Positions 1-48,964 of a DNA stretch of 48,964 bases are shown here, piece after piece. A program made the translations under genes and the position numbers. The stretch lies in contig JAFGJS010000072.1 in NCBI GenBank assembly GCA_016928995.1, forward strand, positions 1-48,964, written 5' to 3'. Within the stretch, counting starts at the first letter, position 1. Every line of letters starts with the position of its first letter. The notes below the pieces were generated by a model. That model was not told where the DNA came from and did no database searches. It saw only the letters and a program-made list of their open reading frames with translations. The DNA comes from Candidatus Sumerlaeota bacterium. Lineage in GTDB: Bacteria; Sumerlaeota; Sumerlaeia; JAFGJS01.

Positions 1-181
1 CCGATAACATTTTTATTTCATGGAGTGACACCATTTCCAGATAAATTCCTTTTGGTTGCGGCTACGCCGCGCTATGCTGGTATGTCATACGCTTACAGCG
101 CTTCACTATATATTGCCTTTCAACATTACTATCGTACTTGGCTGTGCCACATCATTGCTATCGTTCTACGCGGCTAAATGG
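1..181. other. Gene-free left edge
   Basis: No coding region is supported here. The only structure seen is a short palindrome at 58-70 (GCGGC-TAC-GCCGC). This is the region downstream of the minus-strand polyferredoxin gene that ends at 182. No T-run terminator is evident. Confidence 0.5.
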
Positions 182-1474
182 CTACAGACATTGCTTCTCC
201 TGTAAAATCTTGGATGACGGATCTTCAGGGCAATACGGGATGCAGCGCGCACAGCTGAAACACGTGGCGCGATCCACGTTGTACTCATCGCGCGTGCGAT
301 GCACCGAACTGCCCAAAATCAGCAGGCCGAACGCCAGCCCGGCGAACGCGCCGGCTCCCGCGCCGCCGATGCGGAACGCCTGGCGCAGGCTTCGCGCGTC
401 CGCCAGCAGTTCTTGCTTCGTGGCGCCGGACATGCGAAAGGCGTCGCTGGCGTTCGTGGAACCTTCCACCCAGCCGGCGTCCTCCACGGCCACTCGCTCA
501 GCCAGGGCAACAGTTCGATGCGCGCGGGAGAGAGGCCCGCCCGCGAACCAGCCGATAGCGCCGCCGCCGATGAGCAGCGCTGGAATCAGCGCGAACAGCA
601 TGGCCAGCCTTCGCACGCCATGCGCGCGCGGCTCCCTGGGCGGCTGCGTCGGCGTGTTGATCGCGCCGAAGGGGCAAGAGTTTTCGCATAAACGGCACAA
701 GGTGCAGCGCTCCGGCGCGATGCTCATGTGCCACTTGCTCAGCCGCGACATCCATCCCAGCAACACGCCGTACGGGCAAAAATACCGGCAGTATGGCCGT
801 GCGATGAACACGCCCACAAGCAGAAATCCAGCGCCAAGCCAGAGCGTCTGCCAATGGCCGGTCAGGCGAAACAGCGGCACGAACGGATCGAAGCGGCAGA
901 TGATGAAATCCGCGCGCGTGGCGGCGAAAAGCACGGCGGCGCCGAGATAGATGTACGGAAAGACGCCCAGCGCGCGGTCGATCCAGCGCGGCACGGCGAT
1001 TGGCTTGAGCGCGAACAAATCCTGAATCGCGCCCAGCGGACAGACTCCGCCGCAATAAATGCGCCCGAACAGCAACGCGAAAAACAACGGCGCAAGAAAA
1101 ACGATCAGCGTGCCATAACTCACGGCATACTCCGGATCGAACAGCGCCAGCGACATGTTCTGAATCGCTCCAATGGCGCAGATGCAGCCCTGCTTGTAAA
1201 AGCCGAAGTAGAGCAGGGAAAAAATCGTCAGCCCCAGCATGCCACGCCGGGTACGTTTCTTCAGCACGAAATACGTGCCCAGCGACAGTGCGCCCAGCAG
1301 CACGGCTGCGTCCAGAAATTCATAAAACCACGGCGCCGGAGCGGCATGCTGATATTGCGGAAAATTGTAGCCGCTCTCGAAGTCCGGCTTGGGAAAACGC
1401 TGCTCCGCAGCCCAGGCCATGCCCAGCAAGGCCATCGTTCCCGCAGCCAGCCATATGCGCGGTTTGAGCCTCAT
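182..1474 (-). CDS. NapH/RdxA-like membrane polyferredoxin
   Basis: This 430-residue inner-membrane iron-sulfur protein probably passes electrons between the quinone pool and periplasmic or cytoplasmic partners, like NapH, NosR and CcoG relatives. Several hydrophobic segments are seen (about 8-23, 52-71, 78-94, 120-137, 168-185, 210-226, 288-312 and 370-390). Two CxxxCP motifs typical of NapH-type proteins occur at C141/C145 and C229/C233. A ferredoxin-type cluster motif lies at C257-C260-C263-C267 and a second at the extreme C-terminus (C405-C408-C411-C415). NapH is usually under 300 residues, so the extra C-terminal membrane-plus-ferredoxin part is an extension. The start codon overlaps the stop of the upstream NapG-like gene by 4 bp (ATGA), so the two are probably translationally coupled. 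It is the last gene of a five-gene minus-strand operon. The family is secure; the precise partner is inference. Confidence 0.85.
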   Translation of the reverse strand: MRLKPRIWLAAGTMALLGMAWAAEQRFPKPDFESGYNFPQYQHAAPAPWFYEFLDAAVLLGALSLGTYFVLKKRTRRGMLGLTIFSLLYFGFYKQGCICAIGAIQNMSLALFDPEYAVSYGTLIVFLAPLFFALLFGRIYCGGVCPLGAIQDLFALKPIAVPRWIDRALGVFPYIYLGAAVLFAATRADFIICRFDPFVPLFRLTGHWQTLWLGAGFLLVGVFIARPYCRYFCPYGVLLGWMSRLSKWHMSIAPERCTLCRLCENSCPFGAINTPTQPPREPRAHGVRRLAMLFALIPALLIGGGAIGWFAGGPLSRAHRTVALAERVAVEDAGWVEGSTNASDAFRMSGATKQELLADARSLRQAFRIGGAGAGAFAGLAFGLLILGSSVHRTRDEYNVDRATCFSCARCIPYCPEDPSSKILQEKQCL

Positions 1475-2067
1475 CGCACGCGCCTTGTCTTGAGCGGAAC
1501 TTTATCCGGATCGTAGCCGCGCAACAGGTACGGCTTGTCCGCGGGCACGCGCTTGTAGGCGTTCGACGGACACTTGCGCGCGATGGAGCACTGATTGCAA
1601 TTGATACAGCGGTCATGGCGGACTTGCAGGAAAAAGGAGCCATTGCCGAACGCCAGACACGGCTTGACGCATTTGCCGCAGCCGATGCACAACTCCTCGT
1701 CAATGTTGTACTCATAGTACGGCTCTTCGACGAAGACGCGCTCGATGGCGCCGGCCGGACAGAGCAAATTTTCCGCGCCGGTGTTCAGGTCCGTGATCCC
1801 CGGCTGGAAATAGCCGAAGCAAAGGTCGCAGTAGCCGCAGATTTCGTAATTCTGCACGCACTTGACCGCCGAGGGATTCAGCACGCATTCCGTGGCGCAT
1901 TGGCCGCACTGGATGCAGATGTCCGGATCGAGCTGCCAGACCCACTCGCGGCGGCGCGCCTGACCCACGGTCGCCGCGCCCAATCCGCCCAGCGCCAGCG
2001 TGGCGCCCACGCCCAAGGCGCCGCGCAAAAATCCGCGACGGGAGGGCTGCCGTGAATCGTCAGACAT
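1471..2067 (-). CDS. NapG-like Tat-secreted ferredoxin with four Cys clusters
   Basis: This 198-residue protein is probably an exported electron carrier working with the membrane polyferredoxin encoded next. A twin-arginine signal (SRRGFLRG, residues 9-16) is followed by a hydrophobic stretch to about residue 33. Cysteines fall in ferredoxin spacing: C51/54/57/61 with C70, C77/80/83 with C103, C127/130/133/137, and C154/157/160/166. That gives up to four [4Fe-4S] clusters, as in NapG. The start at 2067 was chosen over an in-frame upstream codon at 2157 because it is preceded by a strong AAAGGGGGG ribosome site and puts the Tat motif at the N-terminus. It overlaps the upstream 80-residue gene by 8 bp and the downstream gene by 4 bp. 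No nitrate or nitrite reductase lies nearby, so the usual Nap role is not implied. Confidence 0.85.
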   Translation of the reverse strand: MSDDSRQPSRRGFLRGALGVGATLALGGLGAATVGQARRREWVWQLDPDICIQCGQCATECVLNPSAVKCVQNYEICGYCDLCFGYFQPGITDLNTGAENLLCPAGAIERVFVEEPYYEYNIDEELCIGCGKCVKPCLAFGNGSFFLQVRHDRCINCNQCSIARKCPSNAYKRVPADKPYLLRGYDPDKVPLKTRRVR

Positions 2068-2302
2068 GATCGCCCCCCTTTCCGCCGCGAGTGATGAAGC
2101 GCTCCTTGGGCGGTAGGCTGCATCGCCCCCACGCGCCGCACGCGCCGCAATCTTCATGATTCAGGCACGAGGAAACCGGCGCCCCGGTTTGGCTGCGCCG
2201 CCAGGCCAGCGCGCCGCCCAACGCGCCAAGTCCAAGCAGCATGCCTCCGCGCGCAAGGTTGCGGAAAAATTCGCGGCGGTTGATGTCTCGATCTGGAATC
2301 AT
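2060..2302 (-). CDS. Small Tat-signal protein with a four-Cys motif
   Basis: This 80-residue protein has a twin-arginine motif (NRREFFRN, residues 8-15), one hydrophobic segment (about 19-34), and a short tail with four cysteines (C46, C52, C55, C61). The tail could bind a metal or a single iron-sulfur cluster. Nothing else is recognisable. The ATG at 2302 is preferred over the ATG at 2311 because a GAGGA ribosome site lies about 9 bp upstream of it, but touches the one at 2311. The gene overlaps the following NapG-like gene by 8 bp. A repeat element (2319-2447) separates it from the NHL gene upstream. Its Tat signal matches that of the NapG-like protein, so it may be exported folded with its cofactor and act as a small subunit. 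Function is inference. Confidence 0.7.
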   Translation of the reverse strand: MIPDRDINRREFFRNLARGGMLLGLGALGGALAWRRSQTGAPVSSCLNHEDCGACGAWGRCSLPPKERFITRGGKGGDHV

Positions 2303-2318
2303 GATCAACATTCCTCAG

Positions 2319-2447
2319 AGCGTGTGTAAAAAAAGTGTGGCACGGGCGTCTCGCCCGTGATTTTCAGCGGGAAAAAAGATTTTCCCGAGATGTTCATGGG
2401 CAAGATGCCCATGCCACGATTTATGCTATCCTTTTTTACACACGTTC
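2319..2447. repeat. Dispersed nested-hairpin element, copy 1
   Basis: About 129 bp with terminal inverted repeats (CGTGTGTAAAAAAAG at 2321-2335; its complement at about 2431-2445). Inside are two short perfect palindromes: CACGGGCG-TCT-CGCCCGTG (2341-2359) and CATGGGCA-AGA-TGCCCATG (2395-2413). An intermediate pairing GTGGCA/TGCCAC (2337-2342 with 2412-2417) makes a three-level nested dyad. A second copy lies at 10619-10750. It fills the gap between the NHL stop codon (2448) and the ribosome site of the small Tat gene. No coding capacity is expected. Confidence 0.85.
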
Positions 2448-3461
2448 TTAGTCGATATAAGGAGCAAGTCCCTCTTCAAAAATCCGCGCCTGTTTCCACG
2501 ATGGATCCAAAATATAAACGCGGCCTTGCGCGCCGGCATCCAACGCCAGACCGGTCACTCCGCTATCAAACGACTCGGGCGGAGCCACGTAGCCAATGAA
2601 TGCGCCGTCCTTGCTATAATGCTTCACCCGCTCGATGCCCTTTTCGCTGGTCACGAACGAGCCGTCGGGAAGCTGCACGATATGCGTCGGATTGCAGCAG
2701 CCGCAAAACTCCTCAGCCTCCCAACCCGACTTGCCCCAATGGCCCGTTCGCTCGCCGTCCGGCGTGTAATGCTCCACACGCAACCGGCCCGGATTGACGA
2801 TCCACACGCCGTCACCGTTGACGTCCAGCGTAAGATCGAAATACGGACTGGGAATGATAAATCCTCCCTGCTCTTCGCCGTTGGGATTCACACCGTCAAT
2901 CGCCTCCAGCAATTGGCCGGTCTTGTCGAACTTCCACACCCGCCGGTTGCCGTAATCCGCCACGTAAACCAGTGCTGGCCCCGCCGCGATGGCGGTGATC
3001 TCGGCCAGCTCGCCCAGATCGCCCCACTCCGCCTCAAGCTCGCCTTGCTGATTGAGCTGAACCACTCGACGGGAAAACGCGGCGTAAAGTTTTCCGTCCT
3101 TGTCCACATCGATGCAGCGCACGGGTTCGTCGAGCTCAATCCGCTTCGCTTCTTCGCCGTTCTTGACGACCAAAATCTCATTGCCGCCGCAGACATACAG
3201 CGTACCGGAAGCGTCAAGCGCCAGGTCTTTTGGATGATCCAGCGGCAGGGGAATCGCCCCAACCTCGCGCCATGCCGCCTGCGGCGCTTCATCTGTCTTG
3301 CGCAGGGCGTCCATGTCGTACTGATACGGATTCTGCTCGGCTGGCTTCGTCACGGTCTCGCGCACGTCTCGCAGCATGGTCAGGACGCCCCAAACCATCA
3401 GGCATCCCACGCCGCCCAGCAGCCCTATGCTCAGCATCAGATTTTTCGTTCGATGGTTCAT
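2448..3461 (-). CDS. Membrane-anchored NHL-type beta-propeller
   Basis: This 337-residue protein has one N-terminal membrane helix (about 8-30) and then a repeat-built body (about 65-335) resembling NHL/six-bladed propellers. Each blade has a signature such as ALDASGTLYV, VYVADYGNRRVWKF or GLALDAGAQGRVYILD. It should face the periplasm. A cysteine cluster FCGCCNPTH (C253, C255, C256) sits in one blade and could bind a metal or heme-like cofactor, or form disulfides; this is inference. The start overlaps the stop of the upstream PQQ-like gene by 4 bp (ATGA), indicating coupling. The two propellers and three iron-sulfur/Tat genes form one operon. The substrate is unknown; NHL folds often mediate protein contacts or act as dehydrogenase-like scaffolds. 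Confidence 0.8.
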   Translation of the reverse strand: MNHRTKNLMLSIGLLGGVGCLMVWGVLTMLRDVRETVTKPAEQNPYQYDMDALRKTDEAPQAAWREVGAIPLPLDHPKDLALDASGTLYVCGGNEILVVKNGEEAKRIELDEPVRCIDVDKDGKLYAAFSRRVVQLNQQGELEAEWGDLGELAEITAIAAGPALVYVADYGNRRVWKFDKTGQLLEAIDGVNPNGEEQGGFIIPSPYFDLTLDVNGDGVWIVNPGRLRVEHYTPDGERTGHWGKSGWEAEEFCGCCNPTHIVQLPDGSFVTSEKGIERVKHYSKDGAFIGYVAPPESFDSGVTGLALDAGAQGRVYILDPSWKQARIFEEGLAPYID

Positions 3462-4939
3462 GGCGCTTCGCGCTCCGCTCGCAAATCAAGACAGATCATC
3501 GTCCTCGAATCGCGCAGGATCAAACGGCCGTCCACCATCGCCATCGGCGCCCAGGCATCCCGGCCGTGCAACGCCTGCACGCTGGCGAGTTCCGCGTACT
3601 CCCCGCCGTCCGCACGGGCCATCAGCAACTTGCCGTCATCGTTCAACAACAGGACTTTGTTATCCGCGATCAGGTAAGGCCCCAGTCCAAAACGGCGCGT
3701 CTTTCCACTATTCCATACCACGCCGCCGTCCGCGGCGTCCAGATCAAAGCAGACCAACTGGCGCTTCATGCCGCCGCCGTCGGCGGTCATCACGCTGTAT
3801 ATCCGGCCTTGATAAAAGATCGGAGTTTGCTGTTCGCAGGCAAGCTCCGTCTTGTCCAATCGCCGTTCCAGCTGCGCCGTATATAATCCATCATCCTGAT
3901 GCTCGATGCGCAGAATCATCGACCCGGCGCCGTAGCCGGCGGTCACGAACACCCGGTTTGCATCCAACTGCACCGGCGACGGCACAACCACGGAGACGTT
4001 CCAGTCCTGCGATTCCCACAGTATCGCGCCCACGTCGCCGCCGTCCGCCGCGATCCCCGCGATGCCGCCAACGGCGCTATAGACGTACATCCGCCGTCCG
4101 GCCAGTTGCATCGGGAAGATCGAGGAGTGCGACATCTGCCAGCCGCGCGGATTGGGCGAGCGCCAGCGCTCCGCGCCGGTCTGCAGATTCAGCCCAATCA
4201 GCAGCGCATCCGGTCCGCCCGGCGCCAGCACGACCGTATCGCCGTCGATCAGCGGGCATTGCCCGGCGTACCATAGCGGCGCCTTCGCGCCATATTGCCT
4301 TACCAGATCAACGCCCCACTTGAATTCACCGGTCAGCGCGTCGCAGCACAGCACGTGGCACTTCGGGCCGATCGTGACGACACATCCGCCGCCAACCGCG
4401 GGCACGGTGCGGCTGATGCCATGATTGCGCTTGATTTTCACGTCATACGCCCGCCGCCAGAGCTCCGCGCCGCTCTCCAGCGCAAAGCAGCGCAGCATGT
4501 CCGCCCGCTCCTGCTCGTCGTAATCCAGCACGTAGACGCGGCCGTTCCACACCGCCGCCCCGGCGTGCCCCTCGCCGAGTTCCAGCCGCCAGAGTTCGGG
4601 CGGCCCGCCCTCCGGCCAGGCGTCGAGCAACGGCGGCGAATCTTCCGCGATGTTGTTAAAATCCTCGCCGCGAAAGCGCGGCCAGGCGCCTTGCGCCGGT
4701 TGCATCGGCGCCGGGTGGGTGGTTAGAATTGGCGCGTCGTTGAAAACCAGGAAATGTCCTTCCAGGTCGACCTGCTTCTCCAGCGCCTTGCGCTGAGCCG
4801 CGCCATCCATCCCGGGCGTGCGCAACGGCAGATCCACCGCCGCCGGGGTTTGCATCCACCACGCCAGCGAAACAATCGCCAGGATCGCCGAGATCAACGT
4901 CGCGATCCGCCCAATCTGTTTCGGCTCCAAGTCCATCAT
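3458..4939 (-). CDS. Membrane-anchored PQQ-like beta-propeller
   Basis: This protein of about 493 residues has an N-terminal membrane anchor and a periplasmic beta-propeller of PQQ-like blades. The repeated pattern is hydrophobic-strand, D/N-G, then TG-x-E-L/K-W (for example ALESGAELWRR, ALTGEFKWGV, LQTGAERWRS). It starts with the WPRFRGEDFNN type motif common in PQQ-like propellers. Whether a quinone cofactor binds cannot be told; these folds often do not bind PQQ. An in-frame GTG at 4957 would add six residues, but a GGAG sits too close to it; the ATG at 4939 was chosen, without a strong ribosome site. It is the first gene of the minus-strand operon, is coupled by a 4-bp overlap to the NHL gene, and is divergent from the surface-protein gene at 5209. 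Confidence 0.8.
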   Translation of the reverse strand: MMDLEPKQIGRIATLISAILAIVSLAWWMQTPAAVDLPLRTPGMDGAAQRKALEKQVDLEGHFLVFNDAPILTTHPAPMQPAQGAWPRFRGEDFNNIAEDSPPLLDAWPEGGPPELWRLELGEGHAGAAVWNGRVYVLDYDEQERADMLRCFALESGAELWRRAYDVKIKRNHGISRTVPAVGGGCVVTIGPKCHVLCCDALTGEFKWGVDLVRQYGAKAPLWYAGQCPLIDGDTVVLAPGGPDALLIGLNLQTGAERWRSPNPRGWQMSHSSIFPMQLAGRRMYVYSAVGGIAGIAADGGDVGAILWESQDWNVSVVVPSPVQLDANRVFVTAGYGAGSMILRIEHQDDGLYTAQLERRLDKTELACEQQTPIFYQGRIYSVMTADGGGMKRQLVCFDLDAADGGVVWNSGKTRRFGLGPYLIADNKVLLLNDDGKLLMARADGGEYAELASVQALHGRDAWAPMAMVDGRLILRDSRTMICLDLRAEREAP

Positions 4940-5208
4940 GCCATACTTGTCTCGCACTCCATTTTAAAAAGTATGATCTTTGGATGATCCACAGATCTCA
5001 TACGTATAGCAAAAGCTTTCTTAAAGGCTGCATCGATCCATATGAAAAGACCGTCTTTCGCAACGATAACGCCTTTTATTGTTCTTTTGTATTGATTTTA
5101 CGATCTAATTTTATATAAATATTATTTGGTTTTATGTCTTTCTATATTTTTGTTTTTTTGCGCTGTTACATTGTTGATCTTGAAATCAATCCAATGGGGA
5201 ACTGAACA
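4940..5208. other. Divergent AT-rich intergenic region
   Basis: About 270 bp between two divergently transcribed genes. It is strikingly AT-rich from about 5080 to 5170 compared with its GC-rich neighbours and probably holds promoters for both directions. A ribosome site (GGGGA, about 8 bp before the ATG at 5209) is seen at its right end. Confidence 0.55.
5092..5119 (+). promoter_or_regulatory. Candidate sigma-70-like promoter
   Basis: TTGATT (5092-5097) and TATAAA (5114-5119) are separated by 16 bp, about 90 bp upstream of the surface-protein start at 5209. The match is decent, but the surrounding region is so AT-rich that chance matches are likely. Confidence 0.25.
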
Positions 5209-8200
5209 ATGCGTTTATCTGTCGGGGTTTTGACGTTACTACTGATTTCCAGCCTCTATTCGCCGATTGCCTCTGCATTCAGCGGCGCAGGCAGCGGCAC
5301 AGTCGGCGATCCCTATGTCATCACCGACGTCATGCAGTTGCAGGAGATGCAGGACGACCTCGCGGCGCATTACATCCTAGGCAATGACATCGACGCCACG
5401 TCCACCTCGCTGTGGAACGACGCCAGCACATCAACCGATACGCTTGAAGGTTTCGATCCCGTCGGCGACGATACGAATGCCTTCCTGGGATCGCTCGACG
5501 GCGACGGCTTTGCGATCTCCAATCTCTATATCAATCGTCCGGAAGAATTCTATATTGGCTTGTTTGGCTATGCCGACGAAGGCAGCTCCATCACGAATCT
5601 TAGCCTTGTCGATTGCGACATCTCAGGAGCCGTATATGTCGGAACATTGGCGGGGCGCGCCAGGATGACCATGACGAATTGCGACGCGATAGGAGTCATA
5701 CACAATGATGATATGATGCTCGTTGGAGGATTAATCGGCTCATTGTACTACGGCTCGATCTCCCAATGTCATGCTGATGTCGATATCAATGCAGCTTCAT
5801 ATTGTGAAACTATCGGCGGATTGGCAGGACTCAATAATCATAGCACGCTATCAGAATGCACCTCAACTGGCGACATTAATGGAGTCTGTTTTACCGTCGG
5901 CGGTTTGGTTGGAGAGAACAGCTACGGATTGATTTACCGTTGCCACACAACCTCTCAATTCAATCTAACTGAAGAACCAAATATTATCGGCGGATTGGCT
6001 GGCTACAATATTGGCTCTTCAGGAGAGTTCAGCGAGGAGGGCGCGATCATTGAGTGCTCTGCCGAAAACTCTGTCCATGGCTATAATCACACCGGCGGTT
6101 TAGTTGGTATTATGGACCGGGGTCTGATTACAAAATGTCGAGTCAACACCGACGCCGCAGGAAACCTATATGTTGGTGGAATCGTCGGGAAAGCAGAAGA
6201 TGGAGCGATCATCCAATGCCATGTGACGGGAACCATCAGCGGCGGCAGCTTCATCGGAGGAGTGGCCGGATTTTATGGCGACTGCGAAATCAAACAATGC
6301 TACGTCGAAGGAATCATTTCAGGTGATAATCCCTGCGGCTTGTCCGACTGGGGATTTGGACCGGTTTCGCAATGTTATGTGGCGGCGGAACTTGACGCAA
6401 GCATCGAAGCATTCGCCTTAGTCTGCAAAAACGGAGACGGCCCCTTTCAGGATTCATTTTGGGACGCGACCTTGAATCCCGGAATTTCCGCAACAGGTGA
6501 TTTTGGCACGGATCCGGTCAATTGCTACGGCGTATCGGAAGCGGAGTTGATGCGGAAGACGACGTTCGAGGGAACAGGCGGCTATGCGCTGACCGAGGCG
6601 TGGGATTTCGCTTCGAACGATGGCGTGTGGTGGATTATTGAAGACGAGACCATGCCATTCTTTCAGTGGGAGTATCTCGGCTCGCGCTTGACATGGGCGC
6701 TATCCGACGGTGAAACCACGGGCGCAGCAGAGCAGACTGTCGTCGTCGAATGGAGCGATCCGGTCACCAGTTTCACGATTCCTGATGATTTGACATTGAT
6801 CAATTGCACGGCCGGCGGCCTGATGGATTACGGCACATCGGCCAGTTTCAACGTTACCGCATCGAGCGAAGGCGCCTTCAGCGTGCGCGTGACATCCGGC
6901 TGCGTCACGAACGCCGAAGGCCGGTTGAATCTGAATTCCAATTTGCTTGTGGCGAATTACATGGAGCCGCCTGCGGCGCCTGCGGATTTGAGCGCGACAG
7001 CGACTTCGCAGACGCTGATCCAGTTGACCTGGACCGACAATGCGGATGATGAATCCGGCTTTGAACTGGAACGCAGCCTGAACGGCGTGGATAGCTGGAC
7101 GCTGATTACGTCTCCCACGGCGAACGTGGAGGCGTACGATGACGCGCCTTTATCGCCGGCGACCACGTATCATTACCGCGTCCGAGCCGTGAATGCGGGC
7201 TGCGCATCGGCATGGTCGAACATCGCGGCTGCCGCAACGCTGCCGAATCCACCTGCCGCGCCGACGGAACTGACCGCGATTGCATCGTCGCAAACGCGCA
7301 TCGAACTGACATGGACCGACAACGCGGATAATGAGACGACTTACACGTTGGAGCGGAGTCCGAACGGAGAGGATGATTGGACCGTCGCGGCCGAGCTGCC
7401 GGAAAACACAAGCGCATGCGCCGATGACGAGCTCACCACCGCGACGCCATACTTCTATCGCCTTCGCGCCGAAAACACCGGCGGCGTTTCGGCATGGTCG
7501 AACATCGCAGAGGCCACGACGCTGCCCGATCTCCCGCTTGCGCCGACAGACATAAGCATCGCGATGACGTCACAGACGCAGATTGCAATCTCCTGGAGAG
7601 ATCGCTCCTACAACGAAACCGGCTTTATCGTTTACAGCGGTCCGGGAGCGCAGGCGCCCGCAACGCCGACGACAACAACCCTGGCCGATGCCGGTCAATT
7701 CACCACAACTGGTTTGGCGATCAACGCGCAATACGCCTTCCAGGTCGCGGCCACGAACGCCGCCGGCGACAGCGCAAAAACGGAGAACGTCACCACGTGG
7801 ACCTTGGCCGCCATGCCTGCGGTGTTGGAAGCGGGCAATCCTACCACGGATTCCCTGGAGCTCGCCGTCGGCGCGGATGACGGCAATCCGACGCACACCT
7901 TATATGCCATGTATTGCGAAACAACTAAGCAATGGCTGGCGGCGTCCGGCACGCTGGAATCGGCGGCGGCGTACCAGACGCGCGCGGATTGGGGCGACAT
8001 CACCGTGCGCGGTTTGACCAAGGGGACGACCTACACGTTCCATGCCGTCGCGCAAAACGGCGCGAGGATCGACACCCTGCCCGGACCTTCGGTCTCGCTG
8101 GCCACGCTGCTTCCGGTTTACATCCTGACCGTCATTGCGGAAAATGGCGTGGTCGTGCGCGATCCGGACGCCGGCTCATACATCGAGGGAACGACAGTCA

Positions 8201-8466
8201 CGCTGACAGCGGAAGCGGCGGCCAGCCATGCATTCACAGGCTGGAGCGGCGACGTTCCATCCGGCGATGAAACCGACAATCCCTTGTCCATCGTCATGGA
8301 TAACGATAAGACGCTCACCGCCAACTTCCTGGAAATCGTGCCCGTCACCGATGAACAATTGCGCGATTATCTGTTGGGAATCATCTCGCTGACGCCGGGA
8401 CAATGTCTGGGCGCCGACCGTAATCAGGACGGCTACATCGACATCGGCGATTTGCTCGCGCAATAA
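5209..8466 (+). CDS. Secreted GLUG/fibronectin III protein with dockerin-like C-terminus
   Basis: This 1085-residue exported protein begins with a signal peptide (cleavage probably after SPIASA, residue about 23). Residues about 25-430 consist of repeated GG-L-A/V-G units spaced by Cys/Thr-rich strands (GLUG-like beta-helix). A segment at about 490-590 is followed by three fibronectin III-like domains (about 590-680, 682-772, 775-870) with the repeated motif LTWTDNADDE/LTWTDNADNET. Next come another FN3-like stretch and a bacterial repeat domain (about 985-1040, AFTGWSGD with DNDKTLTANF). It ends with a dockerin-like calcium loop, DRNQDGYIDIGD (about 1070-1081). The role is probably adhesion or anchoring; no catalytic motif was recognised. 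It is transcribed alone, divergent from the propeller operon, with a good ribosome site. Confidence 0.85.
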   Translation: MRLSVGVLTLLLISSLYSPIASAFSGAGSGTVGDPYVITDVMQLQEMQDDLAAHYILGNDIDATSTSLWNDASTSTDTLEGFDPVGDDTNAFLGSLDGDGFAISNLYINRPEEFYIGLFGYADEGSSITNLSLVDCDISGAVYVGTLAGRARMTMTNCDAIGVIHNDDMMLVGGLIGSLYYGSISQCHADVDINAASYCETIGGLAGLNNHSTLSECTSTGDINGVCFTVGGLVGENSYGLIYRCHTTSQFNLTEEPNIIGGLAGYNIGSSGEFSEEGAIIECSAENSVHGYNHTGGLVGIMDRGLITKCRVNTDAAGNLYVGGIVGKAEDGAIIQCHVTGTISGGSFIGGVAGFYGDCEIKQCYVEGIISGDNPCGLSDWGFGPVSQCYVAAELDASIEAFALVCKNGDGPFQDSFWDATLNPGISATGDFGTDPVNCYGVSEAELMRKTTFEGTGGYALTEAWDFASNDGVWWIIEDETMPFFQWEYLGSRLTWALSDGETTGAAEQTVVVEWSDPVTSFTIPDDLTLINCTAGGLMDYGTSASFNVTASSEGAFSVRVTSGCVTNAEGRLNLNSNLLVANYMEPPAAPADLSATATSQTLIQLTWTDNADDESGFELERSLNGVDSWTLITSPTANVEAYDDAPLSPATTYHYRVRAVNAGCASAWSNIAAAATLPNPPAAPTELTAIASSQTRIELTWTDNADNETTYTLERSPNGEDDWTVAAELPENTSACADDELTTATPYFYRLRAENTGGVSAWSNIAEATTLPDLPLAPTDISIAMTSQTQIAISWRDRSYNETGFIVYSGPGAQAPATPTTTTLADAGQFTTTGLAINAQYAFQVAATNAAGDSAKTENVTTWTLAAMPAVLEAGNPTTDSLELAVGADDGNPTHTLYAMYCETTKQWLAASGTLESAAAYQTRADWGDITVRGLTKGTTYTFHAVAQNGARIDTLPGPSVSLATLLPVYILTVIAENGVVVRDPDAGSYIEGTTVTLTAEAAASHAFTGWSGDVPSGDETDNPLSIVMDNDKTLTANFLEIVPVTDEQLRDYLLGIISLTPGQCLGADRNQDGYIDIGDLLAQ

Positions 8467-8531
8467 AACGTCAGCCCGGGCCTTGTTTGAACTGAACTTC
8501 CGCCCTCACTCACGGTCGGGCTGCTGCATTT

Positions 8532-8634
8532 ATTCTCGCACAGAGACACGGAGTGCACGGAGATTTCAATGATTGTATTCAAAGCAGATACGGAATCAGT
8601 TCTCTGCGCCATTGCGTCTCTGCGTTGAATTTTT
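8532..8634. repeat. Diverged CAGAGGCGCGGAG-family inverted repeat
   Basis: The left arm (about 8532-8562, GCACAGAGACACGGAG followed by TGCACGGAGA) is imperfectly complementary to the right arm (about 8600-8634, reading TCTCTGCGCC then GCGTCTCTGCGT). The arms resemble the perfect hairpin at 41720-41777, so this looks like an older copy of the same family. It lies in the 249-bp gap between the surface-protein gene and the sigma factor. Confidence 0.6.
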
Positions 8635-8715
8635 CAGGTTCCCTTAATTTTTTTCAACCTTTTCGGCGAAGATGGCGTCTAACCGCTGTTGATCCCTTTT
8701 ATGGACGCATGACTC

Positions 8716-9312
8716 ATGGATCCTTCGCTTTCCGATGCAATGTTGCTGCGTATGTATCTCCGCGGGGAACGGTCGGCGTTCGACGCGCTCTATCGGCGGC
8801 ATTGCGCCATGACGCACGCGACGGCCTACCGGTTGACGCAGCAATGGGACGACGCGGAGGAGGTGTTGCAGGAAGTGTTCCTCAAACTGGCGCGCAACGC
8901 CCGGGAGCTTCGCGAGCCGCAATACCTGAGGACGTGGCTGTATCGCACGACGATCAACGCGGCATACGACGCGCTGCGTCAGCGCCAGAAGCAGCGCGGC
9001 CGCACGATCAGCGAGCAGGAATGGCGCAAGGTGGTTTCGATGGAGAGCATGCGCCGCGAAACAGAGCGCCGGGAGGCGCGGGATCATGACCGGCTGCTTG
9101 CGCAGGTAGAGGCGCTGATCCCCCGTTTGCCGGAGCGTCAGGGCGCGGCGGTGGTGCTGCGGGTTTTTCAAGGATTGAGTTTCAACGAGATCGCGCAGGT
9201 GATGCAGATCTCGGAAGGCACGGCCAAGAGCCATTATTCGCTGGCTGTAAGCAAATTAAAGCAGTGGTGCGAGAAAGAGGTCAGGGATCAGAGGTCAGAG
9301 GCTAGTCGATAG
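8716..9312 (+). CDS. ECF-type RNA polymerase sigma factor
   Basis: This 198-residue protein directs RNA polymerase to a specific promoter set. Region 2 is seen at about residues 20-90 (WDDAEEVLQEVFLKLARN, then LRTWLYRTTIN). Region 4 lies at about 135-185 (LPERQGAAVVLR, then GLSFNEIAQVMQISEGTAKSH, the helix-turn-helix). The length fits the ECF group, which lacks region 3. The last dozen codons (after SKLKQWCEKE) read through a GGTCAGA-type repeat, so the tail is probably repeat-derived. It is followed by a single-pass membrane protein that could be its anti-sigma partner, then by pseudopilus genes in the same direction. This suggests, but does not prove, that it controls that cluster. Confidence 0.92.
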   Translation: MDPSLSDAMLLRMYLRGERSAFDALYRRHCAMTHATAYRLTQQWDDAEEVLQEVFLKLARNARELREPQYLRTWLYRTTINAAYDALRQRQKQRGRTISEQEWRKVVSMESMRRETERREARDHDRLLAQVEALIPRLPERQGAAVVLRVFQGLSFNEIAQVMQISEGTAKSHYSLAVSKLKQWCEKEVRDQRSEASR

Positions 9313-9386
9313 ATCGGGAAGAGGGAGTGTTGTTTTGGCAGGAAAACTCGGACTTGTCGGACCAGTCAGACCAGTCAGACAAGCCG
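9277..9386. repeat. Short tandem repeats: GGTCAGA track and 9-bp GAC-N-GTC units
   Basis: Two low-complexity stretches lie side by side. At 9277-9304 GAGGTCA-type units (GAGGTCAGGGATCAGAGGTCAGAGG) form the end of the sigma-factor gene. At 9351-9386 there are four 9-bp units (GACTTGTCG, GACCAGTCA, GACCAGTCA, GACAAGCCG). Related 9-bp units recur at 12286-12348. The stretch is in front of the preferred start (9441) of the next gene. Confidence 0.75.
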
Positions 9387-9440
9387 GTTGAGTCGAATGG
9401 AGCGGAGCTGTCTGCTTGGACGGATCATTGGAAAAAAAGC

Positions 9441-10061
9441 ATGAAACGAACCGCCTTACATCATGATGATTGGATCGTCTTGCTGTCGGAAGACGCGCGG
9501 GATGAGACGCAGCGCGCCCGGCTGCTGGAGCGATTGGAAGACGGCCCGGCGCGGGAGCGGTACGAGTTCCACCTGCGGCTGCTCGACGCGGCGCGCGAGG
9601 CGCCGATGCCGGCTTCGTCGCAGGTGTATTACGACGGCGTGCTGGAAACGATTCACCGGCGCATGCCGCAGTCGCCGGCCCCGGCGCGCCGCAGACCGGT
9701 CTGGCGCATATCCCGCCAGGCCGGCGCTTCTTTGTTTATCTACGCCCTCATGCTTTTTGGCGTCGGCTTCAGTCTGCTGGCCGGCGGAGGCCTGATTGAT
9801 GAAAACGCAAATTCAGCAAGAATGAACAGCAGCAGAACGATGCTGGCGCAGGCGCCGGTGCGCACAACGCCGAACGCCAATCCTCCGCGAGCGGTGTATG
9901 TCAAAGGTCTGGGACCGGTGGCGGGAGGGCAGGCGCTGCGCGCAATGAACGACAGTGAACTGGCCCAGCTGGGCATCGCGCGGGAATACAACAACGGAGA
10001 GGCCCAATACGTTTTGTGCGGCCTTGCCCCGGAAAAATGTCAGCGAGGAATCTCATTATGA
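9441..10061 (+). CDS. Single-pass membrane protein, possible anti-sigma factor
   Basis: The family of this 206-residue protein is not recognised. Residues 1-90 look cytoplasmic: an acidic, helical N-terminus (WIVLLSEDARDE, then RARLLERLEDGPARERYEFHLRLL). One membrane helix lies at about 95-117, and about 90 residues follow outside, containing YVKGLGPVAGGQALRAMND and two cysteines near the end. Size, topology and its place right after an ECF sigma gene suggest an anti-sigma role, but no anti-sigma signature was identified. An in-frame GTG at 9327 would add 38 residues encoded partly by a 9-bp tandem repeat; the ATG at 9441 is preferred for that reason, though its ribosome site is weak. The stop overlaps the GspG start by 4 bp (ATGA), so it could instead be a pseudopilus assembly component. 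Confidence 0.6.
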   Translation: MKRTALHHDDWIVLLSEDARDETQRARLLERLEDGPARERYEFHLRLLDAAREAPMPASSQVYYDGVLETIHRRMPQSPAPARRRPVWRISRQAGASLFIYALMLFGVGFSLLAGGGLIDENANSARMNSSRTMLAQAPVRTTPNANPPRAVYVKGLGPVAGGQALRAMNDSELAQLGIAREYNNGEAQYVLCGLAPEKCQRGISL

Positions 10062-10615
10062 AGCGAAACGCCTTCACCTTTGTGGAGCTCACCGTGGTGA
10101 TGACGATCATCGCGATTCTGGCGGCGATCGCCATACCGAATTTTTTGGAATTTCAAACTCGGGCGCGCGTCTCGCGAACCAGGGCCGATCAGGCGGCGCT
10201 GCATGCGGCGTTGCAGGCGTACCGGCTGGATCAACGTGCATATCCGCCGAACCGGCAGGCTGGCGTGGCCGATCAATTTGCGCTGACCGCGCTGACCACG
10301 CCGATGTCTTATATCTCGCGCTTGCCGATCGATGAGTTTTCGCACCGGCCGACGGATCCCTTTTTTTACTACAACGGCCTGCAGGTCAATCCGGAAACCG
10401 GCGTGCATATTCAAAATCCCGACGCCCTGATGAACGGCTTCACCAGCGCGCTGGTCTGGTCGGTCGGACCGGACCATAATCAAGACGAAGCCGGGCTTTC
10501 GCCGGACATGCAGCCGGATATCCAGATTGATGAAAATGGCGAGGTCAGGATCCTGCTTTACGATCCGACCAACGGCACGACATCGAACGGCGACATCTTA
10601 CTGCTCGTGGATTAA
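10058..10615 (+). CDS. gspG: GspG-type major pseudopilin
   Basis: This 185-residue prepilin forms the pseudopilus or pilus fibre. The leader is MKRNA, cut before FTFVELTVVM, with the conserved Glu at position +5 of the mature protein. The hydrophobic helix continues through IIAILAAIAIPNFLEFQTRARVS. The C-terminal globular part has the typical DPF-YY-NG segment and a DP-NGT-SNGDI end (the GspG-like C-terminal pattern in this kind of bacterium). The start at 10058 was chosen because it has a GCGAGGAA ribosome site, lies 14 codons inside a longer open frame, and overlaps the previous stop (ATGA). It is the first pilin-like gene of the cluster and is separated from the next gene by repeat element copy 2. 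Confidence 0.9.
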   Translation: MKRNAFTFVELTVVMTIIAILAAIAIPNFLEFQTRARVSRTRADQAALHAALQAYRLDQRAYPPNRQAGVADQFALTALTTPMSYISRLPIDEFSHRPTDPFFYYNGLQVNPETGVHIQNPDALMNGFTSALVWSVGPDHNQDEAGLSPDMQPDIQIDENGEVRILLYDPTNGTTSNGDILLLVD

Positions 10616-10618
10616 AAA

Positions 10619-10750
10619 AGCGGATGTAAAAAACGTGGCACGGGCGTCTCGCCCGTGATTGCCGGAAGGAGAAAACCTTGGATTTTCCAGTGCTGCGCAT
10701 GGGCAAGATGCCCATGCCACAAACCAAGGTATCCTTTTTGCACACGTTCC
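10619..10750. repeat. Dispersed nested-hairpin element, copy 2
   Basis: This is the second copy of the element at 2319-2447. The same two palindromes are kept (CACGGGCG/CGCCCGTG at 10639-10657; CATGGGCA/TGCCCATG at 10698-10716), as are the GTGGCA/TGCCAC pairing and the A-rich/T-rich ends (GGATGTAAAAAACG left, CCTTTTTGCACACG right). The middle 35-40 bp differ between copies. It sits inside the pseudopilus gene cluster, just before the ribosome site (AAGGAA) of the next gene. Confidence 0.85.
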
Positions 10751-10763
10751 AAGGAATGAAACG

Positions 10764-11174
10764 ATGAGAGCGCTCACGATCCGACGATTGCCCAGTCATT
10801 TTGAAATCCGCCGCTGGCGTGCGCTGCTGATGATGCTGGCGCTGCACGGCGGTTTGATGTCATTCTATTTCATTTTGTTGACGCCGTTTGTTTTTGCATT
10901 TGATGAAATGTTCTCTAGTCTTGGCGCGGAATTGCCATCGCTGACGCAGCAAATCATGTACAGTTATCACATGCCCCTGCCATACAAAGTGCTGGCTGTT
11001 GTCAGCGTGACCTGCATCGACGCTCTAATTTTTATCATCCTGCGATATAATAAATTCCTGACGGCTTGCTGGTCGGTGGGATTCACGATGTGCATCGTAT
11101 TGATGATCGCCTTGATCCCGTTGTCGCTGTTTTTACCGTTGTTTTGTTTACCGTCATTAATACCTTCATCATAA
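10764..11174 (+). CDS. GspF membrane-skeleton protein (mini-GspF)
   Basis: This 136-residue, three-helix membrane protein (helices about 20-44, 74-93 and 106-128) matches only the membrane parts of GspF. The periplasmic loop FDEMFSSLGAELPSLTQQ (46-63) parallels FDDIFSGLGAQLPYMTEL in the GspF encoded next. The C-terminus FLPLFCLPSLIPSS parallels YLPLFTLPGLIPSS there. Both cytoplasmic helical domains of GspF (normally over 100 residues each) are absent. The ATG at 10764 has an AAGGAA site; the open frame extends upstream only through repeat element copy 2. It lies 13 bp before full-length gspF. It may be a regulatory or partner subunit of the assembly platform, or a decayed duplicate. The resemblance is seen directly; function is inference. 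Confidence 0.75.
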   Translation: MRALTIRRLPSHFEIRRWRALLMMLALHGGLMSFYFILLTPFVFAFDEMFSSLGAELPSLTQQIMYSYHMPLPYKVLAVVSVTCIDALIFIILRYNKFLTACWSVGFTMCIVLMIALIPLSLFLPLFCLPSLIPSS

Positions 11175-11187
11175 GGGAGCAAAACTC

Positions 11188-12252
11188 ATGATAGGCTTAT
11201 TCAACAGCGTTCCGCGCAGAATCGAAGACATCGCACTGCTGACGCGGCACATCTCGGGCGCGATGAAGGCGCGCGCGCCGATGCATGAAATCCTGCGGTC
11301 TTACGTGGCAGATTGCGAGCCGGGCAAGATGACGCGCGTGGTGAACGAGATGGCGGGCGACGTGGAGGCCGGAACATCCCTGGCCGACGCGCTGGACAAG
11401 CACATTCTCACCTTCCCCGCATCGTTCCGCCGCCTGGTGCGCGTGGGCGAGCAGAGCCGCACGCTCGAAGGCACGCTGGAGCAACTCGCCGTCAGCCTGG
11501 AGGAAGGATTGAAGAGCTACGAGTTCTTCCGCCGCGTGGCGATCTACCCGTTGTTCGTCACGATCCTGATCTGGCTCGATGTGATGTTCATCCTGATCTA
11601 CATCCTGCCGAAGTTTGACGATATTTTTTCCGGGCTGGGCGCCCAATTGCCTTACATGACTGAGCTCTGGCTGGGACTGAACCACAGCAACGTCGTGCCG
11701 ATCATTTTCACGCTGCTGATGCTGATCCCTATCGCCATGCTCACCGGCACGGCGCTGGGGCTGCGTTTCCGGCTGACCGGATCGGGGCGCTTCATGCTGC
11801 AACTGCCGTTCGCCGGCGTGGTGTTGCGCCGGATGGAAACGGCGCGCTTCACCAAAAACCTGGCGCTGCTGTTGGATGTGAACCTGCCACTGTCCGAAGC
11901 GCTGGGTCTGCTGGTCGATTCCACGGACAATGCATACGTGCAGTCCGCGATCCGCGATTTACAGCGGCGCTACGAAAGCGGCGAAAAGCTGGGCGGTTTG
12001 ATCGCCGGGCAGCCGCTCTTTCCGGCCGGCATGGCGGTGATCATCGCCTCGGCCGAGGATCGCGGCGGACTGGCGCAGGCGCTGCACGGCTTGTCAAAGT
12101 TCTACCAGGAACGCACGGCGCACGGTCTGGCCGTGATTCGCGAGATCTTCGAGCCAGTGCTGCTGGTGTTGGTCGGGCTGATGATCGCCATGCTGCTGCT
12201 GGCGATGTATTTACCGCTATTCACGCTGCCGGGTTTGATTCCGAGTTCGTGA
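11188..12252 (+). CDS. gspF: GspF/PilC-type inner-membrane platform protein
   Basis: This 354-residue polytopic protein is the assembly platform of type II secretion/type IV pilus machines; it couples the GspE ATPase to pilin addition. It has the classic layout: an N-terminal cytoplasmic helical domain (about 1-110, with AGDVEAGTSLADAL and FPASFRRLVRVGEQS), a membrane helix (about 118-140), the family loop PKFDDIFSGLGAQLP (141-155), a second helix (about 165-190), a second cytoplasmic domain (about 205-315, RMETARFTKNLALLLDVNLPL), and a final helix ending LPLFTLPGLIPSS. The length is slightly below the usual 400, mainly at the N-terminus. The ribosome site AGGGAG is well spaced. The 134-bp gap to gspE holds a 9-bp tandem repeat. 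Confidence 0.93.
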   Translation: MIGLFNSVPRRIEDIALLTRHISGAMKARAPMHEILRSYVADCEPGKMTRVVNEMAGDVEAGTSLADALDKHILTFPASFRRLVRVGEQSRTLEGTLEQLAVSLEEGLKSYEFFRRVAIYPLFVTILIWLDVMFILIYILPKFDDIFSGLGAQLPYMTELWLGLNHSNVVPIIFTLLMLIPIAMLTGTALGLRFRLTGSGRFMLQLPFAGVVLRRMETARFTKNLALLLDVNLPLSEALGLLVDSTDNAYVQSAIRDLQRRYESGEKLGGLIAGQPLFPAGMAVIIASAEDRGGLAQALHGLSKFYQERTAHGLAVIREIFEPVLLVLVGLMIAMLLLAMYLPLFTLPGLIPSS

Positions 12253-12285
12253 TGGGGAGCGTTGTGGCGCTGGTCGACGGTTTTC

Positions 12286-12348
12286 GGACAAGTCCGGCTC
12301 GTCGGACACGTCGGACTGGTCAGACAAGTCTGACTCGTCTGACCGGTG
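12286..12348. repeat. Seven 9-bp NGACNNGTC tandem units
   Basis: The units are GGACAAGTC, CGGCTCGTC, GGACACGTC, GGACTGGTC, AGACAAGTC, TGACTCGTC and TGACCGGTG. Most contain the self-complementary core GAC-NN-GTC, so several alternative hairpins are possible. The array sits between gspF and gspE, upstream of the ribosome site for 12387, and is related to the units at 9351-9386. An adjacent purine-rich GAGGACGAGAACGAGAAAGGA run ends in that ribosome site. Confidence 0.8.
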
Positions 12349-12386
12349 AAATGAATTACGAGGACGAGAACGAGAAAGGACCCGAC

Positions 12387-13619
12387 ATGACCATGCAAAT
12401 TCTGCATCCCCCGGAATCGTTGGATCACGCCCCGGTATGGTTGGGCGAGATGATCGAATGGGCGCACGCGCTGGGCGCCACGGACGTGCATCTCTTTCCC
12501 TCGACCGACGGCGGACGCCTCTGGGTGCGCTTGAACGGCGACCTGCAGGAGATCTGCTCGTATTCCGTCGATCTGCACACGCGCATGGTCTCGCGGCTCA
12601 AGGTGCTGGGGCGCTGCACCGATTACACCGGCGCGCCGATCCAGGAAGGCCGCTTCGGCCTGAACGGCGTGAGCCGCGGCGGCGAGGCGCGCCTCTCCAT
12701 CATCCCCACGCTGCAAGGCGAAAAGGCGGTGATCCGGCTGCTGGCCGGAGAAAACCGGAAACTGGAGCTCGACCAGCTCGGCTTCGGCGAGGAGCTGCGC
12801 AGCGCATTGCGCTCGGCGATGGACCTGCCGCAGGGTTTGCTGCTGGCCGTAGCGCCCAGCGGCTGCGGCAAGAGCACCGCGCTATATGCGCTGCTGGCGG
12901 ATTTGCACGCGCGGCAATCGCGGCCGGTGTCAATCGTCACGCTGGAGGATCCGGTGGAGCAGAGCCTGCCCTTCGCGGCGCAGGTGAACATCGAAGCGGA
13001 ACGCGGCCTGACCTTCGGCGCCGGATTGCGCGCGATCCTGCGGCAGGATCCGGAAGTGATCCTGATCGGCGAAATTCGCGACGCCGAAACGTCGCGCGCG
13101 GCGCTGGAGGCAGCCCTCACCGGACATCGCATTCTGTCCAGCATGCACACCTTGAACGCCGCCGAGGCGCTGGCGCGGCTGATGCAGATGGGATCGCCGC
13201 CGTACATCATCGCCTCGGCGCTGGCTGGAATTTTGAACGTGAGGCTGCTGCGGCTGTGCTGCGAGCACTGCAAAACGGCGCGCACGCCGGAACCGCTCGA
13301 AGCAGAACGCATGCGCCGCATGCTGGGACAGACGCCGGAAAAAATCGCCGCGACCAAGGGCTGCGAGCGCTGTCTGGACTCCGGCGTGGGCGGACGCACG
13401 GGCGTGGGCGAATGGCTGACGCCGACGGCCGCCATGCCGCAGGCGCTGGGCGAGGGACGCCCCACGCCAGAGATTCAAAAAACGCTGCGCATCGTAGCCT
13501 CAGCACAGCAGGAAATCATGCGCCTGCTTACAGACCTTCAAATCGCGCCGATGGAACTGGCGCAACTGACTGGCATGAGTTCGCTGGAAACGCCGCCATC
13601 CGGAGAGTGCGAATCATGA
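12387..13619 (+). CDS. gspE: GspE/PilB-type secretion ATPase, short form
   Basis: This 410-residue cytoplasmic ATPase powers pseudopilus assembly. Seen in order: an N2-type domain (about 10-115, WLGEMIEWAHALGATDVHLF), a Walker A loop APSGCGKST (K162), an Asp box TLEDPVEQS, a Walker B ILIGEIRDAET, a His box SSMHTLNA, and a tetracysteine zinc domain (CCEHC, then CERC about 45 residues on) followed by GVGGRTGVGEW. The N1 domain of full GspE/PilB (about 500-570 residues) is missing, giving a PilT-like start on a GspE-like body. The ATG at 12387 follows a GAGAAAGGA site at good spacing; an upstream in-frame start at 12249 would translate the 9-bp repeat and is rejected. The stop overlaps the next start (ATGA). 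Confidence 0.9.
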   Translation: MTMQILHPPESLDHAPVWLGEMIEWAHALGATDVHLFPSTDGGRLWVRLNGDLQEICSYSVDLHTRMVSRLKVLGRCTDYTGAPIQEGRFGLNGVSRGGEARLSIIPTLQGEKAVIRLLAGENRKLELDQLGFGEELRSALRSAMDLPQGLLLAVAPSGCGKSTALYALLADLHARQSRPVSIVTLEDPVEQSLPFAAQVNIEAERGLTFGAGLRAILRQDPEVILIGEIRDAETSRAALEAALTGHRILSSMHTLNAAEALARLMQMGSPPYIIASALAGILNVRLLRLCCEHCKTARTPEPLEAERMRRMLGQTPEKIAATKGCERCLDSGVGGRTGVGEWLTPTAAMPQALGEGRPTPEIQKTLRIVASAQQEIMRLLTDLQIAPMELAQLTGMSSLETPPSGECES

Positions 13620-14170
13620 AAACGTCCAGCGTCATGACGCCGGTTTTGAAACTGCTTGCTCCGACAGCGGTAGCAGTCGCGCTGTTCTTCCTGCTTCTCT
13701 CCGGCTTTAATTATCCCGAGGATGCAATGCCCATCATCGCATTCGTGATTTTCGCTGTTTGGCTCGTGTTTGAGTTTTATTTTTTCCAGGAATTCATCGG
13801 GATGTGCCTTCGCCTGAATTTCTCCAGCCTGTCGCGAATGAGCGTACGGGCGAAAGAATATCCCATGGTTGCGAAAAACGATGGCGCGGGTTTTGTGCGC
13901 ATCTTTCCACTGACGCTGTTCATCTGGATCATCGCCGCCTTATTGGGATATCTGGGTCAAAGCTTCGGATTCGTCATCGGTTTTCTCATTTTGGTCGCGG
14001 TATCGATGGGATTTTCCATCATGGAAATGATTTTTCTGCCGTCCTGCTTTCGCCGCGGCCCGGAGCTGCTGCGCGAGTCGCGCTGGGTGGCGGCGCAGCA
14101 CGGCATGGCGCTATTCACCTTGCTGGGAAGCGCTGCTCTGGCGTTCACGTTTGTTTCATTGTTTTTTTGA
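13616..14170 (+). CDS. Five-helix membrane protein of the pseudopilus cluster
   Basis: The family of this 184-residue integral membrane protein is not recognised. About five hydrophobic helices are visible (about 12-29, 37-58, 92-112, 116-138, 163-183), with a short polar loop at 65-90 (NFSSLSRMSVRAKEYPMV) and a basic loop near 146-158 (CFRRGPELLRESRW). It is translationally coupled to gspE by a 4-bp overlap and is followed after 16 bp by another membrane protein fused to a prepilin. Its position suggests an extra inner-membrane component of the assembly, perhaps replacing GspL/GspM, which are missing here. That role is inference only. The same open frame extends far upstream antiparallel in sense to no known protein (it is the +1 shadow of gspE), so the start at 13616 is the meaningful one. 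Confidence 0.7.
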   Translation: MKTSSVMTPVLKLLAPTAVAVALFFLLLSGFNYPEDAMPIIAFVIFAVWLVFEFYFFQEFIGMCLRLNFSSLSRMSVRAKEYPMVAKNDGAGFVRIFPLTLFIWIIAALLGYLGQSFGFVIGFLILVAVSMGFSIMEMIFLPSCFRRGPELLRESRWVAAQHGMALFTLLGSAALAFTFVSLFF

Positions 14171-14186
14171 GAAAGGCGCATGAACC

Positions 14187-15026
14187 ATGGAAAGAACAGC
14201 GTTTTTGAACGGCCTGATGGGGATGAGCTTCGCGACGATGTTTTTCTTTATTCACTACATCTTATTGCAAATCCTGGGGCGCCGCAACACAGTCCGCTGT
14301 TTATGGATTGGCGTTGGCATGACTTTTCTGGTCAGCGCCGTTCTATCTTATTTAGCCGGAGGCATGGCGGTTATCCTATACGGAATCGGCGCCGCCGTGG
14401 TCATGCTGATCGTGTTTCCGGTCTGGGTCCGGCTCTCTTTGCCGGGAAATCTTGTCGCCTTGGTTCCGCTCTATCTTTCGTATCTCTTCTTATTCAATGC
14501 GCAGTATTTATTTTTCCTGGCGCCATTGATCGCAGCGATCTGTTGGATGATCCCGGCTCACCGGCGGCTGGCCGAGCTGGCCTCGCCGCGGCGCTTGCCG
14601 CGTCTGCGCCCGATGCGCCGCGTAAGATCATCGCCGCAGACCGGCATGACGTTGATCGAATTGCTGATCGTGGTGTTGATGATGGCCATCTTTGCCGCAG
14701 GCCTCAACTATGCCATCCAGGCGGCGTCGCGATCGCAGCGTTTCATCCAAAATCGCCTGACTGCGCTCGAACAGGCGGAAACGCAACTGGCGCGGCTCGC
14801 TGCGCGCGATACTTCGCCGCAACCGGGGACGTATCCGTTGGATGACGATCTACTCACGGATGACGTCGCCACGAGCGGGCAACTCATCATCGAAAATTTG
14901 GATAATCCGGCATTGCGGCTGGCGCGGGTGCGCGTGTCGATCACCGAAAAACCCGGCTACTATGTGACGCTGGAAAAAGTCCTCCCGGTTCACGGCAAGG
15001 AGCAAACACATGCGAGCATCCATTAA
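14187..15026 (+). CDS. Polytopic membrane domain fused to prepilin-like domain
   Basis: This 279-residue protein has two parts. Residues 1-122 are hydrophobic, with four or five helices (about 10-30, 38-57, 60-80, 88-120). Residues 123-150 form a basic linker (RRLPRLRPMRRVRSS). The second part starts with a complete prepilin signature: QTG followed by MTLIELLIVV (cleavage after G153, Glu at +5), an amphipathic helix and a small globular tail, resembling GspH/GspI-type minor pseudopilins. A normal prepilin leader is under 30 residues. An internal ATG at 14613 (residue 143) could start a free prepilin, but no ribosome site is visible before it. The gene overlaps the next prepilin gene by 17 bp. 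Either this is a genuine fusion or two products come from one frame. Confidence 0.75.
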   Translation: MERTAFLNGLMGMSFATMFFFIHYILLQILGRRNTVRCLWIGVGMTFLVSAVLSYLAGGMAVILYGIGAAVVMLIVFPVWVRLSLPGNLVALVPLYLSYLFLFNAQYLFFLAPLIAAICWMIPAHRRLAELASPRRLPRLRPMRRVRSSPQTGMTLIELLIVVLMMAIFAAGLNYAIQAASRSQRFIQNRLTALEQAETQLARLAARDTSPQPGTYPLDDDLLTDDVATSGQLIIENLDNPALRLARVRVSITEKPGYYVTLEKVLPVHGKEQTHASIH

Positions 15027-15558
15027 AGCCGCGCGAGCGCCGCAAAGGCGCCGGCGGGGATTCACGCTGATCGAACTGCTGATCGTCGTGCTGGTCATCA
15101 GCATCATCGGCGGATCGGCCTACCAGATGGCTTATAACATCGAGGAACTGGGCGACCGGATGCAAACGCGCATCGACGTGGCGCAGGCGCAGTCATGGGT
15201 ACGGCAAAACTGGCGCGCGGAAGTGGAACTGGCCAGCAGGATCGGACTGGCTGGCGACGCGGACGAGCTGCGCCTGACGCGGCGCGACGCGAACGGCCGC
15301 GAATTGCAGCGGCGTTATCGCCTGGATGATCAACAGCGGCTGATCTGCGAGACATGGCTGGACGGGCAGTTTCAACCGATGCGCACACGCATCATTGATT
15401 CGCGCGCGGAGAAGCTGGCGTTCTCGCAAGAAGGGCGTCTGGTGAAAATATCCTGGACCGCGCTGCGCTTCGACGGACGGCAAACCTGGCGCTGGCCTTC
15501 GCACTGCGAGGCGGCTGCGCTGTTTGCTGACGCAGCAGAAGGAGGGCGGAATCAATGA
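15010..15558 (+). CDS. GspH/GspJ-like minor prepilin
   Basis: This 182-residue prepilin has a long basic leader (residues 1-17, ending PQRRRRG), a cleavage point before FTLIELLIVVLVISIIGG, and Glu at mature +5. The globular part (about 50-170) is rich in Arg and has the strand pattern ELRLTRRDANGRELQRRYRLDD typical of GspH/GspJ-type pseudopilins. Its order before a GspK-like protein argues for GspJ. It overlaps the upstream fusion gene by 17 bp and the downstream gene by 4 bp (ATGA), so the set is tightly coupled. A terminal pseudopilin initiates or caps the fibre in the model T2SS; here that is an assignment by position. Confidence 0.8.
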   Translation: MRASIKAARAPQRRRRGFTLIELLIVVLVISIIGGSAYQMAYNIEELGDRMQTRIDVAQAQSWVRQNWRAEVELASRIGLAGDADELRLTRRDANGRELQRRYRLDDQQRLICETWLDGQFQPMRTRIIDSRAEKLAFSQEGRLVKISWTALRFDGRQTWRWPSHCEAAALFADAAEGGRNQ

Positions 15559-16034
15559 TCGCATTCGATCCACACCATCGCCGCAATGGACGGCGCGGCG
15601 TCACGTTGATGGTGATGTTAGTCCTTATTCCGGCGGCCCTGGCGGGTTTGCTGCTTGTCTTTACGCATCTGGAAATTCAACTACGCGAAGCCGCGCGCTG
15701 GGAGGGACGCATCCAGGCGCGCCACCTGGCGGAGTCCGCCCTGCTGGAATGGACGACGCAAACTTCGTCCTTCGCGAGCGCGCCGGAAACAACGGACGAC
15801 GGCGCATGGCGCCTGCGGCTGGAGCGGATGCTTTCGCCGCAGAACACCTATCGCGTGTTTGAGCAGACGGAATCCGCGAACGGCGTGCGGCCTGTGGCCG
15901 TCCGCTGCGAAGGCGTCGCCGCCGCGCTGAAAGCCGACAAAGCCGCGCCGCACATCGTTTGCCAGATCATCGCGCGAATCGCCGAAGAGACCGGAACGCC
16001 TGAAATTCTATCGATCCGCTACCAGCGCCGGTAA
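15555..16034 (+). CDS. GspK/PilX-like prepilin lacking Glu5
   Basis: This 159-residue protein has a basic leader ending in RNGRRG (residue 15), followed by VTLMVMLVLIPAALAGLLLV. The mature position +5 is Val, not Glu. Among pseudopilins, lack of Glu5 is the mark of GspK, the tip subunit. It continues with a helix (REAARWEGRIQARHLAESALLEW) that resembles the start of GspK/PilX families, but the protein is only half the length of GspK (about 300 residues), so the large inserted alpha domain is missing. It is the last gene of the cluster, coupled by a 4-bp overlap, and converges on the symporter gene with only 19 bp between stops. No terminator hairpin is evident in the gap. Confidence 0.7.
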   Translation: MIAFDPHHRRNGRRGVTLMVMLVLIPAALAGLLLVFTHLEIQLREAARWEGRIQARHLAESALLEWTTQTSSFASAPETTDDGAWRLRLERMLSPQNTYRVFEQTESANGVRPVAVRCEGVAAALKADKAAPHIVCQIIARIAEETGTPEILSIRYQRR

Positions 16035-16053
16035 ACGCCGTTTCCCTTGCTGT

Positions 16054-17535
16054 TTATTGATCCGCGCTGATCGCACCGCGCCGTTCCTCGAGAGCGGCGC
16101 GTGTTTTTTCCGCATGCTGGGCGGTGATGGGATAGAAATACAGCGCAAACAGGGCCATGACGGCGGTTATAGCCGGCGCTCCGGCGAGAAAAAGGCGCAT
16201 CAGGAAGAACGTGCCGGCTGGTTGTTCCGCGCCAAAATCCGGCGAGAATCCGGAAAAGTTCAATGCGATGCCGGTGCCCATGTAACTAAACGAGACGACA
16301 GCCTTTTCAATCCAGGAAAACACGGCGCTGAACATGCCTTCGCGGCGTTGTCCATGCAGCAGCTCGTCTTCATCGCAGATGTCGGCCATCATCGAAGCGA
16401 GCATGATTTTCACCGCGACCCACATCGGTCCGCAAAGCAGCGGATCGATCAGAATCACCGGATCGAGTTTGAACGAGACAATCATCAGATTGACGTCCCA
16501 GATGGGGTGGCCGGGCGCGAAGATAAACCATTTCATCACGCCGCCGAAGGCCATCAGCGAATAGACAAAGTAGAGCGATCCCTTTTTGCCGAACAAACTC
16601 GCCAGCCAGGTGATGATCGGAATCGAGATGAATCCGACTACGGCATAGCCGGATGTGAGCAGGCCCTTCTGCAGCAGCCCCGCGGCTTCGCTGCCGTCGT
16701 TCATGTAGTAGACCAGCAGGTATTGATCGATGCCTGACGCCAGCACGCCGGACAGCGTGTTGAGCACGATAACCGCCACCAGGACTACAAAGGCCTTGCT
16801 GCTGAGCGAGTCTTTGATGCTGTCGAGGATCTTGACCTTGGATTGCTTGGCGGTTTTGCGGACGAAGCGTTCACGCACGAGCAGCCCCGGCATGGAGCCG
16901 AGACCCGCCATGACGAGCAGACCGATCAGCCAGGCCATGGAGTGAATCCCGGTCATTTCCAGTTTTTCCGCGGCGATCAGCCAGGCGCCCAGCGCGGTGG
17001 CCAGCGGGATCATCCAACCGCTCAGGAATTCGCCGCTCTTATGGAAAAAGGCACAGTAAGCCATCACGCGCGTGCGTTCATTGTAGTCCGGCGTCAGCTC
17101 GTAGCTCAGGCTGCCGTATGGCACGGCGAAGATCGTGTAGCAGGTGAAATAGATCAACTGCAGTCCGATGAACCATATAATTTTCGCGCTGTCGCTCCAG
17201 CTCTCCGGGACGTACCACAGCAGCGCGAACAGGACGCCCATCGAGATCGCGCCGATGACGATGAACGGCTTGCGCCGTCCGAAGCGCGAGTGAAAATTGT
17301 CCGAGATGTAGCCCATGATAGGATCGCTGAAGGCGTCCCAGATGCGCGGAATCATCAAGGCGGTTCCGACCCACCCCGCATTGACCTTGAGCAGCATGTT
17401 ATAAACGGGATAGGCGAGCGTGCTGACGCCGGCATAGCCGAAAAACGCGGAAAGCGCTCCGACGCCCAAGGCGAGTTTTTCCCAAAAAGGCACCCGATCC
17501 CGCGGGGCGGTCGGCTTCTTGCTGGATTCACTCAT
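16054..17535 (-). CDS. GPH-family sugar:cation symporter
   Basis: This 493-residue protein is a 12-helix secondary transporter of the glycoside-pentoside-hexuronide (GPH) group in the major facilitator superfamily. Family marks are visible: WDAFSDPIMGYISDN near the N-terminus (the conserved D-x-x-x-D-P-x-x-G region), RFGRRKPFIVIG in the loop between helices 2 and 3, and a YGSLSYELTPDYNERT segment (PYGSL--E-T-D--ERT) typical of this family. It should import a glycoside or uronide released by the neighbouring enzymes. It lies 17 bp downstream of the GH2 gene on the same strand, so the two form an operon: hydrolase plus uptake. Substrate identity (galactoside, oligogalactan or unsaturated uronide) cannot be read from sequence. 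Confidence 0.9.
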   Translation of the reverse strand: MSESSKKPTAPRDRVPFWEKLALGVGALSAFFGYAGVSTLAYPVYNMLLKVNAGWVGTALMIPRIWDAFSDPIMGYISDNFHSRFGRRKPFIVIGAISMGVLFALLWYVPESWSDSAKIIWFIGLQLIYFTCYTIFAVPYGSLSYELTPDYNERTRVMAYCAFFHKSGEFLSGWMIPLATALGAWLIAAEKLEMTGIHSMAWLIGLLVMAGLGSMPGLLVRERFVRKTAKQSKVKILDSIKDSLSSKAFVVLVAVIVLNTLSGVLASGIDQYLLVYYMNDGSEAAGLLQKGLLTSGYAVVGFISIPIITWLASLFGKKGSLYFVYSLMAFGGVMKWFIFAPGHPIWDVNLMIVSFKLDPVILIDPLLCGPMWVAVKIMLASMMADICDEDELLHGQRREGMFSAVFSWIEKAVVSFSYMGTGIALNFSGFSPDFGAEQPAGTFFLMRLFLAGAPAITAVMALFALYFYPITAQHAEKTRAALEERRGAISADQ

Positions 17536-17552
17536 GCGTCATGCTCGCCTTT

Positions 17553-20048
17553 CTATTGCAGATGATCCTGGCCCGCGGCGCTTTCAACCGTGATCGCCGC
17601 AGGCTCAAGTTTATCCGATGTTGCTTTCAACAGGATGGCGCCGGCTTGATCTTTCAATCCGCTGACGATGACCTGGCACAATCCGTTGAATAAATTGCAT
17701 TCACTGGAACGAAACGGTTGATGGCTGACCGCGTCTCCGTTCGCGACGGCCATGATTTTTCCCGGACCGGCGATTTCAAAGCGAATCAGATCATCCGCGA
17801 CCGGCACGCATTGATTGTTTTCATCCACGGCGCAAACAGTGAGATACGCCAGGTCCCGCCCGTCGCTTTGGATGCGTTGGCGATCCACGGTCAAGACGAT
17901 CCGCTGGGCGGCGCCGGTCGTGCAGCGCTTTGCTTCCGCCCACGGTTGATCGTCTTTGTATGCAACCACGCGCAACTCGCCAGGTTCATAAACCACGTCC
18001 GGCCAAATCAAGCGGTACTGATACGGCGCCTTGCTTTGCATGCCCAGCGACTTGCCGTTGAGAAACAGCTCCGCTTTGTCGCCGCTGGTGTAGACGTAAA
18101 CCGGCGTTATTTCGCCGATGCGATCGGGCCAGTTCCAATGCGGCAGGATGTGCGCCATGGGCAGTTCCGGCCGCCAGCGCGCCTGGTAGAGATAGAAGCG
18201 GTCTTTCTTGAATCCGCACAGATCATAAATCCCGAAATAGGTGCTGCGCGAGGGGGACTGGTTGCTCCATTTCTTCATTTTTTCGAGCAACTCCTCCCGC
18301 TCTGCGGCGGAGCTCATGTTGAGCAGCACGCTCGGATCGTCGTTGAACGGCGTCGGCTCGCCGAGGTAATCAAAACCGGTCCAGACGAATTCCCCCGCGA
18401 CAAACGGCATCCGGTCGAGCGCGGCAAATTCATCTTCCGGCATCGTGGCCCAATCCGGAATGTGCAGGTCGTACGAGGTGACCTGAAAGCCGGAAAGGTG
18501 TTTTCCGTTTTCGCGCTGCGCCGGGAAGAAATACACTCCGCGCGAGCTGACGCAAGACGATGTCTCGCTGCCATAAACCGGGGCGCCGGGATTGTCGCGA
18601 TGAAATTCCTCGTATTTAAATGGCTTGTAGTTGTATCCCATCACGTCCAGCGTCTTAGAGAAACCGTTAGAGCCTGAATCCTTATTATTGCATCCCGCGG
18701 TGACAGGACGGCTGACGTCGTGTTGGCGGATAATTTCGCGCAGCCGCCGGGAAACCTCGACGCCTTTTTCGCCTTCCCATTGCTCGGCGATTTCATTGCC
18801 GGTGCTCCACATGACGATCGAAGGATGGTTGCGATCCCGCCGGACCATCGCGCTCAGGTCTTTTTCATGCCAGGCGTCAAAAAGTTTCGCGTAGTCATTC
18901 GCCAGCTTGGAGCAGCGCCAAGTGTCGAACGATTCATCGAGCACCAGAAATCCCATCTGGTCGCAGAGGTCGAGGAACTCCGGCGCAGGCGGATTGTGAG
19001 CGCAGCGAATGGCGTTGCAGCCAAGTTCTCTCAACAGTTCCAACTGCCTCTCCATCGCGCGGGTGTTGACCGCGGCGCCCAGCGGACCCAGATCATGATG
19101 CTGGCACACGCCGTTGACCGGGACTCGTTTGCCGTTGAGCAAAAAGCCCTGATTCGCGTCGAAGATGGCGCTGCGCACGCCGAAGCGGGTTTCGCATTGA
19201 TCCACGACGGCGCCGTCGATGCAAAGCGAAGTCTTCAGCAAATAAAGCTGAGGATCTTCCAAATCCCACAATCGCGGATCGGCGATGGAAAGCTTGGTCA
19301 TGGCTGTCTGCGCTTCATCCCGCGCCAGTTGAAATCCGTCGATTGTTTTCTGAGCGACAGGCTGATCCGGATTATCACATGATGTTATTTCAAAGTTGAC
19401 CGACAGCTCCGCCGGATCATTTCCATGATTCTCAAGCTCCGCTTCAACCTGGAGCTCGACGTTCACGTTCGAGATGCGCCCCTGGACGATCTTGACGCCC
19501 CAGTGCGCGATATGCACAGGATGACATTTCTCCAGCCAGACATGCCGGTAGAGTCCGCCGCCCGGATACCAGCGCGACGAATCCGGAAGATTATTCAGGC
19601 GCACCGCCAGCACATTCTCTTCGTCGTACTTCAACCAGGGAGTCAAATCGAGGCGAAACGAGGTGTAGCCGTACGGCCAGCCGCCCACCAGATGGCCGTT
19701 CAACCAGACCTGCGAGTTCGACATGGCGCCGTCGAAATCGATATAGATCCGCTTGTCACGGTCTTCTTCCTGGAGTTGAAAATGCTTGCGGTACCAGCCG
19801 ATGCCGGCATAGGGCAGTTTCCCGGTCGACCCCGGCAGGTTCAAGCGGAAAGGCGACTCGATGCTCCAGTCGTGCGGCAGATCGAGCAGGCGCCACTGCG
19901 AATCCTCCGCATCGGCCGTCTCCAGTCCTTGCGGTTCGCCTGACGGCCCATCGGCGCTCTCCGGCTCAAAGTAGATAAACCGCCAACGATCATCGAATAG
20001 TATGCGTGTTCTTACGGCCTGCATGTTTACGGATGGCAAATTACTCAT
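17553..20048 (-). CDS. GH2 family beta-galactosidase-like glycoside hydrolase
   Basis: This 831-residue enzyme probably removes terminal beta-galactose (or glucuronic acid) from oligosaccharides. The GH2 layout is visible: N-terminal sugar-binding sandwich (about 15-175, with LPHDWSIESPF and YAGIGWYRKHFQL), an Ig-like domain (about 180-295), the TIM barrel (about 300-600) with the acid/base in VMWSTGNEIAEQW (Glu about 419) and a likely nucleophile in VYGSETSS (Glu about 495), and C-terminal DUF4982-like plus Ig-like parts (about 620-831). No clear signal peptide is seen, so the enzyme is probably cytoplasmic or periplasmic with an atypical leader. The ATG at 20048 with a GAGTGGA site is preferred over a GTG four codons upstream. 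It is in an operon with the GPH symporter. Confidence 0.9.
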   Translation of the reverse strand: MSNLPSVNMQAVRTRILFDDRWRFIYFEPESADGPSGEPQGLETADAEDSQWRLLDLPHDWSIESPFRLNLPGSTGKLPYAGIGWYRKHFQLQEEDRDKRIYIDFDGAMSNSQVWLNGHLVGGWPYGYTSFRLDLTPWLKYDEENVLAVRLNNLPDSSRWYPGGGLYRHVWLEKCHPVHIAHWGVKIVQGRISNVNVELQVEAELENHGNDPAELSVNFEITSCDNPDQPVAQKTIDGFQLARDEAQTAMTKLSIADPRLWDLEDPQLYLLKTSLCIDGAVVDQCETRFGVRSAIFDANQGFLLNGKRVPVNGVCQHHDLGPLGAAVNTRAMERQLELLRELGCNAIRCAHNPPAPEFLDLCDQMGFLVLDESFDTWRCSKLANDYAKLFDAWHEKDLSAMVRRDRNHPSIVMWSTGNEIAEQWEGEKGVEVSRRLREIIRQHDVSRPVTAGCNNKDSGSNGFSKTLDVMGYNYKPFKYEEFHRDNPGAPVYGSETSSCVSSRGVYFFPAQRENGKHLSGFQVTSYDLHIPDWATMPEDEFAALDRMPFVAGEFVWTGFDYLGEPTPFNDDPSVLLNMSSAAEREELLEKMKKWSNQSPSRSTYFGIYDLCGFKKDRFYLYQARWRPELPMAHILPHWNWPDRIGEITPVYVYTSGDKAELFLNGKSLGMQSKAPYQYRLIWPDVVYEPGELRVVAYKDDQPWAEAKRCTTGAAQRIVLTVDRQRIQSDGRDLAYLTVCAVDENNQCVPVADDLIRFEIAGPGKIMAVANGDAVSHQPFRSSECNLFNGLCQVIVSGLKDQAGAILLKATSDKLEPAAITVESAAGQDHLQ

Positions 20049-20369
20049 AGATAGTTCCACTCGTGAATAAGTATCAATTTGAACTCGGAATCGTATGTCC
20101 GAGCAAAAAGGAATTGCACCCTAATGATCCTGCTTTTTTGTGACAAGCACTTCTTGAATCTTATTCCTTTTCGCTCTTAAATAGCCGATTGCAGGCTGAA
20201 TTTTGAGCTGGTTATCGTACAGCTCCGGGCGGCAGTCAAACGATTATCACGAATCAATGATTCAATATCACATAAAGGCAATTGGCGCAGTTGATCGAGC
20301 CATGATTATAATAAAAACTCATGCAGCCGCTGTGCTGAGTCAGCATGTTATTTACAAAGAGGTGTTATC
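20049..20369. other. Divergent control region between GH2 and GH53 genes
   Basis: About 320 bp without a gene, between divergent carbohydrate genes. Near its right end a TATAAT (about 20308) lies 19 bp after TTGGCG, a weak promoter candidate for the GH53 gene. An AAAGAGGTG ribosome site precedes 20370. No clear operator palindrome was found by eye. Confidence 0.45.
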
Positions 20370-21554
20370 ATGATGGGCAAACGATTCAAAGCGATGCTGT
20401 TGTTATTAATATTCTGTCTGCCCGGCGGGCTGGCGGCGGCACAAAATCAGGATTCAAAACGAGGGGATAAAATGTTTCTGAACGGCGCTGATATTTCAAT
20501 GCTCACCAAGGTCGAGGAGAATGGCGGCAAGTTCAAATTGAACGGCGAAGTGAAGGATTTTTTTGAGATCATGAAATCGTACGGCATGAACTCGTACCGG
20601 CTGCGCCTGTTTGTGAAGCCTAATTATGAGGGCGGCGTTGTCAATGATCTCCCATATACGATTCAGCTGGCGAAACGCATCAAGGCGGCGGGGATGGTGT
20701 TCATTCTGGATTTTCACTATTCGGACACCTGGGCCGATCCGCAGCATCAGATCAAACCCGAGGACTGGGAGGGGCTGGATTTTCCGGCGCTGACGCAGAA
20801 GGTTGAGGACTACACGTCCGAGGTGATCGCGACGTGCAAGGACAACGGCGTGCTGCCGGAGATCGTGCAGATCGGCAATGAAATCCGCGCCGGCATGATC
20901 TGGCCGGAAGGACGCGTGGGAAACGCCGGGGACGATCAGACGGTGCAGTGGAATCAACTGACCGAGCTGATCAAGGCGGGCATTCGCGGAGTGCACGGCG
21001 CGGTGGGCGGCGGTGATCAGGTGAAAATTATGATACACACCGATCAGGGCGCCAATCGCGGCCACACAAAATGGTTCTTCGACAATCTGCATCAACACGA
21101 CATTGACTATGACATCATCGGGCTGAGCTACTACCCCTGGTGGCATGGCACGATGCAGGAGCTGCGCGACAATCTGATCGCCACGGCGAACGATTACGGC
21201 AAGCCCATCATTGTCGCGGAAGCGGCTTATCCGTATTTCGACATGGATAATTGGTGGCAGGAAAATCGCGGCGATACGCTGGAGTATCCGCTGACCGTGG
21301 ATGGGCAGCGCCAGTTTCTGGCCGATGTGATCTGCGCGCTCGAGGCGATTCCCAACGACCTCGGCCTGGGCATCCTCTACTGGTATCCGGAGGCCGTGCC
21401 CGTCGGCGAACTGGAAGTCTGGAACAACGGCCACACGGCGCTATTCGATTTAGACTTCAACGCGCTTTCATCCATGAGCGCATTTCAAAAACAACCCAGC
21501 ATCTCCGCCGGCAGCTGGCATTTTTTTCATCTCAAGAGTTTTCCCATCATGTGA
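20370..21554 (+). CDS. GH53 arabinogalactan endo-beta-1,4-galactanase
   Basis: This 394-residue secreted enzyme cleaves beta-1,4-galactan side chains of pectin. An N-terminal signal peptide is clear (MLLLLIFCLPGGLAAA, cut near residue 24). Family landmarks follow: FLNGADISMLTKVEE, SYRLRLFVKP, FILDFHYSDTWADP, the acid/base in VQIGNEIRAG (Glu171), GLSYYPWWHG, and the nucleophile in IIVAEAAYP (Glu284). The C-terminus ends with GILYWYPEAV and WNNGHTALFD, normal for GH53, so the gene looks full length. An ATG doublet (20370 and 20373) leaves the exact start ambiguous by one codon. It is transcribed divergently from the GH2/symporter pair, whose products would handle the released galacto-oligosaccharides. 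Confidence 0.95.
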   Translation: MMGKRFKAMLLLLIFCLPGGLAAAQNQDSKRGDKMFLNGADISMLTKVEENGGKFKLNGEVKDFFEIMKSYGMNSYRLRLFVKPNYEGGVVNDLPYTIQLAKRIKAAGMVFILDFHYSDTWADPQHQIKPEDWEGLDFPALTQKVEDYTSEVIATCKDNGVLPEIVQIGNEIRAGMIWPEGRVGNAGDDQTVQWNQLTELIKAGIRGVHGAVGGGDQVKIMIHTDQGANRGHTKWFFDNLHQHDIDYDIIGLSYYPWWHGTMQELRDNLIATANDYGKPIIVAEAAYPYFDMDNWWQENRGDTLEYPLTVDGQRQFLADVICALEAIPNDLGLGILYWYPEAVPVGELEVWNNGHTALFDLDFNALSSMSAFQKQPSISAGSWHFFHLKSFPIM

Positions 21555-21677
21555 CGCATCGGTAATCAACAGGCTCAGTTATTCTCTATGCGCGTCGTGT
21601 GCCCTATGCGAGAATCACAATTTTTAAGTGGTTCCCTTGGATCTAGAGTGTAAATATAAAGGCGAGTTTTGCAGCAG

Positions 21678-21710
21678 CCCGGCCGTAAGAGCGGCCGGGC
21701 CGCTGTTTTT
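21678..21710 (+). terminator. Rho-independent terminator
   Basis: A perfect 8-bp GC stem (CCCGGCCG 21678-21685 with CGGCCGGG 21692-21699), extended by CAGC/GCTG, is followed by five T. The T-run is on the plus strand, so it fits the GH53 transcript. It also lies just past the stop of the converging minus-strand gene, where it lacks a T-run. Confidence 0.8.
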
Positions 21711-21721
21711 CGAGAACCGCG

Positions 21722-24700
21722 TTATTTCGCTGCTTCGGCCTCTTCGCCGATGGTTTTGTATTCGAACGCATCGACGATGATCTCTGTGCCGCTGGAGTTT
21801 TCGTGCTTCTCGCCCGTCAGGCGCACGGTCAGCGTGTGCTTGCCCATCGGCAAGTCGTCGCTTGTGAACAGCAGCTGGCCGTATGACGTGGTTTGCCAGA
21901 AGCAATCAACCTTCCCGGCCGATTTTCCATCGAGCAGAATTTCGGCGATGCCGAGGTCTTCGCGCCGGTGGCCGTAATAAAGTACCTTGCAGCCTTCGAA
22001 GGTGAACGTGGCTTCCGATCCGGTCGTCTCGGAATAGTGCTCGGTGTTTTTATACCCCGGATTGCCGCCATACTGACCCCATCGGCCCGTGTAGCTGATG
22101 GACTCATGTGCGTCGTCCACTTTGAAGATGACGCCTGGCGAAGCAATGAGCGACTCGGAATACTCGCTGACGTTGCCGGCGGCGTCGCGGGCGTTGACAC
22201 GATAGGCATACTTCCGGCCGTTCTTCACGGTTCGATCTTCGTAGGAACTATCGGTCAGGTTTTCAGCAAGCACGCTAAACTCCCTGTCCTCGCCATCCGC
22301 GCGCGAAAGCGTGTATGCGATGAAGTCCGCCTCGGGATTGGGCGTCCAATTCAGCGAAATCAGTTGATTGTCGGTTTTGGCGCCGAGGCCCGTAGGAATC
22401 GACGGCGCGGCGGCGTCCGGGCCATCCACGATGTATTCGAAGGCGTCGAGAATGATCTCGAAGCCTCTCGCGTCGGGATTGCTCTTGCCGTTGCAGCGCA
22501 CCTGGATGGTGTGTTTGCCGGGTTTGAGGTTTGCGTCCTCGAACAGGAGCGCATGGAAGTTTCTCCGGCGGCTGTAGCAATCGACGCTGTCGACCAGCTC
22601 GCCGTCAAGGATGATGTCGGCGAAGCCCAAGTCGTTGCGCACGAAACCGTAGACGCGAATATGCGAACCTTCGAAGGTGAAGGTCGCCGTCGCTCCGGCG
22701 GACTCGCAAAAGTGCTCGGTCCGCATGAATCCACCTTGACCGACGTAGGTTCCCCATTCGCTGGTGTAGGTGACGGCGGGATCGGCCTCGTCGGTCATCA
22801 GCCAATTATTAGGCGTGCCGGCCACTGTTTCGCTCCGGTCGCTTTCGTTGCCGCTGAAGTCCACGCTCGATACGGCGTAGTAATACGTTCTGCCGTTCTT
22901 GACGGACATGTCGGCGTAATTCTCTTTATTCACCAACTTGGCGATCCTTTTGAACCGGCCGCCCTCTTTCTTCGCGCGGTAGATATTGTATCCGGCGAAG
23001 TCGGATGGACGCGCGACGTTCTTCCACGAAATTTTGACGATGTCATAGCCCTCGACAATGGACAGCTCCTGCGGCGGTTCGGGGCTGATTTTGTCGCGTT
23101 TTCCGGGCAGGGCGCCAGGTTTGTACACCTTGATGAAGCGCCACTGCGCACTGGCGTCGGCCAACTCAATCGAGCCGATGCTCGGGGCGTCTTCGTTGCC
23201 GCTGAACTGAAGGCGCGCGCCCGTGGAATCATTCTCGATGAAGTAGTAGCCGTGGCGGTGATGAGTCAGCGTCCATTGCGCCGAGGCGTCTTGAGTTCTG
23301 GCGGAGGCGAGCGTCAGCTGCTTGCCGTCCGTGCTCAGTCTCCAGCCGTTGGCGCGAGAAACGATGAAGTATTTTCCATTATCCGCCGCGACAAGCAGCC
23401 AGTTGGTCGCGGGATGGATGTCAAAGATGCCGGTCATGCCGGGCACGCCTTTTTTCTCGCCGGACGCGATCCGCTTGTGACTGTCTCTGTTGTGCAGGTA
23501 ATAGTAGGTGTTTTCGCGCAGTTGGGTGTCGCCGTCCCATGAGCCGAACAGCCGGCCCAGTGGACGGAGGGTCAGGCGGTCATGCTCCCACGGCGCTCCG
23601 GGCGCGCCGTTCGGCCAGCCCAGCGCAAAGGGGAAGAACTCGTAGCGTGCGACGTGATCGTCAAGCTCCATGCGATACAGCACTTCGGCCATCCAGGTGT
23701 AATGCTGTTCGAACGTCCAACCGGCTGGACCACCCCAGTTGACCACGTTCCACTCCGTGTTCCAGACCGGCGCGCCGTAGTTGCGGGAAGCGGAATCGCA
23801 GATGTCGAGAAACTGGTCCGCGTTCGGCCAGCCGATATAGACATGAATCGCCACGGCGTCGTAGCGCATGCCCATTTCCTTGGCCACCCGGAAGAAGTTT
23901 TGCGCCCAGCCGTTGTTCCACCATGACGTGGACGGGCTGACCAGCGGCAGTTCAACCGCTTCGAAACGGCTCCACAGCTTCACCACTAATTCCCACGGCA
24001 TTCGTGATTGGTCGGGGCGATCCGGCTCGTTGAAGCCCATCAGATAAACCGGCCAGGAAGTCGCGGCCCACTCCGCCTGCCTGAGCGCCAGGTCTTCCCA
24101 GCCGCCGTTGCCCCAATGCATCGGTTGAAGATGCATGGTATCCGGAAGGTTCTCGCCGGGATCCTTACCCCAATTGTAATAATGCGAGATGCGCTGGTCG
24201 GTATGTCTGCGGCCGCCGCCCTGTTCGGCGAGTCCCTTCTTGGGGTAATGCGAGCGGAAGACGATCGACCATTGCTGATCGTCGCTGTCGGCGGTGGGTT
24301 GCTGGACGAGTTGGGTATTTGTTTGCGAGCCGGAAGCGGCCAAGGCCATGCCGCTATGGACATTGATGAGTTTCTTTTGCTCGTTGCCGGTGTCCTCGAT
24401 GGTCCAGAGCTGATGGTCGAGGGCGTAGTATTTGTGTTCGCGCACTGGCGCGTTGGATTTTTCCGAGGCGCCGGCCACTTCAAGGCACAACTGCGTTTCG
24501 CGATTAACGATGCGGTAGAAGTCCGTCCCGTAGAGATTCAGCACGTAGTATTGCTGCGAGGGATCGCCGGTCGCAGGCGCCAGGATCGCGGCGCCATCGT
24601 CCGTCGCGTCCACAGCCAATCCGTTCTGTTTGTTTTCGAGGGTATAGAGATTATCCCAATAGGTCGCGTAACGGGTTTGGGCTGGCGGAGCGATTTTCAC

Positions 24701-25669
24701 CTCGGTTCCCAACGGATAGCCCTTGCCGCCATTCGGCGGCAGCAGCGCCAGTTCGCGAACGCGCACTGAGCCGTTGTCCTCGATGACCAACTGTACGCCG
24801 GTGGTGAAAATCGGATCAAAATCAATGCGGATCGCGTCCTCCTCATTGTCACTGAACGACGCCCCCGGAATCGGTTTCCATCCATCGTCGGTGGCGTAGT
24901 TCAAATGAAAGTTGTGGATCGCGCCAGAACCTTCGCCGCAGTATATGTGCGCGCTGGCGATAGAGCGCGGCAGATTGAATTCAAGCTCGAGCTGATGCGG
25001 ACCCTGGGCATCCTCGCTCGCCCAGCACGAAGCGTCATCCACGATGCCGTCGGTCGCCAGAAATGGCCGCGACTTCGAATCGAGCTGCGAACTCGCGGTC
25101 ACCATGGGCGTCAGCGCAACCTCGAGCTCGACATCTTTATCGATGGGAAAGCCCTTGCCGTCGTTGGGCGAAAAGAGAGCCAGTTCCGTCACACTCACTT
25201 CGCCGTCGGCCGGGATGACCAGGCGAACCTTTGTCGTCTTGACGGACTCGCTGAAGAGCAGCTGCTTCTGCGTGTCCTGATTGCCGCTTGCCGAACCGCC
25301 TGGAATCGCAACCCACTTCGAACCGTCCCAGCTCTCCAGGGAGAAATCCGCAAGCGCGCCGTCGCCCTTGACGCCAGTAAACACGTGCGCGCTGCCGAGC
25401 TCAAATTCGTCCGGCAACTCGACTTCGAGCCAGTGCGGACCGTCGCCGTCGCCGCTGACCCAGCGCGACGAATCGCACACGATTCCATCGACCGCCCGCC
25501 AGGCGATCTGCGCGGATGAAACCGAATCCGCTTTGGCATCCGTGTAACGCGCCAGGTTCATCCCCTGCGCCCGCACGTCATGCGCGGCAAAAAGGCATAG
25601 GATTGTCAGGAGTGACAGGAGTGTTCCAATCATCCGAAATTTTTCTCGTTTGGCGGCGAAGTGCATCAT
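21722..25669 (-). CDS. Multimodular GH128-like glycoside hydrolase with lectin and FN3 modules
   Basis: This 1315-residue secreted protein has a signal peptide at 11-35 (ends in DVRAQG). Modules seen: two discoidin-like domains (about 38-170, 185-310; each ends LALFSPNDGKGFPI/LALLPPNGGKGYPL), a ricin-type domain (about 335-470), a catalytic core (about 475-735) resembling GH128 with YLMGFNEPDRP (Glu548) and VWNTEWNVV (Glu639) as likely acid/base and nucleophile, a second lectin-like part (about 740-870), then two copies of an FN3 domain plus a carbohydrate-binding-like sandwich (FN3 about 880-965 and 1090-1175; sandwiches about 975-1085 and 1180-1300). GH128 enzymes act on beta-1,3-glucans. 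The ATG at 25669 has a strong AAGGAAGGAAC site; an upstream in-frame start at 25735 is unnecessary. Substrate assignment is tentative. Confidence 0.8.
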   Translation of the reverse strand: MMHFAAKREKFRMIGTLLSLLTILCLFAAHDVRAQGMNLARYTDAKADSVSSAQIAWRAVDGIVCDSSRWVSGDGDGPHWLEVELPDEFELGSAHVFTGVKGDGALADFSLESWDGSKWVAIPGGSASGNQDTQKQLLFSESVKTTKVRLVIPADGEVSVTELALFSPNDGKGFPIDKDVELEVALTPMVTASSQLDSKSRPFLATDGIVDDASCWASEDAQGPHQLELEFNLPRSIASAHIYCGEGSGAIHNFHLNYATDDGWKPIPGASFSDNEEDAIRIDFDPIFTTGVQLVIEDNGSVRVRELALLPPNGGKGYPLGTEVKIAPPAQTRYATYWDNLYTLENKQNGLAVDATDDGAAILAPATGDPSQQYYVLNLYGTDFYRIVNRETQLCLEVAGASEKSNAPVREHKYYALDHQLWTIEDTGNEQKKLINVHSGMALAASGSQTNTQLVQQPTADSDDQQWSIVFRSHYPKKGLAEQGGGRRHTDQRISHYYNWGKDPGENLPDTMHLQPMHWGNGGWEDLALRQAEWAATSWPVYLMGFNEPDRPDQSRMPWELVVKLWSRFEAVELPLVSPSTSWWNNGWAQNFFRVAKEMGMRYDAVAIHVYIGWPNADQFLDICDSASRNYGAPVWNTEWNVVNWGGPAGWTFEQHYTWMAEVLYRMELDDHVARYEFFPFALGWPNGAPGAPWEHDRLTLRPLGRLFGSWDGDTQLRENTYYYLHNRDSHKRIASGEKKGVPGMTGIFDIHPATNWLLVAADNGKYFIVSRANGWRLSTDGKQLTLASARTQDASAQWTLTHHRHGYYFIENDSTGARLQFSGNEDAPSIGSIELADASAQWRFIKVYKPGALPGKRDKISPEPPQELSIVEGYDIVKISWKNVARPSDFAGYNIYRAKKEGGRFKRIAKLVNKENYADMSVKNGRTYYYAVSSVDFSGNESDRSETVAGTPNNWLMTDEADPAVTYTSEWGTYVGQGGFMRTEHFCESAGATATFTFEGSHIRVYGFVRNDLGFADIILDGELVDSVDCYSRRRNFHALLFEDANLKPGKHTIQVRCNGKSNPDARGFEIILDAFEYIVDGPDAAAPSIPTGLGAKTDNQLISLNWTPNPEADFIAYTLSRADGEDREFSVLAENLTDSSYEDRTVKNGRKYAYRVNARDAAGNVSEYSESLIASPGVIFKVDDAHESISYTGRWGQYGGNPGYKNTEHYSETTGSEATFTFEGCKVLYYGHRREDLGIAEILLDGKSAGKVDCFWQTTSYGQLLFTSDDLPMGKHTLTVRLTGEKHENSSGTEIIVDAFEYKTIGEEAEAAK

Positions 25670-26246
25670 TGTTCCTTCCTTATCATGGTTTGATGTGGCG
25701 ACGGACGCTGTCAGACTGAGTCGCATCAATTTCATTCGGCGCCGGCGGCAAATCGGCGGATACGCGCCGCCTTTCGCCGTGGCGTATGCTTGGTATCCTG
25801 GATCGGCGCGGTCAAGCGAAATCGGCTCCGCGTGAACCTGCTCGCGTTTCCAGACCTTTGAGTTTTTGCCATCGAACGAGCTATTGCTGTTTGGCGGACA
25901 TTACTCGGTTTTGCTGCGCTGATCACGGGAGAGCCGAAAGCGAACCTATCCAGAATGAGGTTACGGCCTTCGGTCCAGACTCTATCGGCTTCATCCGGCG
26001 GCTGTTATGCGCCGGCGCCTCGTCACAAGTAAAACATAGCAATGACATCGAATCGCTGATTGCGGTCAATAACATGACACAAGAAATTGAATTTGGATTG
26101 GTTTTTTTTGTGAAAAAGCCAAATGAAAACGGGCAGCCGATCCTGACTGACTGCCCGTTTCATCGCTCTTTTCGGAATTCAATCCCATTCATGCCTCTGC
26201 CGCCGATCAACACGAACGGCAAAGGCGAATGAGACGAATGTTCGGT
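25670..26246. other. Intergenic region with no recognised gene
   Basis: About 580 bp between two minus-strand glycoside hydrolase genes. The left part should hold the promoter of the GH128-like gene. The right end holds the terminator of the GH105 gene (26113-26163). Short open frames here have no ribosome site or recognisable product. Confidence 0.5.
26113..26163 (-). terminator. Terminator of the GH105 gene
   Basis: A hairpin of about 10-13 bp (AAACGGGCAG near 26127-26136 with CTGCCCGTTTCAT 26151-26163, loop about 14 nt) is followed on the minus strand by ATTTGGC and five T (26117-26113). It is about 85 bp past the GH105 stop. Confidence 0.7.
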
Positions 26247-28193
26247 TTAATCAACCGCCCATTGCTGATTCGTGCCGCCCCAATAGGACCATGTGCCGAC
26301 GTTGGAGCCGTTTGAGGTGCCATAGGCGTCCAGGCACTGACCCGTGGAAAGCGTCGGTGTGATGCGGAAATATCCGCTGCCCACATCTGAGAACATGAAG
26401 CGCTGGGTGCCGCCGCCCCAATAACTGTAAAGGGCGATGTTGGTGCCGTTGCTTGTGCCCCAATTCCAGACATCGATCGAGCGATTGCCGCTCTGCGCGC
26501 TGCGGATGCTGTAAATGCTGCCGCCCAGGTCCGCGATATTCCAGCGTTGATCCGTGGCGCCGCTATCCGTGTAGATTCTGACGTTCGAACCGTTTGAATT
26601 GCCGTCCGCTTCCATCACACGTCCACTGGAGCGATTCGTGATCGTCAGGCTGCTGCCTGTGGGAACTGTGGGGGTTTCGGTTTCGGTGATGGTGCTCTTG
26701 AACACAATCGGAATGTTCACTTCAGTGATGCTGTTCCACGCGCTGACGCTGTTGCCCCATCCGCAAATGCGGATCGCTTTCACGGATTGGGCTGTGAAAC
26801 TGAACTCCTCCAGATCGGTTGAACTGCCGCTGCTTGACACGTAGCTGGCGGAAGACGTACTGGCGGGAACCACGCGGGTGAAACTGGTTCCATTCGAGGA
26901 CGCCCAGATGGCGATCCGGCCAGATCGTTGGTCGCCCAGATAGAAGGCGACGTCGATGTGATCCAATGCCGTCGCGGTGGATAGCGTATATTGGATATAC
27001 TCCGTGCCATCGGCGCCTTCCTGGGACCAACGGGTGTCAAAGTTCCCGTCCATCGTGTTTTCCGGCGGATTGCCGGTTTGGTATCCGGTTGCGCTGATGG
27101 TCACCAGCGCATTGAACATGCGCAGGATTTCGCTGCCGGCCAGCAGAAACGCGCCGTAGCCATAATCCCCTTCGCTATCGTAGGTCGCGGAGTATGGCCG
27201 GGCGCCGACAGCCTGGGTATACCCGAGCAATCCATCCGAATGCAATGAAGTGGAGACCATGCCGCACCAGCCATTGACAACGGCCTGAGTATAGTTGGCG
27301 CTGGATGAATCCACCAACAGACCTTCATTGAGTCCGTACGCCATGGCGTAGGTGAAAAAACCGGTGCAGCTTGTCTCCGGATTGGAGTAGGATGAGTTTG
27401 TCGGATCGGTGATGGAAGCGCGCCACAAACCATCATCCTGCTGCCACGGCAACAATGCCGCCGCCATGGTTTGCAGCATGGACTTGAATTCAGGGCGATA
27501 GGTGGTGTCATTGGCCGGCAACTGCTCCAGAACACGAGCGCATCCGGCGATGACCCAGCCATTCCCTCGTCCCCAATAGGTGTTGGGCGCTGAGGCTTTG
27601 TAATCGGGATCGCGCCACCAAAGCCCTAGCGACGAATTATACAGGGCGTAATCGTTTTTCATGTAGTTGTACATTTCATACATGTTCACCAGATAGGACG
27701 AATCGTTATACAGATATCCCATGCGAGTCAGCGTGGATCCCGCCATATAGAAGGCGTCGATCCACCACCAGTCGTCCTCGTAGTTGTTGCTCAATACGGA
27801 ATCGATTGTGTCGGTGATATCCGCGACGCGCTCGGATTGCGGATCGACGTAATAGAGATCAATGTAGGTTTGGCCGCAGCAATGCGCATCCGCGCTTTCT
27901 CCATAGGTGTCGCCATAGTCCGTGCCGTGAAGCCAGCTGTTATTTTCGCCCCAACTGACAGCGCGATTGTAATAGGCGTCGATGCCCGTCAGCTCCCACA
28001 TCCGGAAATTCCCCGTCTGATAGGCGCTGCGCGCCCAGCCGGAAGAGCCGACGGAATAATGCGATTGAAAATAGTCGTTGGCGAGCCGCATGGACTCCAC
28101 CACGTCGATTCTTTCGATGTCAGCGTCGGCCCTCAACGCGAATGCCGCAAACACTAGTGCGCAAAGCAATAGTTTCAATGATCTGTTATTCAT
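26247..28193 (-). CDS. GH105 unsaturated rhamnogalacturonyl hydrolase with lectin modules
   Basis: This 648-residue secreted enzyme should cleave unsaturated uronic acid from oligosaccharides made by pectate or rhamnogalacturonan lyases. The signal peptide covers residues 1-24 (ends ALRADA). An alpha/alpha-barrel core (about 30-375) shows GH88/GH105-type motifs: DDWWWIDAFYMAGSTLTRMG (D146 region, aligned with the catalytic Asp of YteR) and YWGRGNGWVIAG. It is followed by an F5/8-type domain (about 390-535) and a ricin-type trefoil domain (about 545-648) with QW repeats (DQRWNI, NQQWAVD). GH105 enzymes are usually about 370 residues and cytoplasmic, so a signal peptide and two binding modules are unusual. 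The ATG at 28193 has an AAAGGA site; an upstream in-frame start at 28295 was rejected. Confidence 0.88.
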   Translation of the reverse strand: MNNRSLKLLLCALVFAAFALRADADIERIDVVESMRLANDYFQSHYSVGSSGWARSAYQTGNFRMWELTGIDAYYNRAVSWGENNSWLHGTDYGDTYGESADAHCCGQTYIDLYYVDPQSERVADITDTIDSVLSNNYEDDWWWIDAFYMAGSTLTRMGYLYNDSSYLVNMYEMYNYMKNDYALYNSSLGLWWRDPDYKASAPNTYWGRGNGWVIAGCARVLEQLPANDTTYRPEFKSMLQTMAAALLPWQQDDGLWRASITDPTNSSYSNPETSCTGFFTYAMAYGLNEGLLVDSSSANYTQAVVNGWCGMVSTSLHSDGLLGYTQAVGARPYSATYDSEGDYGYGAFLLAGSEILRMFNALVTISATGYQTGNPPENTMDGNFDTRWSQEGADGTEYIQYTLSTATALDHIDVAFYLGDQRSGRIAIWASSNGTSFTRVVPASTSSASYVSSSGSSTDLEEFSFTAQSVKAIRICGWGNSVSAWNSITEVNIPIVFKSTITETETPTVPTGSSLTITNRSSGRVMEADGNSNGSNVRIYTDSGATDQRWNIADLGGSIYSIRSAQSGNRSIDVWNWGTSNGTNIALYSYWGGGTQRFMFSDVGSGYFRITPTLSTGQCLDAYGTSNGSNVGTWSYWGGTNQQWAVD

Positions 28194-29123
28194 TGATGCA
28201 TTCCTTTCTGTGATTGAATTAGAAATGTCCCCTTGATTGGCGGTTTGGATCGATCCTGCAACGATGGTTCTCTGACATTTCTGCACGCCAGCCACTTCTA
28301 CCGGTACGAATCAGCAAACACCAGTGTACATTGCAATCAATCAAATGATTTGAGCTTCATTGGCCCATCACATTCGGCAGCCATCATTTCATTTTGTGAA
28401 GAGACTTTGTTTTTTTCGACGCTGTTCTAAAAAACTGTGGCAATCGAGCGCTGAAGTTTGCTTGTTGCGACGATACGCCGTTAGGGTTTTTTAGAAAGTG
28501 TCTGATCCAAAGCCTTCCACATACTTGCATCACAAAGTAAATAAGCGCCTAGTCCCTCCTTTCGTAAAGGAATTGGGTGCATTACATGGCAATCAACACA
28601 TTATTTCATGATCTTATGCAACAAACGCAAACAAATCTTCATGGCAAACAAATGACAACCAAACGCTAAGGGCGCCAGCTGGTCCAATTGAGTTTCGCAG
28701 TCAAGATACCAACACAATAGCGGCCGGTTTTCAATTTAAAATTTTCATCTCGAAAAAAATGAACTGTATCCCGCTGTTTTCCACCGGAATATTCTGCATT
28801 GTTCCATCAACGTTTTTTTTGGATGAGCGCGCTTGTTTGATGCCGCCAGATGGATCACGGTCAAGATCCGGAAATGATATGGCGCTGTATATACATGCTG
28901 TATTGATTGACATATCAGCTGTCGATATGATTGATATTTTATAAGTGTAGTTTTATCGATCCTCGGAATACATGACGGGATTGCATCGAGCGCCGATCGC
29001 CTGCGATGATGAAGCTCAATCATGCGTTGCAGTCAGGAGCGCAGCATGCAGTCTGCTTGATGAGTCAACTTTGGCGTTCGATCGGGTGAAGCTGTGTGCG
29101 AATCCATCGGGGGAGGATTGAAT
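28194..29123. other. 930-bp region without a supported gene
   Basis: No convincing coding region. The left 200 bp should hold the GH105 promoter. Base composition becomes AT-rich (about 28500-28960), unlike the coding flanks. Small open frames on both strands (for example around 28731-28944) overlap each other, have no ribosome sites and resemble nothing. The boundary with the nitroreductase remnant suggests deletion or decay took place here. Confidence 0.5.
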
Positions 29124-29477
29124 ATGGCGCAACCGTTGCATCTGATTGATTTGGCAGCCTGCCGGGGCGATGGCGCGGACCACTATCTGCACAATGCGCC
29201 GTTGCTGATGTTGTTTCATGGCAACCGGAGAATTGTATCATATGAAGAAAACGCCCAGTTGGTCTGTCATCATGCGATGCTGGCGGCTGTGTCGTTGGGG
29301 CTGGGCGCCACGATCATCGGTCTGATTCCGCCCGTGGTCGATCGCTCGAAAGTTTTACGTAAGCGCTACGGCGTGCCCAAGGAGAACAAGATCCTCGCCG
29401 CGCTGATTATCGGCCGCCCGAAATACAAGTACAAAAAAAGCATCCACCGCGAGTTGGCGGGCGTGAAGATTGTGTAA
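29124..29477 (+). pseudogene. Nitroreductase, C-terminal fragment
   Basis: These 117 codons match only the last third of a nitroreductase-family flavoprotein of about 270 residues. GADHYLHNAPLLMLFHGN, then YEENAQLVCHHAMLAAVSLGLGATIIG, then VPKENKILAALIIGRPKYKY correspond to the family's G-AP-L/I, AL-LGLGT and GYPKYRY-type segments. The N-terminal FMN-binding R-S-RR-F part (and any N-terminal ferredoxin domain) is missing, and stops occur in all frames just upstream. A good ribosome site (GGGGGAGG) precedes the ATG at 29124, so a short product could be made, but it would lack most of the flavin site. The simplest reading is a remnant left by a deletion. Alternative: a short accessory protein derived from it. 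Confidence 0.65.
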
Positions 29478-29516
29478 TGGTTCGATCCGTGGCAAAATTT
29501 TGATCGAGGCGAATCC

Positions 29517-29897
29517 ATGACAGACCTGATCATGAATATTGTAATCTATGCGGCGTTGGGTCTTTTCATTTTTGTATATTTCATCAAAAGCAAAAAGAAC
29601 CATGAACCTTATTCCATCAATCAAGTGCATAAAATATTATCGATTACGATCATATCCCATATTGTGGTCATTCCGGTTGTTTTATCGGGATATTTTAGTA
29701 CGAAATTCTGGCTTTCTCTGATTGCGCTATTTGTCGCGTGCTTTCTGATTTGCGCGTTTTTCGTACGACGCGGAAAGAATTGGGCTCGATATGCAATTCT
29801 GCCCTATTTATTCGTTCAAATTGTATTCCCATCCCTGTTGTCGGCTTGTTTGCCTCTGCATTCTGCTATTATGTTTTGTTTGTTTCAACGGAAGTAA
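29517..29897 (+). CDS. Small four-helix membrane protein
   Basis: This 126-residue protein is not recognised. It has about four hydrophobic helices (about 5-23, 40-59, 63-84 and 92-120) and basic loops (SKKNHEP, RRGKNWAR) consistent with an inner-membrane protein. A GAGGCG ribosome site is well placed before the ATG. It lies between a nitroreductase remnant and the hybrid kinase gene in the same direction, but 285 bp separate it from the latter. The base composition is clearly more AT-rich than that of the surrounding genes, which may point to a different origin or merely to hydrophobic codon use. Confidence 0.55.
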   Translation: MTDLIMNIVIYAALGLFIFVYFIKSKKNHEPYSINQVHKILSITIISHIVVIPVVLSGYFSTKFWLSLIALFVACFLICAFFVRRGKNWARYAILPYLFVQIVFPSLLSACLPLHSAIMFCLFQRK

Positions 29898-30182
29898 AAG
29901 ATCATTTTATGATTCATCCGTCCTAACATGGGGGAAACCTCCGTAATGCCAGATAAAATAACTATTGCTCGGATTTGGCACACTATAGGGATCGGAAATT
30001 TCATTCGATATAGCATATAATAGGATGAAAATGTTGTTTGTTCTGATACGTTTGCATTTGCCTGGTGTCCGCATGAACCGCCTGCAGCCGCGCTAATGCG
30101 TCATGTGTTGGAGGCCGCTATTGTAGCGTGAGGATCCTCTGTATCCTCGTCATAAAAAATCGGCTTTTTTGAGGCCAGCAAT

Positions 30183-33100
30183 ATGACCGAGCATAATCCG
30201 GCAGACGCCCGTCTCGCGGGATCAAAGGACGTCGATTGGTATCGCGCGCTTTTTGAGTGGGCGAACGATGGCATCGCCACAATCGACAACGGCATCTTTA
30301 CAGATTGCAACCAGCAAGTGCTGAAAATTCTGCAATGCGCCAAGGATCAAGTGATCGGTCATACTCCTGGCGATATTTCGCCCCCCTTTCAACTGGACGG
30401 ACAATCTTCGGCAGACAAGGCCCGAGAGATGCTGCGGCGGGCGGACGCCGGGGAGTCGATGGTTTTCGAATGGCTTCATTGCATGACGGACGGCACGCCC
30501 ATTCCTTGCGAGATCAGCCTGAACAAGATCCAAACTGGCGACAGGACTACGATTCTGGTGTTGATGCGCGACATCACGGATCGCAAAAAGGCGGAACAAG
30601 CAGTGCGCTTGAGCGAAAGCCGGTTTCGCGCGCTTGTCGAGAACGCCGGCGACGCGTTCTTCCTTTGCATGAAAGACGGCGAGATCTTGGATGTGAATCA
30701 ACGCGCATGCGAGAGCCTGGGCTTTACGCGCGAGGAACTGCTGACGATGACAATTGAGCAAATCGACATCCAGTCGGGATCTGAAAGCAATCTGGATGAA
30801 TTCAGGAATAAGCTCAGACCGGGAAAGTCCGCGACCATCGAAGGCGTTCATCGCCGTAAAGACGGAACGACGTTTCCTGTCGAGGTGCGCGTTGGCTTGA
30901 TGGAGATGAGCGGCGAGCACTTCCTGCTGGGTTTGGCGCGCGATGTCAGTGAGCGCAAGCAGACGATTGAAAGACTGCAGGAAAGCGAAGAGAAGTACCG
31001 CGCGTTGTTTGAAAATTCGCTCGAAGGGATGTTGATTTCCAAAAACGAACAGGTGATCTCCGCCAACCAGGCTTTGTTGAATATGCTGGGGTATGCGTCG
31101 CAGGAGGAGATCGCCGGAAAAACCATCCTGGATCATGTCGCGCCGGAGTCGCGTGAGATGGCGATGAACATCTTACGCCAGGAAGCCGAAGGGAAACATG
31201 AACCACGCTTCTTTGAATTGAAAGCATTGCATCAGGACGGAAGTTTGCGCGACATCGAAATATCGAGCATTAACGTCGTCATTGGCGATGAGCAATACAT
31301 GCAAAGCATCATTCGCGACGTCACGGAGCGCAACCAATCGCAAGCGGCTTTGCGCGAACGCGATGCGATGATCCACGCGCTGGTCGAAACATCCAGGGAT
31401 TGGATCTGGTCGATCAACCTGGAAGGCGTGCATACCTACTCGAATCCGGCGATCCGGGAGATTCTGGGGTATGAACCTGATGAGATTGTCGGCAAATCTT
31501 GCTTCAATCTGATACACGAACAAGACCTGCCCGTTGTCAGGGAGCATATCCTTCAAAAAACCGCCGAGAAAAAAGGTTGGAGCAACTTTTTGATTCGATG
31601 GCGGCATAAGGATAGCAGCTGGCGATTTTTAGAGAGCAACGCTGTGCCCATCTTCGACGCTGCGGGTGAACTGACCGGATTCCAAGGCGTGGATCGTGAT
31701 GTGACTGAGCGCGTTCATACCGGAGAACAGCTCCGTCAGCTCCATACAGCCATTGAGCAAATCGTGGACGGCGTCATGATTTGCGATCCGGATGGCGTCG
31801 TCTCGTACGTCAATCCCGCCCTTGAACGAATCACAGGCTATGCCCGCTCCGAACTGGTCGGCAGGCCAGCGAACCTTCTGGATGACGGAAGCGACGACAA
31901 AGAATTTTTTCTAAAAATGCGTGAGACGATCATGACCAACCAGTTCTGGCAGGGCCGGAGAATCTGGAGGGGCAAGGGTGGGGAACCGATTATTCTATCC
32001 ATCACGATTTCTTCGATTGTCGACGCGAAGAAAAATGTGATCGGCTCCGTGGCCGCGATGCGCGACATCACGGAGCAAACGAGATTTGAGAAACAACTGC
32101 GCCAGGCCCAGAAAATGGAGGCGATCGGCAATCTGGCGGGAGGCATCGCGCACGATTTCAACAATATCCTCGCGGCCATGCTCGGTTATACCGAGATCGC
32201 GATCAACGAGCTCGACTCCGGCGTCAGCCCCAACGTCGACAACCTGCGCAATGTGCTGGAATCCGGCGAACGCGCCAAGGAACTCGTCAATCAAATCCTC
32301 GCCTTCAGCCGTCAAAGCGAAAAACAAAAAATTCCCGTCGACTTGAAAGCCATCGTGAAAGAGGTGCTTAAATTCTTGCGCGCTTCGCTGCCCAGTACGA
32401 TCGAAATCCGGCAAAATGTCGAGGCGAAAGTCGGCGCCGTTTCCGCTGATCCGACGCAAATGCATCAGATCATCATGAATCTTTGCACGAACGCCTGGCA
32501 TGCGATGCGCGAAAACGGCGGCACGCTCGAGGTGGGTTTGAAGCAGGTGGAACTGGACGCGAAATCCGCCGAGGAACACTCCCTGCAGAAGCCTGGAGAT
32601 TATGTCCTGCTCACCGTGCATGACACGGGACATGGCATTGATGCTCAGGTGCTGGATCGCATTTTCGATCCTTTTTTCACGACTAAAGGGCAAGGCAAGG
32701 GAACCGGCATGGGCTTGGCCGTGGTGCATGGCATCGTCAAAAGCCATCAAGGGGCGATTTCCGTGCATACTGAAACGGGCAAAGGGACGACGTTCGAAGT
32801 TATACTCCCCCGCATCGAGACAAGCGCGGAAAGCATCCCGATCGAAGATGAGCAGGCGCCCATGGGAACCGAGCGGATTCTGATCGTCGACGACGAAGAG
32901 ATGCTGGTGAATATGATCCGCAGAATGCTGGAGCCGCTGGGCTATCATGTTACGGCCAGGACCGGCAGCGAAGAGGCCTATCAGACATTCATGACCAGCC
33001 CGGAAGACTTCGACCTGGTGCTCACCGACCTGACGATGCCGAAAATGACGGGCTTTCAACTAGCGCTGGAAATACTCGAAACGCGGCCGGACATGCCCAT

Positions 33101-33239
33101 CCTGCTTTGCACGGGCTACAGCGACGCCATCACGCCGGACGAAGCGAGAAACGCCGGGATCCGCGAAATGATGATGAAACCCCTGACCAAGCGCGAACTG
33201 GCCATAGCCATCCGGCGGGCGCTGGATCATCAGAAATAG
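30183..33239 (+). CDS. Five-PAS hybrid histidine kinase with receiver domain
   Basis: This 1018-residue soluble sensor kinase has no membrane helix. Five PAS/PAC units in tandem lie at about 17-140, 145-265, 270-390, 395-515 and 520-640, each ending in the R-D-V/I-T-E/D-R/Q signature (MRDITDRK, ARDVSERK, IRDVTERN, DRDVTERV, MRDITEQT). The dimerisation/phosphoacceptor helix follows (GNLAGGIAHDFNNIL, His657), then the ATP-binding domain (NLCTNAWHAM, DTGHGID, GTGMGLAVVHGI) and a receiver domain (about 895-1018; LIVDDEE, phosphoacceptor Asp949 in VLTDLTMPK). It senses an unknown cytoplasmic cue, and the H-to-D relay is internal. A GAGG ribosome site lies before the start. It is followed after 10 bp by a truncated sigma-54 activator, presumably its former output partner. 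Confidence 0.95.
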   Translation: MTEHNPADARLAGSKDVDWYRALFEWANDGIATIDNGIFTDCNQQVLKILQCAKDQVIGHTPGDISPPFQLDGQSSADKAREMLRRADAGESMVFEWLHCMTDGTPIPCEISLNKIQTGDRTTILVLMRDITDRKKAEQAVRLSESRFRALVENAGDAFFLCMKDGEILDVNQRACESLGFTREELLTMTIEQIDIQSGSESNLDEFRNKLRPGKSATIEGVHRRKDGTTFPVEVRVGLMEMSGEHFLLGLARDVSERKQTIERLQESEEKYRALFENSLEGMLISKNEQVISANQALLNMLGYASQEEIAGKTILDHVAPESREMAMNILRQEAEGKHEPRFFELKALHQDGSLRDIEISSINVVIGDEQYMQSIIRDVTERNQSQAALRERDAMIHALVETSRDWIWSINLEGVHTYSNPAIREILGYEPDEIVGKSCFNLIHEQDLPVVREHILQKTAEKKGWSNFLIRWRHKDSSWRFLESNAVPIFDAAGELTGFQGVDRDVTERVHTGEQLRQLHTAIEQIVDGVMICDPDGVVSYVNPALERITGYARSELVGRPANLLDDGSDDKEFFLKMRETIMTNQFWQGRRIWRGKGGEPIILSITISSIVDAKKNVIGSVAAMRDITEQTRFEKQLRQAQKMEAIGNLAGGIAHDFNNILAAMLGYTEIAINELDSGVSPNVDNLRNVLESGERAKELVNQILAFSRQSEKQKIPVDLKAIVKEVLKFLRASLPSTIEIRQNVEAKVGAVSADPTQMHQIIMNLCTNAWHAMRENGGTLEVGLKQVELDAKSAEEHSLQKPGDYVLLTVHDTGHGIDAQVLDRIFDPFFTTKGQGKGTGMGLAVVHGIVKSHQGAISVHTETGKGTTFEVILPRIETSAESIPIEDEQAPMGTERILIVDDEEMLVNMIRRMLEPLGYHVTARTGSEEAYQTFMTSPEDFDLVLTDLTMPKMTGFQLALEILETRPDMPILLCTGYSDAITPDEARNAGIREMMMKPLTKRELAIAIRRALDHQK

Positions 33240-33249
33240 GAAATTCCAA

Positions 33250-33798
33250 ATGGCGGAACACGGAGAACTCCGCCGGGATCTGCTATTCCGCCTGCGTTCG
33301 CTCGCCATCGGCCTTCCGCCATTGCGCGAACGGACGGGCGATGTGAAAAAACGGATCGTCTATCATGTCGACCGGCTCTGCAAACACTACGGCGGACCAG
33401 CGAAAGGATTCTCGCCCGATTTCTTTGAAGCGCTCGAGTCATACGCATGGCCGGGCGATGTACGGGAACTGATCAACGCGTTCGATAGCGCATTCGCGAC
33501 CGCCGGGGATGAACCGGCGCTTTTCCGCAAACACCTTCCCGGTCACATCCGCGCCCATGCGGCCAGGGCGACGTTCAAGGAAAACGACAGCCGCGATGCG
33601 CAAATCGATCAGGATCTCCGCCACGGCCACTCCCTGCCTAAACTGAAGGATTTGAAGAAAACCGTTGAGCAGCGTTATTTGCACAACCTGCTGGTATCCG
33701 CCGATGGAGACATCAAGAAAGCCTGCGAGATTTCCGGCCTGTCACGCTCGCGTCTCTATGGTCTGCTGAAGGAACATGACCAGCACGTGTCCGGCTAG
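33250..33798 (+). pseudogene. Truncated sigma-54 activator (AAA+ lid plus Fis helix-turn-helix)
   Basis: This 182-residue frame corresponds only to the C-terminal third of an NtrC/AtoC-type activator. It begins at the motif ELRRDLLFRL, continues with LPPLRERTGDV, the lid region WPGDVRELINAF, a spacer, and a Fis-type DNA-binding domain (about 130-178, ACEISGLSRSRLYGLLKEH). The receiver domain, Walker A, GAFTGA loop and Walker B are absent and are not found in any frame upstream, because the intact kinase gene ends 10 bp before. An AGGAA site 7 bp upstream means it could be translated as a DNA-binding protein without ATPase activity. It is either decay of a response-regulator gene or a repurposed minimal DNA-binding partner. 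The remnant character is the more likely reading. Confidence 0.7.
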
Positions 33799-34209
33799 AC
33801 TGTTCCGCATGATTGTATCCGTTTTCGAAGAGACGCTACAATCAGTGCCGCGACCGTCAGGGAGCGGCCCAACTGGCGTTGCGGCAAGGGTTGCGGGCCG
33901 CTCCCTGACGGTCGCGGCACTGAATCGAAAATATTAGGAATTATGCGAACCAGATCTAACACTCAATTGACTTAACATTCAGTCCTGGAATTGAGACTTT
34001 ATCCAGTATTCCTGTCCTTTTTTTAGGATGCCCCCTCGTACTATTATCAGGAAAAGCGGAAAATTCAATCCCTAAATATTCATATATGTCTATATTTACT
34101 GATCTTAACTGTTTTGATTAATGCTGGCATGGAACTTGTATGTAAATCTAGTGACATCACTCAACACGACTCAAATCACCATGAATTCGATCGAAATCAG
34201 GCAAAAACC
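33799..34209. other. Intergenic region holding a perfect inverted repeat
   Basis: About 410 bp. The left part carries the 28-bp inverted repeat 33843-33922. The right part is AT-rich (about 33960-34120) and probably contains the promoter for the receiver-like gene. An in-frame ATG at 34129 and TTG at 34114 precede the chosen start 34210, without ribosome sites. Confidence 0.5.
33843..33922. repeat. Perfect 28-bp inverted repeat
   Basis: The arms are 33843-33870 and 33895-33922 (CAGTGCCGCGACCGTCAG at the outer end, GGGAGCGGCCC at the inner end), identical over 28 bp, with a 24-nt loop. No T-run follows on either side, so it is not a standard terminator. It lies directly after the truncated sigma-54 activator gene. 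It looks like a dispersed miniature or REP-like element; only one copy is in this window. Confidence 0.9.
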
Positions 34210-34638
34210 ATGGATTTGTTCATTTACAATCAGGTTGAGGACGATCTTCAGTGCAGGATTCTTGACGCCATCAGTCAAGCCGGGATCAGCGACGGACCGG
34301 AGCGATTCTCCTCTCCCGTCACATTCATCTCCAGGCTTTACCGGCCCAAGCAAAAACTGACCGTGGCCATCATCGTCATTCGCGACAAAGATGAAGTCGA
34401 TTGCATCTCGCAATACTTCGACATGCTGATGGGTCTGAAAATCATTCTCGTGGCGCCTCAACATGGCAACGGCATGAGTGTCTTGAGCCGCATGATGCAT
34501 GCGCGCCTTGTGCTTGCGGCCCATGAGGATTTGACTCCCATTGCGGAAATGCTCCGTAAGCTTAAAGCGCAAGATCCGACGGAAGATAGCGCCCCACTGT
34601 CTTTAGCGCAGGATCATCCGCTGAAGACAGAGGAATAG
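34210..34638 (+). CDS. Receiver-like (degenerate) signalling protein
   Basis: The family of this 142-residue protein is not firmly recognised. The alternation of hydrophobic strands and helices (MDLFIYNQVEDDLQCRILDA, LTVAIIVIRDKDE, GLKIILVAPQHGN, ARLVLAAHEDLTPIAEMLRKL) suggests a flavodoxin-like fold related to receivers. The conserved acidic pocket, phospho-Asp and Lys of a true receiver are not seen. From memory, proteins with this pattern accompany sensor kinases in some Desulfobacterota; this could not be checked. The start at 34210 fits a fold beginning at its first strand; an ATG at 34129 would add 27 polar residues. It sits between the sigma-54 remnant and CheY, all in one direction, so a role in signal transduction is likely. 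Confidence 0.5.
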   Translation: MDLFIYNQVEDDLQCRILDAISQAGISDGPERFSSPVTFISRLYRPKQKLTVAIIVIRDKDEVDCISQYFDMLMGLKIILVAPQHGNGMSVLSRMMHARLVLAAHEDLTPIAEMLRKLKAQDPTEDSAPLSLAQDHPLKTEE

Positions 34639-34749
34639 GACGCCTCAGGCAGGAGGCGCAGGAAGTGCGACAGATCATTCCGCTCGCAGGCGATGACTTC
34701 TGAATAAGGGCGGTCTGGCGAGCTGCTGAAAACAACCGGAGGAAACATC

Positions 34750-35130
34750 ATGAAAGTGTTGGTCGTGGATGACTCAATCGCCATGCGCAAAATCCTGGAG
34801 AAGGTGCTCAAGGGCATCGAATCCATCGATGAAGTCGAACTCGCCGAGGACGGCAAGATCGCCGTGGAAAAAATCACCGCGGGCGCCTTCGACCTTGTGC
34901 TGATGGACTGGAACATGCCTAACATGACCGGCATCGAGGCGCTGCGCGCCGTCCGTGGCGCGGGCAACAAAACTCCGATCGTGATGGTCACCACCGAGGC
35001 GGAAAAGACCCGCATCATCGACGCGATCAAATCGGGCGCGAACAATTACATCATCAAGCCCTTCACGCCGGACGTGATCACGGAAAAAATCCAGGCGACG
35101 CTGGACTCATTGAAAGCCAAGACTGCTTAA
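34750..35130 (+). CDS. CheY-like single-domain response regulator
   Basis: This 126-residue stand-alone receiver has the acidic pair in VLVVDDS (Asp7/Asp8), the phosphoacceptor in LVLMDWNMPNMTG (Asp54), Thr in VMVTTEA and Lys in YIIKPF. The DWNMP phosphorylation loop is the form common in chemotaxis CheY proteins rather than in DNA-binding regulators. An excellent ribosome site (GGAGG) precedes the start. No other chemotaxis gene lies in the window, so it could receive phosphate from the hybrid kinase upstream. Its stop is 13 bp from the stop of the converging AraC gene, with no visible terminator between them. Confidence 0.93.
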   Translation: MKVLVVDDSIAMRKILEKVLKGIESIDEVELAEDGKIAVEKITAGAFDLVLMDWNMPNMTGIEALRAVRGAGNKTPIVMVTTEAEKTRIIDAIKSGANNYIIKPFTPDVITEKIQATLDSLKAKTA

Positions 35131-35143
35131 GCCGTCCAACGGA

Positions 35144-36076
35144 TTAATGCAATTCAATGGCTGATGGATTGTCGGATAGTTTTGAATTGAACATCTTATA
35201 GATCAGATCATGGCCTTCCAGCAGGTTCATGCGATACTGCTTGGGCGTGACGCCGACGAATTTCTTGAAGTGCGTCAGGTATAGATTCGTGGTGGAATAG
35301 CCCAGCTTGGCGGCGACCTCGTCGTTGGTCAGGCGGGTTGTTTTCAACAGGTAGCACGCGCGTTTCATCTTCTCGATCAGAATGCAATCATGCGGCGTTT
35401 TCTTCAGGTGCTCCTTGAAGATCCGGGTGAGGTGCTCGCGGGAAACCTGCAGCTGATCCGCCAATTCGGAGACCGTTAAAAACCTGTCCGGCTGATCGGA
35501 GATTTGCTTGAAGGCCTCCGCGACGAGGAAGTTCGTTTTGGTCAGGGCGTGCATCGTGAACGATTCGAACAGGTTGTTCAGCAATTCGTAAACCAGCAAA
35601 GCCGATTCGATCGGATTGGCCGTGCATGTGCGGGAAGGCTCCACGGCGATGTCCAGCAGCCTTGTGATCAAGGGGGCGTCCAGCGGCAGCGAATAAACCG
35701 GGCCGAATTTTTTCATCATTTCCTTTGTGATCTGCAGGGTATGGCCGCCGTCAAAATCGACGAAAAGGAACTCCCATGGCTCCTTGTCGGAATGGGCGTC
35801 CGCCCAGTAGCCCATGTCGCGATCCGTGTAGGTGCTGAGGAAGCCGGTTCCCGGCGGCAATTCATATTCCCCGGATTGATCCTCGAAATAGCCTTTTCCC
35901 TTCAGTGTGAACTGAAACACGGAATGTTTATAGCCGTATTCAACGCCGTATTTCGCGTAACGCTCATATCCTTTTGTCGCCTTTTCGTGTCCGATCAAAA
36001 GAATACGGGGAACGCTTTTCAATGGAAACGTGATTTCATAATGCGTTTGCAGAGCTGAAATCACCATTTCATTCAT
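35144..36076 (-). CDS. AraC-family transcriptional regulator
   Basis: This 310-residue DNA-binding regulator has an N-terminal cupin-like sensing domain (about 20-165: VFQFTLKGKGYFEDQSGEYELPPGTGFL) and two C-terminal helix-turn-helix motifs (about 200-295: LTVSELADQLQVSREHLTRIF and TNDEVAAKLGYSTTNLYLTHF, then GVTPKQYR). This arrangement is usual for regulators of sugar use. It is transcribed divergently from the big repeat protein at 36585. Two TTCAATG(G)AAA boxes spaced 31 bp lie just upstream (36140-36181), and a third copy lies within its own first codons (36018-36028). These could be its own operator sites; that is inference. No ligand is indicated. The glycan cluster lies 7 kb away. Confidence 0.92.
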   Translation of the reverse strand: MNEMVISALQTHYEITFPLKSVPRILLIGHEKATKGYERYAKYGVEYGYKHSVFQFTLKGKGYFEDQSGEYELPPGTGFLSTYTDRDMGYWADAHSDKEPWEFLFVDFDGGHTLQITKEMMKKFGPVYSLPLDAPLITRLLDIAVEPSRTCTANPIESALLVYELLNNLFESFTMHALTKTNFLVAEAFKQISDQPDRFLTVSELADQLQVSREHLTRIFKEHLKKTPHDCILIEKMKRACYLLKTTRLTNDEVAAKLGYSTTNLYLTHFKKFVGVTPKQYRMNLLEGHDLIYKMFNSKLSDNPSAIELH

Positions 36077-36584
36077 CTTCGACGCTCCGTGGTTTGTTCT
36101 CTCAGCGTATGATTAAACCATGCTTTCTATGGTTCACTGTTCAATGAAAGTAACGAATGCCATTAAATTATTCAATGGAAATCCTTATTCGCATTCAGCA
36201 TAGACAGCCGTTCATCCACCGAAGTGTACGAAAACGTTATCGTTCGATTTGCCGCTCATCATTCAACTTCCGCCGCCAGTCAAAACGCCAATTAATGTTA
36301 AGTCAAGGCTCTGTATATATCTGTCACATTTCTCGCAACGAATATCACATTTAATTAATTGTCATCTTTTTATTTTTATCATAGATATAATAGCCATGAT
36401 TATTAATCTCGCGCTGTGCTGAGGCGGCGGCGAACGATTGATTGTGCTGTGCGGAGAAGGGCTCTCATCATTTCATAACTACTATCCTCGGATCTCCAAA
36501 GAGCCAGTGCGGCGCCAAGCGGCAATCATCAACATGAGCGGTCGAACCGCCATGCAATTTTATGGATCAGGAGGTACGCCTGAA
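36077..36584. other. Divergent control region upstream of the AraC gene
   Basis: About 510 bp with no supported gene. AT-rich at 36340-36400. It contains the TTCAATG(G)AAA boxes and, at its right end, an AGGAGG ribosome site 11 nt before 36585. Confidence 0.5.
36140..36181. promoter_or_regulatory. Candidate AraC operator, direct repeats
   Basis: TTCAATGAAA (36140-36149) and TTCAATGGAAA (36171-36181) are spaced 31 bp start to start, close to three helical turns, which suits AraC-type binding to direct half-sites. The exact 11-mer recurs at 36018-36028 inside the AraC gene. No experimental support. Confidence 0.35.
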
Positions 36585-39500
36585 ATGAGTGACAATAGGT
36601 ATTCTATGCGTTTTATTTGTGTTTTTCTATTTGCTCTATTCTTATCGGTCAGCGCGTCGGGCGATACGGCGATCACCGTGACCAACGGCGATTTCTCGTC
36701 GCCTGGTTACTGGACGGAAGATTGGTCGCAGGTGCCTGGATGGGATTACTATTCCTCAGGCAGCGGCGGCGACGCTCCCGGTGTCAATGGAACCAGCAGC
36801 GCTTACATGGGTCAAATCAACGGCATCTCGCAGATCACCACATACACGATCTCCGCCAATGATCGTTTTTCCATTACATTGGATTATCAAAGCACGTGGA
36901 ACGATGTCGATATCGCCGTTGAGTTTTTCGCTTGGAACGGCGCCACTTCGACGACGATTGAGGTCAATTCCACTGGCGATCTCACGCAGACCTGGTCTGG
37001 CACAGAGACGTGGCTCAATGATCAGTCATGGCAGATGAGCGTATCTATTCCTTCTGGTTCAGCATTCATCGGGCAGACGCTGGGCGTGCGGATTTATCAG
37101 CGCACGGCCGGATCCTGGTGCGATATCAACAACATCCGCCTGGCGACTGCTTTGATTCCTGTGACGAACGGCGATTTTTCCTCGCCCGGTTACTGGACGG
37201 AAGACTGGTCGCAGGTGCCTGGATGGGATTACTATTCCTCGGGCAGCGGCGGCGACGCTCCTGGTGTCAATGGAACCAGCAGCGCTTACATGGGTCAAAT
37301 CAACGGCATTTCACAAATCACGACGCATACCATTGCGGAAAACGAAATCTTTGAAATCATTCTGGATTATCAGAGCACTTGGAATGACATCGACATCGCC
37401 GTTGAATTTTTCGCCTGGAACGGCGCCACTTCGACAACGATTGAGGCCAATTCCACCGGCGATCTGACGCAAGTCTGGTCTGGCACGGAGACGTGGCTTA
37501 ACAATCAATCCTGGCAGATGACCAGCGCGATCGGCGCGGCCTCGCCCTATATCGGCCAAACGCTGGGGGTGATTATTTATCAGCGCTCGGTTGGCTCCTG
37601 GTGCGATATCAACAACATCCGTCTGGCCACTACCGAGCCTGTCGCGGATGCGGAAATCTCCGTTTCACCGGCGACGCTGAATTTCGGCAATCAGTATGCC
37701 GGCGACGGTCCGGCCGCGCCGCTCGAAGTGGTGGTGGAGAATACCGGCGCCGCCGATCTGGACACGACAGTCACCATTATCAACGACGCCGGCTCAGCTT
37801 ATGCGATCGCTTCAGGCTCAACGGTGTTTACGCTTTCGCCAGGCACTTCGATGACCCTCAGCGTCGAGTTTGATCCTTCCACGGGCGGTCGCACAACGGC
37901 GACGTTGCACTTCGAATCGAATGATTCGGTCACGCCGGCTTATGATGTTATGCTTACCGGCTGGGCGGCGGCTGATCCGATGATTCATGTGGTGAATCCC
38001 AGTTTCGCGGAGCCTGGCTACTACACGGAGGATTGGACGCTGGTTCCTGGCTGGGATGAATATCTCGCCGGCTCAGGCGCGGGCGGCAGCGGCGTGCAAG
38101 GCGCCGCAGCGGCATGGATGGGTGTGGACGACGGCATTGAGCAAATTACAACCCACACGATTTTGGCGGGTGATCAATATACGTTGACCTTCGATTACCA
38201 CAGCACATGGCAAAGTATCGACATAGCGATTGAATTCATCGGCTGCGACGGGTCATCCACAACAACGATTGTAACAAATCCCGTCGGCGCATTCATTCAG
38301 TCTCCGGGCGCCTCCGCCGGCCCCTGGCTCTATGATCAATCCTGGACGATGAGCGGAGCGATCCCGGCGATTTCATCGGTGAGCGGACAGAATCTCGGTG
38401 TGCGCATCTATCAGCGCAACACAGATGCGTGGTGCGAGATCAACAATATTCGCATCACTTACACCAACACGCCGCCGACGGATCCTGATATCAATGTCTC
38501 GCCGCTGACGCTTGATTTCGGCGAGCAGTTGATCGCCGCTGGCGCCACGTCGCCGTTGTACGTGACGGTGGAGAATCTCGGCGTAGGAGACTTGAATGCG
38601 ACCGCGACACTGATCAATGATGCCGGCTCTGCATTCGCCATCGCCTCCGGACCCACGACCTTCCCCCTGTCTCCCGGAACGTCGACCACTCTCGGCGTCA
38701 CCTTCGATCCTTCCATTGTGGACCTATACACCGCGACGCTGCGATTCGAAACGGACGATCCCGATGAGTTGACCGTCGATGTGTCGCTCAGCGGAACCGG
38801 CGCGATTCCGGCGCCGGAAGCCGGCATCAGTCCGCTCACGCTGAATTTCGGATCGCACAACATCGCAGACGGTCCATCCGCCGCGATGAATGTCAGCCTG
38901 CAAAGCGTCGGCGAATTGGATCTGGCGGCGACAATCACGATTATCAACGACGCCGGGGCCGCGTTCGCATTGATTTCTTCGCCGACGCTGGTTCTCGCGC
39001 CCACGAATTCCGCCAATCTTCAGGTTGTTTTCAATCCAGTGACGCTGGGCGCGCATACGGCGACTTTGCGCATCGTGACAAACGATCCGACGCAGCCGCA
39101 GGTCGATGTGGCCTTGAGCGGCAATGCCGTCGGCGATACCACGATCTACATCAGCAACTTCAGCTTTGAATGGGACGCTGCTGCGGATAACATCACCCCG
39201 ACGGGCTGGACCTGGAATGGATTGGGCGGACGCGGCGTCGCAGACACCTACGATCTCGCTTATCAACATGAGGATAATTTCTTCTGGCAAGGCGCATCGA
39301 GCGGCAGCCCCAGCGAGCTTTCGCAAACCACAACGCACACTATCGCCGCCGAAGGCGTGATGTACCGGCTGCAAGTCGGTTGCCGCAGTTCCTGGTACGG
39401 CAGCCCTCGCGCCGAGCTGTATTACGATGATAGATCGACGACGGTCACCTTCGCCAGCGGTTATTATGACTCAAGTATAGACTGGACCGAGGGGATGACG

Positions 39501-39680
39501 CTGACTGTGATCGGCGTCGCGCCGGCAGGCGCCGTCGGCAACAATATCGGCATCGTATTGACGGATCATCAAAGCGAGGGCGATCACTGGACCGAATGGG
39601 ACAATGTACGGTTGGAAATCTATACGCCGGAAACGTCGGATATGACCACCCGCTCGCGAAAATGGAGCCTATACCAGTGA
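36585..39680 (+). CDS. Large secreted repeat protein with choice-of-anchor-D domains
   Basis: This 1031-residue exported protein has an N-terminal signal segment (about 8-26, ends VSASG). Two kinds of module alternate. The first is a lectin-like sandwich (motifs TNGDFSSPGYWTEDW, WCDINNIRLAT): two nearly identical copies from about residues 32 and 193, a diverged third (VVNPSFAEPGYYTEDW) from about 469, and a remote fourth (YISNFSFEWDAAADN) from about 857. The second is an Ig-like choice-of-anchor-D (ASH/SPD-2) domain (S-P-x-T-L-N/D-F-G), three copies at about 355-460, 630-740 and 745-850. No catalytic site, anchor or sorting signal was recognised. It is probably an adhesin or cell-surface protein. 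The start at 36585 follows an AGGAGG site. A terminator follows at 39728-39756. It is transcribed divergently from an AraC regulator. Confidence 0.8.
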   Translation: MSDNRYSMRFICVFLFALFLSVSASGDTAITVTNGDFSSPGYWTEDWSQVPGWDYYSSGSGGDAPGVNGTSSAYMGQINGISQITTYTISANDRFSITLDYQSTWNDVDIAVEFFAWNGATSTTIEVNSTGDLTQTWSGTETWLNDQSWQMSVSIPSGSAFIGQTLGVRIYQRTAGSWCDINNIRLATALIPVTNGDFSSPGYWTEDWSQVPGWDYYSSGSGGDAPGVNGTSSAYMGQINGISQITTHTIAENEIFEIILDYQSTWNDIDIAVEFFAWNGATSTTIEANSTGDLTQVWSGTETWLNNQSWQMTSAIGAASPYIGQTLGVIIYQRSVGSWCDINNIRLATTEPVADAEISVSPATLNFGNQYAGDGPAAPLEVVVENTGAADLDTTVTIINDAGSAYAIASGSTVFTLSPGTSMTLSVEFDPSTGGRTTATLHFESNDSVTPAYDVMLTGWAAADPMIHVVNPSFAEPGYYTEDWTLVPGWDEYLAGSGAGGSGVQGAAAAWMGVDDGIEQITTHTILAGDQYTLTFDYHSTWQSIDIAIEFIGCDGSSTTTIVTNPVGAFIQSPGASAGPWLYDQSWTMSGAIPAISSVSGQNLGVRIYQRNTDAWCEINNIRITYTNTPPTDPDINVSPLTLDFGEQLIAAGATSPLYVTVENLGVGDLNATATLINDAGSAFAIASGPTTFPLSPGTSTTLGVTFDPSIVDLYTATLRFETDDPDELTVDVSLSGTGAIPAPEAGISPLTLNFGSHNIADGPSAAMNVSLQSVGELDLAATITIINDAGAAFALISSPTLVLAPTNSANLQVVFNPVTLGAHTATLRIVTNDPTQPQVDVALSGNAVGDTTIYISNFSFEWDAAADNITPTGWTWNGLGGRGVADTYDLAYQHEDNFFWQGASSGSPSELSQTTTHTIAAEGVMYRLQVGCRSSWYGSPRAELYYDDRSTTVTFASGYYDSSIDWTEGMTLTVIGVAPAGAVGNNIGIVLTDHQSEGDHWTEWDNVRLEIYTPETSDMTTRSRKWSLYQ
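36678..37631 (+). repeat. In-frame tandem duplication, period 483 bp
   Basis: Segments 36678-37148 and 37161-37631 encode near-identical modules (161-codon period). About 105 bp in the middle (near 36728-36832 and 37211-37315) differ at only a few positions, mostly silent. This indicates a recent duplication within the gene. Confidence 0.85.
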
Positions 39681-39727
39681 TCAGCAGTTAACAAAGCGAT
39701 ACATTCCTTCCACATTATATTCGATTC

Positions 39728-39756
39728 AGACCGGACCTGTTCCGGTCTTTTTTTTT
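39728..39756 (+). terminator. Rho-independent terminator of the repeat-protein gene
   Basis: An 8-bp stem AGACCGGA (39728-39735) with TCCGGTCT (39741-39748), a 5-nt loop, then a run of T to 39756. It lies 48 bp past the stop at 39680 and just before the converging EtfA gene. Confidence 0.9.
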
Positions 39757-39766
39757 ATTTAGACCC

Positions 39767-40786
39767 TCAGCCGCCTAGCAGCGCATTCACCTTTTCCATC
39801 ACCTCGAAGGCGTCGGCGACGTAGAGCACATCGGCTTTGCCGTGCGCCCATCCGCAGTTGGCGTCGAGATTCACCGCGCGCCGCTCATTGATGAAACGCC
39901 AGCCGACCACGTGCGGCTCTTCGCCGTGACAGCACGTCGCCAGCCCCTTGGGATGGCGCGGTGTGGAGCCGGTCTGGCCCACCTGATTCAAATGGCTGAG
40001 AAACGGCAGAACCTGCCCGCCCTCGGCGCTCATGTCGGTCAACGATTTGCTGCTGCCCAGCGAACAGGACGCATTATGCAGAAAGCCTTTGATGATCTGC
40101 GCGGCTCGTTGGCCGTGAACCTGCCCGTCCTTCTGCTTCTTGGTCCAACCGGCGCCGGTCACGAACAGCAGTTTGGCGTCTGGCCGGATGGTTTGCTCAT
40201 CCGCGGCCGGCGCTTTTTGACCGGTCACCTGCGTGCGGGTGTCCACGTCAACCGCCACGGATTCCACCGAAGCGCCGCCCGATGCGCCTTCCCACGCGCT
40301 CAAACTGCCTGGCGCGATGGTGATGAACCAGGGACGCTCCGTGCGCGTCATCTCCGCCACCATGCGTTGACGATAAAACCAGCGTTTGATCGACGCCTGA
40401 TCGCCGCTCGCGGCGGCGCCCGTCGTGTCGGTGTCGCAGACTCCGCCCAGGCGCTGCGCGGCGCCGGGCAATGCGCGATTGATCCGCGAGGTCGAAGGCG
40501 CCACGACGATGCTCGCGCCCGCCGCCTTGGCCAGCGCTTCGAACGCGGCGGCGTCCGTGGCGTAGCGCGACTGACCGAACGTCTCGCCACTCACGCCGAA
40601 AATTTTCTCCGCGCCGCAACCCGCGATGCTGTCCGCCGCCGCCTGAACCTCGCCGCCGACCAGACCGGCGCTCAGGCTCGCGCCCAGGCCCTCGGCCAAA
40701 GTCTTCGCCGCGCTCAGAGCTTCATGCGCGCTTTTATGCAATGTATTGTCCGCTTCCGTATGCGCTAAAAATAGAACGTGCTCCAT
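39767..40786 (-). CDS. etfA: Electron transfer flavoprotein alpha subunit, divergent
   Basis: This 339-residue subunit normally binds FAD and, with EtfB, carries electrons from acyl-CoA dehydrogenases to ETF-quinone oxidoreductase. The N-terminal Rossmann-like part (about 1-190) and the QVGQTG motif (about residue 256) are seen. The expected later parts of the FAD site (a GISGAIQH-like and an AxNxDPxAPIF-like segment) are replaced by CCHGEEPHVVGWRF and VNLDANCGWAHGKADV, so the FAD-binding domain is clearly divergent. The ATG at 40786 has an AGGAG site; an upstream in-frame start would read through the intergenic spacer. It is the last gene of the operon, 49 bp after etfB. Confidence 0.8.
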   Translation of the reverse strand: MEHVLFLAHTEADNTLHKSAHEALSAAKTLAEGLGASLSAGLVGGEVQAAADSIAGCGAEKIFGVSGETFGQSRYATDAAAFEALAKAAGASIVVAPSTSRINRALPGAAQRLGGVCDTDTTGAAASGDQASIKRWFYRQRMVAEMTRTERPWFITIAPGSLSAWEGASGGASVESVAVDVDTRTQVTGQKAPAADEQTIRPDAKLLFVTGAGWTKKQKDGQVHGQRAAQIIKGFLHNASCSLGSSKSLTDMSAEGGQVLPFLSHLNQVGQTGSTPRHPKGLATCCHGEEPHVVGWRFINERRAVNLDANCGWAHGKADVLYVADAFEVMEKVNALLGG

Positions 40787-40835
40787 TTTATTCTCCTGCG
40801 CCCTTTCAGGGCTTTTTGTCATTCGAATTTCGAAT

Positions 40836-41645
40836 TTATCCTTTAATCCACTCCACGATTTCCTTGGCGATTTCATCCGCCGGCGCATCCTTCACGATGC
40901 GCGTCTCGCGTTTTTGCTTCGGAATTTCGACAGACTTGAACGTCGCGCCGCCAGCGGCCAGATTCGCCGGTTTCGCCTGCTGCAACGCGGGCATCACGCT
41001 GCGCATGTTCACCATTCCGACCTGCGGATTGTTCGGCGGCTCCGGCAGATTGCCCGTGGCCCAGCCCAGCAGCGCCGGAGGACTCTGGCACTTCGACACC
41101 TGATGTTTGCCGCCCTCGATGCGCTCCAGAATTTCCAGCGAGCCGTCCGCGCCGATTGTCAGCTGATCCACGCCCTGGAATTGCTCCGTGATGCCGAGCA
41201 GCTCGCCAACCTGCTGCATCGTGGTTCCCGTGCCGCGCGAGGCCGAAGCCCAGCCGCCAAACACGAGCTGTTTTGATTTATCCAGACCGTCGATGCCCTC
41301 GATCATCCCGGCCAGCGCCTTGGCCGTCGCGGTGGAATCGGCGAAACCGCCCGCCGGTCCGTCCGCCGCGACCAGTTGGAACGGAACCTTCTGCGCGATC
41401 GACATCATCAGTTGTTGCAGCTTGGCCTTGGGGCCGATGCTGACCAGCCAGACCTTGCTGTCCGGCTGACTCTTCGCCAGGTTCGCCGCCTCAAACAGCG
41501 CATGCCCGGCCCACGGGTCCAGCACCATCGGCAGCATCATTTCATTTTTCAGCGCCGGACCTTGCGGCCCGGTCACCGGTTCAAGCGTCTGCAGCGGATC
41601 CGGCGCCAGACTCCCGCAAACAACGATTTGATATCCATTGGACAT
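40836..41645 (-). CDS. etfB: Electron transfer flavoprotein beta subunit
   Basis: This 269-residue subunit pairs with EtfA; in canonical ETF it binds AMP. The adenosine-nucleotide-type alpha/beta fold is indicated by IVVCGSLAPD at the start, LDPWAGHALFEAANLAK (about 42-58, comparable to the N-P-x-D-x-x-A-L-E signature), VWLVSIGPK and VFGGWASASRGTGTTMQQVGELLG. Both the latter and the E-R-I-E-G-G segment (about 175) appear in typical EtfB proteins. The length fits the family (about 250-265). A GGAG site precedes the start at 41645. A CTCCGCGCC-type hairpin (41696-41777) separates it from the ETF-quinone oxidoreductase gene. Confidence 0.88.
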   Translation of the reverse strand: MSNGYQIVVCGSLAPDPLQTLEPVTGPQGPALKNEMMLPMVLDPWAGHALFEAANLAKSQPDSKVWLVSIGPKAKLQQLMMSIAQKVPFQLVAADGPAGGFADSTATAKALAGMIEGIDGLDKSKQLVFGGWASASRGTGTTMQQVGELLGITEQFQGVDQLTIGADGSLEILERIEGGKHQVSKCQSPPALLGWATGNLPEPPNNPQVGMVNMRSVMPALQQAKPANLAAGGATFKSVEIPKQKRETRIVKDAPADEIAKEIVEWIKG

Positions 41646-41695
41646 AAGATCGAACTCCGATTTATATAATCTGTCGTTTCATTCTAATTTATAAT

Positions 41696-41777
41696 CTCCG
41701 CGCCTCCGCGCCTCCGCGCCTCCGCGCCTCTGCGTGAAAAATATTTCGGTATATTATTCTCACGCAGAGGCGCGGAG
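41696..41777. repeat. CTCCGCGCC tandem array with 17-bp hairpin
   Basis: About four 9-bp units (CGCGCCTCC, 41699-41730) lead into a perfect 17-bp inverted repeat: CTCCGCGCCTCTGCGTG (41720-41736) and CACGCAGAGGCGCGGAG (41761-41777), loop 24 nt. It lies in the 143-bp gap between two genes of one operon. A diverged relative is at 8532-8634. Confidence 0.9.
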
Positions 41778-41788
41778 GCGCAGAGTTT

Positions 41789-43648
41789 TTAATTCTCCGA
41801 AGAATGCAATCCGCCAGCTGCCGCCACGAAGCGGATGTTGCCGTGCTCGGGATTGTCTTTGCCGGCCATTTCGCAGTTCCAGAGGCAGGCGCCGCAATGC
41901 ACGCATTTTTCGCGGTCGAACAGCGGCTCCGCGCCGTCGGGGTTGGCGTAGATCGCCTGGCCCGAGCACATCTCGACGCAAACCTGCGAGCCGCACTGCT
42001 TGCACAGCGCGATGTCCTTGAACCGCACATGGTCCGCGTAGCCCGCGGGCGCCTGCACCTTGCCGCCCATCAGCAAGGCGTCCTGATGCGACACGAGCAG
42101 CTGCCCGTCGAACTCGATGGACGGCCATCCGGCCTTGTCCATCAGCGCGTCGTGCATCGACTGGCCCTTCTCGCGGCACTCCTGGCGGATGCGGTTGATT
42201 TCATCGCTGGCGATCCTGCCGCGATAAAACTCCTCCAGCGGCTTCACGCGCTGATGCGGCGGAACGGATTTGCCGGGCATGTTCAGCTTGCCGTTCGTCA
42301 TGCCGGACAGCCCCATGCCGATCATGCCGCGAATGAATCCGCTGCCGAAGCCGTCGCGGGCCTTCTCCGCGATGCGCCCCTCGCGCTCCACCCAGCTCGT
42401 GCGGCGCTGCTTGACGTATGTCTTTTCCAGATTTTCTTTCGTGAACGCATCGCCGTTTTTCAGCAGTTCCAGCACGCCCTCGGCCAGCTGCACGCCCGTG
42501 GCCCACGCCTCATCCACGCCCGAGCCGGTGAGCACGTTGGTGCTGCCAGAGCCTTCGCCGATGCGCGCGAAACCATCGCCGCAAAGGAACGGCTCGCCGC
42601 GCTTGCCCGATTCCTGCAACGACTTGGCGCCCCAGGAGCGCAACGTGCCGCCCTTCAGGTAACGCCAGATGTAAGGATGCGTCATCCAGTGCTGCAAGTA
42701 GCGGTAACTGGAGCGCACGGGATTATCATACCACGACGGCACGAAGATGCCCAGCGACGCCACGTTGTCCGGCAGCACGTATATGAAGCCGAAAATCTCC
42801 GGCTCAGGATAGCCGAACGTGTGGAACACGGTTCCGGCTTCGAGTCCGTGGCCTTCGGGCAAATCCACGACGGCCTTCATGCCCACGGCCCACTCGCGCT
42901 GATGATGCCCCTCGGGCAGGCCGAGCCGCTCGTCGATCTGTCGCCCGACCGCGCCGACCGGCCCGTCGCCGATCACGGTCAACGCCGCGTTAATGTCCAT
43001 GCCGGGCATGAAGCCCGCGTCAGGATTGCCCTGTTTATCCACGCCTTGATCAACGAGCCGGACGCCGGTCACGGCGTTCTGCTCATCGAACAACGGCTGG
43101 TTCACCGGCGTCGCCGGCCAGATCTGCGCCACGCCGCCGCCCATGACTTGTCCGCCGATCCACTGGTTGAACTGGCCGATGGACGTCACGAAGCCGCCGT
43201 GCTTTTGCAGGAACGGCGGGATGTACGGCAGGCGGAAGCCATGCTCTTCGTACGGCAGCATGAACTTCAACGCCTTGATCATGCCATCCGCGATTTTTAA
43301 GCCCAGGGAACGCCGGCTCGCGCCATGCGGATCGAGCAGATACACCACACGCTCGGTTTTCACCGGCGCGGTCATCAGGATGTCAGCGGGATTCAAATCG
43401 GGAAAGGAGGCGCGAATGCCGCGGCCGCGAGTGACGACGCCGGAAACGCCGAAGCCGATGTCATCGGCGCGCTCGTAGCAGATGATCTGCGGCGGCATGC
43501 CGGGCATGACCTTGCTCTCCACGACGGGCGTGCCGTCGTCGTTCATCAGCCCGCGCGAGAGCGTGGTTAAAAAACCGCCTGTTGCGGGTCCGAAGCCGAC
43601 ACAGACGATGTCAACGTCCATGGATTGTCGTTGGATTTCGTCAGTCAT
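41789..43648 (-). CDS. ETF-quinone oxidoreductase (FixC/FixX-like), two-cluster form
   Basis: This 619-residue membrane-associated flavoprotein takes electrons from ETF and gives them to quinone. An N-terminal FAD-binding dinucleotide fold is visible (VDIVCVGFGPATGG, about 12-25). The middle has the ferredoxin:quinone-type catalytic domain (for example GVSGVVTRGRGIRASFPDLNP and GEGSGSTNVLTGSGVDEAW). The C-terminus has eight cysteines in two groups, C549/552/557/561 and C582/585/588/592, so it may hold two [4Fe-4S] clusters instead of the single one in the mitochondrial enzyme. The start has only a weak ribosome site. It stands between the acyl-CoA dehydrogenase and etfB in one operon, consistent with beta-oxidation electrons entering the respiratory chain. 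Confidence 0.87.
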   Translation of the reverse strand: MTDEIQRQSMDVDIVCVGFGPATGGFLTTLSRGLMNDDGTPVVESKVMPGMPPQIICYERADDIGFGVSGVVTRGRGIRASFPDLNPADILMTAPVKTERVVYLLDPHGASRRSLGLKIADGMIKALKFMLPYEEHGFRLPYIPPFLQKHGGFVTSIGQFNQWIGGQVMGGGVAQIWPATPVNQPLFDEQNAVTGVRLVDQGVDKQGNPDAGFMPGMDINAALTVIGDGPVGAVGRQIDERLGLPEGHHQREWAVGMKAVVDLPEGHGLEAGTVFHTFGYPEPEIFGFIYVLPDNVASLGIFVPSWYDNPVRSSYRYLQHWMTHPYIWRYLKGGTLRSWGAKSLQESGKRGEPFLCGDGFARIGEGSGSTNVLTGSGVDEAWATGVQLAEGVLELLKNGDAFTKENLEKTYVKQRRTSWVEREGRIAEKARDGFGSGFIRGMIGMGLSGMTNGKLNMPGKSVPPHQRVKPLEEFYRGRIASDEINRIRQECREKGQSMHDALMDKAGWPSIEFDGQLLVSHQDALLMGGKVQAPAGYADHVRFKDIALCKQCGSQVCVEMCSGQAIYANPDGAEPLFDREKCVHCGACLWNCEMAGKDNPEHGNIRFVAAAGGLHSSEN

Positions 43649-43708
43649 TTTTTCCGTTGTATATTTCTAGTGATAAGAAATGATCCTCAGTGAGAAAATC
43701 TTTATATT

Positions 43709-43857
43709 GGGTCTAGGGTCTAGGGTCTGGGGTCTAGGGTCTGGTGATGGATGCGCTAACGCGCTGAAAAAAGAGAATAAAACACTTTGCGACGTGAACC
43801 ATAATTCTCTTTTTCGCGGCGCAGCCGCTCCATCCCCAGACCCTAGACCCCAGACCC
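43709..43857. repeat. GGGTCTA heptamer array forming a long hairpin
   Basis: Five 7-bp units (GGGTCTA, GGGTCTA, GGGTCTG, GGGTCTA, GGGTCTG; 43709-43743) start the left arm. 43723-43744 is perfectly complementary to 43836-43857 (22 bp), and AAAAAGAGAAT 43768-43778 to ATTCTCTTTTT 43804-43814 (11 bp). Each arm also has a small palindrome. It fills the 221-bp gap between the acyl-CoA dehydrogenase and ETF-quinone oxidoreductase genes. Confidence 0.9.
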
Positions 43858-43869
43858 CAAACCCTTATG

Positions 43870-46107
43870 TTATTGCGGATAATCCAACGCTTCCGGGATC
43901 ATGATCTGGGTCAATGCGTTCGCCGCGCGATCCTTGGCCAAACGCGAGCCGGTCAGGCAGCCGTCCATCTTGCTGCGCAGCTGCACAAACTGCGCCAGGA
44001 AATCAAAGCACGGACACGGTCCGGCTTTTTTCGGCGGTTTGCCCTCGGCGTTCCGCGCGTCGCTGCGCGCTTCGACCTCGCCGCCAAATCCCGGCACGAT
44101 CGCTTCCATGCCCGCCAGTTCTGCTTCCGTGTAGCAATCCTGGCAATCTTCATCGTTCCATGTCTTATGCAGTTGATAGCCGTAGACCAGCTCCGAAGTG
44201 ATACGCCCCACTTCGCTCACGGCGCGCGCGGCCTGCACGTGGCACAGATCGTAATAGAAATTCAGAATGCCCGGCAGGGCCTCGGCCAGCGCCGGATTGT
44301 CCGCGCCTTTCTTTTCCAGTTCGAGCACGTCATCGATCAACTGGCGCGCGGCCAGCAGCCAGCAAAGCGCGTCCGCCATGGGGAAGGTCACGCTCTGACG
44401 GTTGTTTTTATACAGCACGTTGCCTGCGGCGTCGGTGCTGTTTTGCAGATGCTCGATAGTCCACAGCCACAGCGTCATGCCGGACGCCAGCGTGCACGCG
44501 CCGCTTTGCGCGCGCTCGGTGGCTTTCTTGCGCAACTGGCGAATCCAGACGCGCATCTGGTGCAGGAACACCGGATTGACCATCGTCACGGACAGCTGAC
44601 GCCGCTGCACAACCTCCGGCCCTTCATAGGTCGCCTCAAGCTGCGCATCGACCCATTTCTGGCACAGAAAGCCCGGGCAGTCCTCCGTGATGCCGTAGCC
44701 GCCCATCATGCTGACGGCTTCGCGCATCATCGTCGTGCCATAGCCCGTGCACCACAGCTTGGCTGCGGGCGTCAGCACGTTGGCGATCACTTCATTGTAG
44801 GTCTGCTTCACCATCACATTGCCGTCGAGTTCGGCGAAACGTCTGGCGTCCCGTTTCTCTTCTTTGATCGCCAGCAGGTTGATGTATTCCTTGATGTCAG
44901 GCTCCATATTGCGCATGGCGACCATAAGTTTGCGGCCGGTCAGCCCCTGCTCTTCGCAGATCCGCTCTTTTTCGTGATACAGCTTGTCGATCTCATCGTA
45001 CGAGCGGGACGCGGCGAATCCCAGCGAAGCGGCGGCTTCGCCCGTAGCCCAAATATCAATGACCCGCTGCAGCGCGTCTTCCTTCATCTGCAAGCCCAGC
45101 TGATGACGCGGGCTGTCTTCCGAGCCGATATTGCCGCCGCGAAAACGCCCGCGCTGGTAGCGGATGATCGGTTCAATGGAGGAAAGCAACTTGGCGGCGC
45201 TCATCAGCGCCACGGGAATGCGCGTATGGCCGAACACGGCCTCAATCACCTTGCCGTGCGGCACGTTCGGGATGATCACGCCGTCCTTGATCGTATAGCC
45301 GCCCACGATGCGGCTGGCGGGAATATCAAGGCTGAACACCGGATCGCTGGTGGAGGTCAATTGCTGCACCAGTTTCTTGGTCGCCGTGCCATGATCGTAA
45401 GTTCCGGGATCTTCTTTATGCAGGATCACCATGCAGCTCGACTTGATGCGCTCGTCGCCGGTGTCCACCGCGGCGGTCACATGATCGGCGTAGCCCATGT
45501 TGGAGATAAACCGCCCGCGCTTCTCGACGTGCAGGATTGGCTCCTTGCCGTCTTCCATTTCCTTGACCGTGACCCGGCCGCTCAGCACGCCAGTGTCCAC
45601 GCCCACATACGGCAGCGGCTCGGTCAGGCAGAAGGCCCACCGGTACGGCTCTTCGTTTCTGTCCGGATTAGGGATGGAGCGCGGAAAATAATAATCCTGC
45701 TGTTCCTTGGTGCCTCGCTCCAAAATCGGCGACAATCCCAGATCATGCGCCAGGAAACATGTCGTCGCTCCGGCGTCCACCCAGGAAATTTCGTATGAAA
45801 TCAGCGCCATGGCGATGTTCTTTGGCCCATCGATGAATCCGCCATATTCCGGATCCAAAAACGCGGCGGTCAGGCCCGACTCGTCAAAAGCCTTGACCAT
45901 TTTGGCCTTTTCATCGTTCCACTCATGCGTGTTGCGCTGACCGTCGGCGACAAGCCGCGCGATCACACCGCGCGCCACGCTTCGCGCCGACTGAACGGCC
46001 ATCTGAATGTCGTAGCGTTCCGCAAAACGCCACATAATCTGGCGCATATCATCGCCAGGAAGTGTTTGCAGCATAGGTCTATCCGTCATGTTTGCAGTAT
46101 CCACCAC
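43870..46107 (-). CDS. Acyl-CoA dehydrogenase, long form
   Basis: This protein of about 745 residues oxidises an acyl-CoA and hands electrons to ETF. Family marks: an N-terminal helical domain with DPEYGGFIDGPKNIAMAL, a middle beta domain (AFCLTEPL, then RFISNMGYADHVTAAV), and a C-terminal domain with MMGGYGITEDCP and the base-containing segment LEATYEGPEVVQRRQLS. The usual length is 380-600, so about 150 extra C-terminal residues (from about 590) are present, ending in a Cys-rich stretch (CQDCYTEAEL, CPCFDF). The first codon at 46107 is GTG with a GGAG site 5 nt before it; an ATG at 46089 is the alternative. It heads the ETF operon. The chain length or class of substrate cannot be told. Confidence 0.9.
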   Translation of the reverse strand: MVDTANMTDRPMLQTLPGDDMRQIMWRFAERYDIQMAVQSARSVARGVIARLVADGQRNTHEWNDEKAKMVKAFDESGLTAAFLDPEYGGFIDGPKNIAMALISYEISWVDAGATTCFLAHDLGLSPILERGTKEQQDYYFPRSIPNPDRNEEPYRWAFCLTEPLPYVGVDTGVLSGRVTVKEMEDGKEPILHVEKRGRFISNMGYADHVTAAVDTGDERIKSSCMVILHKEDPGTYDHGTATKKLVQQLTSTSDPVFSLDIPASRIVGGYTIKDGVIIPNVPHGKVIEAVFGHTRIPVALMSAAKLLSSIEPIIRYQRGRFRGGNIGSEDSPRHQLGLQMKEDALQRVIDIWATGEAAASLGFAASRSYDEIDKLYHEKERICEEQGLTGRKLMVAMRNMEPDIKEYINLLAIKEEKRDARRFAELDGNVMVKQTYNEVIANVLTPAAKLWCTGYGTTMMREAVSMMGGYGITEDCPGFLCQKWVDAQLEATYEGPEVVQRRQLSVTMVNPVFLHQMRVWIRQLRKKATERAQSGACTLASGMTLWLWTIEHLQNSTDAAGNVLYKNNRQSVTFPMADALCWLLAARQLIDDVLELEKKGADNPALAEALPGILNFYYDLCHVQAARAVSEVGRITSELVYGYQLHKTWNDEDCQDCYTEAELAGMEAIVPGFGGEVEARSDARNAEGKPPKKAGPCPCFDFLAQFVQLRSKMDGCLTGSRLAKDRAANALTQIMIPEALDYPQ

Positions 46108-46324
46108 CCCTGCTCCATTGTAATGAATTTAGAATTAGGTACGGCTCGCTTAACGCAGGTTCAACCTAAAGTTCCCGTTTAGACCCGTCAATCATAAAAA
46201 TTCAAGGGATTACAGGGAAGCGCGACAGGCCGCCAAAAGGAATATTTATGACTGATTTTATTCAATTAAGCTAACGTTTGGGCCTCGCTCTCCGTTTCGG
46301 ATGGCCCTCTTTTTTTTCACCGGG
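46108..46324. other. Intergenic region with no gene
   Basis: About 217 bp. It holds the promoter region of the acyl-CoA dehydrogenase operon and the 3' flank of the ankyrin gene. A weak stem (GGGCC 46280-46284 with GGCCC 46303-46307, then T-rich) points the wrong way for that gene. Confidence 0.45.
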
Positions 46325-48730
46325 CTATTGGACCGTCTCATTCTGAGCGGCATCTTTCGCCTTCCGACGCTCAAGCGCATCCCGAAACAACTGCTGAATT
46401 CTTTCCGTGCCATGCTGCGCCGCGAAAGCCTCCATCGTCATTCCGCTGCCATCTTCCGGCCCCAGCGACGGATCCGCGCCCTGTTTCAATAAACCCCCGA
46501 CGAGTATTTCATCTTTGAGTAAAATCGCGACATGCAGCGGCGCATAGCCCTCTTTGCTGCGCTTATTCATGTCCGCGCCGTTCAAGATCAGCCAATCCAC
46601 CGCATCTTGGTCGCGCCGTTCCACAGCCAAACAAAGCGGCGTCAGACCGCGCTCATTTTCGCCGCGCTGGTTCACATCCGCCCCGTCCTCCAGCAGAATC
46701 TGCGCGAGCTCGACGGACATCGTAAATTCGCTTGTCGGCTGCATTCCATACAACTGCCAAGGCTGTGCGTTCGACATCGCCGGAAGCGGCGAAGAAGTCT
46801 GTATATACTTATAAACGGATCGCGGCGGCGTGCCGCCCATGATCCGCAGCAGCCAAGGATCTCCCTTTTCATCCACAGCGTTTGGATCCGCGATGATCCG
46901 CTTCACCGCATCCGGACAATTCACCAGCTGCTGGAGCCGATAGCCATTCGCGCAAATCCCTGCCATTTGCGCATCCGTAATTGTCGCGCCGTGAGCGATG
47001 AATTCATCGGCCAACGCCCCATCTCCACTGCTCAAGGCGTACTCCAGGGGTGATTGACCGGTGATGCTCGTCGCGGCATTCACATCCGCGCCATACTCGA
47101 ACAAGAGCCTTGCCGCCCAGACTTTCTCCCGCGACGTCCCGCCGGTCCATGAAAGATATTGCAGCATCTCATTTAATTTCTCACGCCGGTCGTCCCCAGC
47201 GTCATTGGAATCATAACCCTTGGCCAAAATCTCTTCCAGCATGTCCAGCCGGTCGCAAAAGATCAGCGTACTAATAATATACGGAGCCAACTCGCGCACC
47301 GCTTCGGCGTCTACCCGTTCCAGGACCAAACGCGCGATCCGCCTATTTGGCGATGAAAGCGCGTTCTGCAACAAATCATCAGGGCCGTATAATATATCAT
47401 CATGATTGATGTCATAACCTCGATCCAGCAACGCCATGACTCGCGCCTCATCGCCCGTATAGATCGCAAAATGCATCGAAGGATGATGCCAACCCCAACC
47501 GCAAAAAAACAACGTTTCGCTAAGCAGCAGGATCAACAGCAACACGGTCAGCTGCGCCAACCAGTCCCCGAATGTGCGCGGACGACCCAAACGGCACAAA
47601 TAACGCAGCCGCTCGCGCATCTTCCATTTTTTATCCTGATGAACCTCGGCGTCGCCATCCATCGCAAACACCGCCGCATGCGCCTGCCGCCAGTTCTCAC
47701 GCAGCAACCGGAAAAGCTGCAAATTGATCACAAAACTCAGCGCCCCAATGACGCAAAACGTCACGATACTCGGCAGCCATTGCGGACCAAAACACCAAAA
47801 GCCGATGAATTCAGCGAAGATGCCGCAAACCAAGGACAAGATCACTGCTAAAGCGACCGATCCCGGCTGAATCAACAAGACCCAGCGCGTCGTGTCCACG
47901 AATGCATTGCCCCAGCGGAGCTGCGGATTGACACGCCGCCGGATCAGCCAGGGCAGGAAATTCTGACTCATTAAAAACATCAGCGCCAGGGCGTTCAGGA
48001 CGATCCATCCCAGCAACAAGAAATAAACCGCCCCGGTATAATCCAACAGCTCATCCAGATCCTGAATATGCAAAAAACGCAGGAAAAACGGAGCGCAAAA
48101 CAGCATGATCAACGGCGGCGCAAAGACGCACTGCAAAAACCAGCTGATCGTGGTGTGCACCCTGAAGAAGGCCTGGAAATATTCGCGCGGCTCAACGAGC
48201 GTGAGCGAAAGCTGCTCGCGCCATTCCCGCATTGTGCACGCGCGAGCGCGCGCCGCGATGCGGATCGGCAAGTACGTCGCAATGATCGCCGCCCAAAACA
48301 CAAGCCAAAAATAATACAGGATGAGATAGCCAATTTCTTCGTATCCGACGATGAAAGGATACGCCAACGCAGCGATGGTCACAAACGGCAACGCCAATCC
48401 TAAAAACACAATTTCCATCATCCGCAATAAACTAACGCTGCGGCTGAAAAACTTGGGATCGCGCAGCAGATCGCCGCGCAAGCGCGCCCTGCGCAAAGGA
48501 CGCTGCATCACGAATCCAATAAAGCAGGTATGCCACACCCACCAAATGATCAAAAACCAGATCACAGCCGGATCGGTAATATCGAAGCGAGTATCAATAA
48601 ATCGGCCAACGACGATATAAATATAAATAAATGTCGCCCAGGCCAACACGCTGATCAGCGCCAGCGCGTCCAAAATCAGCCAGATGTTAATCTCCCAGCT
48701 GAAAAATGCGCTCTTTTCAGGTTCAGGCAT
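46325..48730 (-). CDS. Polytopic membrane protein with C-terminal ankyrin repeats
   Basis: This 801-residue protein has two halves. Residues about 10-425 hold roughly nine or ten hydrophobic helices (the first at 14-38, the last at about 400-420 before the repeat domain). Residues about 430-790 consist of ankyrin-type repeats, visible as GADVNAATSITGQSPLEYAL, GADVNQRGENERGLTPLCLAVERRD, GADMNKRSKEGYAPLHVAILLKD and GADPSLGPEDGSGMTMEAFA. No enzymatic motif or known channel signature was recognised. The repeats likely bind a partner on one side of the membrane, probably the cytoplasm. A GAGG site is positioned about 10 nt before the ATG. It is transcribed alone. Ankyrin repeats fused to a membrane domain occur in several PVC genomes, but the function is unknown. 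Confidence 0.8.
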   Translation of the reverse strand: MPEPEKSAFFSWEINIWLILDALALISVLAWATFIYIYIVVGRFIDTRFDITDPAVIWFLIIWWVWHTCFIGFVMQRPLRRARLRGDLLRDPKFFSRSVSLLRMMEIVFLGLALPFVTIAALAYPFIVGYEEIGYLILYYFWLVFWAAIIATYLPIRIAARARACTMREWREQLSLTLVEPREYFQAFFRVHTTISWFLQCVFAPPLIMLFCAPFFLRFLHIQDLDELLDYTGAVYFLLLGWIVLNALALMFLMSQNFLPWLIRRRVNPQLRWGNAFVDTTRWVLLIQPGSVALAVILSLVCGIFAEFIGFWCFGPQWLPSIVTFCVIGALSFVINLQLFRLLRENWRQAHAAVFAMDGDAEVHQDKKWKMRERLRYLCRLGRPRTFGDWLAQLTVLLLILLLSETLFFCGWGWHHPSMHFAIYTGDEARVMALLDRGYDINHDDILYGPDDLLQNALSSPNRRIARLVLERVDAEAVRELAPYIISTLIFCDRLDMLEEILAKGYDSNDAGDDRREKLNEMLQYLSWTGGTSREKVWAARLLFEYGADVNAATSITGQSPLEYALSSGDGALADEFIAHGATITDAQMAGICANGYRLQQLVNCPDAVKRIIADPNAVDEKGDPWLLRIMGGTPPRSVYKYIQTSSPLPAMSNAQPWQLYGMQPTSEFTMSVELAQILLEDGADVNQRGENERGLTPLCLAVERRDQDAVDWLILNGADMNKRSKEGYAPLHVAILLKDEILVGGLLKQGADPSLGPEDGSGMTMEAFAAQHGTERIQQLFRDALERRKAKDAAQNETVQ

Positions 48731-48964
48731 GCCCAGGCGCCCTCGGAGTCAATCGCGGAGTTTGCCGCAACGCAATCATCACAAGGCAACAATTGATGAG
48801 ACAAGGAAAATTCCAAGCCGTTTCGGAAAAATGCCGTATTCAGAATCAGATATAGAGTTAAATATCTCTTTTATCACGGCTCCTTATCAGCGCTGAAAGC
48901 GCTGCGTATCAAAGCCCAGGCCAGAGCGTAGGCCGCTTGCGGCCGTGAGCGCCGGCCTGGGTAG
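48731..48964. other. Gene-free right edge
   Basis: About 234 bp upstream of the ankyrin gene. Apart from the terminal hairpin (48915-48961) nothing is recognised; the promoter of the ankyrin gene should lie here. Confidence 0.4.
48915..48961. repeat. Nested GC hairpin at the window end
   Basis: CCCAGGCC (48915-48922) pairs with GGCCTGGG (48954-48961). Inside, GGCCGC (48931-48936) pairs with GCGGCC (48939-48944) across a 2-nt loop. It is not followed by a T-run within the window. It may be a further dispersed element, cut by the window edge. Confidence 0.65.

Follow-up and report, generated by a model that had tools for sequence, protein, structure and literature searches.

Genomic context of the reduced gspF-like gene

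The stretch of DNA analysed here (the window, 48,964 nucleotides) comes from the genome of an uncultured Sumerlaeota bacterium and contains an operon in which a small gene encoding a reduced GspF/PilC-like protein lies between a pseudopilin gene and full-length gspF. The features of the operon, with transmembrane segments abbreviated as TM, are as follows:

8716-9312, ECF sigma factor at the head of the operon
9327-10061, one-TM protein
10016-10615, + strand, GspG-like pseudopilin upstream of the small gene (PF07963 and PF08334; TIGR01710 below its cut-off)
10618-10730, + strand, dispersed repeat with 18 matches in the genome, located after the pseudopilin and before the small gene
10751-10755, + strand, AAGGA, putative ribosome site of the small gene, read from the sequence
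10764-11174, + strand, small gene; intact open reading frame for a reduced GspF/PilC-like protein of 136 aa with three predicted TM segments
10899-10946, + strand, periplasmic loop motif FDEMFSSLGAELPSLT (residues 46-61); eight of ten family-conserved positions exact, the other two changed from D to E and from I to M
11133-11171, + strand, C-terminal tail LPLFCLPSLIPSS (residues 124-136)
11173-11179, + strand, AAGGGAG, putative ribosome site of gspF, read from the sequence; it overlaps the stop codon of the preceding small gene
11188-12252, + strand, full-length gspF, 354 aa (PF00482 in two stretches, E 3.9e-35)
12249-13619, + strand, gspE-type ATPase (PF00437, E 8.4e-78)
13616-14167, protein of 184 aa with several TM segments, located after gspE and before the fusion gene; no Pfam match
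14187-15026, multi-TM/pseudopilin fusion

The start of gspF at 11188 lies 13 bp past the stop codon of the small gene, as given in the first-pass annotation. An Rfam search of the small-gene region returned no match, and no sigma-70-type promoter was seen there. After the fusion gene the operon continues with a pseudopilin and ends with a last small protein that has one hydrophobic N-terminal segment. The dispersed repeat is REP-like, recurs at 2319-2417 and carries two inverted repeats, GGCACGGGCGTCTCGCCCGTG and GCATGGGCAAGATGCCCATGC. The one-TM protein has a counterpart in the genome G006 (locus L084) with a cysteine spacing resembling that of a zinc-finger anti-sigma factor, which is lost here.

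In this operon and in three orthologous ones, a pseudopilin carries an in-frame N-terminal fusion to a multi-TM membrane domain. The fusions of the relatives are located at 4653-5765 of locus L085, at 7323-8573 (- strand) of L086 and at about 1-1700 (minus strand) of L084. The four proteins contain prepilin-peptidase-like sites (SSPQTG/MTLIELL, RQKKG/TTLIELL, KKKKA/MTLIELL and RRQAG/TTLIELL). As the fusion is present in all four operons, an entire membrane protein seems to take the place of the prepilin 'leader', an arrangement that may be more unusual than the reduced platform gene itself.

Homology to GspF/PilC platform proteins

BLASTP of the small protein against the neighbouring GspF yielded two collinear matches at equivalent topological places, one comprising FDEMFSSLGAELPSLTQ (E 5e-5) and one comprising the C-terminal 26 residues (E 3e-7), with nothing else significant between the two proteins. 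The small protein contains the FxxIFxxLGAxLPxxT loop of the GspF/PilC family, with two conservative replacements. Profiles of GspFs of the class, built without the neighbouring GspF and without the PilC encoded on contig C85 of the same genome, scored 25.5 bits (hairpin) and 13.7 bits (tail). Matches in reference libraries were weak, with a best E of 0.058 for PilC/GspF models in NCBIfam and an E of 0.1 for residues 31-81 against the solved PilC 3jc8. Since hydrophobic proteins readily yield weak matches of this kind, a chance resemblance of an unrelated hydrophobic ORF was considered, but the two motifs match collinearly at equivalent places and none of the 5000 shuffles (within 12-residue blocks) attained either profile score, which makes it exceedingly improbable. 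Together these data support derivation of the small protein from the GspF/PilC family. Demonstrable homology is limited to the end of the first transmembrane segment (TMS1), the loop, TMS2, and the last part of TMS3 with the tail; the rest of TMS1 (before the loop) and the start of TMS3 have no recognisable sequence likeness.

Hydropathy identifies three hydrophobic segments in the small protein, and arginines at its N-terminus are consistent with a cytoplasmic N-terminus, so that an N-in/C-out topology like that of GspF is plausible. An AlphaFold2 model contains the expected helices at low confidence (pLDDT 65.7, pTM 0.40) and is too weak to back any interface. The intact reading frame, BLASTP, profiles and hydropathy thus agree with the first-pass description of a three-helix GspF derivative that keeps the loop and tail motifs. 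With known platform proteins (PF00482; PulF, PilG, ComGB) the small protein shares the loop, the LPLFxLP end and the operon place beside gspE, and probably also the three TM segments with their N-in/C-out topology.

Loss of the cytoplasmic domains and of the channel residues

Unlike these platforms, the small protein lacks Cyto1, Cyto2, the Tyr-Pro pair of TMS1 and the Glu-Pro pair of TMS3. A Pfam search found no T2SSF domain (PF00482/IPR018076) in it and two stretches of this domain in the neighbouring GspF, bearing out the proposal that both cytoplasmic domains, the N-terminal/Cyto1 part as well as Cyto2, are gone from the predicted product. Reduced platform proteins are also known from the TadB/TadC half platforms, which work as a pair (PMC10191384); each of these retains one platform domain, however, whereas the small protein has none according to Pfam.

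Platform topology and the roles of platform residues in the trimer and channel have been described for PulF, for which a crosslinking-supported model places TMS1 and TMS3 around a central channel with a constriction set by the Tyr-Pro and Glu-Pro pairs, and in which the N-domain is dispensable (PMC10790770). Among the GspFs of the class that were examined, Tyr-Pro is present in 53/53, the glutamate of TMS3 in 53/53 and the following proline in 49/53. Neither pair was found in the small protein: the residues equivalent to Tyr-Pro are L22, M23 or M24 (aligned by eye), and TMS3 has no glutamate, with Ser-Val at the place reached by counting back from the tail. The presumed deletion points are close to both pairs, whose loss therefore gives no date for the truncation and may be a consequence of the deletions themselves, not of later drift. 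Of the 15 loop and tail residues on the periplasmic side that are conserved in the family, the small protein keeps 13, with conservative changes at the other two; the retained elements are thus the outward-facing ones.

Distribution among relatives

The comparison set comprised 39 genomes of the class, in which the present genome is the sole representative of its family and order. The closest relatives of the neighbouring GspF (53, 48 and 45% identical) are encoded in the genomes G006, G007 and G008, where the order pseudopilin-gspF-gspE is the same and some 40-195 bp separate the first two genes; the small gene is absent from all three operons. A search of the phylum with the small protein returned full-length GspFs and a few fragments, and neither protein searches nor a DNA pattern of the loop-to-tail spacing revealed the reduced architecture in the 38 other genomes of the class. 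The spacing pattern matched in 12 of the 39 genomes, and the reduced architecture fits only the present one. In translation, the other matches proved to be the TMS2-KLPVFG region of full-length GspFs, members of an unrelated protein family or short-frame noise; the match at L104, judged from the matched DNA only, reads like the unrelated family. No close relative of the small protein was found in 84,980 species, in viral contigs or in plasmids.

Because it is missing from the orthologous operons, the class genomes and these wider collections, the small gene is lineage-specific as far as can be seen. The first-pass annotation had reasoned that a conserved membrane-only paralogue would be a new type of platform component, and had proposed looking for short GspF-like proteins beside gspF in other genomes. 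Conservation finds no support in the three operons, in the 38 genomes or, at close range, in the 84,980 species; as far as is testable for a family and order with one genome, the gene is absent from all relatives, though it may have a narrower distribution within its own order.

A periplasmic tail common to three platform-type proteins

A scan of the 39 genomes for DNA encoding the tail pattern PxFxLPxLIPSS found three occurrences, all in this genome: in the small protein, in the neighbouring GspF and in the PilC of contig C85. On the motifs, this PilC, a full-length protein (about 425 aa) at another locus, and not the neighbouring GspF is the nearest relative of the small protein, with 13/18 loop and 13/15 tail residues identical (counted by eye). 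The GspF (11188-12252) and the PilC (G000:C85:91628-92659) have in common the tail LPLFTLPxLIPSS and a nearly identical loop, unlike the GspF orthologues of relatives. At 31% overall identity, 13 of 15 loop residues are identical between the two, a near-identity that the G006 orthologue of GspF does not have.

One conceivable source of the loop and tail shared by gspF and C85 pilC is a recent gene conversion. Third-codon identity between the two genes in the loop block is 0.53, little more than the background of 0.44, and this resembles protein-level matching or exchange long ago more than it does a recent conversion. Over the final 15 codons of the tail the value reaches 0.73, and an old or partial conversion is possible there. 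The common loop and tail suggest that the three predicted proteins have a common partner or mix at their periplasmic face.

Selection and codon usage

In the loop and tail, dN between the small gene and both gspF and C85 pilC is 0.21-0.34 (0.29-0.34 against gspF alone), and dS is saturated in all comparisons except that of the loop with C85 pilC (1.2). These values depart from the dN/dS near 1 that had been named as a sign of decay, in two windows that were picked for being conserved. Third-codon identity between the small gene and gspF in the motifs is 0.33, and the final two serines are encoded by TCA TCA in the small gene and by AGT TCG in both gspF and C85 pilC. With its synonymous motif sites near saturation, the small gene is not a fresh partial duplicate, in support of the earlier suggestion.

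Codon adaptation of the small gene (0.525) is barely above that of out-of-frame reading (0.47-0.48 in shifted frames) and below that of its neighbours (0.62-0.74). Such erosion, the absence of the gene from relatives, its little conserved TMS1, the dispersed repeat directly upstream and channel pairs whose position near the presumed deletion points keeps their loss from dating the truncation all fit a remnant of a duplicated gspF or pilC from which the cytoplasmic domains were deleted and which drifts without function, its frame open by chance or for want of time. A decaying copy, however, should lose residues together with codon bias, and a recently truncated ancestral full-length paralogue would retain its codon bias. 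Drift was simulated with a mutational equilibrium of 45% GC, without indels and with settings not fitted to the organism. Codon adaptation fell to 0.525 after about 0.2-0.3 substitutions per site, at which point only 18-9% of simulated copies were free of stop codons. Because the dN/dS windows had been picked for conservation, a second test used positions defined only from other genomes. Under simulated neutral drift, 13 of 15 conserved residues were kept with a probability of 0.006 at 0.2 substitutions per site and of 0.0005 at 0.3. Simple neutral decay therefore fits the small gene poorly, and the gene looks maintained. A slowly decaying remnant nevertheless stays a serious rival, and we regard it as a real, if minority, possibility.

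Putative role of the small protein

We tentatively favour, at somewhat below an even chance, a lineage-specific and secondarily reduced platform protein that serves as an accessory subunit, as a competitor or as a binder of the platform's periplasmic partner. The small gene would have arisen by duplication and subsequent deletion, and its product would be made at a low level together with GspF. It could insert beside protomers of GspF, and perhaps also of PilC, making contact via the common loop and via TMS1 and TMS3 at their periplasmic ends. Lacking a cytoplasmic domain, it would be unable to couple to the GspE hexamer, and with the channel pairs missing it would be unable to complete the proposed ion path.

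Because the ATPase-facing domains and the channel pairs are absent, the role would be a passive or a competing one: the protein might be a passive accessory subunit or a competitor that tunes the number of active platforms formed. A further option is binding of the same pseudopilin or envelope partner as the periplasmic face of GspF and PilC, and contacts between platforms and pilins have been reported (PMC10191384). The more specific proposal, a maintained subunit that is neither motor-coupled nor conducting and has a common periplasmic face through which it mixes with GspF and possibly also with the second system's PilC, is in our view rather doubtful. Counting against an accessory subunit are the single genome, the absence from three orthologous operons, the poor codon usage, the unconserved TMS1 and the weak structural model.

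Alternatively, the product could be a small membrane protein whose role lies outside the platform, a chaperone or anchor of pseudopilins for instance, and whose GspF-type loop and tail bind a pseudopilin or some other envelope protein. Constraint on the periplasmic elements only, the several pseudopilins encoded in the operon and the reported platform-pilin interactions (PMC10191384) are compatible with such a function, but any partner would be conjectural, the gene adjoins gspF and the three-segment plan is that of GspF. We consider this alternative improbable.

The weight of the finding is limited by its restriction to a single genome. Among the core proteins of type IV filament machines, the platform is to our knowledge the one understood least, and ion conduction by it is a recent proposal. 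The private periplasmic tail common to three platform-type proteins hints at the same partner or at mutual contact. If the reading as a maintained subunit that mixes with GspF is true, the small gene would represent a natural split of the platform's periplasmic role from motor coupling and from the proposed ion path. A natural version with only the periplasmic elements, in which precisely the channel pairs and the motor-facing domains are missing, would indicate which part of the platform can function separately.
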